Source: Haloprofundus halophilus
GTDB taxonomy: Archaea > Halobacteriota > Halobacteria > Halobacteriales > Haloferacaceae
NCBI RefSeq assembly: GCF_003439925.1
Contig: NZ_QQRR01000003.1
Location: forward strand, 186,001 to 250,000
Direction: 5' to 3'
DNA: 64,000 nt
Shown: piece by piece, positions 1-64,000 of the stretch
Position numbering within the stretch: the stretch's first letter is position 1
How the letters are laid out: each line of letters starts with the position of its first letter
Notes under the pieces: model-generated
Seen by the model: the letters and a program-made list of their open reading frames with translations, nothing else
What the model was told of the DNA's origin: nothing
Database searches by the model: none
Program-made: the position numbers and the translations under genes

Positions 1-623
1 CGCCGCGGGAGAACCTCTCGGCGTTCGTCGAGGCGGGCGCGGACATGGTCGTCTTCAGCGGTGGAAAGGCCATCCGCGGCCCGCAGACGACGGGCATCCT
101 CGCGGGGAAGCGAGAGTACGTCCGCTCGGCGGCGCTGCAGCACCTCGACATGCACGTCGCCGAATCCGTCTGGGAACCACCGACGGAACTGTTCGACAAG
201 GAGTCGCTCGACGGCGTTCCTCGACAGGGAATCGGGCGACCGCTCAAAGTCGGGAAAGAGGAGCTTGTCGGGCTCATCGCGGCGTTAGAAGCGTTCCTCG
301 ACGAGGACCAGGACGCGCTCACGGCCGAGTGGAACGCCCGACTCGACATCGTTTCGGCGGGCCTCGAAGGGCTCCGCGGCGTGACGACGAGGCGGGAACC
401 GGGTGGCAAACTGATGGTCGCTCCCGAAGTGTACGTCGAGGTCGACCCCGAAGCGGCCGCGCTCGACGCAGTCGAACTCGTCGGCGCGCTCAGGGAGGAG
501 AACCCGCGTATCTTCGTCGGTTCCGACGACCTCCTCGACGGTGGATTCACCATCAATCCCATGTGTCTCTCTGACGACGGTGCTGAGTACGTCGTCGAGC
601 GGATTCGGGGCCACCTCGGGTAG
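1..623 (+). CDS. SelA-like PLP-dependent lyase/aminotransferase (3' part)
   Basis: The reading frame is open from the left edge (frame starting at base 3), so only the C-terminal ~206 residues are present. The motif FSGGKAIRGPQ followed by TGILAGKRE is the pyridoxal-phosphate lysine region of the SelA/D-glucosaminate-6-phosphate ammonia-lyase (DgaE) branch of the class V-like fold; the Lys in GGKA would form the Schiff base. Archaeal members near sugar genes are usually ammonia-lyases or aminotransferases rather than selenocysteine synthases. The next gene, convergent, encodes RidA, which clears enamines released by PLP lyases, so a beta-elimination role is attractive. The substrate cannot be told from this fragment. 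Confidence 0.85.
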   Translation, partial: PRENLSAFVEAGADMVVFSGGKAIRGPQTTGILAGKREYVRSAALQHLDMHVAESVWEPPTELFDKESLDGVPRQGIGRPLKVGKEELVGLIAALEAFLDEDQDALTAEWNARLDIVSAGLEGLRGVTTRREPGGKLMVAPEVYVEVDPEAAALDAVELVGALREENPRIFVGSDDLLDGGFTINPMCLSDDGAEYVVERIRGHLG

Positions 624-692
624 TCGTCTTCGGAGAGGCAGTCGACGGTCGGCGTCGGCCGGAGTCGGCCGTTCGATCACCCGACCGTTCGA

Positions 693-1070
693 CTACTCGA
701 CCGTCGCGACGACCTCGATTTCGACGCCAATATCGATGGGGAGGTCGGCGACTTCGACGGCGCTTCGGGCGGGGTACGGGTCGCTCATGTACTCGCCGTA
801 CACCTCGTTGACCGCGTCGTAGTTCGCCATGTCGGTGACGAACACCGTCGCCTTCACGACGCTGTCGAGCGAGCTTCCGCCGGCTTCGAGGACGGCGGCG
901 ACGTTGTCGAGCGTCCGTGCGGTCTGTTCGCCGATGTCGTCGCTGACGACGTCGCCGGATTCGGGGTCGACGGGACCCTGCCCGGAGACGAAGATGCGGT
1001 CGCCGTCCCGAATCGCCTGCGAGAACGGACCGATGCTGGCCGGCGCTGCGTCCGTGTGTATCTCTTCCAT
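693..1070 (-). CDS. ridA: RidA family enamine/imine deaminase
   Basis: A 125-residue protein, the usual size for the RidA/YjgF/YER057c family of trimeric cytosolic proteins that hydrolyse reactive enamine/imine intermediates from PLP enzymes. Family landmarks are GPFSQAI near the N-terminus, IFVSGQGPVDP, KATVFVTDM in the middle, and the C-terminal PARSAVEVADLP with the conserved Arg that binds carboxylates, followed by IEVVATVE. The open frame continues upstream but the ATG at 1070 (MEEIHTD) fits the family start. It is convergent with the PLP enzyme on its left, 69 bases away, which fits a protective role for that enzyme. Confidence 0.93.
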   Translation of the reverse strand: MEEIHTDAAPASIGPFSQAIRDGDRIFVSGQGPVDPESGDVVSDDIGEQTARTLDNVAAVLEAGGSSLDSVVKATVFVTDMANYDAVNEVYGEYMSDPYPARSAVEVADLPIDIGVEIEVVATVE

Positions 1071-1211
1071 GCGCGTCCGTGACGAGGACTCCCGCGTTCT
1101 TAGTGGTTTCTCTCGCCCCTTCACCGGGTGTCGCGTGCGCTGGAACCCGCTCCGCTCACACCCCCCACGACAGTTATCACCTATCCGCCCGAACCGGCGC
1201 TCGAACCCCCG

Positions 1212-1817
1212 ATGGACCTCATGCGCCTGTTGGACGAGTTGCGAGTGCTGAGCCAGAACGGGCTCAGATACGCCGACGACTCCTACGACGAGGAGCGGTA
1301 CGAGCGGATACTCGAACTGACGTGTCGGTACTACGGAGCGGCGCTCGACCTCCCGGCCGACGACGTTCGGGAGCGCTTCGCCGCCGAACTCGGACACGTC
1401 ACGCCGAAAGTCGGCGCCGAGGCCGCCGTGTTCGACTCGTCGGGTCGGATTCTGTTGATGCGCCGCGCCGACGACGGGACGTGGTGTCTCCCCTGCGGGT
1501 GGGTCGACCCGAACGAGTCGCCGGCCAAGGCCGCGGTCCGCGAGACGCGCGAGGAGACCGGACTCGACGTCTCGGTGACCGAGCTGGTCGACGTCTATCA
1601 CTACGCACCGAGCGAACGGTTCGGGCCGCACGGCCGGGTCGACCTGCTCTACCGTTGTACGGTCGAAGGCGGGTCGCTCGAACTCTCCCCCGAGGGCGAA
1701 GCGCTCGACTACTGGGAGATAGCCGACGTTCCCGTCTGGCACAAGGCGCACGAAACGTACGCCAGAGCCGCGCTCGGCACGACGTCGAAGACGTACGACG
1801 ACGGGTCGAACGGCTAA
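1212..1817 (+). CDS. NUDIX hydrolase with N-terminal NUDIX_N_2-type domain
   Basis: About 201 residues from the ATG at 1212; a longer GTG start at 1128 would only add a low-complexity Pro-rich stretch. The C-terminal two thirds hold a full NUDIX box matching GX5EX7REUXEEXGU: GWVDPNE, then seven residues, then RETREETGLD, which coordinates Mg2+ for pyrophosphate-bond cleavage. The first ~60 residues (LLDELRVLSQNGLRYADD) look like the helical N-terminal domain found in YjhB-like ADP-ribose or nucleotide-sugar pyrophosphatases. The box is preceded by AAVFDSSGRILLMRRADDG, typical of the family. The substrate is not determinable; ADP-ribose or a nucleotide sugar is most likely. Confidence 0.9.
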   Translation: MDLMRLLDELRVLSQNGLRYADDSYDEERYERILELTCRYYGAALDLPADDVRERFAAELGHVTPKVGAEAAVFDSSGRILLMRRADDGTWCLPCGWVDPNESPAKAAVRETREETGLDVSVTELVDVYHYAPSERFGPHGRVDLLYRCTVEGGSLELSPEGEALDYWEIADVPVWHKAHETYARAALGTTSKTYDDGSNG

Positions 1818-1870
1818 TTCGACAGGTACGGGCGGAACGGCTATGTGGGTGGCTCACATCTCCCGAACCG

Positions 1871-2629
1871 ATGGTCCGACCGGCGATTCAGCTGTACACG
1901 CTCCGCGAGTTAGACGAACCGTTGACCGAAACGCTCCGCCGCGTCGGCGAGACGGGGTACGAGGGCGTCGAGTTCGCCGGCCTCGGCGGCGAATCACCGT
2001 CCGCACTCGCAGACGCGCTCGCCGAAACCGGCCTCTCGGCGGTCGGTGCGCACGTCGGACTCGACGCGTTCGAGACGGACTACGAGACGACGGTCGAGGC
2101 GTACCGGACGCTCGGCTGCGACCGACTCGTCGTCCCCTCTTACGGCGAGGAGGGGTTCGACTCCGCCGCGTCGACCGCGAAAGCGGCCGACGACCTGTCG
2201 TCGCTGGCGGCCCGTCTCGCCGACGACGGCTTCGAGCTGCACTATCACAACCACACCTACGAGTTCGCTGCGCTGGACGACGCGACGGTCGACACCGCCT
2301 ACGACGCGTTCGCCGCCCGCTCGGACGACCACCTCGGTCTGGAGTTCGACGTCGGACTGGCACGTCACGGCGGCGTCGACCCGGTGACGTACCTCGACCG
2401 CTACGCCGAGCGACTCTCGCTCGTCCACCTCACCGACACCGTGCCCGGCGACGACGATGCGCTCCACGTCGACCTCGACGAGGGCGTCGTCGACCTCGAA
2501 TCCTGCGTCGGCACTGCCGCCGGCGCGGGCGTCGACTGGGTGATCCACGAGAACGGGCTGACGACCGACCCCGGAGCGACGCTCGAATCGAGCGCCGACC
2601 GCGTCCGGACGCTCGTCGATGGCACCTGA
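1871..2629 (+). CDS. Sugar phosphate isomerase/epimerase (AP-endonuclease-2-like TIM barrel)
   Basis: A 252-residue cytosolic TIM-barrel protein. It opens with AIQLYTLRELDEPL and GYEGVEFAG, the signature of the xylose-isomerase-like superfamily, and carries HYHNHTYEF, LGLEFDVG and VIHENG, which supply the His/Glu/Asp metal ligands. It is a close paralogue of the protein at 46609-47340 (same IQLYTLR..DEPL opening, same HNH motif). Members paired with Gfo/Idh/MocA oxidoreductases usually epimerise, isomerise or cleave 3-keto-sugars or inositol derivatives. Two Gfo/Idh/MocA genes follow on the same strand, supporting a shared oxidation-isomerisation route. Confidence 0.9.
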   Translation: MVRPAIQLYTLRELDEPLTETLRRVGETGYEGVEFAGLGGESPSALADALAETGLSAVGAHVGLDAFETDYETTVEAYRTLGCDRLVVPSYGEEGFDSAASTAKAADDLSSLAARLADDGFELHYHNHTYEFAALDDATVDTAYDAFAARSDDHLGLEFDVGLARHGGVDPVTYLDRYAERLSLVHLTDTVPGDDDALHVDLDEGVVDLESCVGTAAGAGVDWVIHENGLTTDPGATLESSADRVRTLVDGT

Positions 2630-2671
2630 CGGGTCACAATACTTATCCTGCGCGCTACGCGACGTAGGCTC

Positions 2672-3733
2672 ATGAAACGCATCGTCGCGGTTGGAACCGA
2701 GGCGGCGGTGCGAGCGCACGCCGAACGGTACCGCCGCTTCGACGACGCGACTGTCCGCGGCGTCGTCGGTACCGACATCGAGTCGAACGTCGACTACGAC
2801 CGGAGCGCCGACTACGACCGGAGCGTCGACGCCGACGACTCCCCGAAGCGAGACGAAGCCGACGCTCTTGACGCGTCGACCGCGCCGAGATACGAGTCGC
2901 TCCCGGAGGCGCTCGAAGCGGCCGACGGCACGGACGTCGACGGCATCGACGTTTGCGGACCAGGGGTATCCCACGTCGACGCGCTCGAAACCGCCCTCGA
3001 AGCGGGAGTGCCGGTTCGCTGCGATCCGCCGATTGCCCTCGACGCAGAACAGTTCGACCGACTCGTCTCCTCTGCGAGCGAGAGCGAAGGGTGGCTGGTC
3101 GCGCACTCTCCGCACCGCTTCTCGCGGATGTACGGTCGCCTCCACTCGACCGTCGAGTCGGGCGGTATCGGCCCGGTCGGTGTCGCGAGAGTCGAGCGGA
3201 CCGCACCGTTCGAGGGCCCCGGCTGGAACGTCTCGTACGACGGCGTTCGCGCCGTCGCGGGGCACACGGAGGCGCTCTGTTCGGTCCTCGCACACGACGT
3301 CGACGTGCTGGAGTGGACGTTCGGACCCGTCGAACGGGTGTTTGTCCGGGTACGAGAGAGCGAGCGATGCGACCACGCTCACGCGGTGCTCGCGTTCCGG
3401 GAGGGCGGTCGGGCGACCGCCGAGATACGGTGGCACCGGACGGAGACGCCCGCTCCGCGCGTCGGCGTCGAGTACAGCGGCAAGCACGGCCGACTCGACT
3501 TCGACGAGGACGACGCGTCGACCGCGTTCCGAGCGGGAGCGACGCCGCTGGCGGTCGACCCCCCGGAGGACGACTGCCGGGGGCGAGCGATCCGGGCGTT
3601 CCTCGACCGGCTCGGTGGAACCGGAGCGCAACCGACGAACGTCGCGCCGGCGTCGCCCTCGCGGGTCGTCGTCGCTGCGCGCCGCTCCGCCGCCGAGAAC
3701 CGACCGGTCACGCTCACGGAGGAGTCGCAGTGA
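2672..3733 (+). CDS. Divergent Gfo/Idh/MocA-like protein with degraded cofactor and catalytic motifs
   Basis: A 353-residue protein with the overall layout of the Gfo/Idh/MocA family: N-terminal Rossmann half, then a beta-sheet half containing LAHDVDVLEWTFG, equivalent to the HD..D..RW region. The nucleotide-binding Gly loop is absent: the start reads IVAVGTEAAVRAH instead of a GxGxxG/A. The catalytic EKP loop is replaced by CDPP (VPVRCDPPIALDA), so the conserved Lys is missing. A repetitive Asp/Arg/Ser-rich insertion (YDRSADYDRSVDADD) lies near residues 45-60. The stop overlaps the start of the intact family member downstream (GTGA), so the two are probably co-translated. It may be a non-catalytic partner or substrate-binding relative; a true function is not evident. 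Confidence 0.75.
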   Translation: MKRIVAVGTEAAVRAHAERYRRFDDATVRGVVGTDIESNVDYDRSADYDRSVDADDSPKRDEADALDASTAPRYESLPEALEAADGTDVDGIDVCGPGVSHVDALETALEAGVPVRCDPPIALDAEQFDRLVSSASESEGWLVAHSPHRFSRMYGRLHSTVESGGIGPVGVARVERTAPFEGPGWNVSYDGVRAVAGHTEALCSVLAHDVDVLEWTFGPVERVFVRVRESERCDHAHAVLAFREGGRATAEIRWHRTETPAPRVGVEYSGKHGRLDFDEDDASTAFRAGATPLAVDPPEDDCRGRAIRAFLDRLGGTGAQPTNVAPASPSRVVVAARRSAAENRPVTLTEESQ

Positions 3734-4716
3734 CCGTCGACATCGGTATCTGCTCGACCGCTCACGTCAACGCCGAGGTGTACGCGGCGTTGCTCTCGAA
3801 GCTCCCGTCGGCCGACCTCGTCGGCATATCGGGGCGGAACACCGAGCGGACGCGCCGTCGCGCCGACGCGGTTGGTACGGCGGCGATGTCGCACTCCGAA
3901 CTGATGCGAGCGACCGACGGCGTCGTCGTCTGTTCGCCGACCGCCGACCACGAGGAGCTGATAGATCTCGCGCTCCGACACGACGTCGCCATCCTCTGTG
4001 AGAAACCCCTCGAGACGTCGCTGTCGGCGGCGAAGTCGATTCGCGACCGCTGCGCGGAGCGCAACGTGGTGGCGATGATGGCGATGCCGATACGGTTCAG
4101 CCGGCCGATGCAGCGGCTCAAGGAGCGCTACGAGTCGGGAGCGGTCGGCGACCTCCTCTCGGTGTCGGGGGTCAACCGCGGGAGGATGCCCGGCGGTTGG
4201 TTCGTCGACCCGGAACTCGCCGGCGGCGGCGCCGTCGCCGACCACACGGACCACATCGTGGATATCGTTCGCTGGATCACCGGCGAGGAGGTGACAGAGG
4301 TATACGCCGAGACGGACACGCGGTTCTACGACATTCCCGTCGAGGACGTGAATCTGCTGTCGATGACGCTCTCGAACGGCGCGTCATTCCTCCTCGACGG
4401 CTCGTGGAGCACGCCGCAGAAGAACCCCTTCTGGGGCGACGCCGAAGTGGAACTCGTCGGGTCGAAGGAGACGGTGTCGGCGGACTGCTTCGGCTATCGA
4501 TACAGCCACGTCAGAGACGTGGGACACGAACCGTACAACGAGTCGATCTACTGGGGCGCGGACCCGAACAACGCGTTGCTCCGGGGGTTCGTCGCGGCGA
4601 TACGGGGCGAACAGACGGTCGCGGCGTCGTTCGACGACGCCGTTCGGACCGCCGCCGTCATCGCCGCCGCCTACGAGTCCGTCGAACGGGGCGAACCCGT
4701 CGACGTGACCTACTGA
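3730..4716 (+). CDS. Gfo/Idh/MocA family oxidoreductase
   Basis: A 328-residue cytosolic NAD(P)-dependent sugar or inositol dehydrogenase family member starting at the GTG that overlaps the previous stop. It keeps the EKP catalytic loop (ILCEKPLETS) and the sheet-domain motif TDHIVDIVRWITGE. The N-terminal nucleotide loop is atypical (IGICSTAHVNAEVY) and lacks the standard Gly triplet, a trait shared with the convergent paralogue at 4786-5799. The two proteins also share YAETDTRF and VNLLSM/LNLLSM stretches, so they are recent relatives that now face each other tail to tail. Oxidation of a ring hydroxyl of a sugar is the likely reaction. Confidence 0.88.
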   Translation: MTVDIGICSTAHVNAEVYAALLSKLPSADLVGISGRNTERTRRRADAVGTAAMSHSELMRATDGVVVCSPTADHEELIDLALRHDVAILCEKPLETSLSAAKSIRDRCAERNVVAMMAMPIRFSRPMQRLKERYESGAVGDLLSVSGVNRGRMPGGWFVDPELAGGGAVADHTDHIVDIVRWITGEEVTEVYAETDTRFYDIPVEDVNLLSMTLSNGASFLLDGSWSTPQKNPFWGDAEVELVGSKETVSADCFGYRYSHVRDVGHEPYNESIYWGADPNNALLRGFVAAIRGEQTVAASFDDAVRTAAVIAAAYESVERGEPVDVTY

Positions 4717-4785
4717 CCCGCGTCGGTCGTCGCGTGCGATAGGTCACTCTGCTAGCCGCCGGTTCTGCGTTCGGTATCGGGACAC

Positions 4786-5799
4786 TCAGTTCGTCGTCGA
4801 CGTGAGTTCGGTCGCCTCCACGTCGACGGGTTCGACGCGCTTCGCGGAGTCGTAGGCGGCCTCGATGACCGCCACGTCGGCGACGGCGTCCGCGCCCGTC
4901 TTCGTCGGCGGGCGGTTCTCGGCGACGGCTTCGACGAAGTCGGCGACCAGTCCCTCGTCGGGGTTCGACCCCCAGAACACCGACCGGATGCCGGGGTCGC
5001 CGGTGTCGCGCGTCTGCTTTATCTTCTGGTCGAAGCAGTCGATGGAGACGACGCCCTCGGTGCCGACGAGCCGGAGCGTCGCGTCGCCCCAGAAATCCCA
5101 CTGCTCGGGCTTGCTCCACGAACCGTCGAGGACGAACTCCGTCCCGTCGGTGAGGGTCATCGACAGCAGGTTGAGGTCCTCGACGGGAACGTCGTTGAAC
5201 CGCGTGTCCGTCTCGGCGTACACCTCCCGGACGTCTTCGCCCGTTATCCAGCGGACGATGTCCACGATGTGCACCGAGTGGTCCATCACGGCGCCGCCGC
5301 CGGACTCGTCCTCCTCGACGAACCAGCTACCGGGCATCTGCCCTCGGTTCGTCCCGCTCAGGAATCGAATCTCGCCGAGGGCACCGTTCTCGACGGCCGT
5401 CTTCGCGTTCCGGACCGGTTGGTTGAAACGAAGCGGCATCGCGACGCCGAGGTGTACGTCCGCGCGGCGGCAGATGTCGACCATCCGCTGTGCGTCGTCG
5501 ACGCTCGGCGCGAGCGGTTTCTCGCAGAGCACGTCGACGCCGGCGTCGGCGGCGCGCCGAACCCACGCGAGGTGGTCGGCGTTCGTCGAGCAGACGACGA
5601 CGCCGTCTACGCCGTCGAGCAGCGCGTCCGGGTCGAGGTAGTCGACGCCGTACTCGTCGGCCTTCGCGCGACCCTCGGCTTCTCGCTCCTCCGACTCGGT
5701 GACGCCGATGAACTCGGCGTTCGGTAGGTCGGTCAGACGGGCGGCGTAGGAGTCTGCGTGCAGGTGTGCGACCGAACAGAGACCGATGCGAACCGTCAC
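4786..5799 (-). CDS. Gfo/Idh/MocA family oxidoreductase (paralogue of the facing gene)
   Basis: A 337-residue protein read from the GTG at 5799, which overlaps the TGA of the upstream gene by four bases. Features are DVLCEKPLAPS for the catalytic Lys loop, VHIVDIVRWITGEDV in the substrate domain, and an atypical Rossmann start IGLCSVAHLHADSY. Sequence blocks match the 3730-4716 protein nearly residue for residue in the second domain. It ends 69 bases from that gene, in convergent orientation. Co-translation with the gene at 5796-6794 suggests two sequential or complementary dehydrogenases acting on the same glycoside or inositol. Confidence 0.88.
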   Translation of the reverse strand: MTVRIGLCSVAHLHADSYAARLTDLPNAEFIGVTESEEREAEGRAKADEYGVDYLDPDALLDGVDGVVVCSTNADHLAWVRRAADAGVDVLCEKPLAPSVDDAQRMVDICRRADVHLGVAMPLRFNQPVRNAKTAVENGALGEIRFLSGTNRGQMPGSWFVEEDESGGGAVMDHSVHIVDIVRWITGEDVREVYAETDTRFNDVPVEDLNLLSMTLTDGTEFVLDGSWSKPEQWDFWGDATLRLVGTEGVVSIDCFDQKIKQTRDTGDPGIRSVFWGSNPDEGLVADFVEAVAENRPPTKTGADAVADVAVIEAAYDSAKRVEPVDVEATELTSTTN

Positions 5800-6794
5800 G
5801 CTCGCACCTCCGCGGGCGACACCGGTTCGCCGCGCTCGCTGGATTCGATGGCCGCGAGCGCGACTCTGACCGCCTCCCGGGCGTCGTTCGGTGAGATGTC
5901 CGGGTCCTCGCCGTTCTCGACGCAGTCGACGAAGTGTTCGAGTTCGGCCGTGTACGGACTCTTCGCCAGCGGACTCGCGGGCGCGTTCGCCCCCTCCACG
6001 CCGCCGGAGACGCGGACGGCGTTCTCGTCTCGGGCGTCGAACTCCAGCATCCCCTCGTCGCCGGCGAGTTCGTAGCTGGTGATGAACGGCGAACCCTCGG
6101 GGTACCCCCACGAGGCCTCGACGTGACCGACCGCCCCGTCCTCGAAGCGCAGGACGACCGACGAGTGCTGGTTGAGGTGCCCGTCGTCCCACTCGGTGGT
6201 CCGGGCGAACACTCGGTCGACCTCGCCGGCGACCCAGCGCAGGTAGTCGAAGTCGTGAATCGCCATGTCGAGCAGAACGCCGCCGCTTTGAGCTTTGTCG
6301 CCGAACCAGGAGTTGCTGCCGTACCGCGGCGGCGACGAGAGCCGTTCGGTGCGCAGCGTTCCCGGCGTCCCGATCTCGCCCGCGTCGATGCGTCGCTTCG
6401 CCTCGGCGTACTCGGGGAAGTACCGCAGAACGTGTCCGGTCATGAAGGTGATTCCGGCCTCCTCGACCGCGTCGACGACGGCGTCGGCGTCCTCGACGGT
6501 ACGGGCGAGCGGTTTCTCGCAGAACGTGTCGAGTCCGCGAGCGGCGGCGGCCTCGACGAGCGGTCGGTGCGTCGGCGTCGGTGTACAGATATCGACGACG
6601 GTTACGTCGGCGTCGTCCATCATCTCCTCGGCGTCGGCGTACACGTCGGCGTCCGGCGCGTGCTCCGCCGCGAACTCCGCTCGGTTGTCGCCGAGCGACG
6701 CGACCGCGGCGATCTCCGCGCCAGCTATCTCTTGGTAGCTGTTAGCATGGGTCGTGGCCATGAAGCCACTTCCCACTAACCCGATTCGTTGCAT
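5796..6794 (-). CDS. Gfo/Idh/MocA family oxidoreductase
   Basis: A 332-residue protein with canonical motifs: Rossmann loop IGLVGSGFMATTHANSY, catalytic CEKPLART, and AIHDFDYLRWVAGEV in the substrate domain. The ATG at 6794 is chosen; an in-frame TTG three codons upstream is also possible, and a GGAGGTG lies directly before the ATG. A TATA-like AGTTTTAATATC about 30-40 bases upstream marks the probable promoter of this two-gene unit (with 4786-5799). Most similar in style to myo-inositol 2-dehydrogenase or glucose-fructose-oxidoreductase relatives; substrate unknown. Confidence 0.92.
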   Translation of the reverse strand: MQRIGLVGSGFMATTHANSYQEIAGAEIAAVASLGDNRAEFAAEHAPDADVYADAEEMMDDADVTVVDICTPTPTHRPLVEAAAARGLDTFCEKPLARTVEDADAVVDAVEEAGITFMTGHVLRYFPEYAEAKRRIDAGEIGTPGTLRTERLSSPPRYGSNSWFGDKAQSGGVLLDMAIHDFDYLRWVAGEVDRVFARTTEWDDGHLNQHSSVVLRFEDGAVGHVEASWGYPEGSPFITSYELAGDEGMLEFDARDENAVRVSGGVEGANAPASPLAKSPYTAELEHFVDCVENGEDPDISPNDAREAVRVALAAIESSERGEPVSPAEVRA

Positions 6795-6849
6795 CACCTC
6801 CAAGGTGCGGAACTATAGATATTAAAACTTCTGTAGCGGCAACACGGTC

Positions 6850-8127
6850 CTAAATGTTCGACCAGGTGGTGTTCGTCTCGGAGGTGAAGCCCGCTCCGGC
6901 GAATCGGTCGCTCTCGTCGAACACCGACCGGATGACCGAGGGGTCTTCGAGCAGCCGGTGGCGGAGGAAACTTCCGCGACCGCGTCCGCCGCCGGTTCGG
7001 GTGATTTCGAGCACTTCGAGAAACTCCCACTCGCGCAGCAGGTCGTGGACCCGGCGCTTAGAGAGCGCGTCGAGGGTGACCTCCGCGCAGATGTCTTCGT
7101 AGGCGGCGTACACGTCGGTAGTCTCGAACGTCCGCGTCTTCTCGACGAGCGCCAGCGAGACGACGGCCAGCAAGGTCGCCTTCTGCTGGGTGGTCGCACC
7201 CGCCAACAGCGCCTCGACGCGGTCCCGCTCGGCCACGCTGTCGGCGCGACGGACGTGGTCGACGGTGACGGCGTCGGCGTCGTCGCACGCAGCGAGTTCA
7301 CCGGCGTGTCGGAGCAGGTTGATCGCTCTCCGCGCGTCGCCGTGTTCCTCGGCGGCGAGCGAGGCGCACTCCGAGACCACGTCGTCCGAGAGCGTGTCGG
7401 CCTGGAACGCGTCGGCCCGACTTCGGATTATCTGGCGGAGGGCCCGGCGGTCGTACGGCGTGAAGACGATTTCACGTTCCTGCAGGCTGCTTTTGACCCG
7501 CTCTTGCAGTCGGTCTCGGTACCGTATCTTGTTACTGATACCGACGACGCCCACCGAACAGGAGTCGAGCTTCCCCGTCTCCGTCGCGCGCGACAACTGC
7601 ATGAGCAGGTCGTCGTCCGCTAACCGGTCAATCTCGTCGAGAACGACGAGCGCCACGTCGAATCGGGCGTCGAGCACTTGCCAGAGGAGACGGTAGTAGC
7701 GCGAGCGCCCGAGTCCGGTCTCCGGGACGGTGAGACCGGTCGCGTCGGGGTCGTTCAACGCCCGCACGATAGCCCTGACCGCCCGAGTTTCGGTGTCGTC
7801 CTGCGAACAGTCGACGACGACGCGACCGACCGCGACACCGTTCTCCGCGGCGGCTTCGACCACTCGCGTCGTCGCGTAGCGCGCGCAGAGTGACTTGCCG
7901 GTGCCGGTCTTCCCGTACAGAAACACGTTGCTCGGTGTACCGCTCGTGACGGCGGGGTTGAGCGCAGTCGCGAGGCGGCGGAGTTCGTCGTTGCGGGCGA
8001 CGATGTTGGTGGGTCCGGGAACGTAGCCGACGTCCAGTTGCCCCTTCTCGGAGAAGATGCTGTCTCGAGCACCGAAGGCGTCTCCGAGAGCCGCCGCGTT
8101 CTCGACCGATTCGTCGTACCGTGTCAT
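6850..8127 (-). CDS. orc1/cdc6: Orc1/Cdc6 family replication initiator
   Basis: A 425-residue AAA+ initiator with Walker A GKTGTGKS (residues 72-79), Walker B VVLDEIDRL (161-169), and a sensor-2-like HGDARRAINLLRHAG, followed by a C-terminal winged-helix domain (LSKRRVHDLLREWEFLEV). The family binds origin recognition boxes and loads the MCM helicase. The region just upstream carries an ORB-like element, the normal arrangement of initiator gene and cognate origin in haloarchaea. A TATA-like GTTTATGA sits ~30 bases before the ATG. Haloarchaea hold many paralogues; which replicon this one serves cannot be seen here. Confidence 0.95.
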   Translation of the reverse strand: MTRYDESVENAAALGDAFGARDSIFSEKGQLDVGYVPGPTNIVARNDELRRLATALNPAVTSGTPSNVFLYGKTGTGKSLCARYATTRVVEAAAENGVAVGRVVVDCSQDDTETRAVRAIVRALNDPDATGLTVPETGLGRSRYYRLLWQVLDARFDVALVVLDEIDRLADDDLLMQLSRATETGKLDSCSVGVVGISNKIRYRDRLQERVKSSLQEREIVFTPYDRRALRQIIRSRADAFQADTLSDDVVSECASLAAEEHGDARRAINLLRHAGELAACDDADAVTVDHVRRADSVAERDRVEALLAGATTQQKATLLAVVSLALVEKTRTFETTDVYAAYEDICAEVTLDALSKRRVHDLLREWEFLEVLEITRTGGGRGRGSFLRHRLLEDPSVIRSVFDESDRFAGAGFTSETNTTWSNI

Positions 8128-8282
8128 GCGATAACAGTACCAGCACGGCGTTCATAAACACATCGGGAAGACGGCAGTCCGAGACGGTCGATGGGGACCG
8201 GAGAACAGTGAGTCGAACCAACGCGGGCCGGGACAGCCGAGTCGCACGCAGCGACAGTTCGTCCGGTCCGTCGGTACCCCCT

Positions 8283-8303
8283 CCCCCCTCGTTTCACCTG
8301 AAA
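8283..8303 (-). promoter_or_regulatory. Origin recognition box (ORB)-like element
   Basis: Read on the minus strand the site begins TTTCAGGTGAAACGAGGGG and continues into a longer G-run. This matches the haloarchaeal ORB layout of a short dyad (TTTCA..TGAAA) followed by ACGA and a G-string. The dyad is perfect apart from its two central bases. Confidence 0.7.
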
Positions 8304-8305
8304 GC

Positions 8306-8329
8306 CATTACACGGCTATGTCTGTAATG
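8306..8329. repeat. Inverted repeat beside the ORB
   Basis: CATTACA (8306-8312) and TGTAATG (8323-8329) form a perfect 7-bp inverted repeat separated by ten bases, starting two bases after the ORB dyad. It may be part of the origin or a promoter-proximal regulator site. Confidence 0.5.
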
Positions 8330-8455
8330 AGTAGGGAGTCAATAACACACATAGAATTCACTCGGTTCCCGGTCGATCACCGCCAGAGACGCTCGCGAGA
8401 GCAGCGGCTCGCCGGACTTCGGTCGACGGCGTGCCGCAGAAACGGACTGAGCGAC

Positions 8456-9154
8456 TCAGTCGAGGTACTCGGTCGCGCTCTTGTGGAGCGCGACGAAGCC
8501 CTCGGCGAACTCCGCACCTCTGGTCCGACCGAGCACTCGCGCCTCGGCGCGGACTCCCTCGACGAGGCCGTCGAACTCGGCGTCGATGCCGCCGTGTTCC
8601 TCGAGCCACTCGACCTGTGACTCGTGTTCGAGGATGGCGTCCTCTTTCGTCGACTGATAGTCGCCGATGTCGACGTACGTCTCGGGCTCGAACGAGGACG
8701 TCGGCTTCCCGAAGTAGTAGACGTTCCGCGGTTCCCACGGCTCGTACTCCGTCTCCAGAAGCGGGAGCGAGCACATGTAGTACGCGTCGGTCACCAGCCT
8801 CGACGTCGCCCGGTGGTCGGGGTGCATGTCGTCTCGGTAGTGGGTGAGGACGACGTCCGGCCGATGCTCGCGCAGCACGTCGACGAGCTGGAGCCGGTTC
8901 TCCATCGAGTAGGTCACGCGTCCGTCCTCGAAGTCGAGGAACACCGCCTCCGCACCGAGCGTCTCCGCGGCCGCCTCGGCCTCACGCTCGCGCGTCTCCG
9001 CGACTTCGGCCTCGGTAGTGTCGAAGCCGCCGTACTCGCCTCGGGTCATGTAGACGATAGTGACGTCGTCGCCGCGGTCGGCGTGTTTTGCGAGCGTGCC
9101 GCCGCAGAAGATGTCGGCGTCGTCGGGATGTGCGACTACTGCTGTGAGATGCAT
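8456..9154 (-). CDS. PIG-L family deacetylase
   Basis: A 232-residue LmbE/PIG-L-like zinc amidase. The metal-binding motif AHPDDAD is at the N-terminus and HPDH (MHPDHRAT) in the middle; with the intervening Asp they form the His/Asp/His zinc site that removes N-acetyl groups from glucosamine derivatives. The ATG at 9154 (MHLTAVV) is preferred over a GTG two codons upstream, and a TATA-like GTTTAATATC lies about 30 bases before it. Position beside the sugar dehydrogenases suggests an N-acetylated sugar or glycoside as substrate. Confidence 0.92.
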   Translation of the reverse strand: MHLTAVVAHPDDADIFCGGTLAKHADRGDDVTIVYMTRGEYGGFDTTEAEVAETREREAEAAAETLGAEAVFLDFEDGRVTYSMENRLQLVDVLREHRPDVVLTHYRDDMHPDHRATSRLVTDAYYMCSLPLLETEYEPWEPRNVYYFGKPTSSFEPETYVDIGDYQSTKEDAILEHESQVEWLEEHGGIDAEFDGLVEGVRAEARVLGRTRGAEFAEGFVALHKSATEYLD

Positions 9155-9264
9155 ACACACGTCAGTCAGGCAAGCCGATATTAAACGTTGCGCCGGTAGT
9201 GTCGCGGACGTTGCCGTCGGCCGCTCGCGCCGCCGCCGCTTCCCGAATCGAGGTCGGTGCTCGA

Positions 9265-10068
9265 CTACGAAAACAGGTGTTCGAGGTCGCCGCGCACCCG
9301 CGGCGGCATCCGCTCGGGCGCGGTCCGGTACGGCGGCACCTCGGCGGTCACCCAGCCGTCGTAGCCGACGTCCGCGAGCGCGTCAGCGACGGCGCCCCAG
9401 TCGACGTCGCCTTCCAGCGGGTACGTGAAGCCGTCGATGGTGTCGACGTCGGTTCGGTAATCTTTCACGTGGACGCGCTCGATTCGGTCGCCGAGGATTC
9501 GAATCCACTGCTCGGGGCGGCCGAACCGTCTGACGTTTCCGACGTCGAAGTACGCGCCGACCGGACCGGCCGAGGACGCCTCGTCGACGAACCCGGCGAA
9601 CTCCAGCGGCGAGAGCAGGAAGTCGTTCCAGACGTTCTCGACGCAGACGGTCACGTCGCGCTCGGCGCCGACCGACGCGAGCCGCCGCACCGACTCCAGC
9701 GCCCGGTCGTAGGCGTCGTCGTACCGCGTCTCCTCGTCGACGATAGCCGGAACGACGAGGACGGCGCCGGCGTCGAACGCGTCCGCGAGCGCGATCATCC
9801 GCTCGCCCGCCTCGATGCCGGCCGCCCGCGTCTCCTCGTCCGCGCTCGACAACTGCCGCTCCCAGTGTAACGTCGTCGAGACCGCGGGAACGTCGAGTCC
9901 GGAGGCCACGATTCGGTCGGCGAGGTCGGCGACCGCACCGTCGTCCCACAGCGGTCCGTCGGCGGTCAGATTCGGTTCGATACCGTCGTAGCCGGCCTCC
10001 GCGAGCAGGTCGACGTTCGCTTCGAGACGCTGCTCGGGGAACCCCATCTGGTTGAGTGCGAACCTCAT
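9265..10068 (-). CDS. Sugar phosphate isomerase/epimerase (TIM barrel)
   Basis: A 267-residue xylose-isomerase-like TIM-barrel protein. Conserved pieces are AGYDGIEPNL, VCVENVWNDF, GAYFDVGNVRRFG and RVHVKDYR, which contain the Glu, Asp, His and Glu ligands of the usual metal site, and WVTAEVPP near the end. It is less similar to the 1871 and 46609 proteins than those are to each other. A TATA-like ACCTATAAATC about 35 bases before the ATG shows a promoter divergent from that of the next dehydrogenase gene. Likely an isomerase or epimerase for a (keto)sugar. Confidence 0.9.
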   Translation of the reverse strand: MRFALNQMGFPEQRLEANVDLLAEAGYDGIEPNLTADGPLWDDGAVADLADRIVASGLDVPAVSTTLHWERQLSSADEETRAAGIEAGERMIALADAFDAGAVLVVPAIVDEETRYDDAYDRALESVRRLASVGAERDVTVCVENVWNDFLLSPLEFAGFVDEASSAGPVGAYFDVGNVRRFGRPEQWIRILGDRIERVHVKDYRTDVDTIDGFTYPLEGDVDWGAVADALADVGYDGWVTAEVPPYRTAPERMPPRVRGDLEHLFS

Positions 10069-10223
10069 GCACACCAGTTCCCGTCCGCGCTGATTTATAG
10101 GTTCGCGTGGCGGTCCGCCGTCGACTCCACCGACGCTCGCGCCGAATCGCCGACGGCTCGACATCGATGATTCGAACCTTCCGAGCGGATAGCTTTAACA
10201 CGCTGTGTGGGTCACGTGAGTCT
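10069..10223. promoter_or_regulatory. Divergent promoter region
   Basis: The gap between divergent genes has a TATA-like ATTTATAGG (about 10090-10100, read leftward as CCTATAAAT) for the isomerase and GCTTTAACA (about 10191-10199) for the dehydrogenase, the latter about 25-30 bases before its GTG. The spacing suggests a leaderless mRNA on the right side. Confidence 0.55.
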
Positions 10224-11285
10224 GTGACACTCTCAGTCGGATTCGTCGGCGCGGGAGGTATCGCTTCGGTTCACCTGGAGACGCTCGACGACGCGCTGGA
10301 AAGGGGACTGACGGACCGTAACGGCGACACGCTCGACGTGGAACTGGCCGCCGTCGCCGACGTGGACGAGGCGCGGGCGCGGGAGGCGGCGACCCCCCGC
10401 GGTGCCGAGGCGTACACCGACGGCGTCGAACTCGTTGAGTCGGAGTCGCTCGACGCGCTCGTCGTCGCGGTTCCGCCGTTCGCCCACGGCGAGTACGAGC
10501 GGGCGGCCGCGGAGTACGGCGTCGACCTGTTCGTCGAGAAACCGGTAGACCTGACGGTCGACGCGGCGCGGGAGACGGAGCGTCACGTCGCCGACGCGGG
10601 GATTCTGGCGCAAGTGGGCTACGTCTGTCGGTACGCCGGGATAACCGAGCGCGCGCTCGAACTGCTCGAGGACCGCCGCATCGGCCACGTCGACAGCACG
10701 TACTGGGCACCGCTCCCCGACACGCAGTGGTGGTACGACCGCGCGCGCTCCGGCGGGCAGTTAGTCGAACAGTCGACGCACGTCTACGACCTTCACCGCT
10801 ACCTCCTCGGGGAGGCGACCGCCGCGACGGGCAGCGGGACCGACGGTCTGCTCGTCGACGCTGTCGACTTTCAGGACGCGACGTCGGTGACGCTCGACCA
10901 CGAGTCGGGTGCGGTTTCGCACGTCTCGTCGGCCTGTGGGACCGCCGAATCGCGCTTCGTGGTGCGTATCGCCGCCGAAGATGCGCTTCTCGAACTCGAC
11001 TACTTCGACTACACGCTCTCGGGTACCGTCGACGGCGAACCCGTCAGCTTCGAGGCCGACGGCGACTGGTACCGCCGCGAGTTCGAGGCGTTCCTCCGCG
11101 CGGCAGCCCGTACCGCGGAGTCGGTGGGTTACGACGCCGGCAGCGACGCCCGCTCGGTCGATGTCCGGTCGACGTACGATGATGCGATAGAGACCCTGAA
11201 TCTGACGCTCGCGGCGCGCGAGGCCGCCGAGACGGGCGAGCGGGCGGTGCTCGACCGGCCCACTCGCCGACACTGCAGCGGGTGA
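10224..11285 (+). CDS. Gfo/Idh/MocA family oxidoreductase
   Basis: A 353-residue protein. The GTG at 10224 places the Rossmann loop VGFVGAGGIASVHLE at the very N-terminus and fits the TATA-like GCTTTAACA upstream; the longer frame would add an unrelated leader. Catalytic loop is LFVEKPVDLTVD; the substrate domain has WWYDRARSGGQLVEQSTHVYDLHRYL. The gene is followed 55 bases later by the CUT1 transporter ATPase gene, so it probably acts on the sugar brought in by that system. Confidence 0.9.
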   Translation: MTLSVGFVGAGGIASVHLETLDDALERGLTDRNGDTLDVELAAVADVDEARAREAATPRGAEAYTDGVELVESESLDALVVAVPPFAHGEYERAAAEYGVDLFVEKPVDLTVDAARETERHVADAGILAQVGYVCRYAGITERALELLEDRRIGHVDSTYWAPLPDTQWWYDRARSGGQLVEQSTHVYDLHRYLLGEATAATGSGTDGLLVDAVDFQDATSVTLDHESGAVSHVSSACGTAESRFVVRIAAEDALLELDYFDYTLSGTVDGEPVSFEADGDWYRREFEAFLRAAARTAESVGYDAGSDARSVDVRSTYDDAIETLNLTLAAREAAETGERAVLDRPTRRHCSG

Positions 11286-11340
11286 AGTTACCCTGTAATT
11301 TTATTATGGACTATTGCAATTCGCCATGTAGTGAGTTCCC

Positions 11341-12477
11341 ATGGGTAAGTTAGACATCCGCAACCTCCAGAAGGTGTTCGCGGACGGAGACCGGTCGATC
11401 GTCGCGGTCGACGATCTGAACATCGACGTCAACGACGGCGAGTTTCTCATCTTCGTCGGTCCCTCCGGCTGCGGAAAGTCGACGACGCTCCGGTGCATCG
11501 CCGGCCTGGAGACGACCACGGACGGCACGATACTCCTGAACGGCGACGACATCACGCGACAGCCGCCGACCGAGCGCGACATCGCGATGGTGTTCCAGAA
11601 CTACGCGCTCTACCCGCACATGTCGGCCCGCGACAACATCGGGTTCGGTCTCAAGATGTCGACAGACTTGTCGAAAGACGAGATAGAGCGCCGAGTCCAG
11701 CAGACGGCGGAGATGATGGGTATCGAAGAGCTGCTCGAGAAGAAGCCGGGCGAACTCTCCGGCGGTCAGCAGCAGCGCGTCGCGCTCGGCCGCGCTATCG
11801 TCCGCGAACCCGAGGTGTTCCTGATGGACGAACCGCTGTCGAATCTGGACGCGAAGCTCCGAACGACGATGCGGACCGAGCTCCAGAACCTCCAGCAGAA
11901 TCTCGGCATCACCACCATCTACGTCACGCACGACCAGACGGAGGCGATGACGATGGGCGACCGCATCGCCATCCTCGACGGGGGTGAGCTCCAGCAGCTC
12001 GGCACGCCGCTGGAGTGTTACTACGAACCCGCGAACCGCTTCGTCGCGGGCTTCATCGGCTCGCCCTCGATGAACTTCTTCGAGGTGGAGTACGTCGACG
12101 GCGCACTCGTCCACGACGCGTTCCGGTACGAACTCTCGCAGGCGACACGCGAGGAGCTCGTCGGACGCGAGGGGCCGCTGACGCTCGGCATCCGCCCGGA
12201 AAGCTTCGAGCTCGCCGACGCGGGCGGCGACGACGCGATTCGGGCCCCCGTCTCGGTGACGGAGCCGATGGGCGAGACGACGTACGTCTACGTCGACATC
12301 GGCGACGAGCGGTACACGGTGACGCTCGACGGCGAGCGGGTGGTCGAACCGGGGACGACGCTCGACGTCGTCATCCCCGAGGAGAAGATGCACCTGTTCG
12401 ACGCCGAGACCGGCGAGACCGTCAAGTCGCGGAACGTCTCCGCGGCGACGAGCGCCGACGTCAACGCCCGCGCCTGA
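11341..12477 (+). CDS. CUT1 sugar ABC transporter ATP-binding protein (MalK/UgpC type)
   Basis: A 378-residue cytoplasmic ATPase. Walker A is GPSGCGKST, signature LSGGQQQR, Walker B FLMDEPLSNLDAKLR, switch His in YVTHDQTEAM. After the nucleotide domain a C-terminal TOBE/OB-fold extension of ~130 residues (including LGIRPESFEL) is typical of MalK-like subunits. It precedes its binding protein and two permeases on the same strand. The ATG at 11341 matches the family start (MGKLDIRNLQKVFADG). Confidence 0.96.
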   Translation: MGKLDIRNLQKVFADGDRSIVAVDDLNIDVNDGEFLIFVGPSGCGKSTTLRCIAGLETTTDGTILLNGDDITRQPPTERDIAMVFQNYALYPHMSARDNIGFGLKMSTDLSKDEIERRVQQTAEMMGIEELLEKKPGELSGGQQQRVALGRAIVREPEVFLMDEPLSNLDAKLRTTMRTELQNLQQNLGITTIYVTHDQTEAMTMGDRIAILDGGELQQLGTPLECYYEPANRFVAGFIGSPSMNFFEVEYVDGALVHDAFRYELSQATREELVGREGPLTLGIRPESFELADAGGDDAIRAPVSVTEPMGETTYVYVDIGDERYTVTLDGERVVEPGTTLDVVIPEEKMHLFDAETGETVKSRNVSAATSADVNARA

Positions 12478-12542
12478 GTTCGGTCGTCTCCCGCGGCGAC
12501 GCGTCCACTCGGTTCGGCTACTGGTGAGACCGTTGTGCGATA

Positions 12543-12557
12543 TGGTATCTTGTACCA
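12543..12557. promoter_or_regulatory. Inverted repeat upstream of the sugar-binding protein gene
   Basis: TGGTATCTTGTACCA has perfect 5-bp arms (TGGTA/TACCA) around a 5-base spacer. It lies just upstream of a TATA-like GATTTATTGTATA, about 45 bases before the ATG at 12600, a location fitting a transcription-factor site. The factor is unknown. Confidence 0.4.
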
Positions 12558-12599
12558 AAGATTTATTGTATATCCTCTGTTTGTTCCTCTGAGGTTAGT

Positions 12600-13922
12600 A
12601 TGAGCAACAGAAATCTCACCCGGCGAAAGCTCATCGCGCTGACCGGTTCGGTGGGCGCGGCGGGGTTGGCCGGCTGTTCGAGCGGTGGAAACGGCGACGG
12701 AGACAACAGTAGCGGTTCCGGCGGCGGCAACGGTTCCGGCGGCGGTAACGGCTCGGGCGGCGGCGGCGGCGACGGTTCGGCGACGTTCTGGGCGTGGAAC
12801 GACCCGGGGCTCGCGCCGATTCGAGAGGAACAGGCCGGCGAAATCGCAGAACAGAGCGACACGATATCCGACGCCAGCTGGGAGTACTACCCCTTCGAGA
12901 ACTATCTGGCGAAAGCGACGACGGCCATCCCGGCCGGGAACGCCCCCGACAGCCTGGCGCTGTCGGTGCTCTGGGTGCCGCGCTTCGCCGACCAGGGTGT
13001 CGCACTGAACCTCGAGGAGAACGGGTTCAATCCCGACGACTACGTCGCTGCCGCGCGCAGCAACGCCAGCTACGACGGTACACTCTGGGCCGTCCCGTGG
13101 TACGCCGACTGCCGTCTCGTGGCGATCAACACGGCGATGTTCGAGGAGGCGGGGTTGGAGGTCCCCGACCCCACGCACCGCCCGAGTTGGGAGGAGTTCG
13201 CGTCGTGGATCGACGCGCTCGGCGAGTCGGGGACGGCCGCGTTCTCGATGTCGGCGGGCGAGGGGTTCGACTGCTTCGCGCTCTCGAACGGGAGCGGCTA
13301 CCTCAACGAGGACGGCACCGAGGCGATAATCAACAACGACGCCGCCCTCGAGGCGGCGAACTACCTGCAGCCGAAAATCGTCGAGGACGAGACGGTTCTC
13401 GCGCGCAACCCCGGCGGTACGGACGCCATCGAGGACCTCCTCGCCGGGGAGGCGGCGATGTGTTTCGCCGGGTCGTGGATGTACCCGCGCCTGCGCGACA
13501 GCGGCCTCGACTGGCAGTACATCCCGTACCCGAGCGGCCCGCAGATCGACACGAGCCACACGTGGAGTGCGGGCGTCTTCTACACCATCCCGAGTCGCGG
13601 CGGCGCGAACCAGGAGATCGGCCTGGAGTGGCTGAACTACATCAACTCGATGGAGGTCCAGCGGAGCGTCACGGAGTCGATGGGCGGCTTCCCCGGCCGG
13701 AAGGACGCCTACGAGACCGACGAGTTCAAGCAGTTCCTCGAGGACAACCCGAAACTCGAACCGGTCGCCCAGGAGATGGAGAACACGAAGCCGTTCCCGA
13801 GCCACCCCGAGGTGTCGAAGATGTGGGACACGGTCCACACACAGGCGCAGTCGATGTGGCAGGGTGAGGACCCGAAACAGGCGCTCGACAAAGCAGCCCA
13901 AGACATCAACGCGTTACTCTAA
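12600..13922 (+). CDS. CUT1 sugar ABC transporter substrate-binding lipoprotein
   Basis: A 440-residue secreted protein with a twin-arginine signal (TRRKLIALTG) and lipobox LAGC with the acceptor Cys at about residue 26. A Gly/Ser/Asn-rich linker of ~35 residues follows, a common surface tether in haloarchaea. The mature part has the family 1 binding-protein layout (AGNAPDSLALSVLWVP, LWAVPWYADCRLVAIN, GEAAMCFAGSWMYPRL). It presents the sugar to the permeases encoded directly downstream. The gene has its own promoter region after the ATPase gene. Confidence 0.95.
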   Translation: MSNRNLTRRKLIALTGSVGAAGLAGCSSGGNGDGDNSSGSGGGNGSGGGNGSGGGGGDGSATFWAWNDPGLAPIREEQAGEIAEQSDTISDASWEYYPFENYLAKATTAIPAGNAPDSLALSVLWVPRFADQGVALNLEENGFNPDDYVAAARSNASYDGTLWAVPWYADCRLVAINTAMFEEAGLEVPDPTHRPSWEEFASWIDALGESGTAAFSMSAGEGFDCFALSNGSGYLNEDGTEAIINNDAALEAANYLQPKIVEDETVLARNPGGTDAIEDLLAGEAAMCFAGSWMYPRLRDSGLDWQYIPYPSGPQIDTSHTWSAGVFYTIPSRGGANQEIGLEWLNYINSMEVQRSVTESMGGFPGRKDAYETDEFKQFLEDNPKLEPVAQEMENTKPFPSHPEVSKMWDTVHTQAQSMWQGEDPKQALDKAAQDINALL

Positions 13923-13924
13923 CT

Positions 13925-14863
13925 ATGGCGCAGTCACAAGGGCTACAGCGCGTTCGTCGTCGCTTCAGCGGCTACGTCTCCGATATGGGCGTCGACACCG
14001 CCGAGACCGACCTCTCGTGGTACGCCCTCGTCTTACCGAAGGCGATTCTGTTCGCGGCGATACTCCTGATTCCCTTCATCGGCGCGTTCTACATCAGCCT
14101 CCACGAGTGGGCGCCGTTGGCCCAAGAACACCCGTTCGTCGGGCTCGACAACTACATACGGCTGTTCAACGACCCGATTTTCTACAACGCGATCATCAAC
14201 ACCGCCGGCTACAGTTTCGCGCTACTCGTCTTCGACGTGCCCATCGCACTGGGTCTGGCGCTGCTGTTGAACATGAATCTCCGCGGGACGAAGTTCTACT
14301 CCGGGGCGATATTCCTCCCCGTCGTGACCTCTTGGGTCGTCGTCTCGCTCATCTGGACGTGGCTCTACAACCCCGAGTACGGCCTATTGAACGCCATACT
14401 GGGCGGTATCGGACTGCCACAGCTATCGTGGCTCCAGAGTTCGAGCACGGCGCTGGCGTCCATCGCGCTGATGAGCGTCTGGAAACACATCGGGTTCAAC
14501 ATGGTCATCTTCCTGGCCGGCTTGAAGGGAATCCCGGACGACTACTACGAGGCGGCCATCGTCGACGGAGCGAACCGCTGGGAGCGGTTCCGCTACATCA
14601 CGCTGCCGCTTCTGAAGCCGACGACGTTCTTCGTGTTCATCGTGACGCTCATCTTCTCGTTCCGCGTCTACACGCAGGTGTACGTGATGACGCAGGGCGG
14701 GCCGGTGCGGTCGACGTACACCATCGTCTACTACTTCTGGCAGGCCGGCTTCCAGCAGTTCGAGATGGGGTACGCCAGCGCCATCGCCGTCGTGCTGTTC
14801 CTCATCGTCTTCGGACTGAGCATCCTCCAGCAGCGGACGTGGGGTGACGACGTTGAGTACTGA
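13925..14863 (+). CDS. CUT1 sugar ABC transporter permease (MalF-like)
   Basis: A 312-residue inner-membrane protein with about six hydrophobic segments. The EAA loop reads YYEAAIVDGANRWERFRYITLPLLKP, the contact site for the ATPase. The start lies two bases after the binding-protein stop, and the end overlaps the next permease gene by 20 bases, so the genes are one transcription unit. Confidence 0.95.
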   Translation: MAQSQGLQRVRRRFSGYVSDMGVDTAETDLSWYALVLPKAILFAAILLIPFIGAFYISLHEWAPLAQEHPFVGLDNYIRLFNDPIFYNAIINTAGYSFALLVFDVPIALGLALLLNMNLRGTKFYSGAIFLPVVTSWVVVSLIWTWLYNPEYGLLNAILGGIGLPQLSWLQSSSTALASIALMSVWKHIGFNMVIFLAGLKGIPDDYYEAAIVDGANRWERFRYITLPLLKPTTFFVFIVTLIFSFRVYTQVYVMTQGGPVRSTYTIVYYFWQAGFQQFEMGYASAIAVVLFLIVFGLSILQQRTWGDDVEY

Positions 14864-15734
14864 CGAGCTCACGTTCGACGACGACCGTCCGAGCGTCGAG
14901 CACGAGGGGTCGTGGTACGACACGGTAGCGAAAGTCGTCGCCCACGCCATCCTCATCACCGCGAGCGCCGTCATGACGATTCCGTTCATCTGGGCGTTCC
15001 TCACCTCGCTGAAGCCCGAGAACGAGATTTTCACCACCATCAAGCAGATAATCCCTGCAGATCCGACGTTCGTCAACTACGTCAACGTCTGGGTACAGAA
15101 CCCGCTCGACCGCTGGATATTCAACAGCCTCATCCTCGCGGTCGGCGTCGTGTTCTTCACGCTACTGTTGGACACGCTCGCGGGCTACGCGCTCGCGAAG
15201 GGTGACTTCAAAGGCAAGTCGCTGGTGTACACGCTCGTCATCGGGACGCTCGTCATCCCCCCGCAGGTGGTGCTCGTACCGCTATACCTGGAGATGAACG
15301 CCATCAACTGGTCGAACACGTACTGGGCCATCATGGTGCTGTACATCGCCAACCCGTTCGGGACGTTCATGATGCGCCAGTTCTTCCTCGGCGTACCCGA
15401 CTCGCTCATCGAGGCCGCGAGGATGGACGGCTGTAGCACGCTCCAGATCTACACGCGCATCATGCTACCGCTGGCGAAGCCGGCGCTGTCGTCGCTCGGC
15501 GTGTTCACGTTCATCTTCGTCTGGGGGGCGTTCCTCTGGCCGCTGGTCATCCTCAACGACTCGGCGATGTACCCGCTTCAGGTCGGTATCGGCCTGCTCA
15601 GCGGGCGATACGGGTCGCAGTGGGGGCAGCTGTTAGCGGCGGTCATCCTCGCCGCACTGCCCGTTCTCGCGGCGTACCTGCTCGCCCAGCGGACGTTCAT
15701 GGAGGGCATCGCGCTTACGGGAGGGAAAGGGTAG
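14844..15734 (+). CDS. CUT1 sugar ABC transporter permease (MalG-like)
   Basis: A 296-residue membrane protein with six predicted helices and EAA loop LIEAARMDGCSTLQIYTRIMLPLAKP. The GTG at 14844 overlaps the preceding permease; a TTG nine bases further in is an alternative. The MalG-like C-terminus ends AQRTFMEGIALTGGKG, the normal family ending. It partners with the MalF-like protein to form the channel. Confidence 0.95.
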   Translation: MTTLSTDELTFDDDRPSVEHEGSWYDTVAKVVAHAILITASAVMTIPFIWAFLTSLKPENEIFTTIKQIIPADPTFVNYVNVWVQNPLDRWIFNSLILAVGVVFFTLLLDTLAGYALAKGDFKGKSLVYTLVIGTLVIPPQVVLVPLYLEMNAINWSNTYWAIMVLYIANPFGTFMMRQFFLGVPDSLIEAARMDGCSTLQIYTRIMLPLAKPALSSLGVFTFIFVWGAFLWPLVILNDSAMYPLQVGIGLLSGRYGSQWGQLLAAVILAALPVLAAYLLAQRTFMEGIALTGGKG

Positions 15735-15962
15735 ATGTTCATCGACGTTCCTACCGTCGTGTTGCGCCTCGGCTACTCCGGGCAGAACGAGCCAATCGTC
15801 GGCGGCGCGCTCGTCTTCCTGGTCGCAGCCGCCGGCGTCCTCTACCTCTCGTTCGTCCGCGACGAGATGGACGCCGGACCGGTGATGAAGATCGGGGGCA
15901 TCCTCTTGTTGGGGATGGCGCTGCTCGCGTACTTCTGGCCGATGCGGCCGTGGCCGCACTGA
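15735..15962 (+). CDS. Small two-helix membrane protein in the sugar-transporter operon
   Basis: A 75-residue protein whose ATG directly abuts the permease stop codon (no intervening base), so it is almost certainly co-translated. It contains two hydrophobic segments, roughly residues 22-40 (VGGALVFLVAAAGVLYLSF) and 51-67 (IGGILLLGMALLAYF), separated by an acidic loop (VRDEMDAG). No enzymatic motif is seen. It may be an accessory or stabilising subunit of the CUT1 transporter; the family is not recognised. Confidence 0.75.
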   Translation: MFIDVPTVVLRLGYSGQNEPIVGGALVFLVAAAGVLYLSFVRDEMDAGPVMKIGGILLLGMALLAYFWPMRPWPH

Positions 15963-16053
15963 GCCGGCGCCGGCGCTCGCATCCGCTCTTCACCTCTCGA
16001 CCGCCGCCGACGGCGGCGAACCACTCATAACGTCGCACTGCGCAGTAGCGAGC

Positions 16054-17538
16054 ATGCGAATCGCAGTCGGCGCGGTGAGCCACGAGACGAACACGTTCGC
16101 CGAGGGGTCGACCGGCATCGAGACGTTCTCGACCGCAACCGGCGAGAGACTACTGGAAACCGACGGAGTGGGCCGATCGCTCGGCGGTATCGTCGAGACA
16201 CTCGAAGCCGAGGGCGTCGAGGTCGTTCCGACGGTCGGCGCGAGCGCGCTCCCTGCACCGACCGTCGAGGCGGAGGCGTTCGAGTGGATGAAGCGCGAAC
16301 TGTTCGACCGACTCGACGGCGAGCCCGTCGACGGGGTCTGTCTCGACCTCCACGGGTCGATGTTCGTCGAGGGAGAACCCGACCCGGAGGGCGCACTGCT
16401 CGCGGGCGTCCGCGAGCGCGTCGGTCCCGACGTGCCGGTGACCGCGGCGCTCGACATGCACGCGACGATAACCGACCGGATGGTTGACCGTCTCGACGGC
16501 GTCGCCGGCTACCGAACCGCCCCGCACACGGACGTCGAGGAGACGGGGGTCCGGGCGGCGAACCTACTGCTCGACGCCGTCCGCGGCGAGAAGTCGCTCG
16601 CGCTCGGCTGGCGGCGACTCCCGATGCTCCTGGCCGGCGAGCGGTCGGAGTCGGAGGCCGAGCCGATGCGCACGCTCGTCGACCGACTCCGCGAGGCGGA
16701 CCGAGTCGACGGCGTCTACGACGCCAACTACTTTCTGGGGTTCCCGTGGGCCGACAACCCCCACGCCGGATGTCACGCGCTCGTGACCGGCGACGCCTCC
16801 TCGGCGGCCGTCGTCGACGAGACCGCGACCGACCTCGCGCGGGCGTTCTGGCGACGGCGCGCCGAGTTCGACTTCACGACGGAGGCGCACGCACCGTCAG
16901 CAGCGCTGGACGAGGCCGCACAGACGGGCGCGAGACCCGTCGTCGTCGCCGACACGGGCGACATCCCCGGCGCGGGCGCGGGCGAGAGCACGACGAATCT
17001 CCTCGCCGAGGCGATCGGCCGCGACGACCTCGGAACGCCGCTCTTCGCCGTCGTCGCCGACGCCGGCAGCTACGGAACCTGTCGCGCGGCGGGCGAAGGG
17101 GCGACGGTGTCGCTCGAACTCGGTCGCAGATATCCGGACGGAGCGCCGCTGGAAGTGGCGGAAGCCGAGGTCGTGCGGTTGGACGGCGGCGGCTCCGAGG
17201 GCGACGGCGACGACAGCGACGACGGCGACGACGGCAGTGCCGAGAGCGTCGGAACGGCGCTCGTCTCGCTCGGCGGCGCGGACGTCGTCGTCGCCGAGCG
17301 GCGGACGAACGTCCACCGCGACCCGGCGTTTCTGCGACGGTTCGGCGTCGACCCGGACGACCGCGGAGTGGTCGTCCTGAAGAGCGGCTACCTGAGTCCC
17401 GCCTGGAAGGCGGTCGCCGCGCGGCGACTGTTCGCGCTGACGCCCGGCGAGACGAACCAGCGGCTCTCCGAACTGCCTTACGAGCGGGTTCCGCGCCCCA
17501 TCTACCCGCTCGACGAGGACGCGACGTGGTCGGTGTGA
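16054..17538 (+). CDS. M81 family metallopeptidase (microcystinase MlrC-like)
   Basis: A 494-residue cytosolic zinc enzyme. The N-terminal half has SHETNTFAEG, LDLHGSMFVEG and ALDMHATITDRM, corresponding to the conserved Asp/His residues of MlrC-like hydrolases; the later GDIPGAGAGESTTNLL and the C-terminal ALTPGETNQRL are also family blocks. A 20-residue Gly/Asp/Ser-rich insertion near residues 384-405 (GSEGDGDDSDDGDD) is likely a haloarchaeal surface loop. The family cleaves amide bonds in small peptides or related metabolites. Neighbouring enolase-superfamily and creatininase-family genes suggest a catabolic set for a small amide or acid. Confidence 0.92.
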   Translation: MRIAVGAVSHETNTFAEGSTGIETFSTATGERLLETDGVGRSLGGIVETLEAEGVEVVPTVGASALPAPTVEAEAFEWMKRELFDRLDGEPVDGVCLDLHGSMFVEGEPDPEGALLAGVRERVGPDVPVTAALDMHATITDRMVDRLDGVAGYRTAPHTDVEETGVRAANLLLDAVRGEKSLALGWRRLPMLLAGERSESEAEPMRTLVDRLREADRVDGVYDANYFLGFPWADNPHAGCHALVTGDASSAAVVDETATDLARAFWRRRAEFDFTTEAHAPSAALDEAAQTGARPVVVADTGDIPGAGAGESTTNLLAEAIGRDDLGTPLFAVVADAGSYGTCRAAGEGATVSLELGRRYPDGAPLEVAEAEVVRLDGGGSEGDGDDSDDGDDGSAESVGTALVSLGGADVVVAERRTNVHRDPAFLRRFGVDPDDRGVVVLKSGYLSPAWKAVAARRLFALTPGETNQRLSELPYERVPRPIYPLDEDATWSV

Positions 17539-17628
17539 CGCGGCGCGAGTCGTTCAGGGCCCGACGGTCGTCGCCGTCGACGTCGTCGGCCCCGGTGATT
17601 TTATCCTGAGAGTGGTCGATACCGCAGT

Positions 17629-18801
17629 ATGGAGATAGTCGGACTGCAAGCGTACGCCGTAGACGTTCCGCTCGTCCCCTTCGAGGAGGGCGGTGTCGCA
17701 CCGTACGTGACGAACCACAACTCCCTGGAGCGCATGACCCGTGTACTCGTCCGCGTCGACACCGACGAGGGCGTCTCCGGGTGGGGCGAGATGCGCGTCT
17801 TCCTCACACCGGAAGCCACTGTCTCGATTCTGGAGGACGGCGTCGAACCGTTCGTCGTCGGCCGCTCGCCGTTCGAGGTCGAAACGTTTCGCCGACAGGT
17901 GTTCATCGAGTACGCCAACGCCGACCTGTTCTTCGCGCCCGTCGAAGTCGCCTGCTGGGACATCGTCGGAAAGACGCTCGACAGGCCGGTGTACGAACTG
18001 CTCGGCGGATGGACCGCACCGGCTCAGACCGAGACGCGCCACCGAGAGCACCAAAGCGAGTACGCCGCCGAAGGCGAGAGTCGAACGGTCGACGTGGCGT
18101 ACTGCCTGGGCATCCTCCCGCCCGAGGAGTCCGCCGAACGCGCCGTCGAGGTTCGTGACGCGGGTTACTCTGTGTTGAAGACGAAGGCCGGCCGCGACTG
18201 GCGCAACGACGTCGAGCGCGTTCGGGCGATGCACGACGCCGTCGACGGCGACCTCCTGTTCCGACTCGACCCGAACCAGGGGTGGACCGTCGACGAGGCC
18301 GTCCGCGTCGGGGCGGCGCTCGCTGACGCCGGAATCTACCTCCAGTACCTCGAACAGCCGATTCGCGTCGATACTCATCGGTCGCTGGCGTCGTTGCAAG
18401 CGCGTACGCGACAGCCTATCGCGCCGAACGAGGACACCTACCTACCTCACAACCTCCGTCGTCTCGTCGAAGCCGGCGCGATGGACGTCGCCGTCCTCGA
18501 TCTGACGCCCGCCGGCGGACTCTCGGGACTCCGACAGCAGGTCGCCATCGTCGAGGACGCCGGAATCCCGGCGACGCACCACTGCGCGTTCGACCTCGGA
18601 GTCCGGACCGCGGCGATTCTCCACGCCGCGTACGGCCTGCCGGGTCTGACGCTCCCGCCGGATTCGGTGTACGACGGCTGGGAGACCGACGTGGTTCGAG
18701 AGCCGTTCGAGATAACCGACGGCGCGCTGACCGTGCCACAGTCGCCCGGGCTGGGCGTCGATGTCGACCAGAGCGTCGTCGAGGAGTACCGCATCGTATG
18801 A
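17629..18801 (+). CDS. Mandelate racemase/enolase superfamily dehydratase or racemase
   Basis: A 390-residue two-domain enzyme: capping domain first, then the TIM barrel. Catalytic KxK is K184-T-K186, metal ligands appear as D213 (RLDPNQGW), E242 (YLEQPI) and E268 (APNED), and the opposite-face His is in ATHHCAFDLG (317-318). This is the mandelate-racemase-subgroup pattern; the reaction begins with proton abstraction next to a carboxylate. The stop codon overlaps the start of the creatininase-family gene (ATGA), so the two products likely work together. Acid-sugar dehydratase or racemase is possible. Confidence 0.92.
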   Translation: MEIVGLQAYAVDVPLVPFEEGGVAPYVTNHNSLERMTRVLVRVDTDEGVSGWGEMRVFLTPEATVSILEDGVEPFVVGRSPFEVETFRRQVFIEYANADLFFAPVEVACWDIVGKTLDRPVYELLGGWTAPAQTETRHREHQSEYAAEGESRTVDVAYCLGILPPEESAERAVEVRDAGYSVLKTKAGRDWRNDVERVRAMHDAVDGDLLFRLDPNQGWTVDEAVRVGAALADAGIYLQYLEQPIRVDTHRSLASLQARTRQPIAPNEDTYLPHNLRRLVEAGAMDVAVLDLTPAGGLSGLRQQVAIVEDAGIPATHHCAFDLGVRTAAILHAAYGLPGLTLPPDSVYDGWETDVVREPFEITDGALTVPQSPGLGVDVDQSVVEEYRIV

Positions 18802-19628
18802 CGTTCGGATTGGGGTCGTTCGAGAGTGACGCAGGTGTCGAATCGAGCGCCGAGGTCGCGTTCGCGGCGCGCACCGCCCCCGAAATTCGCGCTCTCGGGG
18901 AGAGGGACGGGTCGGTGCTCGTCCTCCCCGTCGGGAGCGTCGAACAACACGGAAACCACCTGCCGGTCGCGACGGACTCGATTCTCGCCTCGGCGGTCGC
19001 CGTCGCGGGCGCAACCGCAGTCGCCGACGACGTTCCGGTGTTGGTCGCACCGACGGTCTGGACCGGCTACTCGCCGCACCACCGCTCGTTCGGCGGGACG
19101 CTCACCGGCGAGTTCGGCACGCTTTTGGACCTGCTCGGCACCGTCGCCGACGCCGCGCTGGACAACGGGTTCGACGCGCTGCTGCTGCTCAACGGTCACG
19201 GCGGCAATCGGGCGCTCGTCGACGCCGCGGTCACCGTCGTCGGACGTAGCCATCCCGGCGTCGAGTCACTCGGCCTGACGTACTTCGACCTCGCCGCTCC
19301 GTTCGCCGACGAGGTGCGCGAGAGCGACAGTGGCGGGATGGCTCACGGCGGCGAGTTCGAGACGTCGATGATGCGGTATCTCCGACCCGAACTCGTCCGC
19401 GACGACGCGCCCGCGGCGTACTGGGACGAACCGTACGACCTCGCCGGAAGCGACCTGCTCGAAGGCGGCCCGCTGTCGGTGTATCGACCGTTCGAGGCGT
19501 ACTCGGAGAGCGGCGCTATCGGCGACCCCTCGCTGGCCAGCGCCGAGAAAGGCAAACAGTTCTTCGACGGCGTCCGAGCGGAACTGGCGGCGCTACTGCT
19601 CGACGTTCACGAGCGGAACGCCGACTGA
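18798..19628 (+). CDS. Creatininase family amidohydrolase
   Basis: A 276-residue cytosolic metal hydrolase. It has LPVGSVEQHGNHLPVATD with Glu and His ligands, LLNGHGGNRA, and HGGEFETSMM with a later Glu ligand, all diagnostic of the creatininase/ArfB/MftE family that opens cyclic amides. It is translationally coupled to the preceding enolase-superfamily gene by an ATGA overlap. An extension of ~20 residues precedes the usual family start. Confidence 0.93.
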   Translation: MTFGLGSFESDAGVESSAEVAFAARTAPEIRALGERDGSVLVLPVGSVEQHGNHLPVATDSILASAVAVAGATAVADDVPVLVAPTVWTGYSPHHRSFGGTLTGEFGTLLDLLGTVADAALDNGFDALLLLNGHGGNRALVDAAVTVVGRSHPGVESLGLTYFDLAAPFADEVRESDSGGMAHGGEFETSMMRYLRPELVRDDAPAAYWDEPYDLAGSDLLEGGPLSVYRPFEAYSESGAIGDPSLASAEKGKQFFDGVRAELAALLLDVHERNAD

Positions 19629-19703
19629 TACCGGGTCCGAGCCCCTCGGTTTTCGAGGGTCGAGCGCGTCGGGCGCCGTCGACACCTGTCCATACTCGCT
19701 CGG

Positions 19704-20849
19704 TCAGCCGTCAGCGGGAAGCAGTCCGTCGGTACCGAGCGACCCGTCGAGGAACCCGCTCACGAGGATGACGACGAGTCCGACCGCGGCGACGTACGCG
19801 TACATCGACTGGACGCCGACCAAATCGAGAAGACGGCCGGACGCGAGCTCGCCGACGCCCGACCCCGCGGCGAAGCCGAACCCGGTGAGAAACGTCTGCG
19901 CGGTCGACCCGATGGAGGCGGGCGCGAGTTCGTGGGCGAGGTTCACGGCTGCGAGCATGAACGCCGCGTAGCCGACGCCGAGAAGCAGTTGGAGGGCGAC
20001 GACGAACGCCGGCGCGGGCGCAGACGCGTACGCCGCGAACGTAACGACGTGACAGGCGGCACCCGCGGCGAGGAGCCGACGGTACGACGTGGTGAACCGC
20101 GCTGCGGCGAGGAAGACGGCCGCCTCGCCGAGCGTCTTGGCGGCGACGGAGATGCCGGTGAGCGCGTCGCTCCCGCCGAGACTCCGGACGTAGACGGACA
20201 GGTACGCGCTTCCCGCCGGGAACAGCGTCCCCATCAGAAACGCTGCGACGACTAGAGCGGCGAAGTTTCGGTCTCTCAGGAGCGACGCCGCCCGGAGACC
20301 GACGCTCTCGGTCGGCGGCCTTCGGTCGACCGGTATCCGGAGGAGAAGGAGCGCGAGCACCGCCATACCGACACCGAACGCGTAGAACACGACGACGGAA
20401 CCGAAACGCGCGCTGGCGATGCCGGCGCCGATCGCCGCGATACCGAAGGCGACGCTACCGTACGCGCGGACGCTTCCGTACGACAGTCCCGCAGAGAGTA
20501 GCATGGCGTTCGCCACCGGTCGAATCGGTGCGCGGAACGCCGCAAACCCGACCGTAACGGCCGCGACGAGCGGAAACACCGCCGCAGCCTGCGGATACGA
20601 CAACCCCAACGCACCCGCGCCGCAGACGCTGACGATGAGAATTCGCTTCTGGGCGCCGAAGCGGTCGCTCAGTAGCCCCCAGGCGGGGAGCGCGAGGATG
20701 CCGGCCGTCCGGAGGAGAAAGCCGACGGTACCCATCTCCACGCCGGTCAACCCGATATCCTCGAAGTACGCGTTGCGGAACACGACGAACCCGCTCCACG
20801 CCGCGAAGTAGAGGAAGTAAAACGATTTGAAGTAGCTTCGGCGGTCCAT
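19704..20849 (-). CDS. MFS transporter (HcaT/MFS_1-like)
   Basis: A 381-residue integral membrane protein with about 12 hydrophobic segments. The N-terminus (SYFKSFYFLYFAAWSGFV) and the loop GLLSDRFGAQKR, the conserved cytoplasmic loop 2-3 motif of the major facilitator superfamily, support the call. It resembles carriers of the phenylpropionate-permease/nucleoside-transporter-like group. It is convergent with the creatininase gene and tandem with the zinc dehydrogenase gene on its right. Substrate unknown. Confidence 0.88.
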   Translation of the reverse strand: MDRRSYFKSFYFLYFAAWSGFVVFRNAYFEDIGLTGVEMGTVGFLLRTAGILALPAWGLLSDRFGAQKRILIVSVCGAGALGLSYPQAAAVFPLVAAVTVGFAAFRAPIRPVANAMLLSAGLSYGSVRAYGSVAFGIAAIGAGIASARFGSVVVFYAFGVGMAVLALLLLRIPVDRRPPTESVGLRAASLLRDRNFAALVVAAFLMGTLFPAGSAYLSVYVRSLGGSDALTGISVAAKTLGEAAVFLAAARFTTSYRRLLAAGAACHVVTFAAYASAPAPAFVVALQLLLGVGYAAFMLAAVNLAHELAPASIGSTAQTFLTGFGFAAGSGVGELASGRLLDLVGVQSMYAYVAAVGLVVILVSGFLDGSLGTDGLLPADG

Positions 20850-20939
20850 CTCGGGGCGGTCGAACTAGTTACTCCCTCACCGTCCGTCGAACGTCGTGGG
20901 ACGGCCGCGGACGGTACGGTCCGAGGAACGACACCGCGG

Positions 20940-22010
20940 TCACGGGGTGTCGAACTCCACGACTGTCTTGATGACGTCGTCTCCCGTCTCGAACGCCGCG
21001 TCGACCTCCGACAGCGAGTAGACGCCCGTGACGAGCGCGTCGGCGAACCAGTCGGGGAACTCGGTGAATCGCTTCTTCGCGGCCTCGAACTGCCGAACGT
21101 TAGAGTTGACGCTGCCGAACAGCGCCTTGTTCTCCAGCACGAGTTCTCTGTGCAGGCGGCCGCCGTCGACTTCGAACTCCCAGTCGTTCGGGATACCGAG
21201 GAGTGCGCCGACGCCGTTCGGCGCGAGCGCGTCGACGGTTTCGAAGGCGTGCTTCGCGTAGCCGGTGGCCTCGTAGACGAAGTCGACAGCCTCGTGCGCC
21301 CCCGGAATCTCGTCGACCGGCGTCTCTCGGGAGTCGACGTACGTCGACCCGAGTCGTTCGACGACGTCGATGGTCGGGTCCGGCCGGTCGCGGCGACCCA
21401 GACAGTACGTGCGCTCGAACGGCAGCGACGGCGTCTGCAGCGCGGCGAGCGTCAGCAGTCCGAGCGGTCCGTTCCCGAGGACGAGCGCGCTCGTCGGGTC
21501 CCACTCGAACGCCGAACGGGCGGCGAACGCGTGTTCGAGCGCCTTCTCGGTGTTCGATATCGGTTCGACGAGGAAGCCGTGCTCCGCGAACTCGTCGGGG
21601 ACGGGGACGAGAAACTCCGACGGACTCGTGAAGAACTCGGACATGTAGCCGTGAGCGCCGACGATGCCGCGTTCGACGTACAGCCCCTCCGGAGCCATGT
21701 CGGGTTCGTCGCGCTCGAAGTAGTCGTTCGTCTCTCCGGGCGGTCGGCGCACGGTGGGCACGACGAGTTCACCCTCCTCCAGTTCGGTCCCGTTGGCGTC
21801 TTCGACGACGGCGACGGCTTCGTGGCCGAGAATCTGATAGTCGTCACCAGGGGGGTAGCCGCCGTGGTTTCCGCGGATGACCTCGTGGTCGGTTCCGTCG
21901 ATACCGACCCGCAGCGTCCGTAGGAGAGCCTCCCCGGGTTCGGGGGTCGGGTCGGGCACGTCCCTGACCGTCGGACGGGACTCGCCTTTCTCGACGACGA
22001 CGGCTCTCAT
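20940..22010 (-). CDS. gdh: Glucose 1-dehydrogenase-type zinc-dependent sugar dehydrogenase
   Basis: A 356-residue medium-chain dehydrogenase, the same length as haloarchaeal GDH. It has the halophile-typical Asp at position 38 in place of the usual Cys (GIDGTDHEV), H63-E64 in LGHEAVAVVE, and a Glu at ~149 (FLVEPISN) as catalytic-zinc ligands, plus a nucleotide loop VLGNGPLGLLTLAA. The family oxidises beta-D-glucose (and sometimes galactose or xylose) to the lactone with NAD(P)+. The ATG at 22010 removes an unrelated N-terminal leader of the open frame. Confidence 0.93.
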   Translation of the reverse strand: MRAVVVEKGESRPTVRDVPDPTPEPGEALLRTLRVGIDGTDHEVIRGNHGGYPPGDDYQILGHEAVAVVEDANGTELEEGELVVPTVRRPPGETNDYFERDEPDMAPEGLYVERGIVGAHGYMSEFFTSPSEFLVPVPDEFAEHGFLVEPISNTEKALEHAFAARSAFEWDPTSALVLGNGPLGLLTLAALQTPSLPFERTYCLGRRDRPDPTIDVVERLGSTYVDSRETPVDEIPGAHEAVDFVYEATGYAKHAFETVDALAPNGVGALLGIPNDWEFEVDGGRLHRELVLENKALFGSVNSNVRQFEAAKKRFTEFPDWFADALVTGVYSLSEVDAAFETGDDVIKTVVEFDTP

Positions 22011-22199
22011 CTGATGGTCCCCCTCCCCGGTGTCGACGGGACGGCCGTCGCTCCTCCGCGACCGCACTCGTTGTCACTCGTTGGCACGACTCTCGTTTGC
22101 TCGGCCCGTGCTATAAACACTCCGACGGACGCAGCGCGAGTCGGAACTCGGTGTCTCGATGCGGAACGTTTTACCGATAAACGCGTCTACGCAGACACC

Positions 22200-22847
22200 A
22201 TGGAGAACGGAACGGAAGGGGCGGACGGACGGTCGAAAACGAGTCGGTCGCCCCGGCAGTGCAAGGTCGGACGGCTGATAGAGGTGTACGACCTCGACGG
22301 ATTGGGCGAAATGCTCGAGGTCCGCTGGACCGCCGCCGGCGACGACCGGTCGAGCCTCCGCGAACTCGCGACCGAGTTCAACCGTCGACTGCTCGAATCG
22401 GCCCTCGAATCGGCGGGGGTGAGCCTCCTGGACGGCGAGGTCGAAAACTACTATCGGCTCTTGACCGACGACGAAGTGACCAGTGGGACGAGAGTACAGG
22501 CCGAACGGACCCTCGAGCGGCACGGCATCGACGTCGACGCCGTGAAGACCGATTTTGTCTCACATCAGGCGGTACACACGTACCTAGTGAAGTACCGAGG
22601 CGTCTCCCGCGACAGTTCGACGACCGGGAACCGAACCGAAAAGATAGACACGAACATCGGCCGCCTCAGAAGTCGAACGCAGACCGTGACGGCGAACTCC
22701 CTCGAATCGCTCGTGTCCGCCGGCGAACTCGAAGTCGGTGAGATCGACGTGCTCGTCGACATCAACGTCCACTGTGACATCTGTGGGGAGACACTCACCG
22801 TCGACCAGTTACTCGCAGACGGCGGTTGCGGATGTCACCGCGAGTGA
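22200..22847 (+). CDS. rdfA: Rod-determining factor RdfA family protein (orphan copy)
   Basis: A 215-residue protein clearly paralogous to the one at 42827-43468: shared VGRLIEVYDL, LREL..EFNRRLLE, LLDGEVENYYRLLTDDEV, RLRSRT..VT, and a C-terminal zinc-ribbon-like CDICG...GGCGCHRE with four Cys. RdfA was described in Haloferax volcanii as a cell-shape (rod) determinant; its biochemical action is unclear. Here no SMC-related gene is adjacent, unlike the other copy. A TATA-like GTTTTACCGATAA about 25-30 bases before the ATG indicates a leaderless transcript. Confidence 0.85.
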   Translation: MENGTEGADGRSKTSRSPRQCKVGRLIEVYDLDGLGEMLEVRWTAAGDDRSSLRELATEFNRRLLESALESAGVSLLDGEVENYYRLLTDDEVTSGTRVQAERTLERHGIDVDAVKTDFVSHQAVHTYLVKYRGVSRDSSTTGNRTEKIDTNIGRLRSRTQTVTANSLESLVSAGELEVGEIDVLVDINVHCDICGETLTVDQLLADGGCGCHRE

Positions 22848-23728
22848 GCGCGGCAGTGCGGGGTCGAACCGCTTTTTGGAAGAGTCATTCAACTCGGTTG
22901 TAGTTTAACGCATCAGCAAGATACAGTACTTTTAGAAAGTAGTACGCTAAGTAGGCCAAAGTTCGATTATAGTTCACCAGTCACGACACAAATGAAACGA
23001 AATAGGGACCATTACCCATTTTTATCGCAAATTCGTAATAAAATTGTTCGGTGGAAATTGTATGCGCACCCAATAATTGAAGAGTAGAAACTCAGGTGTT
23101 TGCTAGAATAAATATTTTCGGGAGGTAGTAGATAAATCGAGAGTAGTTGACGGAGCGGGGCGAAACTCGACTGTGATCGGTTCCGATGGGCAGTCCGAAC
23201 GGGCGTTCGAGACGATGATGAGAGAGCCGACGCTCCGTCGTTCAGTGACCGAGGAATCAGTGGTAGGCCGGGCGGGCCGTGACTCCCACTCGGCCGCTGA
23301 TTCTGTCTGACGAATTGTCACCATCGCCGCGTGACCAGGCGCGGCGCGGTGTCTGTGCAACGCCGCGTAACGCTGCAGTGGCGATGTCTCACTCATCCAC
23401 GTTAGGTGTTACCATTGGGTCAAATGTGGACGGTGGAGCAGGGTGGGACGGTTCAGACCTCCTCGACGTTCCTGAGGGGCTCCGCGAGAAGAAACGCCCC
23501 ACTCACGCCAATCGGTCGGTGTGACAAGCGGTAGTAACGGAAGAGACGCCAATCTTCGAACGCGAGAGTGACGTGTGGCACGCGTCGCTAATGGGGTAGT
23601 ATCGGCCTCCTCTCGAAAGTCGCCAATTTAGTGTCAGCGTGAAGCCGCTCGCGGACGACCCGAGTACGCGTCTGCACTCGGTGTGATTTGGGGGAACAGT
23701 TATACCAGCGTGAAAGGAAGCGCCGCAC
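22848..23728. other. Gene-poor, partly AT-rich region with coding decay
   Basis: About 880 bases with no intact gene. The part from roughly 22,890 to 23,120 is markedly richer in A+T than anything nearby and contains the perfect hairpin ACTTT-TAG-AAAGT (22928-22940). The right part contains a stretch with protein-like translation broken by stops (23531-23713). A TATA-like GTTATACC (about 23697-23705) serves the next gene. The composition and debris suggest an old insertion or excision scar; no insertion-sequence ends were recognised. Confidence 0.5.
23531..23713 (+). pseudogene. Decayed coding fragment
   Basis: In one plus frame the region reads as plausible protein over 61 codons (for example TEETPIFERESDVWHASLMG, then RPPLESRQFSVSVKPLADD, then FGGTV) but is broken by a TAG after about 22 codons and a TGA near the end. 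Composition is unlike random shadow frames, which are Arg-rich here. No family is recognised, so this is a low-confidence relic. Confidence 0.35.
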
Positions 23729-24262
23729 ATGGACATCCTTCGACATCTGCTCGACAACCCCGACCCTCCGCGGGAGTCGTCGCGAACGCGGCGGCGAGAA
23801 CGGTTCTACGACGAGACGAGAGACGTTTCGGCGGTGACGGTTTTCTGGGAGGACGTCTCCGCGCTGAAGACGCTTCTCGACCGCGAGGCGACGACGCCGA
23901 TGCCGGCCGGCGAGACGCTCGCGGTCGAGAGCGTTCGGACGGAGTTGCCGACCGACGAACTCTCGCTGCGAATGGCGCACGAACAGCTGCTCTCGGAACT
24001 CGACCGACTCTCGGACCGCTGGGAAGCACAACTGGATACCTCGCCCGCATCGGTGTGGCTTCCGACCGGCTACAGCGTCCGCATGCGGGTGTATCTTCGA
24101 CACTGCGAGGCCCGTCTCGGGGACGACGCCGACCCGTTCTCGCGGCCGGAGTCGTTCGGTCGGGTCCGTTCGCTCGTCGACCGATGCACCGTCGCCGACG
24201 ACAGCGACGCCGCTTCGGCGTTCGTCGGCAGCGAACACGTCCCGCTGAGCGAGGACCGATAG
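23729..24262 (+). CDS. Hypothetical acidic protein
   Basis: A 177-residue soluble protein with no recognised family. It is charged and helical-looking (DVSALKTLLDREATTPMPAG, then HEQLLSELDRLSDRWEAQLD), with no signal peptide, membrane segment or cysteine cluster apart from HCEARL and DRCTV. Good haloarchaeal codon use and a TATA-like GTTATACC 25-30 bases upstream of the ATG support that it is expressed, probably as a leaderless, single-gene transcript. It sits between gene-poor regions, with no neighbours to hint at its role. Confidence 0.7.
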   Translation: MDILRHLLDNPDPPRESSRTRRRERFYDETRDVSAVTVFWEDVSALKTLLDREATTPMPAGETLAVESVRTELPTDELSLRMAHEQLLSELDRLSDRWEAQLDTSPASVWLPTGYSVRMRVYLRHCEARLGDDADPFSRPESFGRVRSLVDRCTVADDSDAASAFVGSEHVPLSEDR

Positions 24263-24677
24263 CCGACCGAACCGACGCTTCTGCGTATCGGTACCCCACA
24301 CGTGAGCACCGTGTGTCGAACGAGGGGTCACGAACCAATTTTATTAGGCGGCGGACTGTTGTAGTTGTAACTCACACCTCGTAGTAGGGTTACCTCCCTT
24401 CGGCGTACGTCACTGCGTCGACTCGGGTGGTACGCCCCGAACGACCTGCTTGGCCGTGGTGTCGTTCGATCGCCGGACCGAACCGTGTTCCGGCACTCTC
24501 ACTTTCGCTCGAACGGTCGTCGAATCTACCACATTCAGCGGGAGCTCTACGACGGAGACGACGACGTTGTAGCTGTCTGATTTAGTGAATATAGTCTCCA
24601 ATTATTATTTGAAACGTGAAATACCAGCATTTGTGATACTGCGAGGAGCTATATTCAACAATGCAGAGTTATATCAC
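24263..24677. other. Intergenic region before the PadR regulator
   Basis: A 415-base gap. A possible 63-codon minus-strand frame (24410-24601, TTG start, no clear promoter) has fair codon use but no family, so it is not called. Near the right end the sequence is AT-rich and carries CTATATT (about 24647-24653), the probable TATA box of the PadR gene, 25-31 bases before its ATG. Confidence 0.45.
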
Positions 24678-24968
24678 ATGCACGACCTAAGCGGCTTCCA
24701 GCGCGACCTGTTGTACGTCATCTCGGGGATGGACCAGCCCTCCGGACAGCAGGCGAAAGAACGGCTCGAACAGTATCTGGACGACGACATCAACCACGGG
24801 CGACTGTATCCGAACCTCGATACGCTCGTCAGTAAAGAGTACGTGGAGAAGGGACCGATAGACCGCCGAACCAACTACTACGCGATAACCGAACGAGGCG
24901 AGAATCAGATACGCGAACGCCGCGAGTGGGAGGAGTCGCAGTTCCCCTTCGACCGGCAAACGACCTGA
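24678..24968 (+). CDS. PadR family transcriptional regulator
   Basis: A 96-residue winged-helix protein starting MHDLSGFQRDLLYVISG. The block GRLYPNLDTLVSKEYVEKG followed by DRRTNYYAITERGE is the recognition helix and wing of PadR proteins. The short form without the C-terminal effector domain is common in haloarchaea. The ATG at 24678 is preferred to an upstream start because it matches the family start and the TATA-like CTATATT. The target is unknown; the convergent arylsulfotransferase-like gene is nine bases downstream. Confidence 0.9.
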   Translation: MHDLSGFQRDLLYVISGMDQPSGQQAKERLEQYLDDDINHGRLYPNLDTLVSKEYVEKGPIDRRTNYYAITERGENQIRERREWEESQFPFDRQTT

Positions 24969-24977
24969 GACGCGCAG

Positions 24978-26390
24978 TTACCTCCGGACTCGCCAAACCG
25001 CTTCAAGCGACATCCAGAGCATCACGCTGAGCGCGGCGAGAAGCGACAGCGCGACCTCTGCGAGGCCCATCCAGACGGGCGTCGCGTACATCAGCCCGTT
25101 TAGGTACTTGTTCGGCAAGGCGTCTTTTACCAGCACGCCCAGTCGGTTCCGTTCGGTCCCGGTCCGCGAATCGAGACCGAGGGACTGCGCGCTAGACCCG
25201 CCGGCGCTCTCGTCTCCGGTACCGAGGCGTTCGGCTTCGTACGGGAAACCGACGGTGACGCTGCGGACGATTTCGCCCTCTCGGTCGACCTCGACGACGC
25301 GATTTCCGTTCGAGTCGGTGACGAGCGTGTTCCCGTTCGGTAGGCGGTCGGCGTCGCGGGGCCACTGCGTCCGAGCGTCTCGCCACTGCCACGTCTGTAC
25401 CCACGTTCCGTTTTCTCGCTGGTACTCGACGACGCGGTTGTTCTCGGAGTCGGCGACGAGGACGGCGGGACCGCCCTCGGACTCGGGGATGTAGTCCGGA
25501 TTGTGCTGCTCGTAGAGGACGTCGTACTCGTCCTCTGCGCCGAGGGTCCAACTGTCGTCCACCTCGCCGCGCTGCCGGTCGACGAACACCACTCGGTCGT
25601 GGTTGCGGATGCTGACCATGAACCGTTCGCCGCCGTCGACGAGTTCGACGTCGTTGATGTGGCTCCAGTCTTTCGGGTACGGTCCGCCGGTCTCGTCGGT
25701 CGAGAACTCGTCGGAGGCGTTCCACGTCCAGACGATGTCCCCGCTGGACTGCTCGACGACGAACAGTCGGTCGAGGTAGATGTCCGCGACGGCGAGGTGC
25801 GTCTCGTTCACGCGGTCGACGTCGTGGAACCGGGTGAGTTCCTGTCCGGGCGTCGTCGCCGTCCAGACCGTCGTCGTTTCGCCGGTCGTGAGATTCACTC
25901 GGTCGACGCCGTTTCGCGTACAGCGGCCGCTCTCGCCGTGGACATCGTAGTAGCGCTCCCACGTCGTCTCGTCGACGGCGTACCGCGAGTGGTTCCAGTC
26001 GGTCGGACAGGCGTCCGCGTCCAAGTGGTCGGCGAACGCGGCTTCGACCGTCGCGTCGGTGCCCGGAACCGGGTCGACGTCCCAGTACACGTCGCGCGAG
26101 TCGTTGTAGTAGAGCACCGTTCCGTCGCCGTCGACCGCGACGAGTTCCGCGCGCCCGCGCGGAGTGGTCACCTCTCCGGGTCGCCCGCGCCACGAGTTCG
26201 AGTCGGTGCCGATGACTGTCACCGAGTCCGCCGACGCGACTCGGCTCGAATCGTGTTGCCAGCCGTCGTCCGGTCGAACCTCGTCGACGAGTGGTCTCTC
26301 GGCGGTAACGTACCCGAGTCCGAGTCCGAGTATCGAGAGGACGGCGAGCGTCGCCAAAACGAGCCTGAGCGACTGCTTCCGGTCGTTCAC
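24978..26390 (-). CDS. Arylsulfotransferase (ASST)-like membrane-anchored beta-propeller protein
   Basis: A 470-residue protein with an N-terminal membrane segment (~residues 10-28), a large extracellular domain of repeated WxW/HD-type propeller blades (FHDVDRVNETHLAVAD, WSHINDVELVDGGERFMVS, ADRLPNGNTLVTDSNGNRV), and a C-terminal membrane helix (VALSLLAALSVMLWMSL). This fits the arylsulfotransferase/ASST family in haloarchaea. Start is a GTG at 26390. True sulfotransferase activity needs a catalytic His; several candidate His residues are present (TRFHDVD, WSHIND, YEQHNPD), but activity is not established for these relatives. Confidence 0.82.
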   Translation of the reverse strand: MNDRKQSLRLVLATLAVLSILGLGLGYVTAERPLVDEVRPDDGWQHDSSRVASADSVTVIGTDSNSWRGRPGEVTTPRGRAELVAVDGDGTVLYYNDSRDVYWDVDPVPGTDATVEAAFADHLDADACPTDWNHSRYAVDETTWERYYDVHGESGRCTRNGVDRVNLTTGETTTVWTATTPGQELTRFHDVDRVNETHLAVADIYLDRLFVVEQSSGDIVWTWNASDEFSTDETGGPYPKDWSHINDVELVDGGERFMVSIRNHDRVVFVDRQRGEVDDSWTLGAEDEYDVLYEQHNPDYIPESEGGPAVLVADSENNRVVEYQRENGTWVQTWQWRDARTQWPRDADRLPNGNTLVTDSNGNRVVEVDREGEIVRSVTVGFPYEAERLGTGDESAGGSSAQSLGLDSRTGTERNRLGVLVKDALPNKYLNGLMYATPVWMGLAEVALSLLAALSVMLWMSLEAVWRVRR

Positions 26391-27025
26391 GGGTCGGGCC
26401 TCGCGGCGGGGACGGTGTCACGCAGCGGTCTCCGCGGGCGACTCCTCCGGACGGTGTTCGACCGAGTAGGGCGCCGTGAGCGACCCCGCCCTACCGCGCT
26501 CGGGGCCGCTCGTCCCTCGCTCGTCGAGGATAGGGTATCCACTCTCTCCGCCGGCGCTTGCACCCGACGCGGGCACAGCGGGTCCAGACTCCGCGGTCGA
26601 CTTCCCTCCACGGGTGGTTCGGGGTGTCCCTCTCCTCCCGAGCCGACACCCGGGCCACACGTCCGATGCACGCATCTTGTCACGTTCGAACAACGGACGG
26701 ACGTGGTGAGTATCTTACTACCTCGTTCAACTCCCGAGACGGTGAGCGTGAAGGGAACGCGTAAACGGCTTGTACAGGTGCTGTGTCGTTCCAGCCTCGC
26801 GCTTTCGTCACTCGTCGAAGGGTGGGGCCTCGGCGGCCCCCGTTACGGCCAGGTGCGCGGATTACGGTTGATGCCCCGGAAATCGTCGGTTTCACTTCGA
26901 AGCCAAGCGGTTCGAGAAAACCGAGCATTCTCGCCATTGTCGGGCGTAGCCCGAGACGCTCGCCCCGCCCGTCTATAGATAAAACCTATCTACGAGACGT
27001 GCCAACCGAGCAGCGAGAGCGACAC
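26391..27025. promoter_or_regulatory. Intergenic region with MFS promoter and inverted repeat
   Basis: About 635 bases without a secure gene. A minus-strand frame at 26418-26693 (TTG start, Ser/Gly/Arg-rich, 91 codons) lies just upstream of the ASST-like gene but has no recognisable family, so it is not called. At the right end TAGATA-AAACC-TATCTA (26976-26992) forms a perfect 6-bp inverted repeat overlapping the probable TATA box of the MFS gene, about 35-50 bases before its ATG; this could be an operator. Confidence 0.5.
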
Positions 27026-28354
27026 ATGGCCGCAGAGGAGGACCCCGTCGACGTACTCGACCCGCTCCGCCAGTTTCTCTCGCTCGAACGCGACGTGCTC
27101 GTCCTCTCGGTGGCGATGTTCGCGTTCAGTCTCGGCTTCCAGATGACGAACCGCTTTCTCCCGGAGTACATGGTGGCGCTCGGCGCGTCGGGTTTCGTCG
27201 TCGGCCTGTTCGGGACGTTCGGCAACGTCATCTCGGCCGTCTATCCGTACCCCGGTGGTGCGGTCTCGGACCGAATCGGCTCGCGGTACGCGCTGACGCT
27301 GTTCGGCCTCCTCTCGACCGTCGGCTTCGTGTTCTGGCTCGTCGCACCCGGAATCGGCGGACTCTCCGTGGGTTCCGTCACGCTCGGCCCCTGGATGTGG
27401 ATCTTCGTCGGGCTGCTCCTCGCACAGGCGTGGAAATCGTTCGGCCTGGGAGCGACGTTCGCGGTCGTCAAGCAAGCGACGCCGCCCTCGCGCCTCGCCG
27501 AGGGGTTCGCGAGCACCGAGACGTTCCGCCGGACCGCCTTCCTCGTCGGACCGGTGTTGGCGGCGGTGCTCATCGGTCTCCACCCGCAGTTCACCGTGAG
27601 CTTCCGGTACGTCCTCGCCGTCGCCGTCGTCTTCGGCGTCCTCGGCACGGTCGTCCAGCACTTCCTCTACGACGCCGGTTCCGACACCATCGGCGACTCC
27701 TTCGAGGGAGTCGACCGCATCGTCCGCGACTTCCGAGAGATGCCCGAGGAACTGCGACCGCTTCTGGTCGGTGACACGCTCGTCCGCTTCGCCAACGGGA
27801 TGGTCTACGTGTTCTTCGTGCTCGTGGTAACGCGGATATTCGGGGTCGGCCTCGACACGACCGTCTCGCTCGGCGGCCTCTCGTACGCGGTTGACCTGTC
27901 GCCGCAGGCCTTCTTCGGCTACCTCTTGGGCGTCGAGATGGTCGTCGCGCTGCTCACGATGATTCCGGCCGCGAAAGTCGCAGAGCGCGTCGGACTCAAG
28001 CCCGTCGTCGCCCTCGGCTTCGCCGTCTACGCCGTCTTCCCGGTCGTGCTCATCTACGCGCCGCAGACGGCTCCCGCGCTGGTGCTCGTCTTCGCCTTCT
28101 CCGGACTGCGCTTCGCGGGACTCCCCTCGCACAAGGCGCTCATCGTCGGTCCGGCCGAACGGGGCGCGGGTGGTCGCGTCACCGGCACCTACTACCTCCT
28201 GCGAAACACCATCGTCATCCCCAGCGCCGCGCTCGGCGGCTATCTCTGGGACTTCGTCAGTCCCGAACTCGCGTTCACCGTCGCCGCCGCGGTCGGTCTC
28301 GTCGGAACTGGGTACTTCCTGGTGTTCGGAAAGGAGTTCGAAGCGTACGCCTGA
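27026..28354 (+). CDS. MFS transporter
   Basis: A 442-residue membrane protein with ~12 hydrophobic helices. It carries the MFS loop motif GGAVSDRIGSRYALTLFG after the second helix and FRRTAFLVGPVLAAVLIG. A soluble acidic N-terminus of ~25 residues (MAAEEDPVDVLDP) precedes the first helix. The loop around residues 225-245 (GDSFEGVDRIVRDFREMPEE) is the central cytoplasmic linker. The ATG at 27026 lies shortly after the inverted-repeat promoter. Substrate unknown. Confidence 0.9.
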   Translation: MAAEEDPVDVLDPLRQFLSLERDVLVLSVAMFAFSLGFQMTNRFLPEYMVALGASGFVVGLFGTFGNVISAVYPYPGGAVSDRIGSRYALTLFGLLSTVGFVFWLVAPGIGGLSVGSVTLGPWMWIFVGLLLAQAWKSFGLGATFAVVKQATPPSRLAEGFASTETFRRTAFLVGPVLAAVLIGLHPQFTVSFRYVLAVAVVFGVLGTVVQHFLYDAGSDTIGDSFEGVDRIVRDFREMPEELRPLLVGDTLVRFANGMVYVFFVLVVTRIFGVGLDTTVSLGGLSYAVDLSPQAFFGYLLGVEMVVALLTMIPAAKVAERVGLKPVVALGFAVYAVFPVVLIYAPQTAPALVLVFAFSGLRFAGLPSHKALIVGPAERGAGGRVTGTYYLLRNTIVIPSAALGGYLWDFVSPELAFTVAAAVGLVGTGYFLVFGKEFEAYA

Positions 28355-28461
28355 ACCCCTCGGACGGTCCTTCGCTCTCTCTCGTCTCCGCGTCCGCGGA
28401 CCGGAAAACGCCGCCCCGACCGGAGCCCCAATACGCGCTCGGCCGAACTGTACACGTGACG

Positions 28462-29379
28462 ATGGACCACCGCAACGCGGGCTACGACCGGCTGTTCGGT
28501 ACCGATACCCTGAGCTTCGGCGTCAGCTTCCCGCTCACCGACTCGCGGGAGTCGAGCCCGCCGGTCGCGCGGGAGATGGAGCTCGCGGCACACGCCGAGC
28601 GGGTCGGATTCGACGCGCTGTGGGCGCGCGACGTCCCCCTCTACTGGCCGCGGTTCGGCGACGCGGGCCAGACGTTCGAGACGTGGACGTGGCTGAGCCA
28701 CGTCGCCGCCCACACCTCGGATATTGCACTCGGCACCGCCAGCGTCGTCCTTCCGCTTCGACATCCCCTGCACGTCGCAAAGAGCGCGGCGTCTATCGAC
28801 CGCCTCTCCGACGGCCGCCTCGTCCTCGGAGTAGCGACGGGCGACCGCGACCCCGAGTTTCCGGCGTTCGGCGTCGACGCCGACGAGCGCGGCGAACTGT
28901 TCCGCGAGAGCGTCGACGTACTCCGGACCGTCTGGCGCGAGGAGTTCCCCGAACTCGACTCGGCGTGGGGGACGCTCGACGGGTCGCTCGACCTCGTACC
29001 GAAACCGACGACGGAAACGCTGCCGCTGCTCCCGACCGGTTACGCCCGGCAGTCCGTCGAGTGGATCGGCGACCACGGCGACGGCTGGTTCTTCTATCAC
29101 CTCCCGACGAACACGCTCGAATCGTACCTCGACGAGTGGCGGACCGTCGCCGACGGGAAACCGTACGCGATGGCGGTCCGAACCGAACTCGCCGACGACC
29201 CGCGGGCGGGACCGGAACCGCTCCACCTCGGCTACCGCGCCGGCAGCGACTGGTTCGCCGACTACTTCTCGACGCTCGACGAGATGGGCGTCGACCACGT
29301 GCTCGTCTCGACGCCCGGTCGGAACCCGGAGACCGAACTGACGCGATTCGCCGAGGAAGTCGTCGAACGCGTTCGCTGA
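28462..29379 (+). CDS. LLM class flavin- or F420-dependent oxidoreductase
   Basis: A 305-residue luciferase-like monooxygenase family TIM barrel. Typical blocks are LSFGVSFPLTDSRESSP, HAERVGFDALWARDVPL, IALGTASVVLPLRHPLHVAKSAASIDRLSDGR and LVLGVATGDR. The family uses reduced FMN or F420 to oxidise or hydroxylate small molecules. The ATG at 28462 is preferred over a GTG two codons earlier. It stands between an MFS gene and an iron-controlled binding protein; no operon partner is obvious. Confidence 0.88.
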   Translation: MDHRNAGYDRLFGTDTLSFGVSFPLTDSRESSPPVAREMELAAHAERVGFDALWARDVPLYWPRFGDAGQTFETWTWLSHVAAHTSDIALGTASVVLPLRHPLHVAKSAASIDRLSDGRLVLGVATGDRDPEFPAFGVDADERGELFRESVDVLRTVWREEFPELDSAWGTLDGSLDLVPKPTTETLPLLPTGYARQSVEWIGDHGDGWFFYHLPTNTLESYLDEWRTVADGKPYAMAVRTELADDPRAGPEPLHLGYRAGSDWFADYFSTLDEMGVDHVLVSTPGRNPETELTRFAEEVVERVR

Positions 29380-29453
29380 CGACCCAGCCGAATCTCGTCA
29401 AGGCGGGACGAGGCGCGACGACCGGCGGGGGGAATCCGAAACAGGTTTCATTC

Positions 29454-29469
29454 TTTAGGTTAGCCTAAA
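29454..29469. promoter_or_regulatory. Probable DtxR/Idr-type iron box
   Basis: TTTAGGTTAGCCTAAA is an almost perfect dyad (TTTAGG/CCTAAA) identical in core to the TTAGGTTAGCCTAA-type operators of DtxR/IdeR/Idr iron repressors. It ends three bases before the ATG of the binding-protein gene, so bound repressor would cover the start site. Confidence 0.8.
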
Positions 29470-29472
29470 TCC

Positions 29473-30738
29473 ATGGAACGTGGTTCAGCGGACCGGAGCC
29501 AGTCGACGCGTCGTGCGTACCTCAAGTACGGAGGCGCAGTCGTCGGTGCCGGACTGCTCGCAGGCTGTGCGAGCGACGACGGAGCCGAGGGGGAATCGCC
29601 GGAGACGACGGGGTCCGGAGACGGCAGTGTCGGAGAGACGGATACGGGAGCCGACTCCGAAACGACGGATTCGGGAGGGTCGTACTCGGTGTCGATGGCC
29701 CCGGTCGGGACAGTCGAATTCGACAGCGTGCCCCAGAACGTGATGGTGTACAGTCTGCTGTACGCGGACATGGCCGTCGCCTACGGGCGAGGCGACGCGG
29801 TGAATTCGCTCGGCTTCGACGCAGACGCCGGCGGCAGGACGTTGGACGCTTACTACGCTCGTCTCGACGGCGTCTCCTTCGACCGTAGCGGGCTCGAACA
29901 GCTCAACACCGGCTCCGGGAGCGCGAACGTCGACAAAGAGCTGGTCTACGAGCTGAACTCCGACCTCCACTTGGTCGACCCGTCTCTCGTCCTCTCGTTC
30001 GACGGCTGGGAGCAGTCCGACGTCGACGAGATTCGGACGAACGTCGCGCCGTGGTTCGGCAACGCCTATAGTCGGGCGCACAGCCCGCCGCCCGAGGAGT
30101 ATCGGGACGATTACGAGTACTACATCCTCTGGGAGATTTCGGGGAGGGTGTCCGAAGTCTTCCGAGAGCGGCAGCGGTTCGAGGCGCTCCGGTCGGTCTA
30201 CGACGAGATGCTCGAACGAATCCGGTCGAACCTCCCGCCCGCCGACCAGCGACCCTCGGTCGGTACGGTGATACTCATGGACGAGACGTTCTACCCCTCG
30301 AAGCTCAACGCTCCGGGGTTCGCGGCCGCCCACACCCGACCGCTCGAAGCGAATGACGCGTTCGCAGCCGACGACGTGACGTACGAGACCACCTACGACT
30401 ACGAGACGATGCTCGAAATCGACCCCGACGCGATTCTGCACCCCTTCGGAATCGCCTCCTACTACGACGTCGGACAGATTCGACGGACGCTCGAAGAGCA
30501 TCCCGTGGGCGGGCAGTTGACGGCCGTCCAGAACGACCGCGTCTACCCCTCGGGCAACCCCGTTCAGGGGCCGCTGATGAACCTCTTCCAGTTGGAGATG
30601 ACCGCAAAACAGCTGTACCCCGACCAGTTCGGCGAGTGGCCCGGCTACGAGAACGGCGACCCGTACCCGGAGATTCCGGAATCCGAGCGCCTGTTCGACC
30701 GCCAGCGCGTCGCCGACATCGTCACCGGGAGGCTCTGA
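29473..30738 (+). CDS. Iron-siderophore-type ABC transporter substrate-binding lipoprotein
   Basis: A 421-residue protein with twin-arginine signal (TRRAYLKYGGAVV) and lipobox LAGC with the acceptor Cys near residue 32, followed by a Glu/Thr/Ser/Gly-rich linker to about residue 70. The mature part resembles cluster 8 (FecB/FhuD-like) binding proteins: VEFDSVPQNVMVYSLLYADMAVAYG, LEIDPDAILHPFG, LTAVQNDRVYPSGNPVQGP. An iron box overlaps the translation start, so expression should rise under iron starvation. No permease or ATPase gene is adjacent: the downstream neighbour is a convergent AEC carrier. It may serve a transporter encoded elsewhere. Confidence 0.9.
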   Translation: MERGSADRSQSTRRAYLKYGGAVVGAGLLAGCASDDGAEGESPETTGSGDGSVGETDTGADSETTDSGGSYSVSMAPVGTVEFDSVPQNVMVYSLLYADMAVAYGRGDAVNSLGFDADAGGRTLDAYYARLDGVSFDRSGLEQLNTGSGSANVDKELVYELNSDLHLVDPSLVLSFDGWEQSDVDEIRTNVAPWFGNAYSRAHSPPPEEYRDDYEYYILWEISGRVSEVFRERQRFEALRSVYDEMLERIRSNLPPADQRPSVGTVILMDETFYPSKLNAPGFAAAHTRPLEANDAFAADDVTYETTYDYETMLEIDPDAILHPFGIASYYDVGQIRRTLEEHPVGGQLTAVQNDRVYPSGNPVQGPLMNLFQLEMTAKQLYPDQFGEWPGYENGDPYPEIPESERLFDRQRVADIVTGRL

Positions 30739-30787
30739 GGCGTCCGTCGAACGCGGACGCGGGCGCGCTCGGATGGGTGAAGCGGAG

Positions 30788-31696
30788 CTACCCGACGAAC
30801 TGCAGCACGGCGAGAATCGTCCCGACGGACGCGACAGTCGTCGCGAACACGTTCGCGGAGGCGAGGTTCGCATCGCCGCCGAGTTCGGTCGCGTAGATGA
30901 ACGTCGAGACGGCCGTCGGCATCGCCAACATCAACACGCCCGCGCGGGTGGTCGACACGTCCGCCGAGAGCAAGGAGAACGTCGCGAGCGCGATGGCGGG
31001 CATCACCAGCATCTTGAGCGCGACGACCGACCCCACCGTCGAGAAGTCGACGGCGGTGTCGTCCAGCGACAGCGACGCACCGACGACGAGGAGCGCGACG
31101 GGGAGGGCAAATCCGGCGAGCGCCTCCAGACCGGACCAGACGGGGCTCGGTACCGAGACGCCCGACGCCGAGGCGAGCAGCCCGACGGAGAGCGCGACGA
31201 GGACGGGGTTGGCGAACAGATTCCGGAGTTCGCTCCGCAGGTCCGCGTCGGCGTTGTTGACGAAGACGAGAACCGCGATAGTCAGCGGGACTTGCGTCAG
31301 CGCACCGACACCGAGGAGGAGACTCGCCTTCGCGGTGACGACGTCGCCGAACGTCGCCGCGACTATCGGTAGACCGAGAAAGCCGAGGTTGCAGTGATAC
31401 GACTGCACGACGGCGACGCTCCGGACCGCCGGTGACGACTCCCGGCGATGGACGACCCACCCGACCGCCGCCGCCGAGAGGAGGACGGCCCAGAATCCGA
31501 CGACGAGGCGGGGTTCGAGCACCTCGCCGAGCGATTGCGAGGCCGTCGACGTGAAGACGAGTGCGGGAAGCGCGACGTAGAACGCGAACTGCGTGAGGCG
31601 GTCCGTGCGGGCGTCGTCGAGGAGGCCGAGTCGTCGGAGGCCGAGCCCGACGGCCAGGAGGACCAGAAGATACACCAGATTCGAGACGACATCCAT
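30788..31696 (-). CDS. AEC family transporter
   Basis: A 302-residue membrane protein with about ten hydrophobic helices, start at the ATG of MDVVSNLVYLL. Family blocks are FAFYVALPALVFTSTA, VQSYHCNLGFLGLPIV and LMLAMPTAVSTFIYA, as in auxin-efflux-carrier/MdcF-type proteins that move malonate, malate or other acids. It is convergent with the siderophore-binding-protein gene, 49 bases apart. Confidence 0.9.
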   Translation of the reverse strand: MDVVSNLVYLLVLLAVGLGLRRLGLLDDARTDRLTQFAFYVALPALVFTSTASQSLGEVLEPRLVVGFWAVLLSAAAVGWVVHRRESSPAVRSVAVVQSYHCNLGFLGLPIVAATFGDVVTAKASLLLGVGALTQVPLTIAVLVFVNNADADLRSELRNLFANPVLVALSVGLLASASGVSVPSPVWSGLEALAGFALPVALLVVGASLSLDDTAVDFSTVGSVVALKMLVMPAIALATFSLLSADVSTTRAGVLMLAMPTAVSTFIYATELGGDANLASANVFATTVASVGTILAVLQFVG

Positions 31697-31782
31697 GCTG
31701 GCACTCAACCGCCGACGCACTTCAGGTTACGGCAGGTGGCAACGGAGGTTGTGGTCGTCGCACCGGCGTCGAGCGGGGCGTC

Positions 31783-31860
31783 GACGCCCCCGGTTCGGAA
31801 CGCGTCGACTGCGTCGTCGAAGCCGACGCCCCCGGTTCGGAACGCGTCGACTGCGTCGTC
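31783..31860. repeat. 42-base tandem duplication
   Basis: Two identical 36-base copies (31783-31818 and 31825-31860) are spaced at a 42-base period, both containing CCCCCGGTTCGGAACGCG. They lie in the 166-base gap after the zinc-ribbon gene and before the AEC start. The period is a multiple of three, but no secure gene runs through it. Confidence 0.75.
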
Positions 31861-31862
31861 CG

Positions 31863-32165
31863 CTACGGCGCGGACGAGTCCCCGTGGTGCGCCTCCTCCC
31901 ACAGCTCGCGGCAGTCGTCGCCGCAGAGCGGATAGATTCGGAGCACGCTGTTGCCGTCTCCCACTGTCACGACGGGGTACCACTCGCTCGTGTCGATGGC
32001 GGCCCCGCAGTACTCGCACCACTTTCTCCTGTGCGAGACGACGCCCCTCTCACGAAGGGAGTCGTCGCTGCGCCCGCCGTTTGCGTCGGGAGCCACTTCC
32101 GCGTCGGACGCCTCTCGAACCAAACTGTCGGAACGGGTCGAGTCGGCGGATTCGGACCGTTGCAT
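31863..32165 (-). CDS. Small zinc-ribbon protein (DUF7576-like)
   Basis: A 100-residue protein. The first ~45 residues are acidic and low-complexity; the C-terminal half has WCEYCGAAIDTSEWYPV and YPLCGDDCRELW, a CxxC...CxxxC pattern that could bind one zinc. The start lies one base after the stop of the HalOD1 gene, so the two are co-transcribed. Such small ribbons are common near haloarchaeal signalling genes; the role is not known. Confidence 0.75.
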   Translation of the reverse strand: MQRSESADSTRSDSLVREASDAEVAPDANGGRSDDSLRERGVVSHRRKWCEYCGAAIDTSEWYPVVTVGDGNSVLRIYPLCGDDCRELWEEAHHGDSSAP

Positions 32166-32166
32166 C

Positions 32167-32475
32167 TCAGTTCTCGAGCGGGTCGACGACGGCGGTCGCC
32201 TCGGTCGGTGGCAACGCGACGCGTATCTCGCCGGTCCCGCGAACGGTGACCTGACAGCCCGCCATCGCGAACTCGAGTTCTACCGAGTCGTGCGTCGGAC
32301 CGGCCGAGGAGAAGATCGCGTCAAGGGCGTCGGGGTCGATGACGTTGTAGAGCGGTTCGAGTTCCAGGGGGTCGACGTTTCGCGCTTCCGCGACCGCGAG
32401 AACGACCGCGTCGGTGGCGTTTTGGTCCCCGCGAATTTGTCGGACTCCGGCGGCCGGAGTCGAGATTCCATCCAT
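32167..32475 (-). CDS. HalOD1 output domain protein
   Basis: A 102-residue protein formed almost entirely of a HalOD1 domain: AVVLAVAEARNVDPLELEPLYNVIDPDALDAIF is the conserved block, followed by a beta-rich end with VELEFAMAGCQVTVRGTGEIRV. HalOD1 is a haloarchaeal output module of signalling systems. It sits downstream of the Bat-type regulator on the same strand (69-base gap) and overlaps operon-like with the zinc-ribbon gene. Confidence 0.88.
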   Translation of the reverse strand: MDGISTPAAGVRQIRGDQNATDAVVLAVAEARNVDPLELEPLYNVIDPDALDAIFSSAGPTHDSVELEFAMAGCQVTVRGTGEIRVALPPTEATAVVDPLEN

Positions 32476-32544
32476 ACTACAGCTATCGGGACGTTCGGGG
32501 AAATCGACTGCTCCTACACTCGTAGTGTCACCGAGAGGTGAACA

Positions 32545-34707
32545 CTACGTGTGTTGGTTCACCCGCTCCGAGGAGACGGGGCCGTCGTCGAACAGCATCG
32601 CACAGAGCTTTCGCTCCGCGGTTCGGAGGTGGGCGTTGAACGTCGGTTGCGTGATACCGAGCGCGGTCGCAACTTCCTCGCCCGTTCGGTCGCGCGGCCA
32701 CTCGAAGTAGCCGCTGTGATACGCCGTCTGGAGCACCTCTAACTGCCGACGCGTGAGTTCGGCTTCGAGCGTCGTGCCGAACGCCTGCCGAGGTCGGTCG
32801 GTCCGCTCTTTGTCCCGTCGCGCGCGGAGCTTCGTCTCGGGGTACTTCTCTTCGACCCGGTTGACGAACGAACGAACGTCCGTCGCGTCCGGGAGTTCGA
32901 CGACGACGTGCGTGACGGCGTCCTCGACCCGAATCGAGCGAGCGATGCCGCCGCACTCGACGAGCACCGACGGAACCGTCGGCCCGGAGATGACCGCCTC
33001 GAAGCGGAGTCTGCCGGCGTCGTCTCCGCTGCCGATGTAGTCGATGTCGCGGATTCCGGGGATGGTGGCCGCGGCGTCGACGACGACGTCGGACGACGCG
33101 TCGGTCGCGTCGAAGAAGATTCGCGTCGTCCCGTCCGTCTGCGGGACGAGACCGCCGTAGCGGAGGTGACAACCCGCCTCGCGCGCGAGCTGTTCGAACT
33201 GTCCACCGGTCTCGCGAATCTCCAGTTCGAGTTCGACGACCGTGTCGGTCAGCAGCGTCCGGCGCGTCTCCACGGAGTTCATCGCGTAGGCGATAGTCTC
33301 ACCCAACTGCTCGAAGACGCGTCTCGAACGGTCGGAGAAGGCGTCCGGTTCGGTGGCGAACACCGTCAGCACGCCGTAGGGCAGCTCGTTGTACTGAAGC
33401 GGGATGCTGATAGCCGACTGGAGCCCTCGCGCGATGGCGGCTTTTCGCCACGGTTCGTCGCGAAGCCCCGAGGCGACGTTGGAGACGACCGTCGTGGCCC
33501 CCGTCGACGCCGTCGTCGCCGCCGGCGAGGCGCTGTCGCTGACCGACAGCGAGACGATATCGAGGTAGTCCGGGCCCGCGCCGGCCCAACTGCGCGGGGT
33601 GATCTCTCCGTCCGCCACTTCCCCGATCCAGGCGAACGCGAACCGCTCGGTCCGGGTCAGAAGCTCGCAGACGGCCTGCTCTATCGCGTCGCGCGTCGTG
33701 GCCTGTACGAGCACCTGGTCGATTTCGCGGATGAGGTCGTTCGTCCGGTTCAGTTCCTCCAACTGTCGGTTCTGCGTCGCCAGTTCGCGCTCTTGTCTCC
33801 GAAGCGACTCCTCGCGTTCGACGCGGTCGAGCGCGACCTCGGCCGTCGCCGCCAGATGGTCGGCCAGCTGTTGGGTCTGCTGGTCGATACCTCCGGCCTC
33901 CTCCGAGACGATGACGAGCACGCCGTGCCCGTCGAGGGGAACCCAGAGTCCGCTCCGCAGCGGGACGTCGAGCCGGCGGAAGTAATCGATCTCCTGGAGG
34001 TCCTCGCAGACGATGGTCTCGTCGTCGACGAACGCCTGCCACGTGATCGTCGCCTCGTTCGGGTGCAGGGTCGGGACGTCGCCGGAATCCATCTCGAAGT
34101 GGTCGGTGTACACCGCCGTCGGTTCGAGCGCGTTCGTCTCCGCGTCGAAGAGGAAGATACCGATGCAGCAGTGCTCGAACACGTCGGCAGCGGCGTCGAC
34201 TGCGAACTGACTCACCTCGGCTTTCGACTCGGCCTGCACCAAGTCTCGGCTCGCGTCGTGCAGCGCCGCCTGCGTTCGGTCGAACTTTTTCCGCTCGATG
34301 GCGTGTCGAATCGACCGGTACAGCAACGGGGGCGTCAGCTCGTCCTTGACGAGATACTCCTGTGCGCCCCGCTGGACCGCCTGCACGCCGACGCTCTCGT
34401 CGTGAAGCCCGGTGAGAACCACGACCGGAACCTCGTTCGTTCGGTCGCGGACCGTTTCGAGCGTGTCGATTCCGGAGCTGTCGGGGAGTCCGAGGTCGAG
34501 AAGCAACACGTCGACCCGCGACGCTTCGAGCTGCTGCAGTCCGTCGGCCAAGCGAGCGGTTCGTCGCAGTCGCGGCGTGCCGACGGAGTCGGAATCGGAG
34601 AGCGTCGCCGCCCGCCGGGTCGCCTCGTCGAGCAACTCCTCGATGAGTCGGACGTCGCCGGGGTTGTCCTCGACGAGGAGCACCTCGAGTGTATCTTCGT
34701 CCGACAT
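32545..34707 (-). CDS. Bat-type response regulator with receiver, GAF and HTH_10 domains
   Basis: A 720-residue regulator. An N-terminal receiver domain (LEVLLVEDNPGDVRLIEELL, phospho-acceptor Asp about residue 71 in LLLDLGLPDSSG, Lys in YLVKDE) is followed by two GAF domains, the bacterio-opsin-activator GAF/HTH-associated region (~480-640) and a C-terminal HTH_10 (LTRRQLEVLQTAYHSGYFEW, then EEVATALGITQPTFNAHLR). The layout is that of haloarchaeal Bat-like transcription factors that answer to light, oxygen or redox. No histidine kinase gene is adjacent. Confidence 0.95.
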   Translation of the reverse strand: MSDEDTLEVLLVEDNPGDVRLIEELLDEATRRAATLSDSDSVGTPRLRRTARLADGLQQLEASRVDVLLLDLGLPDSSGIDTLETVRDRTNEVPVVVLTGLHDESVGVQAVQRGAQEYLVKDELTPPLLYRSIRHAIERKKFDRTQAALHDASRDLVQAESKAEVSQFAVDAAADVFEHCCIGIFLFDAETNALEPTAVYTDHFEMDSGDVPTLHPNEATITWQAFVDDETIVCEDLQEIDYFRRLDVPLRSGLWVPLDGHGVLVIVSEEAGGIDQQTQQLADHLAATAEVALDRVEREESLRRQERELATQNRQLEELNRTNDLIREIDQVLVQATTRDAIEQAVCELLTRTERFAFAWIGEVADGEITPRSWAGAGPDYLDIVSLSVSDSASPAATTASTGATTVVSNVASGLRDEPWRKAAIARGLQSAISIPLQYNELPYGVLTVFATEPDAFSDRSRRVFEQLGETIAYAMNSVETRRTLLTDTVVELELEIRETGGQFEQLAREAGCHLRYGGLVPQTDGTTRIFFDATDASSDVVVDAAATIPGIRDIDYIGSGDDAGRLRFEAVISGPTVPSVLVECGGIARSIRVEDAVTHVVVELPDATDVRSFVNRVEEKYPETKLRARRDKERTDRPRQAFGTTLEAELTRRQLEVLQTAYHSGYFEWPRDRTGEEVATALGITQPTFNAHLRTAERKLCAMLFDDGPVSSERVNQHT

Positions 34708-34709
34708 GC

Positions 34710-34994
34710 TCAGTTACGATTCGGCAGCGGGAGTTCGACGAGCCGTGACCAGAACTCCTCGAACGCCCGGGCGAGGTCGACGAACTCCTCGGAGACGACC
34801 AGCTTCACGGAGTTGGCGTTGGCGTGGAGGTCGTAGCTCCGGACGACATCCTCTCGGGCCGTCGGTATCGTGCAGCGAACGTCGAGCCGTCGCCGCTCGG
34901 TCGGGAACGTCGTCGGAGTCGACGCGCCCGTCAGCGAGGGTGTGACATCTCGGAGAACGCGGACGTGAGCGTGGTGTCGGCGTTCCGCCTCCAT
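34710..34994 (-). CDS. Hypothetical protein upstream of the Bat-type regulator
   Basis: An open frame of 94 codons from the ATG at 34994, or 113 codons from a GTG at 35051, ending two bases before the regulator's start. The C-terminal half (DLHANANSVKLVVSEEFVDL, then FWSRLVELP) looks like a small beta-alpha HalOD1-like fold, which would fit its position, but the match is weak. The TATA-like TTATTTAT lies too close to the ATG at 34994 for a leaderless start, so the start is uncertain. Confidence 0.45.
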   Translation of the reverse strand: MEAERRHHAHVRVLRDVTPSLTGASTPTTFPTERRRLDVRCTIPTAREDVVRSYDLHANANSVKLVVSEEFVDLARAFEEFWSRLVELPLPNRN

Positions 34995-35145
34995 TGAGCG
35001 ATAAATAACGGACCGAGCGTCTTGAATCCTCTCATCAGCGAACCGGTTCACGAGTACGGCGCGGCGTACGGGCGGCTCCGTATCTGAAAGGTCGAGGAGG
35101 GAAATCGTTCATAAGTATTTAGACACAGGAGGGAGTATCGACTCC

Positions 35146-35562
35146 ATGGGAAAACTCGACGAGGTGTCGACGGACCGTCTCCGAGATGCGCTCTCGAACG
35201 CCGCGGACGCGAAGGAGGCGAAACGGCTCGTCGTCGCCCTCGACTACAAAGACGGCCAATCGGTAGACGAGTTGAGCGAGCGGTACGGGATTCCCCGTTC
35301 GACGCTGTACTCCTGGTTGGAGCGGTTCGAGAGCGATCCAGTCGAGGCGGCGGTCGTCGACGAGAGTCGACCGGGACGCCCGCCGAAACTCGCGGCGGAG
35401 GCGCTCGCCGAACTCCGAGCGGACGCGGCCGCGTCTCCGTCGAAACGGGGGTACGACGCCGACGAGTGGACGACGGCGATGTTTCGAGAGTACATCGAGG
35501 AGCGGTACGGTGTCACGTACTCCGAAGGCCACGTCCGGCGGCTACTTCGGCGACACGGGTGA
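35146..35562 (+). CDS. Stand-alone helix-turn-helix protein (IS630-type N-terminal domain)
   Basis: A 138-residue protein with two helix-turn-helix units: SVDELSERYGIPRSTLYSWL and, after PGRPPKLAAEALAEL, a winged segment ending YGVTYSEGHVRRLLRRHG. This is the DNA-binding front half of IS630-type transposases; no DDE catalytic domain follows in any frame before the next gene. It has a promoter-like ATAAGTATTTAGAC ~35 bases before the ATG. It may be a truncated transposase or a domesticated regulator; complete length and good codon use favour the latter. Confidence 0.8.
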   Translation: MGKLDEVSTDRLRDALSNAADAKEAKRLVVALDYKDGQSVDELSERYGIPRSTLYSWLERFESDPVEAAVVDESRPGRPPKLAAEALAELRADAAASPSKRGYDADEWTTAMFREYIEERYGVTYSEGHVRRLLRRHG

Positions 35563-35654
35563 ACGGAGCGAACGTCGAAGCCGGAAGATGGGTCGCGATA
35601 TGTGTACAATTACTTTTGTTCTAAATGCTCGGGGGAGACCGCAGCTGGACCGAC

Positions 35655-36734
35655 TCAATCGAGTTCTATCGCCGTCTCCTCGTCGGCCGCTCGGTGGATG
35701 GCTTCGATGATTCGCATATCGGTCAGGCCGTGTTCGCCGTCCGGGTAGATTCTCGCCTCCGAGAGCAGTCGGTCGGCGAAGTAGTCGAACTCCTCGGTCG
35801 TCTCTTCGACCGCCCCGAACGAGTCGTGCGACAGTTCGACGGTCAGGTCGCCGTCCGAGGCGTACAGCGTACACTCGCCGTGAAACGCCGGCCGGAGTTC
35901 GAGTTGGCCGTCGGTGCCGGTGATCTTCAACTGCGTATCCGTGTGCGCTCGCTGACTCGCGGTCGAGACCAACTGTACGTCGCCTTCGAGGACGGCGAGA
36001 AACGACGACCGCTCGTCGGGGACGGCGTCGAACGCGTCGTGGTGCGACGACATCCGGGCTTCGACCGCCACGGGGTCGCGCCGAAGCAGGTAGCGAGTGG
36101 TGTTTATCGAGTAGATGCCGAGGTCCATCACCGACGTCCCGTAGCCGGTCAGGTCGGGGTCGAGTCGCCACTGGTTCTCGTCGGGAATCATCTCCAACAG
36201 CGGCTGCGAGTTGTTTCCGTACACCTGAACCGGCTCCCCGAGGAACCCGTCCTCGACGAGTTCGCGCGCCTGCCGAACCGCCGGGTCGGTCTGCATCCGG
36301 TAGGCGACCATCAGCGGGACGCCCGCGTCCTCGCACGCGTCGACTATCCGTTCGGCGCGCTCGACGCTCGCCTCCATCGGTTTCTCGCAGAGGACGCCCT
36401 TGCCGAGTTCCGCTGCGGTCTCCGCGTACTCGAGGTGGTACGCGTTCGGCGTCGCGACGTACACCGCGTCGTACGCGTCCGCGGCCGCGCCGTCGTGGTA
36501 CTCCTCGTAGGTGATGCCGTGGTCGACACCGTGCTCGTCGGCGAGTCGACCGGCCTTCTCGGCGGAACTGCTGACGAGAACCGTGGCCTCACAGAGTTCC
36601 GCCGCTTCGAGTGCCGGCAGTGCGACGTCCGTCGTCCACCACCCGAGTCCGACGAGCGCGTAGCGAACCGTCCCCTCGGTCGACTGCTGCCAGTCCCGCT
36701 CGGCGTACTCCGTGAACCAGTCTGTGAACGCCAT
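35655..36734 (-). CDS. Gfo/Idh/MocA sugar dehydrogenase, D-xylose dehydrogenase (XacA/Gfo6)-like
   Basis: A 359-residue NAD(P)-dependent dehydrogenase. The protein closely resembles haloarchaeal xylose dehydrogenases in my recollection: ERDWQQSTEGTVRYALVGLG start, WWTTDVALPA, VLVSSSAEKA, HGITYEEYHDGAAADAYDAV, LCEKPMEASVERAERIVD, and WRLDPDLTGYG. Rossmann loop GLGWWTTD and the EKP motif are intact. It would oxidise xylose, or a related aldose such as galactose or arabinose, to the lactone. It lies on the same strand as the KDPG aldolase gene and opposite to the galactose genes. Confidence 0.88.
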   Translation of the reverse strand: MAFTDWFTEYAERDWQQSTEGTVRYALVGLGWWTTDVALPALEAAELCEATVLVSSSAEKAGRLADEHGVDHGITYEEYHDGAAADAYDAVYVATPNAYHLEYAETAAELGKGVLCEKPMEASVERAERIVDACEDAGVPLMVAYRMQTDPAVRQARELVEDGFLGEPVQVYGNNSQPLLEMIPDENQWRLDPDLTGYGTSVMDLGIYSINTTRYLLRRDPVAVEARMSSHHDAFDAVPDERSSFLAVLEGDVQLVSTASQRAHTDTQLKITGTDGQLELRPAFHGECTLYASDGDLTVELSHDSFGAVEETTEEFDYFADRLLSEARIYPDGEHGLTDMRIIEAIHRAADEETAIELD

Positions 36735-36804
36735 ACGATACGAGGGGGCGACGACTCCGAAAAGCTACCGCCCGAACCGGTTGGTTCCGGTTCCCGCCGG
36801 CGTC

Positions 36805-37464
36805 TCACTCCGTCCGTGCCCGGTCGACGGCTGCGCGGAACCGTTCTGCGCGCTCGGTCAGCACGTCGTACGCCCCCGCAGCGATAGCCTCCGAATCGAC
36901 GAGGCTGCTGCCGACGCCGACGGCCGCGGCTCCGGCCTCGACGTACGCCTCGACGTTGTCGAGCGAGACGCCGCCGGTCGGGACGAGCGGCAACTGCGGG
37001 AGCGGCCCGCCGAGACTGCGGACGTAGTCGGGGCCGAGCGACGACGCCGGGAAGATCTTCAGCAGGTCCGCGCCCGCCTCGTGCGCGCGGACGGCTTCGG
37101 TGGGCGTCTGTACCCCCGGTGCGACGACCGCACCGTAGCGGTTGCACGTCTCGACGACGCCGGGGTCGAAACTCGGCGTGACGACGAACGATGCGCCCGC
37201 GAGCAGTACCGCCCGCGCCGTCTCGCTGTCTAACACGGTTCCGGCGCCGACGAGCGCCTCCGAGCGGTCGAACGTCGAGGCGACGGCTCCGAGCGTGTCG
37301 AGCACGCCCGCCGTGTCGGCGGTTATCTCGACGGTGTCGACGCCGCCTTCGACGAGCGCGTCGACGACTTCGATGGTTCGGTCGGGGTTGACGCCGCGGA
37401 CGATACCGACGACGCCGTTCTCTACGATTCGCGCGTGCGCTGTCTGTTTCGAGCTGTTAGTCAT
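36805..37464 (-). CDS. KDPG/KDPGal aldolase (2-keto-3-deoxy-6-phospho-sugar-acid aldolase)
   Basis: A 219-residue class I aldolase. Schiff-base Lys is in LLKIFPAS, the proton-shuttle Glu in VDTVEITADT, and phosphate-binding Gly residues in PTGGVSLDN and VGVGSSL. The Arg that follows the Glu in many bacterial homologues (EVTLRT) is replaced here by Ala. The enzyme splits KDPG or KDPGal to pyruvate and glyceraldehyde-3-phosphate. In this cluster the partner steps are galactose oxidation, galactonate dehydration (DgoD) and a kinase not found in the window. Confidence 0.9.
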   Translation of the reverse strand: MTNSSKQTAHARIVENGVVGIVRGVNPDRTIEVVDALVEGGVDTVEITADTAGVLDTLGAVASTFDRSEALVGAGTVLDSETARAVLLAGASFVVTPSFDPGVVETCNRYGAVVAPGVQTPTEAVRAHEAGADLLKIFPASSLGPDYVRSLGGPLPQLPLVPTGGVSLDNVEAYVEAGAAAVGVGSSLVDSEAIAAGAYDVLTERAERFRAAVDRARTE

Positions 37465-37626
37465 GGTCGCCGGTGTCGCTGGTTGGCCTATTCGCGGCAT
37501 CCAGTTCGATTTACCTCTCGTGTCCACCCACTCAAACGTTCGGTTCGAGGCGTTCCTCTCCGCCCGCGTTGATGAGGGCCACGTCGTACCCACCGATATT
37601 AGGTTCGCCGACTACCTACTCAGCGT

Positions 37627-38034
37627 CTATGAGGACATTGAGAGTGTGCACGTCGTTGGAAAAATATCATCCAAACGTACCCCGTGCTCCGTGAGGTGAA
37701 CACCGTCCGGGAGATGCTCGGTGTGCGAGATGTCCGCTTCGTCAAGCGTGTCGCGAGTCCTGTGCCGGGCCAGTACCGTATGTAGGTCACGCTCTCGTCG
37801 CCGGCGTCGCGAAAGACTACGGTCGACCGCAGTGATTCCTCCAACCCCGTATTCGCCCGCGTCGGTCGCTTCGCTCGAGTCGAGCCACGCGAAGTCGAAC
37901 TTGCCCATACGAACGTACTCGATACCGCCTTTGAATGTTCGTTCGGCACTACCGGTCCAGCGACTCGGGTCCCCGTGCTTTGGAAAGTAACAGACTTCGA
38001 CTTCTGTGGTACTCGTAATGTGGTAATCCAACAC
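37627..38034 (-). pseudogene. Frameshifted gene remnant
   Basis: The N-terminal part reads well in one frame (YHITSTTEVEVCYFPKHGD, then FDFAWLDSSEATDAGEYGV), then switches by one base near AVDRS to a second frame (TVVFRDAGDESVTYIRYWPG), and a third meaningful stretch (DEADISHTEHLPDGVHLTEH) returns to the first frame. The intervening in-frame translation is Arg-rich nonsense. This pattern suggests two frameshifts in an old gene of at least ~130 codons. Its family is not recognised. A sequencing error is the alternative. Confidence 0.5.
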
Positions 38035-38124
38035 AAAGAGGTTCCGCTACCGTCCACGGGCGACGTTCCTCCAGCACTCTGTCGACGATACGCTTATGCT
38101 ACCTCGTTTGTGAAACGGTATTAC

Positions 38125-39447
38125 ATGCCTACGGTCGCGTTCCTCGGCGCTGGAAGTATGGTCTTCGCCCGAAAACTCGTCGGCGATATCCTCTCGTTCG
38201 AGGCCCTATCGGACAGCACTATCGCGCTGATGGACGTCGACGGGCACCGTCTCGCACGGACGACCCGTGTCGCAGAGGCGATGGTCGAGAACGGCGGCAT
38301 CGACGCGACGATCGAGTCGACGACCGACCGTCGCGAGGCGCTCGACGGCGCGGACTACGTCCTCAACATGATCAACGTCGGCGGCACCGAACCGTTCGAG
38401 AACGAGATACGCATCCCCGAGCGATACGGCGTCGAACAGGCTATCGGCGACACGCTCGGCCCCGGCGGCATCTTCCGGGCACTCCGAACGATTCCCGTGA
38501 TGCTCGACATCGCGGCGGATATGGAAGAGCTCTGTCCCGACGCGCTCCTGATGAACTACACGAACCCGATGGCGATTCTCTGCTGGGCGCTGTTCGAGGC
38601 GACCGAGGTCGAAACCGTCGGCCTCTGTCACAGCGTCCCGCACACTGCTGAGGCCATCGCCGACTACGTCGGCGTTCCGCAGGAGGAACTCGACTACTGG
38701 GTCGCCGGCATCAACCACCTGGCCTGGTTCCTGCGCTGTGAACACGACGGCGAGGACCTCTATCCGCGGCTGGAGGGGGCGATGGAAGACCCGGAGACGT
38801 ACCGACGCGACACCGTCCGCTTCGAGATGCTGCGACACTTCGGCGCGTTCCCGACCGAGTCGAGCCACCACCTCAGCGAGTACGTCCCCTACTTCCGGAC
38901 CGAGAGCGAGACCATCGACCGGATGCGGGGCACCGACTACGCCGAACGGATGGCGACGGCGACGTATCTCGAAGGCTGGAAAGAGCGCTCGGCGGAGCGC
39001 GACGGCGCGTTCTCCGACGTCGACCTCGAGACGGTCAGCATCGAGCGCTCCGAGGAGTACGCCTCACGCATCATTCACTCGCTGGAGACAGATACGCCGC
39101 GGCGGTTCAACCTCAACGTGAGCAACCGCACAAATGCGATACAGAACCTCCCCGACGAAGCGTGCGTCGAGGTGCCGTGCTTCGTCGACGGGACGGGCAT
39201 CCACCCGTGTTCGGTCGGCGAACTCCCACCGGAGCTCGTCGGCCTCGTCCGGACGAACGTCAGCGTCCAGCAGCTCGCGGTGCAGGGTGCGCTGGAGGGG
39301 GACCGCGAGGCGGTCCACCGCGCGGTCAAACTCGACCCGCTCACCGCCGCAGCGCTGAACCTCGACGAGATCCACGAGATGACCGAGGAGCTCATCGCAG
39401 CGAACGAGGCGTATCTGCCGGCGCTCGGCCGAGCATGCGCCGACTGA
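38125..39447 (+). CDS. GH4 alpha-galactosidase (MelA-like)
   Basis: A 440-residue family 4 glycoside hydrolase that uses NAD+ and a divalent metal. Motifs match E. coli MelA: AFLGAGSMVFARKLVGDIL, IALMDVDGHRL, IGDTLGPGGIFRALRTIP, MNYTNPMAI, GLCHSVPHTAE (metal Cys and His), AGINHLAWF, FPTESSHHLSEY, and CFVDGTGIHP. The ATG at 38125 fits the family start. It hydrolyses alpha-galactosides inside the cell, so a transporter for the disaccharide is implied but is not adjacent. It opens a galactose-catabolic block with DgoD and an SDR dehydrogenase. Confidence 0.93.
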   Translation: MPTVAFLGAGSMVFARKLVGDILSFEALSDSTIALMDVDGHRLARTTRVAEAMVENGGIDATIESTTDRREALDGADYVLNMINVGGTEPFENEIRIPERYGVEQAIGDTLGPGGIFRALRTIPVMLDIAADMEELCPDALLMNYTNPMAILCWALFEATEVETVGLCHSVPHTAEAIADYVGVPQEELDYWVAGINHLAWFLRCEHDGEDLYPRLEGAMEDPETYRRDTVRFEMLRHFGAFPTESSHHLSEYVPYFRTESETIDRMRGTDYAERMATATYLEGWKERSAERDGAFSDVDLETVSIERSEEYASRIIHSLETDTPRRFNLNVSNRTNAIQNLPDEACVEVPCFVDGTGIHPCSVGELPPELVGLVRTNVSVQQLAVQGALEGDREAVHRAVKLDPLTAAALNLDEIHEMTEELIAANEAYLPALGRACAD

Positions 39448-39535
39448 CGGTGACTCGCGATCACGCATCTCACCACGGCTCACCGCGACGCGGCTCGCGG
39501 TAACTACGATAACCCACGACAACGACACAGAGACT

Positions 39536-40690
39536 ATGACGAAGATAATCGACTACGACCTGTACGAAGTACCGCCACGTTGGCTCTTCCTGCGCATCGA
39601 GACGAGCGACGGCACGGTCGGTTGGGGAGAACCGGTCGTCGAAGGTCGCGCGAAGACGGTCGAGGGAGCCGTCGAGGAGCTGATGGACAACTACCTCCTC
39701 GGTGAGGACCCGCACTCCATCGAGGACCACTGGCAGCGGATGTACCGCGGCGGCTTCTACCGCGGCGGTCCCATCCTGATGAGCGCCATCGCGGGTATCG
39801 ACCAAGCGCTGTGGGACATCAAGGGCAAGTATTTCGGCGCGCCCATCTACGAACTGCTCGGCGGTCGAGCGCGGAGTCGAGTACGCGTCTACCAGTGGAT
39901 CGGCGGCGACAGACCCTCCGAGGTCGGCGACGCCGCCGCCGAGAAAGTCTCGGAGGGGTTCACCGCGCTGAAGATGAACGCCACCTCCGAGATGCGTCGG
40001 GTCGACAACCCCGCGTCGGTCGACTCCGCGGTCGACAGACTCCGAGAGGTCCGCGAACGCGTCGGCCCGGAGACCGACATCGGCGTCGACTTCCACGGCC
40101 GCGTCTCGAAGCCGATGGCGAAACGCCTCGCAGCGGCGTTGGAACCGTTCGACCCGATGTTCATCGAGGAGCCCGTACTGCCGGAACACAACGACGCACT
40201 CCCCGAGATCGCCGCCCACACGACGATTCCCATCGCCACGGGCGAGCGGATGTTCTCGCGGTGGGATTTCAAGGAGGTGTTCGAGTCGCAGGCGGTCGAC
40301 GTCATCCAGCCGGACCTCTCGCACGCCGGCGGCATCACCGAAGTGAAGAAGATCGCTGCGATGGCCGAGGCGTACGATGTCGCTGTGGCACCTCACTGTC
40401 CGCTCGGCCCCATCGCGCTCGCGTCCTGTATCCACGTCGACGCCTGCTCGCCGAACGCGCTCATCCAGGAACAGAGCCTCAACATCCACTACAACGAGAC
40501 GAGCGACGTGCTCGACTACCTCCAGAATCCGGACGTGTTCCACTACGACGACGGGTACGTCGACATCCCGGACGCGCCCGGTCTCGGCATCGAGGTCAAC
40601 GAGGAGTACGTCGAACAGCAGGCCGAACAGACGGTCGACTGGCACAACCCGGTGTGGCGTAACGACGACGGGAGCGTCGCCGAATGGTGA
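39536..40690 (+). CDS. dgoD: D-galactonate dehydratase
   Basis: A 384-residue enolase-superfamily enzyme with strong similarity to E. coli DgoD over its length (PPRWLFLRIET, RGGPILMSAIAGIDQALWDI, YQWIGGDRP, LSHAGGIT, APHCPLGPIALAS). Catalytic and metal residues line up with a shift of about two positions: D185 and H187 in GVDFHGR, E211, E237 in TGERMFSRWDF, H287. It converts D-galactonate to 2-keto-3-deoxygalactonate. Its end overlaps the next gene by seven bases. Confidence 0.95.
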   Translation: MTKIIDYDLYEVPPRWLFLRIETSDGTVGWGEPVVEGRAKTVEGAVEELMDNYLLGEDPHSIEDHWQRMYRGGFYRGGPILMSAIAGIDQALWDIKGKYFGAPIYELLGGRARSRVRVYQWIGGDRPSEVGDAAAEKVSEGFTALKMNATSEMRRVDNPASVDSAVDRLREVRERVGPETDIGVDFHGRVSKPMAKRLAAALEPFDPMFIEEPVLPEHNDALPEIAAHTTIPIATGERMFSRWDFKEVFESQAVDVIQPDLSHAGGITEVKKIAAMAEAYDVAVAPHCPLGPIALASCIHVDACSPNALIQEQSLNIHYNETSDVLDYLQNPDVFHYDDGYVDIPDAPGLGIEVNEEYVEQQAEQTVDWHNPVWRNDDGSVAEW

Positions 40691-41526
40691 ACCTCCCGGA
40701 CGGCGGCGAAAACGGCAGCGTCGGTCTCCCGACGCGCGACGGTCGCCTCAGCGGCCGAGTCGCCATCGTCACCGGCTCGACCCGCGGGATCGGGGCCGGA
40801 ATCTGTCGCCGCTTTGCGGCCGAAGGAGCGGACGTGGTCGTCTCCGGTCGCAGCGAAGCGGCGGGCGAGGCCGTCGCCCGAGAGATACACAACGCACCGA
40901 CGGCGGGCGACGCGACGTTCATCCAGTGCGACGTGCGTGACCCGGAAGCCATCGAGTCGCTCGTCGAGGGAGCCGTCGACGAGTTCGGCGGCGTCGACGT
41001 GCTCGTCAACAACGCTGGCGTCCAAACCGAGACGAGCGTCGAAGACGCGACGCTCGACGACTGGTCGTTCGTCCTGGAAACCGACTTCCGCGCGTACTGG
41101 TTGGCCGCCAAGCACGCCATCGACCACATGCCTGCGGGCGGAAGTATCGTCAACGTCTCCTCGAATCACGCGTTCGTCACGATGCCCGAGCACTTCCCGT
41201 ACAACGCGGTGAAGGCCGGGATCGACGGTATGACGCGGGCGATGGCGCTCGAACTCGGACCGCTTGGAATCCGGGCGAACACCGTCAATCCGGGCTGGAT
41301 AGAGGTCGAACGGACGAGACAGGAACTCGAAGACGGCCGATACGAAGCCGTCGAGGAACTGCATCCACTCGGGCGCATCGGCCAACCGGGGGACGTCGCG
41401 AGCGTCGCGACGTTTCTGGCGAGCGACGACGCGGGGTTCGTCACCGGCGAGAGCCTCCTCGTCGACGGCGGCCGGTCGGTCGTGATGGAAGACGACGCGT
41501 TCAGGTCCTACAAGCGACGTCTGTAG
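40684..41526 (+). CDS. SDR family dehydrogenase, candidate galactose 1-dehydrogenase
   Basis: A 280-residue short-chain dehydrogenase: VAIVTGSTRGIGAGICRRFA cofactor loop, NNAGVQTETS, catalytic Ser in IVNVSSNHAF, YNAVKAGI for the Tyr/Lys pair, and SLLVDGGRS near the end. The first ~25 residues are a polar extension (MVNLPDGGENGSVGLP). Coupled to dgoD by a seven-base overlap, so it most likely supplies galactonate (via the lactone) from galactose. Oxidation of another sugar cannot be excluded from sequence alone. Confidence 0.9.
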   Translation: MVNLPDGGENGSVGLPTRDGRLSGRVAIVTGSTRGIGAGICRRFAAEGADVVVSGRSEAAGEAVAREIHNAPTAGDATFIQCDVRDPEAIESLVEGAVDEFGGVDVLVNNAGVQTETSVEDATLDDWSFVLETDFRAYWLAAKHAIDHMPAGGSIVNVSSNHAFVTMPEHFPYNAVKAGIDGMTRAMALELGPLGIRANTVNPGWIEVERTRQELEDGRYEAVEELHPLGRIGQPGDVASVATFLASDDAGFVTGESLLVDGGRSVVMEDDAFRSYKRRL

Positions 41527-41579
41527 AGCCAAGTACTTCGCTTTCTGTCGTAGTGTCGCCTCACTGAATCTGGCCAACT

Positions 41580-41597
41580 GTTCGCTATCGGGAAACG
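41580..41597. promoter_or_regulatory. GGGAAAC-type repeat left of iclR
   Basis: GTTCGCTATCGGGAAACG. Its near-perfect inverse (one mismatch) lies on the other side of the IclR gene at 42495-42512. Both contain the GGGAAAC half-site also found in the two palindromes listed below. Confidence 0.55.
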
Positions 41598-41683
41598 TAA
41601 TCGGCGGGACCGCTCGACACGTCGAATTTTCGGCTCGAAATGGAGACGGCGAACTCCAACCCCGGTCTCCAGCTCAGAGATCC

Positions 41684-41700
41684 GTTTCTCAGTGGGAAAC
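41684..41700. promoter_or_regulatory. Palindromic operator candidate at the iclR promoter
   Basis: GTTTCTCAGTGGGAAAC, a dyad GTTTC...GAAAC. It directly abuts the TATA-like AATATATGA (41701-41709), which is about 22-30 bases before the iclR start, so a bound protein would block promoter access. Autoregulation is likely. Confidence 0.65.
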
Positions 41701-41729
41701 AATATATGATTCCTCCGTCTGCACCTCGT

Positions 41730-42494
41730 ATGAGCAGAGACGAACGCTACCCGGTCGGTTCGGTTCGGACGACGTTCAGAATCATCGAAGCGCTCGAACA
41801 GCGGGGGAGCGCCGGCGTCACCGAACTCGCAGACGAGATAGCGCTCTCGAAGAGTTCGGTCCACAAACATCTGACGACGCTCGAATCGTTGAACTACGTC
41901 GTTAGAGACGAGGGAACGTACCGCCTCGGTTTTCGATTTCTCGGACTCGGAAACCGCGTTCGAAGCCGTTCGGAACTGGTCTCGATAGCGAAACCGGCGA
42001 TAGAGAACCTCTCTCGGACCGCCGGCTCCGTGACGAATCTGATGGTCGCAGAACACGGCTACGGCATCTACGCCTACCGGGCGGGAGAGCAGTTCGAGAC
42101 GTCCAGCTATCTGCCTCCCGTCGGCGGTCGCGTGTATCTGCACGCGACAGCCGGCGGAAAAGCGATCCTCTCGCAGCTCCCCGACGAGGAAGTGCAGGCG
42201 GTCCTCGACCGCCGAGGCCTCCCGTCGCTGACCGAGAAGACCATCACCGACGAACAGGCGCTTCGTCGGGAGCTTCGGTCGGTCCGCGACCGTGGACTCG
42301 CGTTCGAACGCGGCGAGCACCTCCCGTCAGTTCAGTGCGTCGCCGCACCCGTGACGGCGTCCGGTCGACCCGTTGGAGCGATCAGTGTCTCCGGGAGCAT
42401 CGACCAGATGAGCGGGAAGAAACTCGAAGAAGATCTCGCGGGGTTAGTTGTTAGCACGGGTAACGCCATCGAGGTTACCCTTCTGCAGCAGTAG
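41730..42494 (+). CDS. IclR family transcriptional regulator
   Basis: A 254-residue repressor-type protein: N-terminal winged helix (SVRTTFRIIEALEQRGSAGV, then LADEIALSKSSVHKHLTTLE, then GTYRLGFRF) and a C-terminal GAF-like effector domain (VYLHATAGGKAILSQLPDEE, then CVAAPVTASGRPVGAISVSG). It follows the galactose genes on the same strand and probably controls them in response to a sugar acid or galactose derivative. Palindromic GGGAAAC-type sites flank the gene. The ATG at 41730 fits the TATA spacing better than the longer frame start at 41640. Confidence 0.93.
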   Translation: MSRDERYPVGSVRTTFRIIEALEQRGSAGVTELADEIALSKSSVHKHLTTLESLNYVVRDEGTYRLGFRFLGLGNRVRSRSELVSIAKPAIENLSRTAGSVTNLMVAEHGYGIYAYRAGEQFETSSYLPPVGGRVYLHATAGGKAILSQLPDEEVQAVLDRRGLPSLTEKTITDEQALRRELRSVRDRGLAFERGEHLPSVQCVAAPVTASGRPVGAISVSGSIDQMSGKKLEEDLAGLVVSTGNAIEVTLLQQ

Positions 42495-42512
42495 CGTTTC
42501 CCGATAGAGAAC
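42495..42512. promoter_or_regulatory. GGGAAAC-type repeat right of iclR (inverted copy)
   Basis: CGTTTCCCGATAGAGAAC, the reverse complement of the element at 41580-41597 with one mismatch. It begins right after the IclR stop codon. Confidence 0.55.
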
Positions 42513-42687
42513 GAGATGGAGCCACGCCGTAGTCGTCGAAGTCGCGGCCCGGGTAGTTCGTCGAACCGGTGACGCAGAAAGATACGTGCGAACGATGCAC
42601 ACAGTACCTGCTTCCGAATTTCGGACGTTTGTCGGCAGCCATCGAGCGTGGGTGCTCGGTGGACAGGGCAGAGGAGCCCGTCAGTTC

Positions 42688-42704
42688 GTTTCCCAGTGGG
42701 AAAC
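42688..42704. promoter_or_regulatory. Perfect palindrome GTTTCCCAGTGGGAAAC
   Basis: A 17-base perfect palindrome around a central A, differing from the iclR promoter copy by one base (C for T at position 6). It lies in the 332-base gap between iclR and rdfA, about 120 bases upstream of the rdfA start. Confidence 0.6.
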
Positions 42705-42826
42705 GGAACCGAGGCGGAGTCGATCCCGGAGAAGCGACCGTCGCTCCAATAACATTCGTATATCTGTTATTTGCTGCTGTGAGAACCCCCACGGTTAAAC
42801 CCCTTACCGTCCAATGGCGAGTAGAA

Positions 42827-43468
42827 ATGGACTCCGAAAAGACGGGCGACGACTCCGAACGGCCGAACAGCAAGGTCGCCCGCGTCATCGAAGCGTACGA
42901 CCTCGGGTCCGAGTTCGGCGAACAACTCGAACGACTCTGGACGGGCGAGGGCGAAGAACGGTACAGCCTCCGGGACTTGGCGGACTACTTCAACCGTCGG
43001 GTGCTCGAAGCGGCCGTAGCGAGCACCGGTACGTCGATGCTGGACGGCGAAGTCGAGAACGTGTATCGGCTCCTGACCGACGACGAGGTGAGCAGCGGGA
43101 TGCGGACGGAGGCGCGGGTGAGACTCGAACGCGACGGCGTGGACGTCGAGAGACTCGAACGCGATTTCGTCACGTATCAGGCGATACGTTCGTATCTCAA
43201 AGAGTATCGCGGTGCCGAATACGAAGGGACGAGCGGCGCAGACAGAGTCGAGAACGCGACCGCGACGATCCGGCGTCTCCGGTCGCGGACCGCGACGGTG
43301 ACCGAAGGTAATCTCGATCAGTTGCGGTCGAACGAACACATCGCGCTCGGGGAGTTCCGCCTGTTCGTCGAGATGAACGTGCTCTGTGAGGAGTGTGGCG
43401 CACAGTACGGGGTAGACGAACTGCTCGAACGTGGCGGGTGCGACTGCCAACGAGAGACGGACGAGTAG
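42827..43468 (+). CDS. rdfA: Rod-determining factor RdfA
   Basis: A 213-residue protein with the RdfA pattern: KVARVIEAYDLGSEFGEQLE, YSLRDLADYFNRRVLEAAV, LDGEVENVYRLLTDDEVSSG, RLRSRTATVTEGNLDQL, and C-terminal LCEECGAQYGVDELLERGGCDCQRE with a four-Cys zinc site. It faces the archaea-specific SMC-related gene tail to tail, the pairing expected for the haloarchaeal cell-shape genes. TATA-like GGTTAAAC lies about 30 bases before the ATG. It is about as long as the orphan paralogue at 22200. Confidence 0.88.
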   Translation: MDSEKTGDDSERPNSKVARVIEAYDLGSEFGEQLERLWTGEGEERYSLRDLADYFNRRVLEAAVASTGTSMLDGEVENVYRLLTDDEVSSGMRTEARVRLERDGVDVERLERDFVTYQAIRSYLKEYRGAEYEGTSGADRVENATATIRRLRSRTATVTEGNLDQLRSNEHIALGEFRLFVEMNVLCEECGAQYGVDELLERGGCDCQRETDE

Positions 43469-43546
43469 AACTGTCTCGACTCGGACTGAAACGAGTTCGT
43501 ACCGAACGGCGTACGCGAAAAGCGGGAGCGACTGCGGGAGTGTTGG

Positions 43547-45487
43547 TCAGATCTCGGAGATGCGAGCGTCCTCGTTCTCGATCGCCTGCGCGTCTTCGGG
43601 GAGGAGCGCGACGACGAGAAACTCGGCGTAGTCGGAGAGGTAATCGACGAGGCGGGCGATTCTGTCGGAGTCGATAGCCTCCAGCGAGTCGAGGAGCATG
43701 AACGGGACCGTCTCGTAGAGGTCGTGGACGAGGTAGCCCGCGAGCGCGAAGATGAGTCCCGTGACCTCCTGTTCGGACTCGCTGAGGTGGTCGACGGTGT
43801 CTTCGTACGTCGTCCCCGACTCGGTGCTGCGGACGATGTGTAGCTCGAACGTCGCCTTGTCGACTTTTCGTCGACCTTCGCGGACGCGACGCTCGACTCG
43901 TTCGATCCAGATTCGCTCGATGTTCGCGTACTCCAGAATACCGAGCACGGCGCCCATGTGTTCGTTGAATTCGGAGATCGCTTGCGTCTCGATCTGTTCG
44001 ATTCGGGTTCGGAGGTCGGTGAGCTCCTCGGCGATGCGTTCGCGCTCGTCGGCCAGTCGGCTCTCCGCCGCGAGTTCGTCTTCGATCTCGGAAATCTCGG
44101 CCTCCACGGACTCCAGCGAAGACTCCAGTCGACCGAGTTCGAATTCCAGTTCGTTCGCCTCCTTGTGGAGTTCGAGGATGTCGCTGAAGTCCTCCGATTC
44201 GAGGTCGTCGACCGTCTCTTCGAGCGCTGCCACCTCGTCGCCGAGTCGGTCACGCTCGTCGCGCTTGTCCGAAAGCGTCTCCTCGCGGCGGTCGAGTTCG
44301 TCTTCGACACGCCCGAGTTTCCCCCGAAGCGACTCCACCCGTTGTCGTCGTTTCTCGCGCGTTTTCTTCCGGGTCCGGAGCTCGCTGAGGTCGTCTTCGA
44401 TGTCGCGGACCGCGGTGAGTTTCTCCTTCCGGAGCGTGCGCAGTTGTTCGAGCGTCCGCTCGATGTTCTCTCTGTCGACGGTCGACCCGCAGGTCCAACA
44501 CGTGACGGCGTCGTCGTCGACGAGTTTGTCGGTGACCGCTTTCGACTCGTCCTCCGCTCTCAGCGTCGCGGTGACGGCACCGTCTTCGAGCATCTCCTCG
44601 TTGAACTTCAGCACGTTCTGCAGTTCGCTGACTTCGCTGCTGAGACGCTGTTTGCGCTCGCGTAGCTGGTCGATCCGTCGGTCGACCTCCTCGTCGGGGT
44701 CGTCGACCTCGTCGGCGAGTTCCTCCAGTTCGGCCTCGAGTTCGCGCCGTTCGCGCGTCAGCGACTCGATGCTCTCCTGTTCGAGGTCGATGTCCGACCG
44801 CACCGTCTCGAGGGCCGCGCGCCGGTCGCGGAGCTCGTCGAACTTCTGCTCCAGTTCGCGTTTCTCCTCCCGCGACTCGTCGACGTCGGAGCCGTGGTCG
44901 TCGATCTCGGCTTCCTTGTCGGCCAACTCCTCGCGTTTGGCTTCGAGTTCCTCACGCAGACGCGTGCGTTCTGACTCCAGTTCGGGAAGGTCGCGTTTCA
45001 GTTCCTGTAGTTCGTCCACACGGTCGTCGAGTCGCGATTTCTCGGTTTCGAGCTCCGAGATCTCGCGACGAATCGCGTCGGTGTCGACGGGCCGCATGAT
45101 GAGCTCTCGGAGGTCGACGTTCTGGGTGACCGCCCGTCGCGCCTCGTTGTTCCCGAGGAGGAACGCGAAGAGGTCGGCGACTTCCGCCTCGTCGAGGAAG
45201 GGCTCGCCGCTCGTGCTCACTCCGCCGCCGGTTCGCATCAGCGTTCGAGTGTACTGGTCGTCGCCGAGTTCGAGTTCGACGTGCCCCTCCTCGGCGTCGC
45301 CTTTGAGCGAGACTCGGTCGCTTCCCATCGCGGCCATAATCGCTTGCAGGAACGAGGTTCGGTTCGTCGCGTTTCGTCCCGCGAGCACCGTGATACCGGG
45401 CGGCAGTTCGACGGAAGTTTCGTCGATTCCGCCGACGTTCCTCACCGCGAATCGGGCGGGGTCCTCCTTCGTAACTGTCGATGACAT
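43547..45487 (-). CDS. sph: Archaea-specific SMC-related protein (Sph-like)
   Basis: A 646-residue SMC/Rad50-like ATPase. Head part 1 has GITVLAGRNATNRTSFLQAI (residues ~31-50); long coiled coils (roughly 130-320 and 340-500) flank a Rad50-hook-like CWTC (C330/C333). Head part 2 has the signature HLSESEQEVTGLIFALAGYL and Walker B VPFMLLDSLEAIDSDR. The Walker A loop ends NRTS, with Arg in place of the usual Lys, a trait I associate with this haloarchaeal family. Paired with rdfA. Promoter: TTTTTATATAGC about 30 bases upstream of the ATG. Confidence 0.92.
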   Translation of the reverse strand: MSSTVTKEDPARFAVRNVGGIDETSVELPPGITVLAGRNATNRTSFLQAIMAAMGSDRVSLKGDAEEGHVELELGDDQYTRTLMRTGGGVSTSGEPFLDEAEVADLFAFLLGNNEARRAVTQNVDLRELIMRPVDTDAIRREISELETEKSRLDDRVDELQELKRDLPELESERTRLREELEAKREELADKEAEIDDHGSDVDESREEKRELEQKFDELRDRRAALETVRSDIDLEQESIESLTRERRELEAELEELADEVDDPDEEVDRRIDQLRERKQRLSSEVSELQNVLKFNEEMLEDGAVTATLRAEDESKAVTDKLVDDDAVTCWTCGSTVDRENIERTLEQLRTLRKEKLTAVRDIEDDLSELRTRKKTREKRRQRVESLRGKLGRVEDELDRREETLSDKRDERDRLGDEVAALEETVDDLESEDFSDILELHKEANELEFELGRLESSLESVEAEISEIEDELAAESRLADERERIAEELTDLRTRIEQIETQAISEFNEHMGAVLGILEYANIERIWIERVERRVREGRRKVDKATFELHIVRSTESGTTYEDTVDHLSESEQEVTGLIFALAGYLVHDLYETVPFMLLDSLEAIDSDRIARLVDYLSDYAEFLVVALLPEDAQAIENEDARISEI

Positions 45488-45554
45488 AGATATGATTCTG
45501 TGTGGCTGCTATATAAAAATTTTCAGCCACGTCGGCTCGGCTCCCGAGTCCGCA

Positions 45555-45607
45555 CGCCGACACTCCAGGAGAGGGAAAACGGCCGACGCTCCAGAAGAGG
45601 GGAAAAC
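45555..45607. repeat. Imperfect tandem repeat upstream of sph
   Basis: Two ~26-base copies (45555-45579 and 45581-45607) share GCCGAC-CTCCAG-AGAGG-GAAAAC with a few substitutions; the first bases of a third copy (GCCGACGCG) follow. The repeat lies in the 255-base gap between sph and the ThuA-like gene, which otherwise holds no recognisable gene. Confidence 0.6.
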
Positions 45608-45742
45608 AGCCGACGCGGGCCGCGGAGAACGTCGTTCGATACCGAAGCGGAGACGTCCATCGCGGTTTCGTCGACGAAGCGGATATCGGCGAGGGCGGCG
45701 TCGACGGGGACCGAGTGGCCGACGTCGCCTCACGCCACCTGC

Positions 45743-46495
45743 TCAGTGGACCGTTCGGTCGTCACTCGTGTCGATGTCCTCTATCGGGTCGGCGTTGCCG
45801 TAGGTAGGTGACGGCTGGTTCTCGCCCGATGCGGCCCACTCGCAGGCGTTCGCGAGCACCTGCTGGATGTTTTCGTCGTGGTAAACCGGGTAGGTCTCGT
45901 GGCCGGGACGGAAGTAGAACACCTTCCCCGCGCCGCGGCGGTAGCAACAGCCCGAGCGGAACACTTCGCCGCCCTCGAACCAACTGTTGAAGACGAGGGT
46001 TTCGGGGGCGGGCACGTCGAACCGTTCGCCGTACATCTCCGCCTCCTCGAGTTCGAGGTAGTCGTCGTCGAGTCCGGCGACGATGGGGTGGCTCGGTTCG
46101 ACGATCCAGAGGCGTTCGCGTTCGGCGGCCTCGCGCCACTTCAGCGAACAGGTCGTGCCCATCAGCGACTTGAAAATCTTCGAGTAGTGCGCCGAGTGCA
46201 GCACGAGCAGACCCATCCCGTCGAGGACGCGTTCCTTGACTCGTTCGACGATCTCGTCGTCGACCTCGTCGTGGGCGGCGTGACCCCACCACGTCAGCAC
46301 GTCCGTGTCGTCGAGAACTTCCTCGGAGAGGCCGTGTTCGGGCTCGTCGAGCGTCGCCGTCCGCGTCTCGAAGCCGCGTTCTTCGAGCGCGTCGGCGATG
46401 ACCGCGTGGATGCCGTCGGGGTAGATGTCCGCGACGACGTCGCTTTCGCGCTCGTGGACGAACTCGTTCCAGACCGTGACTGTTGGGCGTGTCAT
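45743..46495 (-). CDS. ThuA-like (trehalose utilization) family protein
   Basis: A 250-residue glutamine-amidotransferase-like fold of the ThuA family: [90 protein letters not shown]. ThuA proteins take part in the 3-keto-trehalose type route of disaccharide use with Gfo/Idh/MocA dehydrogenases and TIM-barrel isomerases. The isomerase gene directly upstream on the same strand is consistent with that role. Confidence 0.92.
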
Positions 46496-46608
46496 GTTTC
46501 ATCCGTCTCGTGCGTTCGGTAAGGATGTGTCGATGCGGGAAGCCCGAGGCGTGTAGTCGAGAGAGTGCGCCGCCGAAAACGGACGTCCAGAAGAGGAGAC
46601 AGACGAGG

Positions 46609-47340
46609 TCAGAACTGTTCGAGGACGTCCACACCGCCGCGCATCGAAGCCATCGGGTCCTCCGGTTCGTCGTGTTCGTAGATAGCCCACTCGATATCGC
46701 TTTCGCGGACGGCCTTCGCGCATCGTTCGACGTCGAGCACGCCGTCGCCGACTTCTCTCGGCGTTCTGTCGGCCTCGGCGTCCGAAACGTGAACGAGCGG
46801 TACTCGGTCGCCCCACTGCTCTAAGAAGGAGACGGGGTCGCCGCCGCCGACCGTGACCCATCCGAGGTCGACCTCGAATCCGAGCGGCGCGTCCGAGTGC
46901 TCCGCGAGCAACTCGAGGGCGGGAGTGCCGTCGACCAGTTCGTACTCGTGGTCGTGGTTGTGATAGCAGAGGTCGATACCGCGGTCGGCGAGCGTCTCCG
47001 CCGCCTCGGTCAACCGAGTCGCTGTCTCCCGGACGGCCGCCTCGCTCTCGAACCGTTCGGCGTCGAGCCACGGAACGACGAACCGGTCGCAGCCGAGCGC
47101 ACGGTAGAACTCGACGGTGTCGTCGAGATTGTCCTCGATAGCGCCGAGGCCGACGTGCGCCGAGACGGTCTCCAGACCGGTCTCGTCGAGCGCGGCGGTC
47201 ACCGCATCGAGGTCGGCCTCGTGGACGCGTTGGGCGAACTCGACGCCCTCGTAGCCTGCGTCCCCGACCTCTCTCAGTAACGTTTCGAGCGGTTCGTCGA
47301 CGTTTCGGAGCGTGTACAGCTGGATTGCGGAGTGTGCCAT
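46609..47340 (-). CDS. Sugar phosphate isomerase/epimerase (TIM barrel)
   Basis: A 243-residue paralogue of the 1871-2629 protein: MAHSAIQLYTLRNVDEPLE start, GYEGVEFAQR, DLCYHNHDHEYEL with metal ligands, LGFEVDLGWV, VHVSDAE, IYEHDEPEDP. The ATG at 47340 is preferred to a longer frame start; a TATA-like GATTTTACGG lies ~25-30 bases upstream. It precedes the ThuA-like gene by 113 bases on the same strand, so they probably form a small keto-sugar-processing unit. Confidence 0.9.
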   Translation of the reverse strand: MAHSAIQLYTLRNVDEPLETLLREVGDAGYEGVEFAQRVHEADLDAVTAALDETGLETVSAHVGLGAIEDNLDDTVEFYRALGCDRFVVPWLDAERFESEAAVRETATRLTEAAETLADRGIDLCYHNHDHEYELVDGTPALELLAEHSDAPLGFEVDLGWVTVGGGDPVSFLEQWGDRVPLVHVSDAEADRTPREVGDGVLDVERCAKAVRESDIEWAIYEHDEPEDPMASMRGGVDVLEQF

Positions 47341-47880
47341 GGACCTACGTGGACGAGTAGCCGTAAAATCGTTGCTCTTCGAGAGATTCACACGACACGT
47401 CGAGGAGACCCTCCTCGATTGGGAAGCGGTGCGTAACCGAGGGAGTCGAAGATGTCCTCGAAAGCAAGCGTCGGGACGAATAGCCGTATCGGCCGCGGAG
47501 GCGACACTGATGTCCCTCGCACGGGTGTCATAACATGCTTATTGTTGTTATTCTGAATCGGCCGTAGATGCTTCGGAGGGAGATATCGGCCAAGTTCACA
47601 GCGTGCACTGACAGCGAACGAAACCGCCGGTCGCACCGCCACCGCGTCGACCCCTCCAGACAGCCGTAGCTCGGGAGAGGAAGACGACAGGCGGGAGATT
47701 ACCGATTCGAGCGTTAATCTGACGACGAGGTCCTACTTAAAGTCCCGAATAGCCGGACTCGGAACCGTATTTTCGTGAACTGAGAGAATACGGTCATTCC
47801 GGCCAGCGATCCGCCTATTTCGGTCGTTGTAACCTCGACAAAGGCTAACAGTAGACGAACGACCGGTCAAACGGGGAAAA
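47341..47880. other. Intergenic region between isomerase and iclR-type gene
   Basis: About 540 bases with no secure gene on either strand; all open frames are short and have skewed, shadow-like composition. It contains the isomerase promoter at its left end and an AT-richer segment (about 47530-47560, ACATGCTTATTGTTGTTATT). Confidence 0.5.
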
Positions 47881-48624
47881 TTACTGGTAGATGATGTTGA
47901 GTTCGATCTCGTCGACCGTGCCGAGCAGGAGGTCGACGATTTCGTCCTGGTATCGCTCCGCACGCATCCGGTGTGCGGGCCCCGAAACGCTGAGTCCGCC
48001 GACGACGCCGCCCGCTCTGTCGAGAATCGCCGCTCCGACGGCGATCTGTTTGTGAATCCGTTCTTCGTCGTTGATAGAGTACCCCCGTTCCCGAACTGCA
48101 TCTAACTCCGCGAACAGTTCGTCCTCGTCGGTGATGCTGTTCTCGGTGTGGGCTTCGAGGCCGTGTTCGTCGAGTATCTCTCGGACCGTCGACTCGGGGA
48201 GATACGCGAGAATCGCTTTGCCTGCGGCAGTCGGGGCGAGGTCGGCAATTTTTCCCATCCGCACGTCCGCCTGAACCGCTCTCTCGCCCTCTGCGCTCGT
48301 GTAGAGGTAGATTCCCCGCCCGCCGTGTTCGACGATGAACTGCACGCGCTCACCGGTCCTCTCGGCCAACGCCGACACTCTCGGTCGGACGAGTTCGTAC
48401 TCGCGTTTGTTGTGGAGGATGTGACCGCCGTAGTAGAGAAACTGCAGTCCGAGCGTGTAGATGTCGCCGTCGCTTCGAACGAACCCGTGTCGCTTCAACG
48501 CCGAGAGGTGCGCGTGGACGGTACTCGTCGGCATCTCCAACCGGTCGCTCAACTCCGAAACCCTCGACCCTTCGGCCTCCACGAGGGCGTCGAGGATTCG
48601 CACCGTCTTGTCGATTGTTTTCAT
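47881..48624 (-). CDS. IclR family transcriptional regulator
   Basis: A 247-residue regulator starting MKTIDKTVRILDALVEAEGS. The winged-helix part (LSDRLEMPTSTVHAHLSALK, GDIYTLGLQFL) and the effector domain (LAPTAAGKAILAYLPESTVR, then VGAAILDRAGGVVGGLSVSG) are typical. Upstream CTTTATATACTGG about 30 bases before the ATG is a good TATA/BRE. It probably governs the neighbouring ThuA/isomerase genes on the left or the BASS/FAH genes on the right; the sequence does not decide. Confidence 0.93.
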   Translation of the reverse strand: MKTIDKTVRILDALVEAEGSRVSELSDRLEMPTSTVHAHLSALKRHGFVRSDGDIYTLGLQFLYYGGHILHNKREYELVRPRVSALAERTGERVQFIVEHGGRGIYLYTSAEGERAVQADVRMGKIADLAPTAAGKAILAYLPESTVREILDEHGLEAHTENSITDEDELFAELDAVRERGYSINDEERIHKQIAVGAAILDRAGGVVGGLSVSGPAHRMRAERYQDEIVDLLLGTVDEIELNIIYQ

Positions 48625-49002
48625 GCCAGGTGTTAACGACAACCAGTATATAAAGTTCACTATCGATGGATAGGGAACGCGAGTGGCGGCGTACCGATAT
48701 AAAGCCGCGCCGAAAGACAGGCGAAAAGGCGGCAAATTTGGACTCGTACACCAGCAATATGGAACGAGTTCGAGGTTCGTTCCTGCTCCACAGCGTGGAA
48801 AGTTACCGTGCGATAGGGTGGTGGCAGCGACCGTGAGTGGGTGCAAACAGCAGTAGTCTGTCAAGACTGGGACGACCGGAACAGATACGTAAGTCGACTC
48901 AGTTTACCGTCGTGGGATTCGTGGCCGCCGAGAATGGCCGCTCCCGTCGGAGACCAAAGATGGCAATCAAAGGAGACGAGGAGGGGAGTCCGTAGGCCAG
49001 AT
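48625..49002. promoter_or_regulatory. Promoter region left of the BASS-type gene
   Basis: A 378-base gap. It holds the iclR promoter (read leftward), the short dyad CTATC-GATG-GATAG (48660-48673) and another TATA-like CGATATAAAG (about 48695-48704) that could start a rightward transcript. No convincing ORF; the frame upstream of the BASS start (from 48841) is not membrane-like. Confidence 0.5.
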
Positions 49003-49929
49003 ATGGAACGCGCTCGCCACTTCGACAATCTGTTGTTAGTTCTCGTCACAGTCGTCAGCGGCGTAGCGCTGCCGGGGTTAGGTCCGTACACGGAGCCGCT
49101 CATCACTCCGCTCGTCGCCTTTCTCGTCTACAGTTCGTTGCGGGGGTTGCGCTTCGGCGAGATCAGTTTGGCGTCGTACGGGGGTGTACTCGCGCTCTCG
49201 CTGGCGATATCGTACGTCGTGCTCCCGGTCGGCGGGATGCAAATCGCATCGCGGTTCCTCTCCGGCGGGGCGTTGACCGGCATCGCTATCGTGTTAGCGG
49301 TTCCGACGACGACCGGCAGCGCGATTATCTGGACGCGACTGTCCGACGGCGACGACCAACTGTCGACGTTCATCTCCGTCGTCTCGTTGCTGGTGTCGCC
49401 TATCGCGACGCCGCTGGTCTTTCGGAGTCTCGTCGACTCGCAGACGCAGACGCCAGTGGAGACGATGCTCGTCAATCTCGTCGTCGTCGTCGGCGGCGGT
49501 ATCGCACTGACCCTCCTCGTGCCGAAGCGTGCCGTCTCGTCGAAGCGGGTAGACCGAGCAGCGACGTTGGCTATCATGGTCCTCATCTACTCGGGAGTAG
49601 CGAACCTCGACCTCGTCTCGGTCGAGGCGGCCGAATTTCTCCCGCTGGTAGGGGTCACGCTGTTGCTTCTGAGCGGCGGGCTGTTCCTCTCGGTTCTCGT
49701 CGGGTACGGGGTGAGACTGGAGTACGCGACGATGGTGCCGCTGTTCTTCACGAGCACGCTGAAGAACCTCGGAATCGCGCTGTTCATCTCGTTTTCCTAC
49801 CCAGCCTCGATGACCGTCGCTGCGATCGTGACCTACTACGTCGCCCAACAACTGCTCAGCGCCGCCATTGCGGACCTCGCCCCAACGAGTTCGGTGACTC
49901 GAACGGACGAGAGGAGGCGGCCGCGGTGA
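49003..49929 (+). CDS. Bile acid:sodium symporter (BASS) family transporter
   Basis: A 308-residue membrane protein with nine to ten hydrophobic helices; the ATG at 49003 starts MERARHFDNLLLVLVTVVSG. Family-like blocks are GGALTGIAIVLAVPTTTGSA (the crossover Pro/Thr/Ser region), LVSPIATPLVF and FFTSTLKNLGIALFISFSYP. The BASS family carries organic anions such as bile acids, pantothenate or keto acids with sodium. Followed by a fumarylacetoacetate-hydrolase gene, so an organic acid substrate is plausible. Confidence 0.88.
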   Translation: MERARHFDNLLLVLVTVVSGVALPGLGPYTEPLITPLVAFLVYSSLRGLRFGEISLASYGGVLALSLAISYVVLPVGGMQIASRFLSGGALTGIAIVLAVPTTTGSAIIWTRLSDGDDQLSTFISVVSLLVSPIATPLVFRSLVDSQTQTPVETMLVNLVVVVGGGIALTLLVPKRAVSSKRVDRAATLAIMVLIYSGVANLDLVSVEAAEFLPLVGVTLLLLSGGLFLSVLVGYGVRLEYATMVPLFFTSTLKNLGIALFISFSYPASMTVAAIVTYYVAQQLLSAAIADLAPTSSVTRTDERRRPR

Positions 49930-50008
49930 CGGTGTTCGGTGTTGCGAGAATTGGCACGTCCCGAACCTATATGTACTGCATCGGATAACCGATTCAATCG
50001 AGGAACCT

Positions 50009-50803
50009 ATGCGAAAAGTACGATTTGTCGACCAGTCGGGAGCGGTTCGAGAGGGAGAATGGAACGACGACGAGATCGAGTTCGGCGGTGAGACGTACGA
50101 CCCCGAAGCGGTCGACGTGCTACCGCCGTGCGAACCGTCGAAGATCGTCTGCGTCGCCGCGAACTACATAGAGCACATCAAAGAGGCCGGGCGGAGTATC
50201 CCCGAGGATCTGCCGCCGCGACCCGGTTTCTTCCTCAAGGGACCGAACGCGGTCGCGGGACACGGCGACACCGTGACGCTCCCGACGCCGGCGGCGACCG
50301 AGGAGGAGATGGCCGGTCGAGAGAAGGGCGACATCGAACTCGGACAGGGCCGAATGGACTACGAGGCGGAGTTCGGCGTCGTCATCGGCGAGCAGTGTCG
50401 AAACGTCTCGGAGGACGACTACATGGACGTCGTCGCGGGGTACACGTGCCTCAACGACATCTCCAACCGCGACGACCAGGACCTCGAACGGAACTGGGTC
50501 CGGGGGAAGGCGTTCGACGGCTCCGCGCCGATCGGCCCCGTTCTCGCGACGCCGGACGAAGTGCCGGAAGAACCGCGTGTACGTCTCTGGTTGAACGGTG
50601 AGAAGCGCCAGGACTCCGACGACGACGAACTCGTCTTCCCGGTGTCGAAGGCGATCAGCGACGTGACCCGCTTCCTGACGTTGGAACCGGGTGACATCGT
50701 CGCGATGGGGACGACCGTCGGCGTCGGGCCGCTGAGCGACGGCGACCACGTGGAGATCGAGGTCGAGGGAGTCGGTCGGTTGGAGCACTACGTCGAGGCG
50801 TAA
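50009..50803 (+). CDS. Fumarylacetoacetate hydrolase (FAH) family protein, copy 1
   Basis: A 264-residue metal-dependent hydrolase of the FAH superfamily. Core blocks are SKIVCVAANYIEHI, GPNAVAGHGDTVTLP, RMDYEAEFGVVIGE with the two Glu ligands, CLNDISNRDDQ with the Asp ligand, and GSAPIGPVLATPDE. Compared with copy 2 (58135-58908) it has an insertion of about 18 residues before DYEAE. Members cleave C-C bonds or hydrolyse 2,4-diketo acids from sugar-acid or aromatic breakdown. TATA-like CTATATGTA about 35 bases upstream. Confidence 0.92.
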   Translation: MRKVRFVDQSGAVREGEWNDDEIEFGGETYDPEAVDVLPPCEPSKIVCVAANYIEHIKEAGRSIPEDLPPRPGFFLKGPNAVAGHGDTVTLPTPAATEEEMAGREKGDIELGQGRMDYEAEFGVVIGEQCRNVSEDDYMDVVAGYTCLNDISNRDDQDLERNWVRGKAFDGSAPIGPVLATPDEVPEEPRVRLWLNGEKRQDSDDDELVFPVSKAISDVTRFLTLEPGDIVAMGTTVGVGPLSDGDHVEIEVEGVGRLEHYVEA

Positions 50804-50932
50804 TCTGCTTCGACAGACAGTCACATCACTGCGAATCGCGCTGCGTCGAGGCGGCATTCGTCTCGACGGCCCGGAACGTTACGATCGTCATAAACAATAG
50901 TATTATATCCGAGTCGACGCTTCGCTACGGAT

Positions 50933-51598
50933 ATGAGTGGCCCCACGGGTAACGAGTCGCTGTTTTCGAGTGGCGTGTTGGTCGTTCGAGACGACACCGT
51001 CTCCGTCTCCGAGTCGTTCGTCTCGGCGGTCGAGGAGTACCTGACCGCGTTCGAGGAGTCGCCGTCCGACGACCTCGTTCGAGAGGTTTCGACCCGACTC
51101 GGCGACGAGACGCTCGTCGACGCCTTTGTCGAACTCGGACGAAAGGACCCGCGGTCGGTCGCCGAACTCTGCGCACTGGCCGACAAGCGGGAGACGTCGA
51201 CCGCGGCCGAGTTGCTCTCCGTACTGCCAGTTCTGCGGCTCTTCCGGCCGAACTCGACGCTCGAAGCCGGCGTCCCCGACGGTGCGATACCGGTTCCAGC
51301 CGACCACCTGCCCGCGCTATCGAGAGTGTACTCACCCCTCGCCGTGTACGTCTGGCTTGACGACTGCCCGCCGTGCGATTCGCTGAAATCGCGGCTCGAA
51401 TCCCTGTTCGAAGAGCCTCGTGGAATGCAGTTGTTCGCGGTGTACGGTCCCGACTATCAGGAGTTCCTCGCCCGAGAGTACCACGTGACCGCGGGGCCGG
51501 CGCTGCTGTTCTTCCGAGACGGCGACGTCGACGTCCGACTCTACGGCGACCAGAGCGACAGCGCCATCGAAACCGAACTCCGGCGCGTCCAACAGTAA
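50933..51598 (+). CDS. Thioredoxin-fold protein with CPPC motif and N-terminal extension
   Basis: A 221-residue protein. The C-terminal ~110 residues form a thioredoxin fold with active site DDCPPCDSLKSRLE and the cis-Pro region TAGPALLFFRDGDVDV. The first ~110 residues (FVSAVEEYLTAFEESPSDDL, then FVELGRKDPRSVAELCALAD) are helical and not found in simple thioredoxins. No signal peptide, so cytosolic. CPPC is an uncommon variant that tunes redox potential; it could be a disulfide reductase. Confidence 0.85.
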   Translation: MSGPTGNESLFSSGVLVVRDDTVSVSESFVSAVEEYLTAFEESPSDDLVREVSTRLGDETLVDAFVELGRKDPRSVAELCALADKRETSTAAELLSVLPVLRLFRPNSTLEAGVPDGAIPVPADHLPALSRVYSPLAVYVWLDDCPPCDSLKSRLESLFEEPRGMQLFAVYGPDYQEFLAREYHVTAGPALLFFRDGDVDVRLYGDQSDSAIETELRRVQQ

Positions 51599-51878
51599 GG
51601 CCACTTTCGGTCTCCGCGTGGACTCTCGAACGTCGACGATACGGCGGGGTCGGAGGCGGTGCCGCGGTGACTGCAGCGACTGCGGAGTCATCGACAGCGC
51701 TTCGCTACCGTCGTACCGGCGGTTAGAGACCTATAACGGAGGATATCTACCTCTCCGAAAATCTTATTAAAGTAGGTGATTTGGGAACAACCGTCACATT
51801 AGGGAGATTAGATAAAATGCACACTACCATATCAGTCGGGTACTCGAGAAAACACGATACGGACTGGGCACCTCACCC

Positions 51879-52784
51879 ATGAGTATCGCAAACAAGATAG
51901 ACAGCGTTCGAGGCAGTGATTACGGAATCGTGCTCTCGAACACACTGAGAAAGTTGCTCCGAGAGCGGATGACCCGATTCGCCTTCTTCGGACTCCTCTT
52001 CGTCTTGCTGCTCGGCCTCCTCGGTCCCATGCTCGCACCGTACGACTACAGCGCCCAGCAGCGAACCGCCGACGGAGACCTGAAACGGTACGTCTCGCCC
52101 TCGCTCGAACACCCGCTGGGGACGAACGACCGCGGTGAAGACGTCGCCTCGCGGCTGTTGTTCGGCGCTCGGGCGACAGTCATCACCGGCATGCTCGCTG
52201 GAACGCTCATGCTGTCGATAGGGCTGCTCGTCGGCGTCGTCGCGGGGTACGTGGGTGGACGGTCCGAGGAGGTGCTCATGCGGTTCGTCGACCTGATGTA
52301 CGGGATTCCGTTCATCCCCTTCGCGATCGTCCTCATCACGTTCTTCGGGGCGGGGTTCTACACGACGATAGCGATAATCGGACTCGTCCTCTGGCGGTTC
52401 ATCGCCCGTGTCATCAGATCGCAGGTGCTACAGATCAAACAGCGCGAGTACATCATGGCGGCGAAGGCGTCCGGCGCGAGCACCTCCTGGATCATCCGAA
52501 AGCACATTCTCCCGAACATCGCAAACATGGCGGCGCTGTTTTTCGCCATGGGCGTCGGTCTGGCGATTCTCGAACAGGCCGGACTGTCGTTCATCGGCGT
52601 GACCGACCCCTTCATCCCGACGTGGGGTATCATGCTGCGAAACGCTCACCAGTCGGGTAGCGTCGTGGAAGCGTGGTGGTGGTCGTTCCCGCCGGGAATC
52701 ATGATCTCGGTGACCGTCCTCTCGCTGTACCTGCTCGGACGCGGGTACGAACAGTCGACCGAGAACGACGAGGTAGTAGTCTAA
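51879..52784 (+). CDS. Dpp/Opp-type ABC transporter permease (DppC-like)
   Basis: A 301-residue membrane protein with an N-terminal cytoplasmic segment and about six helices. The EAA loop EYIMAAKASGASTSWIIRKHILPNI and the N-terminal HPLGTNDRGEDVASRLLFGA are hallmarks of DppC/OppC. The gene opens a run of five transporter genes, all on the plus strand, with a TATA-like TCTTATTAAAG about 110 bases upstream. Confidence 0.95.
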   Translation: MSIANKIDSVRGSDYGIVLSNTLRKLLRERMTRFAFFGLLFVLLLGLLGPMLAPYDYSAQQRTADGDLKRYVSPSLEHPLGTNDRGEDVASRLLFGARATVITGMLAGTLMLSIGLLVGVVAGYVGGRSEEVLMRFVDLMYGIPFIPFAIVLITFFGAGFYTTIAIIGLVLWRFIARVIRSQVLQIKQREYIMAAKASGASTSWIIRKHILPNIANMAALFFAMGVGLAILEQAGLSFIGVTDPFIPTWGIMLRNAHQSGSVVEAWWWSFPPGIMISVTVLSLYLLGRGYEQSTENDEVVV

Positions 52785-52785
52785 C

Positions 52786-53832
52786 ATGACCGAACCCATA
52801 CTCGAATTCGAAGACGTCAACATCAAGTACCGGACGCGGGGAGACAGCGACGTACACGCGGTCAACAACGCGTCGTTCACCATCGGCGAGCACGAGTACT
52901 TCGGACTCGTCGGCGAGAGCGGCTGCGGTAAGAGCACTATCGCGGACTCGGTCGTCGGCGGCCTCGACGACAACGGCGAGGTCGTCTCCGGGAAGATCAA
53001 GTTCAAAGGCAAGGAGATTCAGGACTTCAGTGAGAAACAGTTCAACAAGGAGATTCGCTGGAAGGAGATATCGGTCATCCCCCAGTCGTCGATGAACAGC
53101 TTAGACCCCGTGATGAAGCTGAGCGACCAGGCCATCGAGATGGCCAAGTACCACACGGACCTGTCGAAACGGGAGGCCGTCGACCGCCTCAGAGAGCTGT
53201 TCGACGTGGTCGGGATTCCCGAATCGCGCATCCACAACTACCCCCACCAGTTCTCCGGCGGGATGCAACAGCGGACGATAATCGCGTTCTCGCTGTTCCT
53301 GCAGCCGAGTCTCATCATCGCCGACGAGCCGACGACGGCGCTCGACGTCATCATGCAGGACCAGATTCTCGACTACATCAACGCGCTCAAAGACGACTGG
53401 GACGTGAGCATGCTGATGATTACCCACGACATCTCCATCGTGTTCGAAAACTGTGACACGATGGCGGTGATGCACGGCGGTCAGATGGCCGAATCCGGGA
53501 GCGTCATCGACGTGTTCGACCGTCCGCGACATCCCTACTCCATCCTCCTGCAGAACGCGTTCCCGGACATCCGCTACCCGGACCGGGAACTGGCGGTCAT
53601 CGAGGGGCACCCCCCACAGTTGACCGAAGTGCCGGACTACTGCACGTTCGCCGACCGATGTCCGTGGGCGACCGCCGAGTGTTACGACGGTGCGCCGGAA
53701 CCCGTCGACGTCGGCGGCGGCGACGACCACCGCGCGTGGTGCGTGCACGCCGACGAGATGGAGACGCTCGCGGCCGAGCACCTGTCCACGTCGAGGAACG
53801 CGACGAACATTCTGGAGGAAGCCCATGAGTGA
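52786..53832 (+). CDS. Dpp/Opp-type ABC transporter ATP-binding protein (DppD-like)
   Basis: A 348-residue ATPase. Walker A GESGCGKST, signature FSGGMQQR, Walker B LIIADEPTTALD, switch His ITHDIS. The C-terminal Cys-rich oligopeptide-transport extension (TFADRCPWATAECYDGAPEP) supplies the usual four-Cys (Fe-S or zinc) motif. Starts one base after the permease stop. Confidence 0.95.
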   Translation: MTEPILEFEDVNIKYRTRGDSDVHAVNNASFTIGEHEYFGLVGESGCGKSTIADSVVGGLDDNGEVVSGKIKFKGKEIQDFSEKQFNKEIRWKEISVIPQSSMNSLDPVMKLSDQAIEMAKYHTDLSKREAVDRLRELFDVVGIPESRIHNYPHQFSGGMQQRTIIAFSLFLQPSLIIADEPTTALDVIMQDQILDYINALKDDWDVSMLMITHDISIVFENCDTMAVMHGGQMAESGSVIDVFDRPRHPYSILLQNAFPDIRYPDRELAVIEGHPPQLTEVPDYCTFADRCPWATAECYDGAPEPVDVGGGDDHRAWCVHADEMETLAAEHLSTSRNATNILEEAHE

Positions 53833-54847
53833 ATCGCCACCGGTGTTGGAACTTCGGTCGTTGGAGAAGCATTTCAAAACGTCGGGCGGGTTGCTCAACA
53901 CGGCAGTAAACCGGATCACCGGGGGCACTCCCGACTACGTTCGCGCTGTCGACGGCGTGAGCATGAAACTGGAGAAAAATCAGGTGCAGGGTGTCATCGG
54001 CGAGAGCGGCTGTGGAAAGACGACGCTGCTTCGGACGCTCATCGGCATCTACCAACCGTCCGGCGGGGAGATGTACTTCCACGGTCGGCCCGTCTCGGAG
54101 TTCGACAAAGCCGACTGGAAGGATTTCCGTCGGCAGGTCCAACTCGTGTTCCAGGACCCGTTCAACTCGCTGGACCCGAAGTTCACCGTCCGACGGACGC
54201 TGGCCGAACCGCTCGAGATACACGGTATCGAATACGACGAGGCTCGAATCGCCGAGATGCTCGAGGCCGTCGGTCTGACGCCGCCCGAGAAGTACCTCAC
54301 TCGGTTCCCGAGCCAGCTATCGGGCGGAGAGAAGCAGCGGGTCTCCATCGCGCGCGGACTGATCACCGAACCGGACGTCATCCTGGCCGACGAGCCGGCG
54401 TCGATGCTCGACGTCTCCACGCAGGCGGAGATTCTGAACCTGCTAAACCGACTCACCGACGAGTTCGGCGTCTCGATGTTGTACATCTCGCACGACCTGT
54501 CGACGGTGTCCTACATCTGTGACATGATCAACGTGATGTACCTCGGGCGGGTCGTCGAGCAGGCGCCCACCAAGGAACTCATCGTCGACCCGAAGCATCC
54601 GTACACCGAAGCGCTGATCAAGTCCATCCCGGTGCCCGACCCGCACTACGTCCGCGACCGACCGGACGTCGACGGCGAACCGGGCGACCCGATAAACATG
54701 CCGACCGGCTGTCGGTTCAAGAATCGGTGTCCGCAGCGGATGGACGTCTGCGACGAGAAACCCCGCGACATCGAACTCGGGGGTGACGTGAACCGCACGG
54801 TTGCGTGTCACCTCTACAACGAACAGCTCCTGGAGGGAGCACAATGA
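53825..54847 (+). CDS. Dpp/Opp-type ABC transporter ATP-binding protein (DppF-like)
   Basis: A 340-residue ATPase read from the ATG overlapping the DppD stop. Walker A GESGCGKTT, Q-loop VFQDPFNSLDP, signature LSGGEKQR, Walker B VILADEPASMLD, switch His ISHDLS, and the Cys-rich end (GCRFKNRCPQRMDVC). Its own stop overlaps the ATG of a tiny ORF (ATGA). Confidence 0.95.
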   Translation: MSESPPVLELRSLEKHFKTSGGLLNTAVNRITGGTPDYVRAVDGVSMKLEKNQVQGVIGESGCGKTTLLRTLIGIYQPSGGEMYFHGRPVSEFDKADWKDFRRQVQLVFQDPFNSLDPKFTVRRTLAEPLEIHGIEYDEARIAEMLEAVGLTPPEKYLTRFPSQLSGGEKQRVSIARGLITEPDVILADEPASMLDVSTQAEILNLLNRLTDEFGVSMLYISHDLSTVSYICDMINVMYLGRVVEQAPTKELIVDPKHPYTEALIKSIPVPDPHYVRDRPDVDGEPGDPINMPTGCRFKNRCPQRMDVCDEKPRDIELGGDVNRTVACHLYNEQLLEGAQ

Positions 54848-54954
54848 ACACAGAAACCACAGAGAGAGCGGGAGCAACACCCGCTGGAGACAGCCTGACA
54901 GACGCAGTTCCGCACTGGTCCGCCGATACGAAATCGGGAGGTGAGGGCGCGTGA
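54844..54954 (+). CDS. 36-codon ORF coupled on both sides inside the Dpp operon
   Basis: A 36-residue frame filling the gap between the DppF-like and DppB-like genes. Its ATG overlaps the DppF stop as ATGA (54844-54847) and its stop overlaps the DppB GTG as GTGA (54951-54954). It is polar and acidic (MNTETTERAGATPAGDSL at the start, TKSGGEGA at the end) with no hydrophobic segment. The double coupling argues that ribosomes pass through it; it may be a small protein or a translational bridge. It has no recognised family. Confidence 0.6.
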   Translation: MNTETTERAGATPAGDSLTDAVPHWSADTKSGGEGA

Positions 54955-55949
54955 GTCGTCTCCAGTACTTCGTCAAGCGGACGCTCGTCACGGCGGTGCT
55001 GATCTTCCTCGTGGCGACGGCCCTGTTCGTCTTCTTCCGGGCGATGCCCGGCGACTACACCTCGCTGTTGGTGCAACAGGGGATGAGCCCCGAACAGGTC
55101 GAGCGGTTACAGACCAAGTGGGGACTCAATCAACCGCTCCACCAGCAGTACTTGGCGTATATCACCAATCTGTTAACCGCAGATGCCGGCATCTCCTTCC
55201 GCCACGGAACCGACGTGTGGACGCTGGTGAAGCCCCGAATTCTGAACTCGCTCATTCTCGTCGCGCCGGCGATTACGGCGACGTACATCATCGGGTCGGT
55301 GCTGGGCGCGGTCATCGGTCGGTACCGCGGCGGGCTGTTCGAGAAGTCGAGCATCGTCTCGGTGTCGGTCTTTCACTCGATTCCCGAGTTCTTCCTCGGC
55401 ATCCTGCTGATAGCGGCGTTCTCCGAGACGCTCGGCCTCTTCCCCACGTCGGGGATGCTCTCGCCGCAGACGTCCATCGCCATCCAGGACCAGCCGTTCT
55501 ACGAGATGTTCTTCCTGCCGGAGTTCTGGCAGCACTACGCGCTGCCGTTCGCGACGATTACGCTGTACTTCATGCAGTATCCCGCGCTGATCATGCGCAA
55601 CAGCGTCGTCGAGATAAGCGACCAGGACTTCCTGCACTACCACCGGCTGAAGGGGCTTCCCCGGGCGAAACTCCTTCGGAAGCTCTACCGCCACGCCTGT
55701 CTGCCGGTCGTGACGCTCTACCCCATCTCGCTGGCGAACGCCATCAGCGGACTCGTGCTGGTCGAGGTCGTCTTCAACTGGCCGGGCATCGGTCGGCTGC
55801 TCGTCGACTCGGTGCTCGCGAGAGATTTCCCGGTGATCCAGTTCGTCTTCCTCGTCGCCGCGGTGTGGGTCATCCTCGGGAACTTCTTCGTCGACCTGTT
55901 CTACGGCGTGATCGACCCCCGGGTATCGGTCGAAGGCGACGCCGAGTAA
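54951..55949 (+). CDS. Dpp/Opp-type ABC transporter permease (DppB-like)
   Basis: A 332-residue membrane protein starting at a GTG (MSRLQYFVKRTLVTAVLIFL) that overlaps the 36-codon ORF. Typical DppB features are FVFFRAMPGDYTSLL, the extracellular RWGL-like TKWGLNQPLHQQYLAY, and an EAA loop DQDFLHYHRLKGLPRAKLLRK. Position after the ATPases and before the binding protein is unusual compared with the common order A-B-C-D-F. Confidence 0.93.
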   Translation: MSRLQYFVKRTLVTAVLIFLVATALFVFFRAMPGDYTSLLVQQGMSPEQVERLQTKWGLNQPLHQQYLAYITNLLTADAGISFRHGTDVWTLVKPRILNSLILVAPAITATYIIGSVLGAVIGRYRGGLFEKSSIVSVSVFHSIPEFFLGILLIAAFSETLGLFPTSGMLSPQTSIAIQDQPFYEMFFLPEFWQHYALPFATITLYFMQYPALIMRNSVVEISDQDFLHYHRLKGLPRAKLLRKLYRHACLPVVTLYPISLANAISGLVLVEVVFNWPGIGRLLVDSVLARDFPVIQFVFLVAAVWVILGNFFVDLFYGVIDPRVSVEGDAE

Positions 55950-56100
55950 CTCTCGGCGCGCCGCCCACGGAGTCGCGTCGACGACCGCTTCGTTTTCGGC
56001 TTCCGTTCGTGAAATCGAACGAGGACCCGAATCGCACCAATCATTCAGGATGTATTACCAGTACCAATATCTTTTTAACCCCTCGAGAGAAGGTTGGCTT

Positions 56101-57891
56101 ATGCCAACATGTGGCAAGAGCGGACCAGAGACGAGAGTCAGCCGACGGCGATTGTTACAAACGGTCGGCGTCGCATCGGCTGCAGGTCTCGCTGGCTGCA
56201 GCGGTACCAACGAGAACAACGGGAGCGGCGGAGGCAACGGGGATTTGGGCGAGCGGGTGCCGACGCTCACGTTCCAGTACTGGTCGGACCAGGGACCGCC
56301 GACGGTGCTCTTCGAGGAGACTATCTCGCAGATAGAGGCGAACATCGGTGAGATCGGCGTCCAGATCGAGACGATGCCGATGACGACCGGCGAGGGGATC
56401 ACTGCGGTGTCCGACGACACGCGCGGCTTCCACTTCGCGGTCAACAGCCACGGGCCGTCACCCGGACGCCTCGATCCGAACGAGCTGCTGACCAACTACA
56501 GCATCGACTTCGCGGGGGCGAACGGGCAGTACAACCCCGCAAACTACGCCAGCTGTGAGTTCACCGAACACGCCAAGGCCCAACAGACGGCGGGCGATCC
56601 TGACGAACGACAGTCGATCGTCGACGACGCGATGGCTCAGTTCTCGGAGGACGTCGCGTTCATCACGACCATCGAACGGCCGACGACGGCTGCCATCAAC
56701 ACGGACCAGGTCAACGCGGTCGAAGCGGGGTCGGCGGGGTTCTCGGACACCCACTGGGCGGCGTTAGTCGAGGCGGGGGTCACGACCACCGGCGGCACCG
56801 ACACCATCGTCGCGAACTTACCGTCGGAACACCTCACGAGTAGCTTCTACCCGACCGTTGCCGACGGCGACTCGATAGGACTCTACACGAGTCTCACTCA
56901 CTCGCCGTTGCTAGCGTACGACGCGAACTACGAGCTCACTCCCGTGCTCGCCGAAGACTGGGAGACGTCCGACGACGGGACGTCGACGACGTTCAACCTC
57001 CGAGAGGCGACGTTCCACAACGGCGACCCGGTTACACCGGAAGACGTCAAGTGGACGTACGAGTTCCTCGCCGAGCAGTACCACGCCGGCAACTACTCGT
57101 GGACGTCGCTCCCGGAGAGCCTCACCGTCGAAATCGTCGACGACAGCACCGTCAACTTCGTGACCGACGAACCGGCGCCGACGCTACTGACGGCGAGCCT
57201 CGCCATCTACGGTGTGCTCCCGAAGGGCCCCTACGTCGACGCGGGCATCGAGGACAACCCGACCGACTTCGAGGACCCGATGATCGGTGCCGGGCCGTAC
57301 CGGATCACGGCGTACAACAACCAGCAGAACATGGCGCTGGAGCCGCACGACAGCCATCCCGTCTACGACGTACAGACGGGCATCGTCTTCCAGCTCTACG
57401 AGAGCACCGACGGCGTCACCCGAGCGTTCGAGAACGGCGAACTCAACGTCGCCGTCGCGCTGCACCCGGAGGCCGGCAGTCAACTGCGGGAGAGCATGGG
57501 CGACAACGTCCAGATCATCACCGGGAAGTCGCACCTTCCGTTCGGTGTGATGCCCCAGCAGTCGTTCGCCCCCGGGATGTTCCGCGAGTTCCGGATGGCG
57601 CTGTCGAACCTCATCGACAGACGGAGCCTGAACGAGACGTACGCGTTCGGCGAATCCGAGGTGGTAACGCAGGGCACCTTCAACTCGAACGCTCACCCGT
57701 GGCACAACGCGGACGTGCTCACGAAAATCGCCGACGAGACGGCGAACACCGAGCGAGCGCGGCAGCTGCTCGAAGACGCCGGATGGGGCTGGGACAACAA
57801 CGGTAACCTGCACTACCCGCCGGATGCGGAGTTAGAGGCTTGGCCACAGGGCGAGACGCCCGACCCGAGCGAGTTCTCCTGTCTCGAGTGA
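56101..57891 (+). CDS. Dpp/Opp-type (SBP_bac_5) substrate-binding lipoprotein with circularly permuted domain order
   Basis: A 596-residue secreted protein. Twin-arginine signal VSRRRLLQTVGVASAAG and lipobox LAGC with Cys33. After a Gly/Asn linker, residues ~53-215 match the part normally at the C-terminus of family 5 binding proteins (IGEIGVQIETMPM, FHFAVNSHGPSPGRLDPNEL, DERQSIVDDAMAQFSEDVAF). Residues ~232-596 then match the usual N-terminal lobe (LTHSPLLAYDANYELTPVLA, TFNLREATFHNGDPVTPEDV, RARQLLEDAGWGWD) and the chain stops where the C-terminal part would normally follow. TATA-like TTTTTAACCCC is about 25-30 bases before the ATG. It should bind the ligand of the preceding Dpp-type transporter. 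Confidence 0.88.
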   Translation: MPTCGKSGPETRVSRRRLLQTVGVASAAGLAGCSGTNENNGSGGGNGDLGERVPTLTFQYWSDQGPPTVLFEETISQIEANIGEIGVQIETMPMTTGEGITAVSDDTRGFHFAVNSHGPSPGRLDPNELLTNYSIDFAGANGQYNPANYASCEFTEHAKAQQTAGDPDERQSIVDDAMAQFSEDVAFITTIERPTTAAINTDQVNAVEAGSAGFSDTHWAALVEAGVTTTGGTDTIVANLPSEHLTSSFYPTVADGDSIGLYTSLTHSPLLAYDANYELTPVLAEDWETSDDGTSTTFNLREATFHNGDPVTPEDVKWTYEFLAEQYHAGNYSWTSLPESLTVEIVDDSTVNFVTDEPAPTLLTASLAIYGVLPKGPYVDAGIEDNPTDFEDPMIGAGPYRITAYNNQQNMALEPHDSHPVYDVQTGIVFQLYESTDGVTRAFENGELNVAVALHPEAGSQLRESMGDNVQIITGKSHLPFGVMPQQSFAPGMFREFRMALSNLIDRRSLNETYAFGESEVVTQGTFNSNAHPWHNADVLTKIADETANTERARQLLEDAGWGWDNNGNLHYPPDAELEAWPQGETPDPSEFSCLE

Positions 57892-57960
57892 ACTCGTTTC
57901 GGTGAGTATCGACAGACGAGCCCGTCGACACGACGTTCGGCGAAGTCGAACATCGTAGGG

Positions 57961-58050
57961 GTGAACGACCCGATGTATCTGTGCAGGTGAGCGACTCGAT
58001 GTACCTGTGCAGATAAACGGCTCGATGTACCCGTACAGGTGAACGACTCG
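57961..58050. repeat. 26-base tandem repeats
   Basis: Three full 26-base units (57961-57986, 57987-58012, 58013-58038) plus a 12-base partial fourth (58039-58050) occur between the binding-protein gene and FAH copy 2. The shared core is CGATGTACCTGTGCAG with point differences; unit boundaries begin GTGARCGAC. The unit length is not a multiple of three, so it is not a coding repeat. Confidence 0.8.
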
Positions 58051-58134
58051 GGGCGCCAGCATCGAACCGGTTCGTGTCGTCGGTGTGCGACGTTCCGCAT
58101 GATTTATGTGTCGTGTGCTCAATTAACATACGTC

Positions 58135-58908
58135 ATGCGACAAGTTCGATTTATCGATCCCGCAGGCAGTACGCGGACCGGTGAGTGGGTCGACGGCGGC
58201 GTCGAGTTCGCCTCTCAGCGGTTCGACGTCGAAGACGTATCGATTCTCCCGCCGACGAATCCGACGAAGATCGTCTGCGTGGGCTTGAACTACCGACTGC
58301 ACGCGGAGGAGACCGACTCGGAGATACCCGAACGGCCGCTTCTGTTCCTGAAGACGCCGAACACGCTCGCCGGCCACGGCGACACCATCGCACTGCCGAA
58401 GGACAAAGAGCGAATCGACTACGAGGCGGAACTCGGCGTCGTCATCGGCGAACAGTGCCGCAACGTCTCTCGCGAGAACGTCGACGAAGTCATCGCCGGC
58501 TACACGGTCGTAAACGACCTCTCGAATCGCGACGACCAGCGAGAGGAACAGAACTGGGTCAGAGGGAAGGCGTTCGACAACTCCGCCCCCGTCGGCCCGG
58601 TGCTGGCACCGCCGGAGGCGCTCGCCGACGACGCGTCGATCGAACTCCGACAGAACGGCGAGGTGAAGCAGTCGTCGACTATCGACGACATGATCTTCGG
58701 CGTTCCCGAACTCATCGAGGAGATTACGAAGCTCGTGACGCTCGAGGCGGGCGACGTGATCGCGACCGGGACGCCCGAGGGAGTCGGCCCGATCAGCGAC
58801 GGCGACACCGTCGAAGTCGAGATCGACGGCGTCGGTACGCTCGTCAACAACTTCGTCGCCAAGGAGTTCAGCGGCGACACGTCCAACGACTTCATGCCCG
58901 GCCAGTAG
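58135..58908 (+). CDS. Fumarylacetoacetate hydrolase (FAH) family protein, copy 2
   Basis: A 257-residue hydrolase paralogous to copy 1 at 50009-50803: MRQVRFIDPAGSTRTGEW start, KIVCVGLNYRLHAEE, TPNTLAGHGDTIALP, RIDYEAELGVVIGE with Glu ligands, VVNDLSNRDDQ with Asp, WVRGKAFDNSAPVGPVL, GDVIATGTPEGVGPI. It lacks the 18-residue insertion of copy 1. It lies downstream of the Dpp-type operon with its own TATA-like region (TTTATG, AATTAACATA). Likely substrate is a 2,4-diketo-3-deoxy acid or similar. Confidence 0.93.
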   Translation: MRQVRFIDPAGSTRTGEWVDGGVEFASQRFDVEDVSILPPTNPTKIVCVGLNYRLHAEETDSEIPERPLLFLKTPNTLAGHGDTIALPKDKERIDYEAELGVVIGEQCRNVSRENVDEVIAGYTVVNDLSNRDDQREEQNWVRGKAFDNSAPVGPVLAPPEALADDASIELRQNGEVKQSSTIDDMIFGVPELIEEITKLVTLEAGDVIATGTPEGVGPISDGDTVEVEIDGVGTLVNNFVAKEFSGDTSNDFMPGQ

Positions 58909-58931
58909 CGCTTCGGGCCCATCAGAACGGA

Positions 58932-58941
58932 TTTTTTTTTT
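58932..58941 (+). terminator. Oligo-T terminator after FAH copy 2
   Basis: A run of ten T follows the FAH stop by about 23 bases (GGATTTTTTTTTTCGG), the typical archaeal intrinsic terminator signal in an otherwise GC-rich setting. Confidence 0.75.
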
Positions 58942-59013
58942 CGGTGCTTCCGGTCGCGTTCGGACGGATACTCACCTCCGAACCCGCGACGGTCCGGTAG
59001 CGGCCGCCGACGG

Positions 59014-59697
59014 TCAGTCGCCGGAGTCGGAGCCCAGCACCGGGCCGCCGAGCGATTCGATTCGTTCGCCGTAGCCGCCGATCTCGTAGAGCGACTCGCC
59101 GTTTGCGAGTCGTTCGCGCGTCCGAGCCTCCCGGTCGGCGAGCTCGGTGGCCCGGTCGAGTACCGCCTCGGCGTCGTCTTTCGGGACGACGGTGACCCCG
59201 TCGGCGTCGCCGACGACGATGTCTCCGGGGTTGACTACCACGTCGCCGACCGTGACGGGGACGTTGACCGACCCCGGCGTCTCCTTGACGGCGCCCGCCT
59301 GCGACACCGCCGCGGCGAAGACGGGGAACTCCAGTTCCGAGAGGGCGGACACGTCCCTCACGTTGCCCGCGGTGACGACCCCCTGAATTCCGCGCTCGAC
59401 GGCGTTGAGCGTCAACAGTTCGCCCCAGGTGACCGCCCGCGTCGTCTCGGCGGCGATCACGAGGACGTCTCCCGGTTCGGCGACCTGCGACCCGACGTGT
59501 ACCATCAGGTTGTCGCCCGGCGGGACTCGAACTGTACACGCCGGGCCGCAGAGCCGGTGGGCGGCGTCGATAGGGGCGATTCGGGGAGTCATCGCGTTCG
59601 ATTTGCCCATCGCCTCGTGGGCGTCTGCGGCGCTCACATCCCGAAACGAGTCGATTATCGCCGAATCGGGTCGCTCGACATCTCGGACGATCTCCAT
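59014..59697 (-). CDS. RraA family protein (aldolase/dimethylmenaquinone-methyltransferase-like)
   Basis: A 227-residue protein of the RraA/HMG-aldolase fold. Blocks include VSAADAHEAMGKSNAMTPRI, PACTVRVPPGDNLMVH, GDVLVIAAETTRAVTWGELL, GVVTAGNVRDVSAL and PGDIVVGDADGVTVVPKDDA. Members with the metal-ligand Asp and the Arg of NVRD split 4-carboxy-4-hydroxy-2-oxoadipate or decarboxylate oxaloacetate. The neighbouring FAH genes fit an acid-cleavage role. It is convergent with FAH copy 2, 105 bases apart. Confidence 0.9.
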   Translation of the reverse strand: MEIVRDVERPDSAIIDSFRDVSAADAHEAMGKSNAMTPRIAPIDAAHRLCGPACTVRVPPGDNLMVHVGSQVAEPGDVLVIAAETTRAVTWGELLTLNAVERGIQGVVTAGNVRDVSALSELEFPVFAAAVSQAGAVKETPGSVNVPVTVGDVVVNPGDIVVGDADGVTVVPKDDAEAVLDRATELADREARTRERLANGESLYEIGGYGERIESLGGPVLGSDSGD

Positions 59698-59767
59698 GCG
59701 CAGTCAGAACGGAGAGCGCTGTGAATAAAGTATCGGCGGCGGCGGCCGAAACGGAGCGCAGCGGCGC

Positions 59768-60739
59768 TCAGTTCGGGGTCGGCCGGTCGAACGCGTCCGA
59801 GAGTCGGTCCTCCGCGAGCGCGAGCACGGCTTTTACCCGCGTCTTTTGAAGGTTCAGATCGGAGTAGTAGCAGCCGAGTTCCTGTAGAGTCCGCTCGCTC
59901 CCCCGGAATCCGTACGTTCGGCGGGCGAGTCGGCCCTCCGGACACCGAGTCGTCGCGACGACCGGGACGTCCTCGTCGCGCAGCGTTTCGAGAGCCGAGA
60001 GAATCTTCGGCGGCACGTGACCGGCACCCATCGCCGCGAGACACACTGCGTCGGCCTCCGTCCCGAGTTCGAGGACCGAGTCGCTCATGTCGAGCGTCGC
60101 CACGCAGGTGAGAACTTCGTCGGGGAGCGCGGACGCAGTGGGAGAGAACGTCGGGTCCGGGTTCTCGGCGCGTCGTCGCCACACGAGCCGGTCCTCGTCG
60201 ACCGTCGCGAGCGGCCCGAACTCCGGGGTTCGGAACGTATCGACGTTCATCGAGTGCGCCTTCACGACCTCCCGTGCGGCGTGGACTCGGTCGTTGAACA
60301 CGACCAACACGCCCCGGTCGCGGGCCGAGTCGTCGAGAACGGTCCGGACGCCGGCGAGGAGGTTTGCGGGACCGTCCGGGCTGGCATGCGACGGCGTACG
60401 CATCGCGCCTGTGAACGCGACCGGCGTCTCACCGTCGTAGCAGCAGTCGACGAAGTACGACGTCTCTTCGAGGTTGTCGGTCCCCTGCGTGACGACGACG
60501 CCGTCGACTTCCGGGTCGGCGTCGAGTTCGCGCAACAGATCGACGAGATCGAGCAGGTCCTCGAAGGAGAGGTACGGGCTCGGAACCGTGGCGAAGTCCT
60601 CGGTTTCGACGGTCGTCAGGCCGTCGAGCGCCGGGACGGCCGCAACGAGGTCGTCCCCGGTGAGGTCGGGATTCGCGTCGGCGCCGTCGTCTTCCGTCGA
60701 TGCGATCGTTCCGCCGGTCGAGACAATCCGTACGGACAT
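59768..60739 (-). CDS. L-asparaginase family amidohydrolase
   Basis: A 323-residue asparaginase: first Thr motif IVSTGGTIAS (residues 5-14) and second motif VVTQGTDNLEETSYFV, with the catalytic Thr/Asp pair. Other family blocks are FTGAMRTPSHASPDGPANL and VVFNDRVHAAREVVKAHS. It hydrolyses asparagine to aspartate and ammonia; no signal peptide, so cytosolic (type I-like). Transcribed with RraA on the minus strand (70-base gap). Confidence 0.93.
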   Translation of the reverse strand: MSVRIVSTGGTIASTEDDGADANPDLTGDDLVAAVPALDGLTTVETEDFATVPSPYLSFEDLLDLVDLLRELDADPEVDGVVVTQGTDNLEETSYFVDCCYDGETPVAFTGAMRTPSHASPDGPANLLAGVRTVLDDSARDRGVLVVFNDRVHAAREVVKAHSMNVDTFRTPEFGPLATVDEDRLVWRRRAENPDPTFSPTASALPDEVLTCVATLDMSDSVLELGTEADAVCLAAMGAGHVPPKILSALETLRDEDVPVVATTRCPEGRLARRTYGFRGSERTLQELGCYYSDLNLQKTRVKAVLALAEDRLSDAFDRPTPN

Positions 60740-60850
60740 TCGCGAGAGTGGACCGCGACTCCACTTAATCTCTCGCCTCCGGGCAGTAGTCGAGAGAACT
60801 CGGGGCTCTGCGCGGTAACATATTTATAGTCCGGACGGGAGCATCTGGAC

Positions 60851-61297
60851 GTGTCGATACTCGCAACCATCGGCGAAGAGACTAGCTCCGACAGAGTCGT
60901 CTCCGTCGCGTACGAGTTGGCTACCGCCTACGGAGAACCGCTCGTAGTCCTGCACGTCGTACCCGACGAGGACTTCGAGGCGCACAAGGAAGCGATAGAG
61001 AGCGTCGCCGACTTCTCGGACGTCTCGTTCGAACAGGAGGAGGACAGCGCGGCGCGGTACGCACGGCGCGTCGTGAAGAATCGACTCGACCAGTTCGACG
61101 AGACTGTCGTCGAGACGCGCGGGCGCGTCGGTGACCCGACCGACCAGATTCTGGCGGAGGCCGACCTCCTCGACGCGAGGTTCGTCGTCGTCGGCGGACG
61201 GCGTCGGTCGCCGGTCGGAAAGGCGCTCTTCGGTAGTACCACCCAAGAGGTCCTGCTCGGTGCCGACTGTCCGGTCGTCACCGCGATGACCGATTGA
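60851..61297 (+). CDS. Universal stress protein (UspA)
   Basis: A 148-residue UspA-domain protein starting at GTG. The ATP-binding motif is present as VVVGGRRRSPVGKALFGSTT (G-2X-G-9X-G(S/T) type), following ADLLDARFV. N-terminus ILATIGEETSSDRVVSVAYE is typical. TATA-like ACATATTTATAG is about 25-30 bases before the start. Confidence 0.9.
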   Translation: MSILATIGEETSSDRVVSVAYELATAYGEPLVVLHVVPDEDFEAHKEAIESVADFSDVSFEQEEDSAARYARRVVKNRLDQFDETVVETRGRVGDPTDQILAEADLLDARFVVVGGRRRSPVGKALFGSTTQEVLLGADCPVVTAMTD

Positions 61298-61349
61298 TCG
61301 GTGCGAATCGGGTGCACACGTTTAATATACGGCACGATACAGAGGTGGT

Positions 61350-62525
61350 ATGATAGAACGAAGCACAGTTCCACTCGCACGACGCGTCGACAGGGTCGAC
61401 GAGACGATGATCCGGACGATGTACGACCTCGCCGAGCAGCGGTCGGGCGACCTCGTCCGGCTGGAGATCGGGGAACCCGACTTCGACACGCCCGAACACA
61501 TCGTCGAGGCGGCGGCGGAGGCGGCTCGGGGCGGCGCAACCCACTACACGCACAACGCGGGAATCCCCGCGCTCCGCGAGGCCATCGCCGAGAAGATGGA
61601 ACGCGACCACGACCTGGCGGTCGACCCGAACCAGGTGGTCGCGGCCGCGGGTGCGACGGAGGCGCTGTACCTCACGCTACTGACCACCGCCGAGCGCGGT
61701 GACGAGGTCGTCCTTCCGACGCCGGCGTGGCCGCAGTACCGCCTCCAGATTCAGCTCGCGGGGGCGACGCCCGTCGAGGTGGGGCTCTCGGCGGCCGACG
61801 ATTTCGACCTCGACGTCGACCGCGTCGTCGACGCCATCGGAGACGACACCGCCTGCGTCATCCTGAACTCGCCGTCGAATCCGACGAGCCAGGTGTACGA
61901 CCCCGAGGCGGTCGAAGCCGTCGTCGACGCGGCGGCCGCCCACGACGCGGTCGTCGTCCTCGACGAAGTGTACGCGAGCCTCGACTTCGGGGGCGACGGA
62001 CGGAGTCTCGCCGCCGACCTCGACGCCAACAACGTCGTCGTCATCAACGCCTGTTCGAAGCAGTATGCGATGACCGGGTGGCGCCTCGGCTGGCTCGTCG
62101 CTCCCGAACACCTGGCGAGAGGGGCCATCAAGCTCCACCCCGGCACGTCGTCGTGTCCGTCGAGCCTCTCACAGCACGGTGCCGTAGCTGCGCTCACGGG
62201 ACCGCAGGACGAGGCCGAGGCGATGTTCGAGGCGTTTCGGGAGCGACGGGACTACGTCAGAGAGCGCGTCGACTCGATTCCCTCGGTCTCCTGTCCCGCT
62301 CCCGACGGCGGGTTCTACGCCTTCCTCGACGTGAGCGCGCTGGAGGGGACGAGCTTCGAGATAGCCGAGCGACTCCTCGAAGAGCACGGCGTCGTAACCG
62401 TTCCGGGCGAGGGGTTCGGTGCCGGCGGACAGGGCTCCATCCGGGTGAGTTTCGCGAGCAGCCTCGCAGAGTTAGAGGAAGGATTCGACCGAATCGAGCG
62501 GTTCGTCCGCGACGAACTGGCCTGA
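61350..62525 (+). CDS. Class I/II pyridoxal-phosphate aminotransferase
   Basis: A 391-residue fold-type I aminotransferase: LEIGEPDFDTPEHIVEAA, YTHNAGIPALREAIA, ILNSPSNPTSQVYDPE, VVLDEVYASLDF, Schiff-base Lys in NACSKQYAMTGWRLGW, and RVSFASSLAELEEG with the C-terminal Arg that binds carboxylates. It resembles archaeal aspartate/aromatic aminotransferases. A GAGGTGG lies just upstream of the ATG, and TTTAATATAC about 20-30 bases before it. Next to an asparaginase and a lyase-superfamily gene, so aspartate metabolism is a fair guess. Confidence 0.93.
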   Translation: MIERSTVPLARRVDRVDETMIRTMYDLAEQRSGDLVRLEIGEPDFDTPEHIVEAAAEAARGGATHYTHNAGIPALREAIAEKMERDHDLAVDPNQVVAAAGATEALYLTLLTTAERGDEVVLPTPAWPQYRLQIQLAGATPVEVGLSAADDFDLDVDRVVDAIGDDTACVILNSPSNPTSQVYDPEAVEAVVDAAAAHDAVVVLDEVYASLDFGGDGRSLAADLDANNVVVINACSKQYAMTGWRLGWLVAPEHLARGAIKLHPGTSSCPSSLSQHGAVAALTGPQDEAEAMFEAFRERRDYVRERVDSIPSVSCPAPDGGFYAFLDVSALEGTSFEIAERLLEEHGVVTVPGEGFGAGGQGSIRVSFASSLAELEEGFDRIERFVRDELA

Positions 62526-63000
62526 CCCGTTTCGAGAGCGTTCCGTTCGCGTCCGTCGACGGGTAGCTATCGACGCGTACTCGGTTACGGAGTCGGAGAG
62601 TGACCCATTCAGTTCAGAAGTCTGAGTTTATTCCATGATATTAATATAAAATTGTAAACCAAATATTTATGCTGTCTCAAGATATTTAGGGTGTCGAGTT
62701 ACTACTGGGCAAGATGTAGTTCGTCGGGCGACCGTGCGATTCGAGGAGCGAGACCGACCGCCGCGCAGTGGGTTACCGAATGAATGCCGAGTGCACAGTT
62801 CACGCTCATGGAGGGGCTGGGTCACTTCCCGATGACGGAGAGATCTGACTGCTTCACCGAGTACCTCCGACCGGTTCTCACCGAGGTCGTTCGAATCGAG
62901 TAGGCGACGCACCTCGAATCCAGACAGACCACCGCACGGAGCACTCACAACCGAACGCACACGAACGTTGATTACCGAGGGCGCGAACAGTTCGGTCACG
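62526..63000. other. Intergenic region with AT-rich patch and a gene remnant
   Basis: The part at about 62630-62690 is AT-rich (ATATTAATATAAAATTG, AATATTTATGC) and could include a promoter. Downstream of it, 62784-62903 encodes a leftover C-terminus of an alpha/beta hydrolase (listed separately). No other gene is supported; the minus-strand frame at 62667-62999 is mostly shadow. Confidence 0.5.
62784..62903 (+). pseudogene. C-terminal relic of an alpha/beta hydrolase
   Basis: A 39-codon frame reads SAQFTLMEGLGHFPMTERSD followed by FTEYLRPVLTEV and a TAG stop. The GHFPM motif is the catalytic-His region and typical end of alpha/beta-hydrolase-fold enzymes. Codon use is normal, but a TGA precedes the frame directly and no other part of the hydrolase is seen upstream, so only the tail of the gene has survived. 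Confidence 0.6.
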
Positions 63001-64000
63001 ATGCAGTTTCACCAGACGAGCGTGCTCTTTCGAGACGCGTTCGGCACACCGGAGATGCGGGAGATATTCGGCGACGTAGGTTACCTCGAACGGTTTCTCG
63101 AAGTCGAGGCCGCGCTCGCACGCGCGCAGGCAGACGTCGGTATCGTCCCCGAGTCGGCAGCGACCGAGATCACCGAACGGGCATCGCTGGAGTACCTCGA
63201 CATGGAACGCGTCGCGGCGAACGTCGAGGAGATCGGCCTGTTCACGATGAGCATCATCGACGCCTGGAAGGACTCGTTCGGCGACGCAGGCGAGTACATC
63301 CACTGGGGGGCGACGAGCCAGGACATCTCCGACACCGCGGTCGTCCTCCAACTGCGCGACGCCTACGAGCGCTACCGCAGCGACCTCCTCGAGATCCGCG
63401 CGACGCTCCGCGACCTCGCCAGCGAACACCGCGACACGCCGATGATAGGACGGACGCACTTCGTCCACGCGCTTCCCACCACGTTCGGACTGAAAGCAGC
63501 CGTCTGGCTCGAAGAGGTCGAACGACACATCGACCGACTGGACGCCGCCGCCGAACGGGCGTTCGTCGTCGAGTTCTTCGGCGCGACGGGCACGCTCGCG
63601 TCGCTCGAACGGGGCGGCGAGGAAGTCCAGGAGAATCTCGCGGCCGAACTCGACCTCGTCGTCCCGGACACGCCGTGGTTCGCCGCCCGCGACCGGTTCG
63701 CGGAGTTCCTCTCGGTGCTCGCACAGATCGGCAGCGGCCTCTCGAAAATCGCGCACCAGATTCTGCTGCTCAACCGCCCGGAGTTCGGCGAGGTCTCCGA
63801 GAGCATTCCGGAGGGCGAAGTCGGCAGCAGCACGATGCCGCACAAGCGAAACCCGGTTCGTTCGGAGTTCACCGGGGCACTGGCGAAACTCCTGCGAGCG
63901 AACGCGACGGCGATGCTGGAGGCGACCGAGACGTACGACGAGCGCGATTTCACGACGTGGTACGTCGAGTTCGCGGTGATTCCCGACTCGGGGCTCTACT
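63001..64000 (+). CDS. Fumarase/aspartase-superfamily lyase (PurB/CMLE-like), 5' part
   Basis: The frame begins at the ATG at 63001 (MQFHQTSVLFRDAFG) and runs off the window; at least 333 residues are visible. It has YIHWGATSQDISDTAVVL, IGRTHFVHALPTTFGLKAA, FFGATGTLASLE and the superfamily signature GSSTMPHKRNPVRSEF. The pattern fits adenylosuccinate lyase or 3-carboxy-cis,cis-muconate cycloisomerase, and not classic argininosuccinate lyase. Being outside a purine operon and close to asparaginase, RraA and FAH genes, a catabolic lyase is likely. Confidence 0.92.
   Translation, partial: MQFHQTSVLFRDAFGTPEMREIFGDVGYLERFLEVEAALARAQADVGIVPESAATEITERASLEYLDMERVAANVEEIGLFTMSIIDAWKDSFGDAGEYIHWGATSQDISDTAVVLQLRDAYERYRSDLLEIRATLRDLASEHRDTPMIGRTHFVHALPTTFGLKAAVWLEEVERHIDRLDAAAERAFVVEFFGATGTLASLERGGEEVQENLAAELDLVVPDTPWFAARDRFAEFLSVLAQIGSGLSKIAHQILLLNRPEFGEVSESIPEGEVGSSTMPHKRNPVRSEFTGALAKLLRANATAMLEATETYDERDFTTWYVEFAVIPDSGLY

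Follow-up and report, generated by a model that had tools for sequence, protein, structure and literature searches.

Solute-binding proteins are textbook folds and common scaffolds for biosensors. Those of family 5 (SBP_bac_5, PF00496; cluster C) include DppA, OppA, NikA and AppA, of which DppA of Escherichia coli has the normal order of parts; the DppABCDF system to which it belongs serves as the model for docking of a binding protein on DppB/DppC, and DppA uses R383 and D436 to bind the two ends of the dipeptide (PMC12136057). The closest described precedent for a natural rearrangement of such a protein is TpMglB-2 (Tp0684) of Treponema pallidum, a circularly permuted glucose-binding protein for which the designation 'Type Ic / Cluster Bc' was proposed. 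TpMglB-2, a lipid-anchored binding protein of the ABC type, has kept its ability to bind ligand and alters its shape when it does so (PMC4990184). In the literature searched, this type I protein is the only natural circular permutation of a binding protein, and the family-5 case described here appears new. No description of permuted family-5 proteins was found in the open-access literature searched, which leaves out most subscription papers, so that absence is not proof; in PMC2588589, the sole paper to contain both terms, the two occur in passages that have nothing to do with each other.

The protein considered here is encoded in a stretch of 64,000 nucleotides of Haloprofundus halophilus DNA, referred to as the window. 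It is very likely a working family-5 (cluster C) solute-binding lipoprotein with a circularly permuted mature domain. The swapped order of its parts, the common inheritance of its halves and the neighbouring transporter genes are shown; its single domain is predicted by a structural model, and binding and transport are inferred.

Order of the two halves in the window protein

The ORF at 56101-57891 on the plus strand, as are all features of this gene, is intact and encodes 596 amino acids. An alternative in-frame ATG lies at 56050, 51 nt upstream, and its use would only lengthen the leader; the ATG at 56101 is the likely start codon, an inference from sequence, because a TATA-like stretch, ATATCTTTTTAAC, lies about 25 nt 5' of it. 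Reading of the sequence identifies a signal (56101-56199) with the twin-arginine motif SRRRLLQ and the lipobox LAGC, wherein Cys33 is the lipid-anchor residue, and this pattern is kept among the orthologues. A low-complexity tether rich in Gly and Asn follows (residues 34-52; 56200-56256), which falls below pLDDT 50 in the model. The mature protein then begins with what is normally the C-terminal part, equivalent to DppA from about residue 374 to the end (residues 53-215; 56257-56745; assigned by HMM, phmmer and alignment with DppA). The new joint of the old C-terminus to the old N-terminus (residues 216-231; 56746-56793) is defined as the interval between the two profile matches, and its boundaries are approximate. 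The normally N-terminal part, corresponding to positions 1-287 of the SBP_bac_5 profile, comes last (residues 232-571; 56794-57813; assigned by Pfam, HMM and structural match). Alignment with DppA (K-12 record, precursor numbering) places the cut between residues 368 and 374.

The Pfam SBP_bac_5 match covers residues 278-571 only (E=6e-46). Its score of 157.7 bits is above the gathering threshold (cut-off 32.4), and it ends at profile position 287 of 368, shortly before the end of the protein, such that a full-profile match in normal order is not obtained. Because the profile is incomplete and the C-terminal part lies at the N-terminus, the protein was filed as a permuted variant of SBP_bac_5 rather than as an ordinary member. 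Comparison with PDB sequences by phmmer aligned residues 279-565 with 58-339 of Listeria Lmo0135 (5isu) and, as a separate segment, residues 78-186 with 360-461 of the same protein; YntA gave the same two-segment pattern. Since the second segments are weak when taken alone, HMMs were built from eight normal-order family-5 proteins, split after the LLxxAG motif, and run against every retrieved protein. In the window protein the C-part HMM matches ORF residues 94-242 (E=4.8e-10) and the N-part HMM residues 284-579 (E=3.3e-44), in a numbering that exceeds that of the 596-residue protein by 17. Normal-order controls match the two HMMs in the normal order, eight of these controls being the training seed itself. 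Homology of both halves to normal family-5 proteins with the order swapped is clearest in two other sets of relatives, L082/L105 and L147/L143.

Two other readings were considered and rejected: that residues 53-215 belong to another domain family, where the profiles instead give the family-5 C-part, and that the order is an assembly or frameshift artefact, where the same order is found in orthologues from ten named haloarchaeal genomes.

An AlphaFold2 model, for which halves of normal-order relatives were added to the input as separate rows, shows one compact domain (pLDDT 79.7, pTM 0.81). These separate fragments may bias the model towards the normal fold, and with 11 close permuted sequences alone the model is poor (pLDDT 41). 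Model residues 225-581 superpose on approximately residues 1-363 of solved normal family-5 proteins (AppA, NikZ, DppA and others) with Z of about 20-23, the best match being 1xoc 18-363 (Z 22.7, 339 residues, rmsd 4.1). A Foldseek run accompanied this order-keeping alignment, and its listed best fold matches are family-5 proteins. The structural aligners used keep chain order, and the superposition thus covers the N-part and not residues 53-215, whose placement rests on pTM and sequence homology. As to kinship with type I (cluster B) sugar-binding proteins, the listed best matches by both sequence and fold are to family 5, which does not exclude families that went unlisted.

The preliminary description, made from the sequence alone, had proposed that the mature domain is a circularly permuted SBP_bac_5 fold, and this held on the evidence of profiles, orthologues, the AlphaFold2 model and the half trees considered below. 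The motifs that it named are all present where it placed them, and the swapped order that it observed in 56101-57891 is confirmed. It had suggested aligning the two parts separately to family-5 models, a comparison in which the swapped order held, and superposing a predicted structure on normal members, which succeeded for the normally N-terminal part. Assignment of residues 53-215 to a different family, which it named as grounds for refutation, was examined by sequence only and did not materialize.

The window protein also carries an extra C-terminal tail (residues 572-596; 57814-57888) with the motif WPxGExP...F[PS]C, kept in most of the window's (P0001-like) subfamily. Cys594 within this tail (FPC; 57880-57882) and Cys152 in the relocated part (NYASCEF; 56554-56556) are predicted disulfide partners by virtue of their co-occurrence: both are present in 32 of 38 subfamily members, neither in six, and one alone in none, the positions having been matched by eye in lists and alignment. 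The six members that lack the pair form one related group of close relatives, and theirs is therefore probably one joint loss. More distant permuted proteins are without the pair. A C152-C594 disulfide that may staple the new tail is the simplest reading of this co-variation, and remains a possibility only.

Transporter genes, ligand and anchoring

Directly upstream of the binding-protein gene, and on the same strand, are genes for a DppC-type permease (51879-52784; BPD_transp_1, OppC_N), a DppD-type ATPase (52786-53832; ABC_tran, oligo_HPY), a DppF-type ATPase (53825-54847; ABC_tran, oligo_HPY) and a DppB-type permease (54951-55949; BPD_transp_1, BPD_transp_1_N). These Pfam assignments bear out the earlier claim of an adjoining permease/ATPase operon, and two BPD_transp_1 permeases with two oligo_HPY ATPases meet the definition of a Dpp/Opp-type importer. 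The gene order dppC-D-F-B-SBP recurs in all six examined loci of the named haloarchaeal orthologues. More widely, 19 of 20 loci have a gene for a Dpp-type permease or ATPase close to the permuted one, a count that covers each site-A group and leaves out the spirochaete loci; at L120 no Dpp-type transporter gene was detected within the 9 kb examined.

The nature of the ligand is a matter of inference. The dipeptide anchors R383 and D436 of DppA align with Gly65 and Gly122 of the window protein and are thus absent, which makes a plain dipeptide an unlikely ligand, as far as can be inferred from alignment. FAA-hydrolase family genes lie on both sides of the transporter operon (50009-50803 and 58144-58908 of the window) and are followed by minus-strand genes of RraA-like and asparaginase type, and an aminotransferase gene is also among the flanking genes. 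Conceivably these neighbours hint at an amino-acid-derived or carboxylic ligand, although this is a guess. Between the upstream FAA-hydrolase gene and dppC, positions 50933-51598 encode a protein that matches thioredoxin weakly.

The authors of the TpMglB-2 study raised the idea that permutation is an adaptation to lipid anchoring. This idea does not fit all members of the family-5 series, since in L022, L118 and L124 a lipobox cysteine was not found by inspection, and some permuted proteins thus seem to carry no lipid. Since L113, a permuted relative of L124, does have such a cysteine, members of a single permuted group seem to differ in how they are anchored. The signal region of L113 (1498-3189) has a weak, sub-threshold match to the NCBIfam 'lipo-invert' anchoring domain, NF058595.

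Distribution and repeated origin of the permuted order

The preliminary description had supposed the rearrangement to be rare and had called for homologues with the same order. Such homologues were found in many genomes, and the supposition of rarity failed, the permuted form being both widespread and recurrent. Orthologues with 62-76% identity occur in Halorussus, Halegenticoccus, Halalkalicoccus and Halorubrum, and among 170 genomes of the window's family 35, including its own, carry a full-length permuted relative (full-length match at E no higher than 3e-79; listed rows tallied by hand). Frames are open in dozens of genomes, with 33-77% identity over the full length and conserved motifs. 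Scans of viral contigs, undertaken to enlarge the alignment, turned up no relatives. A second, divergent permuted paralogue (L002; C3:293937-295619; 27% identity) lies in the window's own genome about 44 kb past the window end, and is without the cysteine pair.

The same cut was found in L082-L084, from three genomes that belong to the window's phylum but not to its order and are possibly of methanogen type, a guess from kinship and not the result of any tool. Bacterial genomes have it too: 10 of the 149 sampled for the Bacillota phylum (by a count of listed rows), at least one of the 151 for Chloroflexota (L128) and two for Actinomycetota (L130, L131), phylum labels here being those of the named genome used as search centre. 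In the bacterial samples, proteins in the normal order greatly outnumber permuted ones.

A second cut site, just before the (V)RQAI helix at about DppA 306, was used in three spirochaete proteins (L022:4080-5705, L024:106-1593 and L071:1495-3171); the L024 frame begins slightly inside this helix because the contig starts there. A protein from an Actinomycetota-phylum genome (L134:1589-3379) has the same design with only 22-23% identity to these, and may or may not share their origin.

For phylogenetic analysis, permuted sequences were rotated back to the normal order before trees were built. In the resulting tree permuted forms occupy four places. The main permuted clade, of 33 rows from haloarchaea and some Bacillota-phylum genomes, is separated with support 100/99, and L082, the L113 group and L128 sit among normal proteins in the careful tree. 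Permuted rows came together on one side of a branch in none of 200 bootstrap trees, and constraining all permuted forms to a single clade, at a cost of 245 log-likelihood units, is rejected by the AU test (p-AU 2.6e-70). The strongly supported (starred) branches alone force just two changes in order; a total of four therefore depends in part on less well supported branches, and L128 has the weakest placement (85/60).

Stronger evidence for several origins than the tree comes from direct pairs of permuted and normal proteins. Permuted L082 is 52% identical to normal L105 over 200-519/37-351 and 45% identical over 32-194/354-518, with a joint of about five residues. Likewise, permuted L146, L147 and L148 are 52-58% and 40-50% identical, over the respective halves, to normal L143, L144 and L145. 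Identity between the DppB/DppC-type neighbours of L146 and their counterparts at the normal L143, L144 and L145 loci is 52-60%, and between the corresponding neighbours of L082 (as L150) and of L105 (as L149) it is 52-57%, such that both orders are accompanied by closely related transporter genes. Thus, the permuted order arose more than once.

In the tree of the N-half only as in that of the C-half only, a single branch sets the 33 main-clade rows apart (SH-aLRT 98 in the C-half tree, only 63 in the N-half tree), and L082 pairs with L105. Because the two half trees recover the same permuted clade, the halves share one history.

Proposed pathway, rival explanations and known systems

The assignment of lobes in the family-5 fold is well established, with both of the old termini in lobe 1. 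The break in the chain falls in a second-lobe loop that follows the LLxxAG-ending helix (between DppA 368 and 374), and a short linker joins the former C-terminus to the former N-terminus. The permuted chain is inferred to fold to the normal two-lobed shape, to bind ligand in the cleft in the manner of a Venus flytrap, and to hand it to DppBCDF as normal binding proteins do, an inference made without binding or transport data. From the topology, the membrane tether would run via lobe 2 instead of lobe 1, and in the window's subfamily the putative C152-C594 disulfide would hold the new tail in place. The rearrangement may have originated by tandem gene duplication followed by trimming at both ends; no duplication intermediate was seen among the loci examined.

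A chimera, in which a C-type part from a different binding-protein gene was fused ahead of a truncated family-5 protein, might be suspected in that, of the two halves, the relocated one has diverged further and Pfam finds no family in it alone. This is very unlikely, however, since the half trees group the same 33 main-clade proteins and pair both halves of L082 with L105, and in L082/L105 and L147/L143 both halves resemble one normal orthologue. Such a shared nearest normal relative is shown for two permuted groups other than the window's, whose clade has no known close normal relative. Equally improbable is a domain swap, in which the relocated part would complete the lobe of a neighbouring molecule in an obligate dimer. 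Sequence cannot by itself separate a self-closing permutant from a pairing one, and in L082 only some five residues make up the joint, but AlphaFold2 puts both parts in one chain (pTM 0.81), and with the old termini in the same lobe a short joint is enough.

The unusual architecture might also suggest a decaying or non-functional gene. This is all but excluded by the open frames, full-length identity and conserved motifs across dozens of genomes, and by intact signals and transporter genes; such conservation already indicates purifying selection across relatives. Finally, a single ancient permutation followed by several reversions, in place of several independent permutations, cannot be dismissed from the tree, which does not separate gain from loss. 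Yet each reversion would be one more circular permutation at that site, which leaves the number of events no lower, and the preponderance of the normal order in the bacterial samples also speaks against this scenario, which we regard as very unlikely. The favored reading remains a self-closing circular permutant that arose repeatedly.

The same swap, made several separate times in archaea and bacteria with transporter neighbours kept, constitutes a natural experiment in protein rearrangement. The natural series of permuted and normal orthologues, at 52-58% and 40-50% identity beside matching transporter genes, makes it possible to test why one loop is favored, by what route such rearrangements come about, and whether docking on DppB/DppC depends on which lobe bears the tether. 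Engineered permuted sensors could likewise be opened at the cut sites, which nature already accepts. For annotation, standard domain scans return only a shortened SBP_bac_5 match, which masks the rearrangement.

Compared with normal SBP_bac_5 proteins, both halves of the window protein are homologous, DppBCDF-type operon partners are common to the two, and the model resembles solved members over the N-part. The window protein differs in its swapped parts, in the absence of the dipeptide anchors of DppA and, by inference, in having the lipid anchor on the other lobe; the extra C-terminal tail with paired cysteines is a further difference in its subfamily. TpMglB-2 and the window protein are both natural circular permutants and both lipid-anchored, but TpMglB-2 belongs to a different class, type I or cluster B. 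The permuted part of TpMglB-2 is a poor match, at 13% identity, and its origin was left open (PMC4990184), whereas in the family-5 permutants both halves are clearly homologous to normal counterparts, with identities of up to 58% and 50%.
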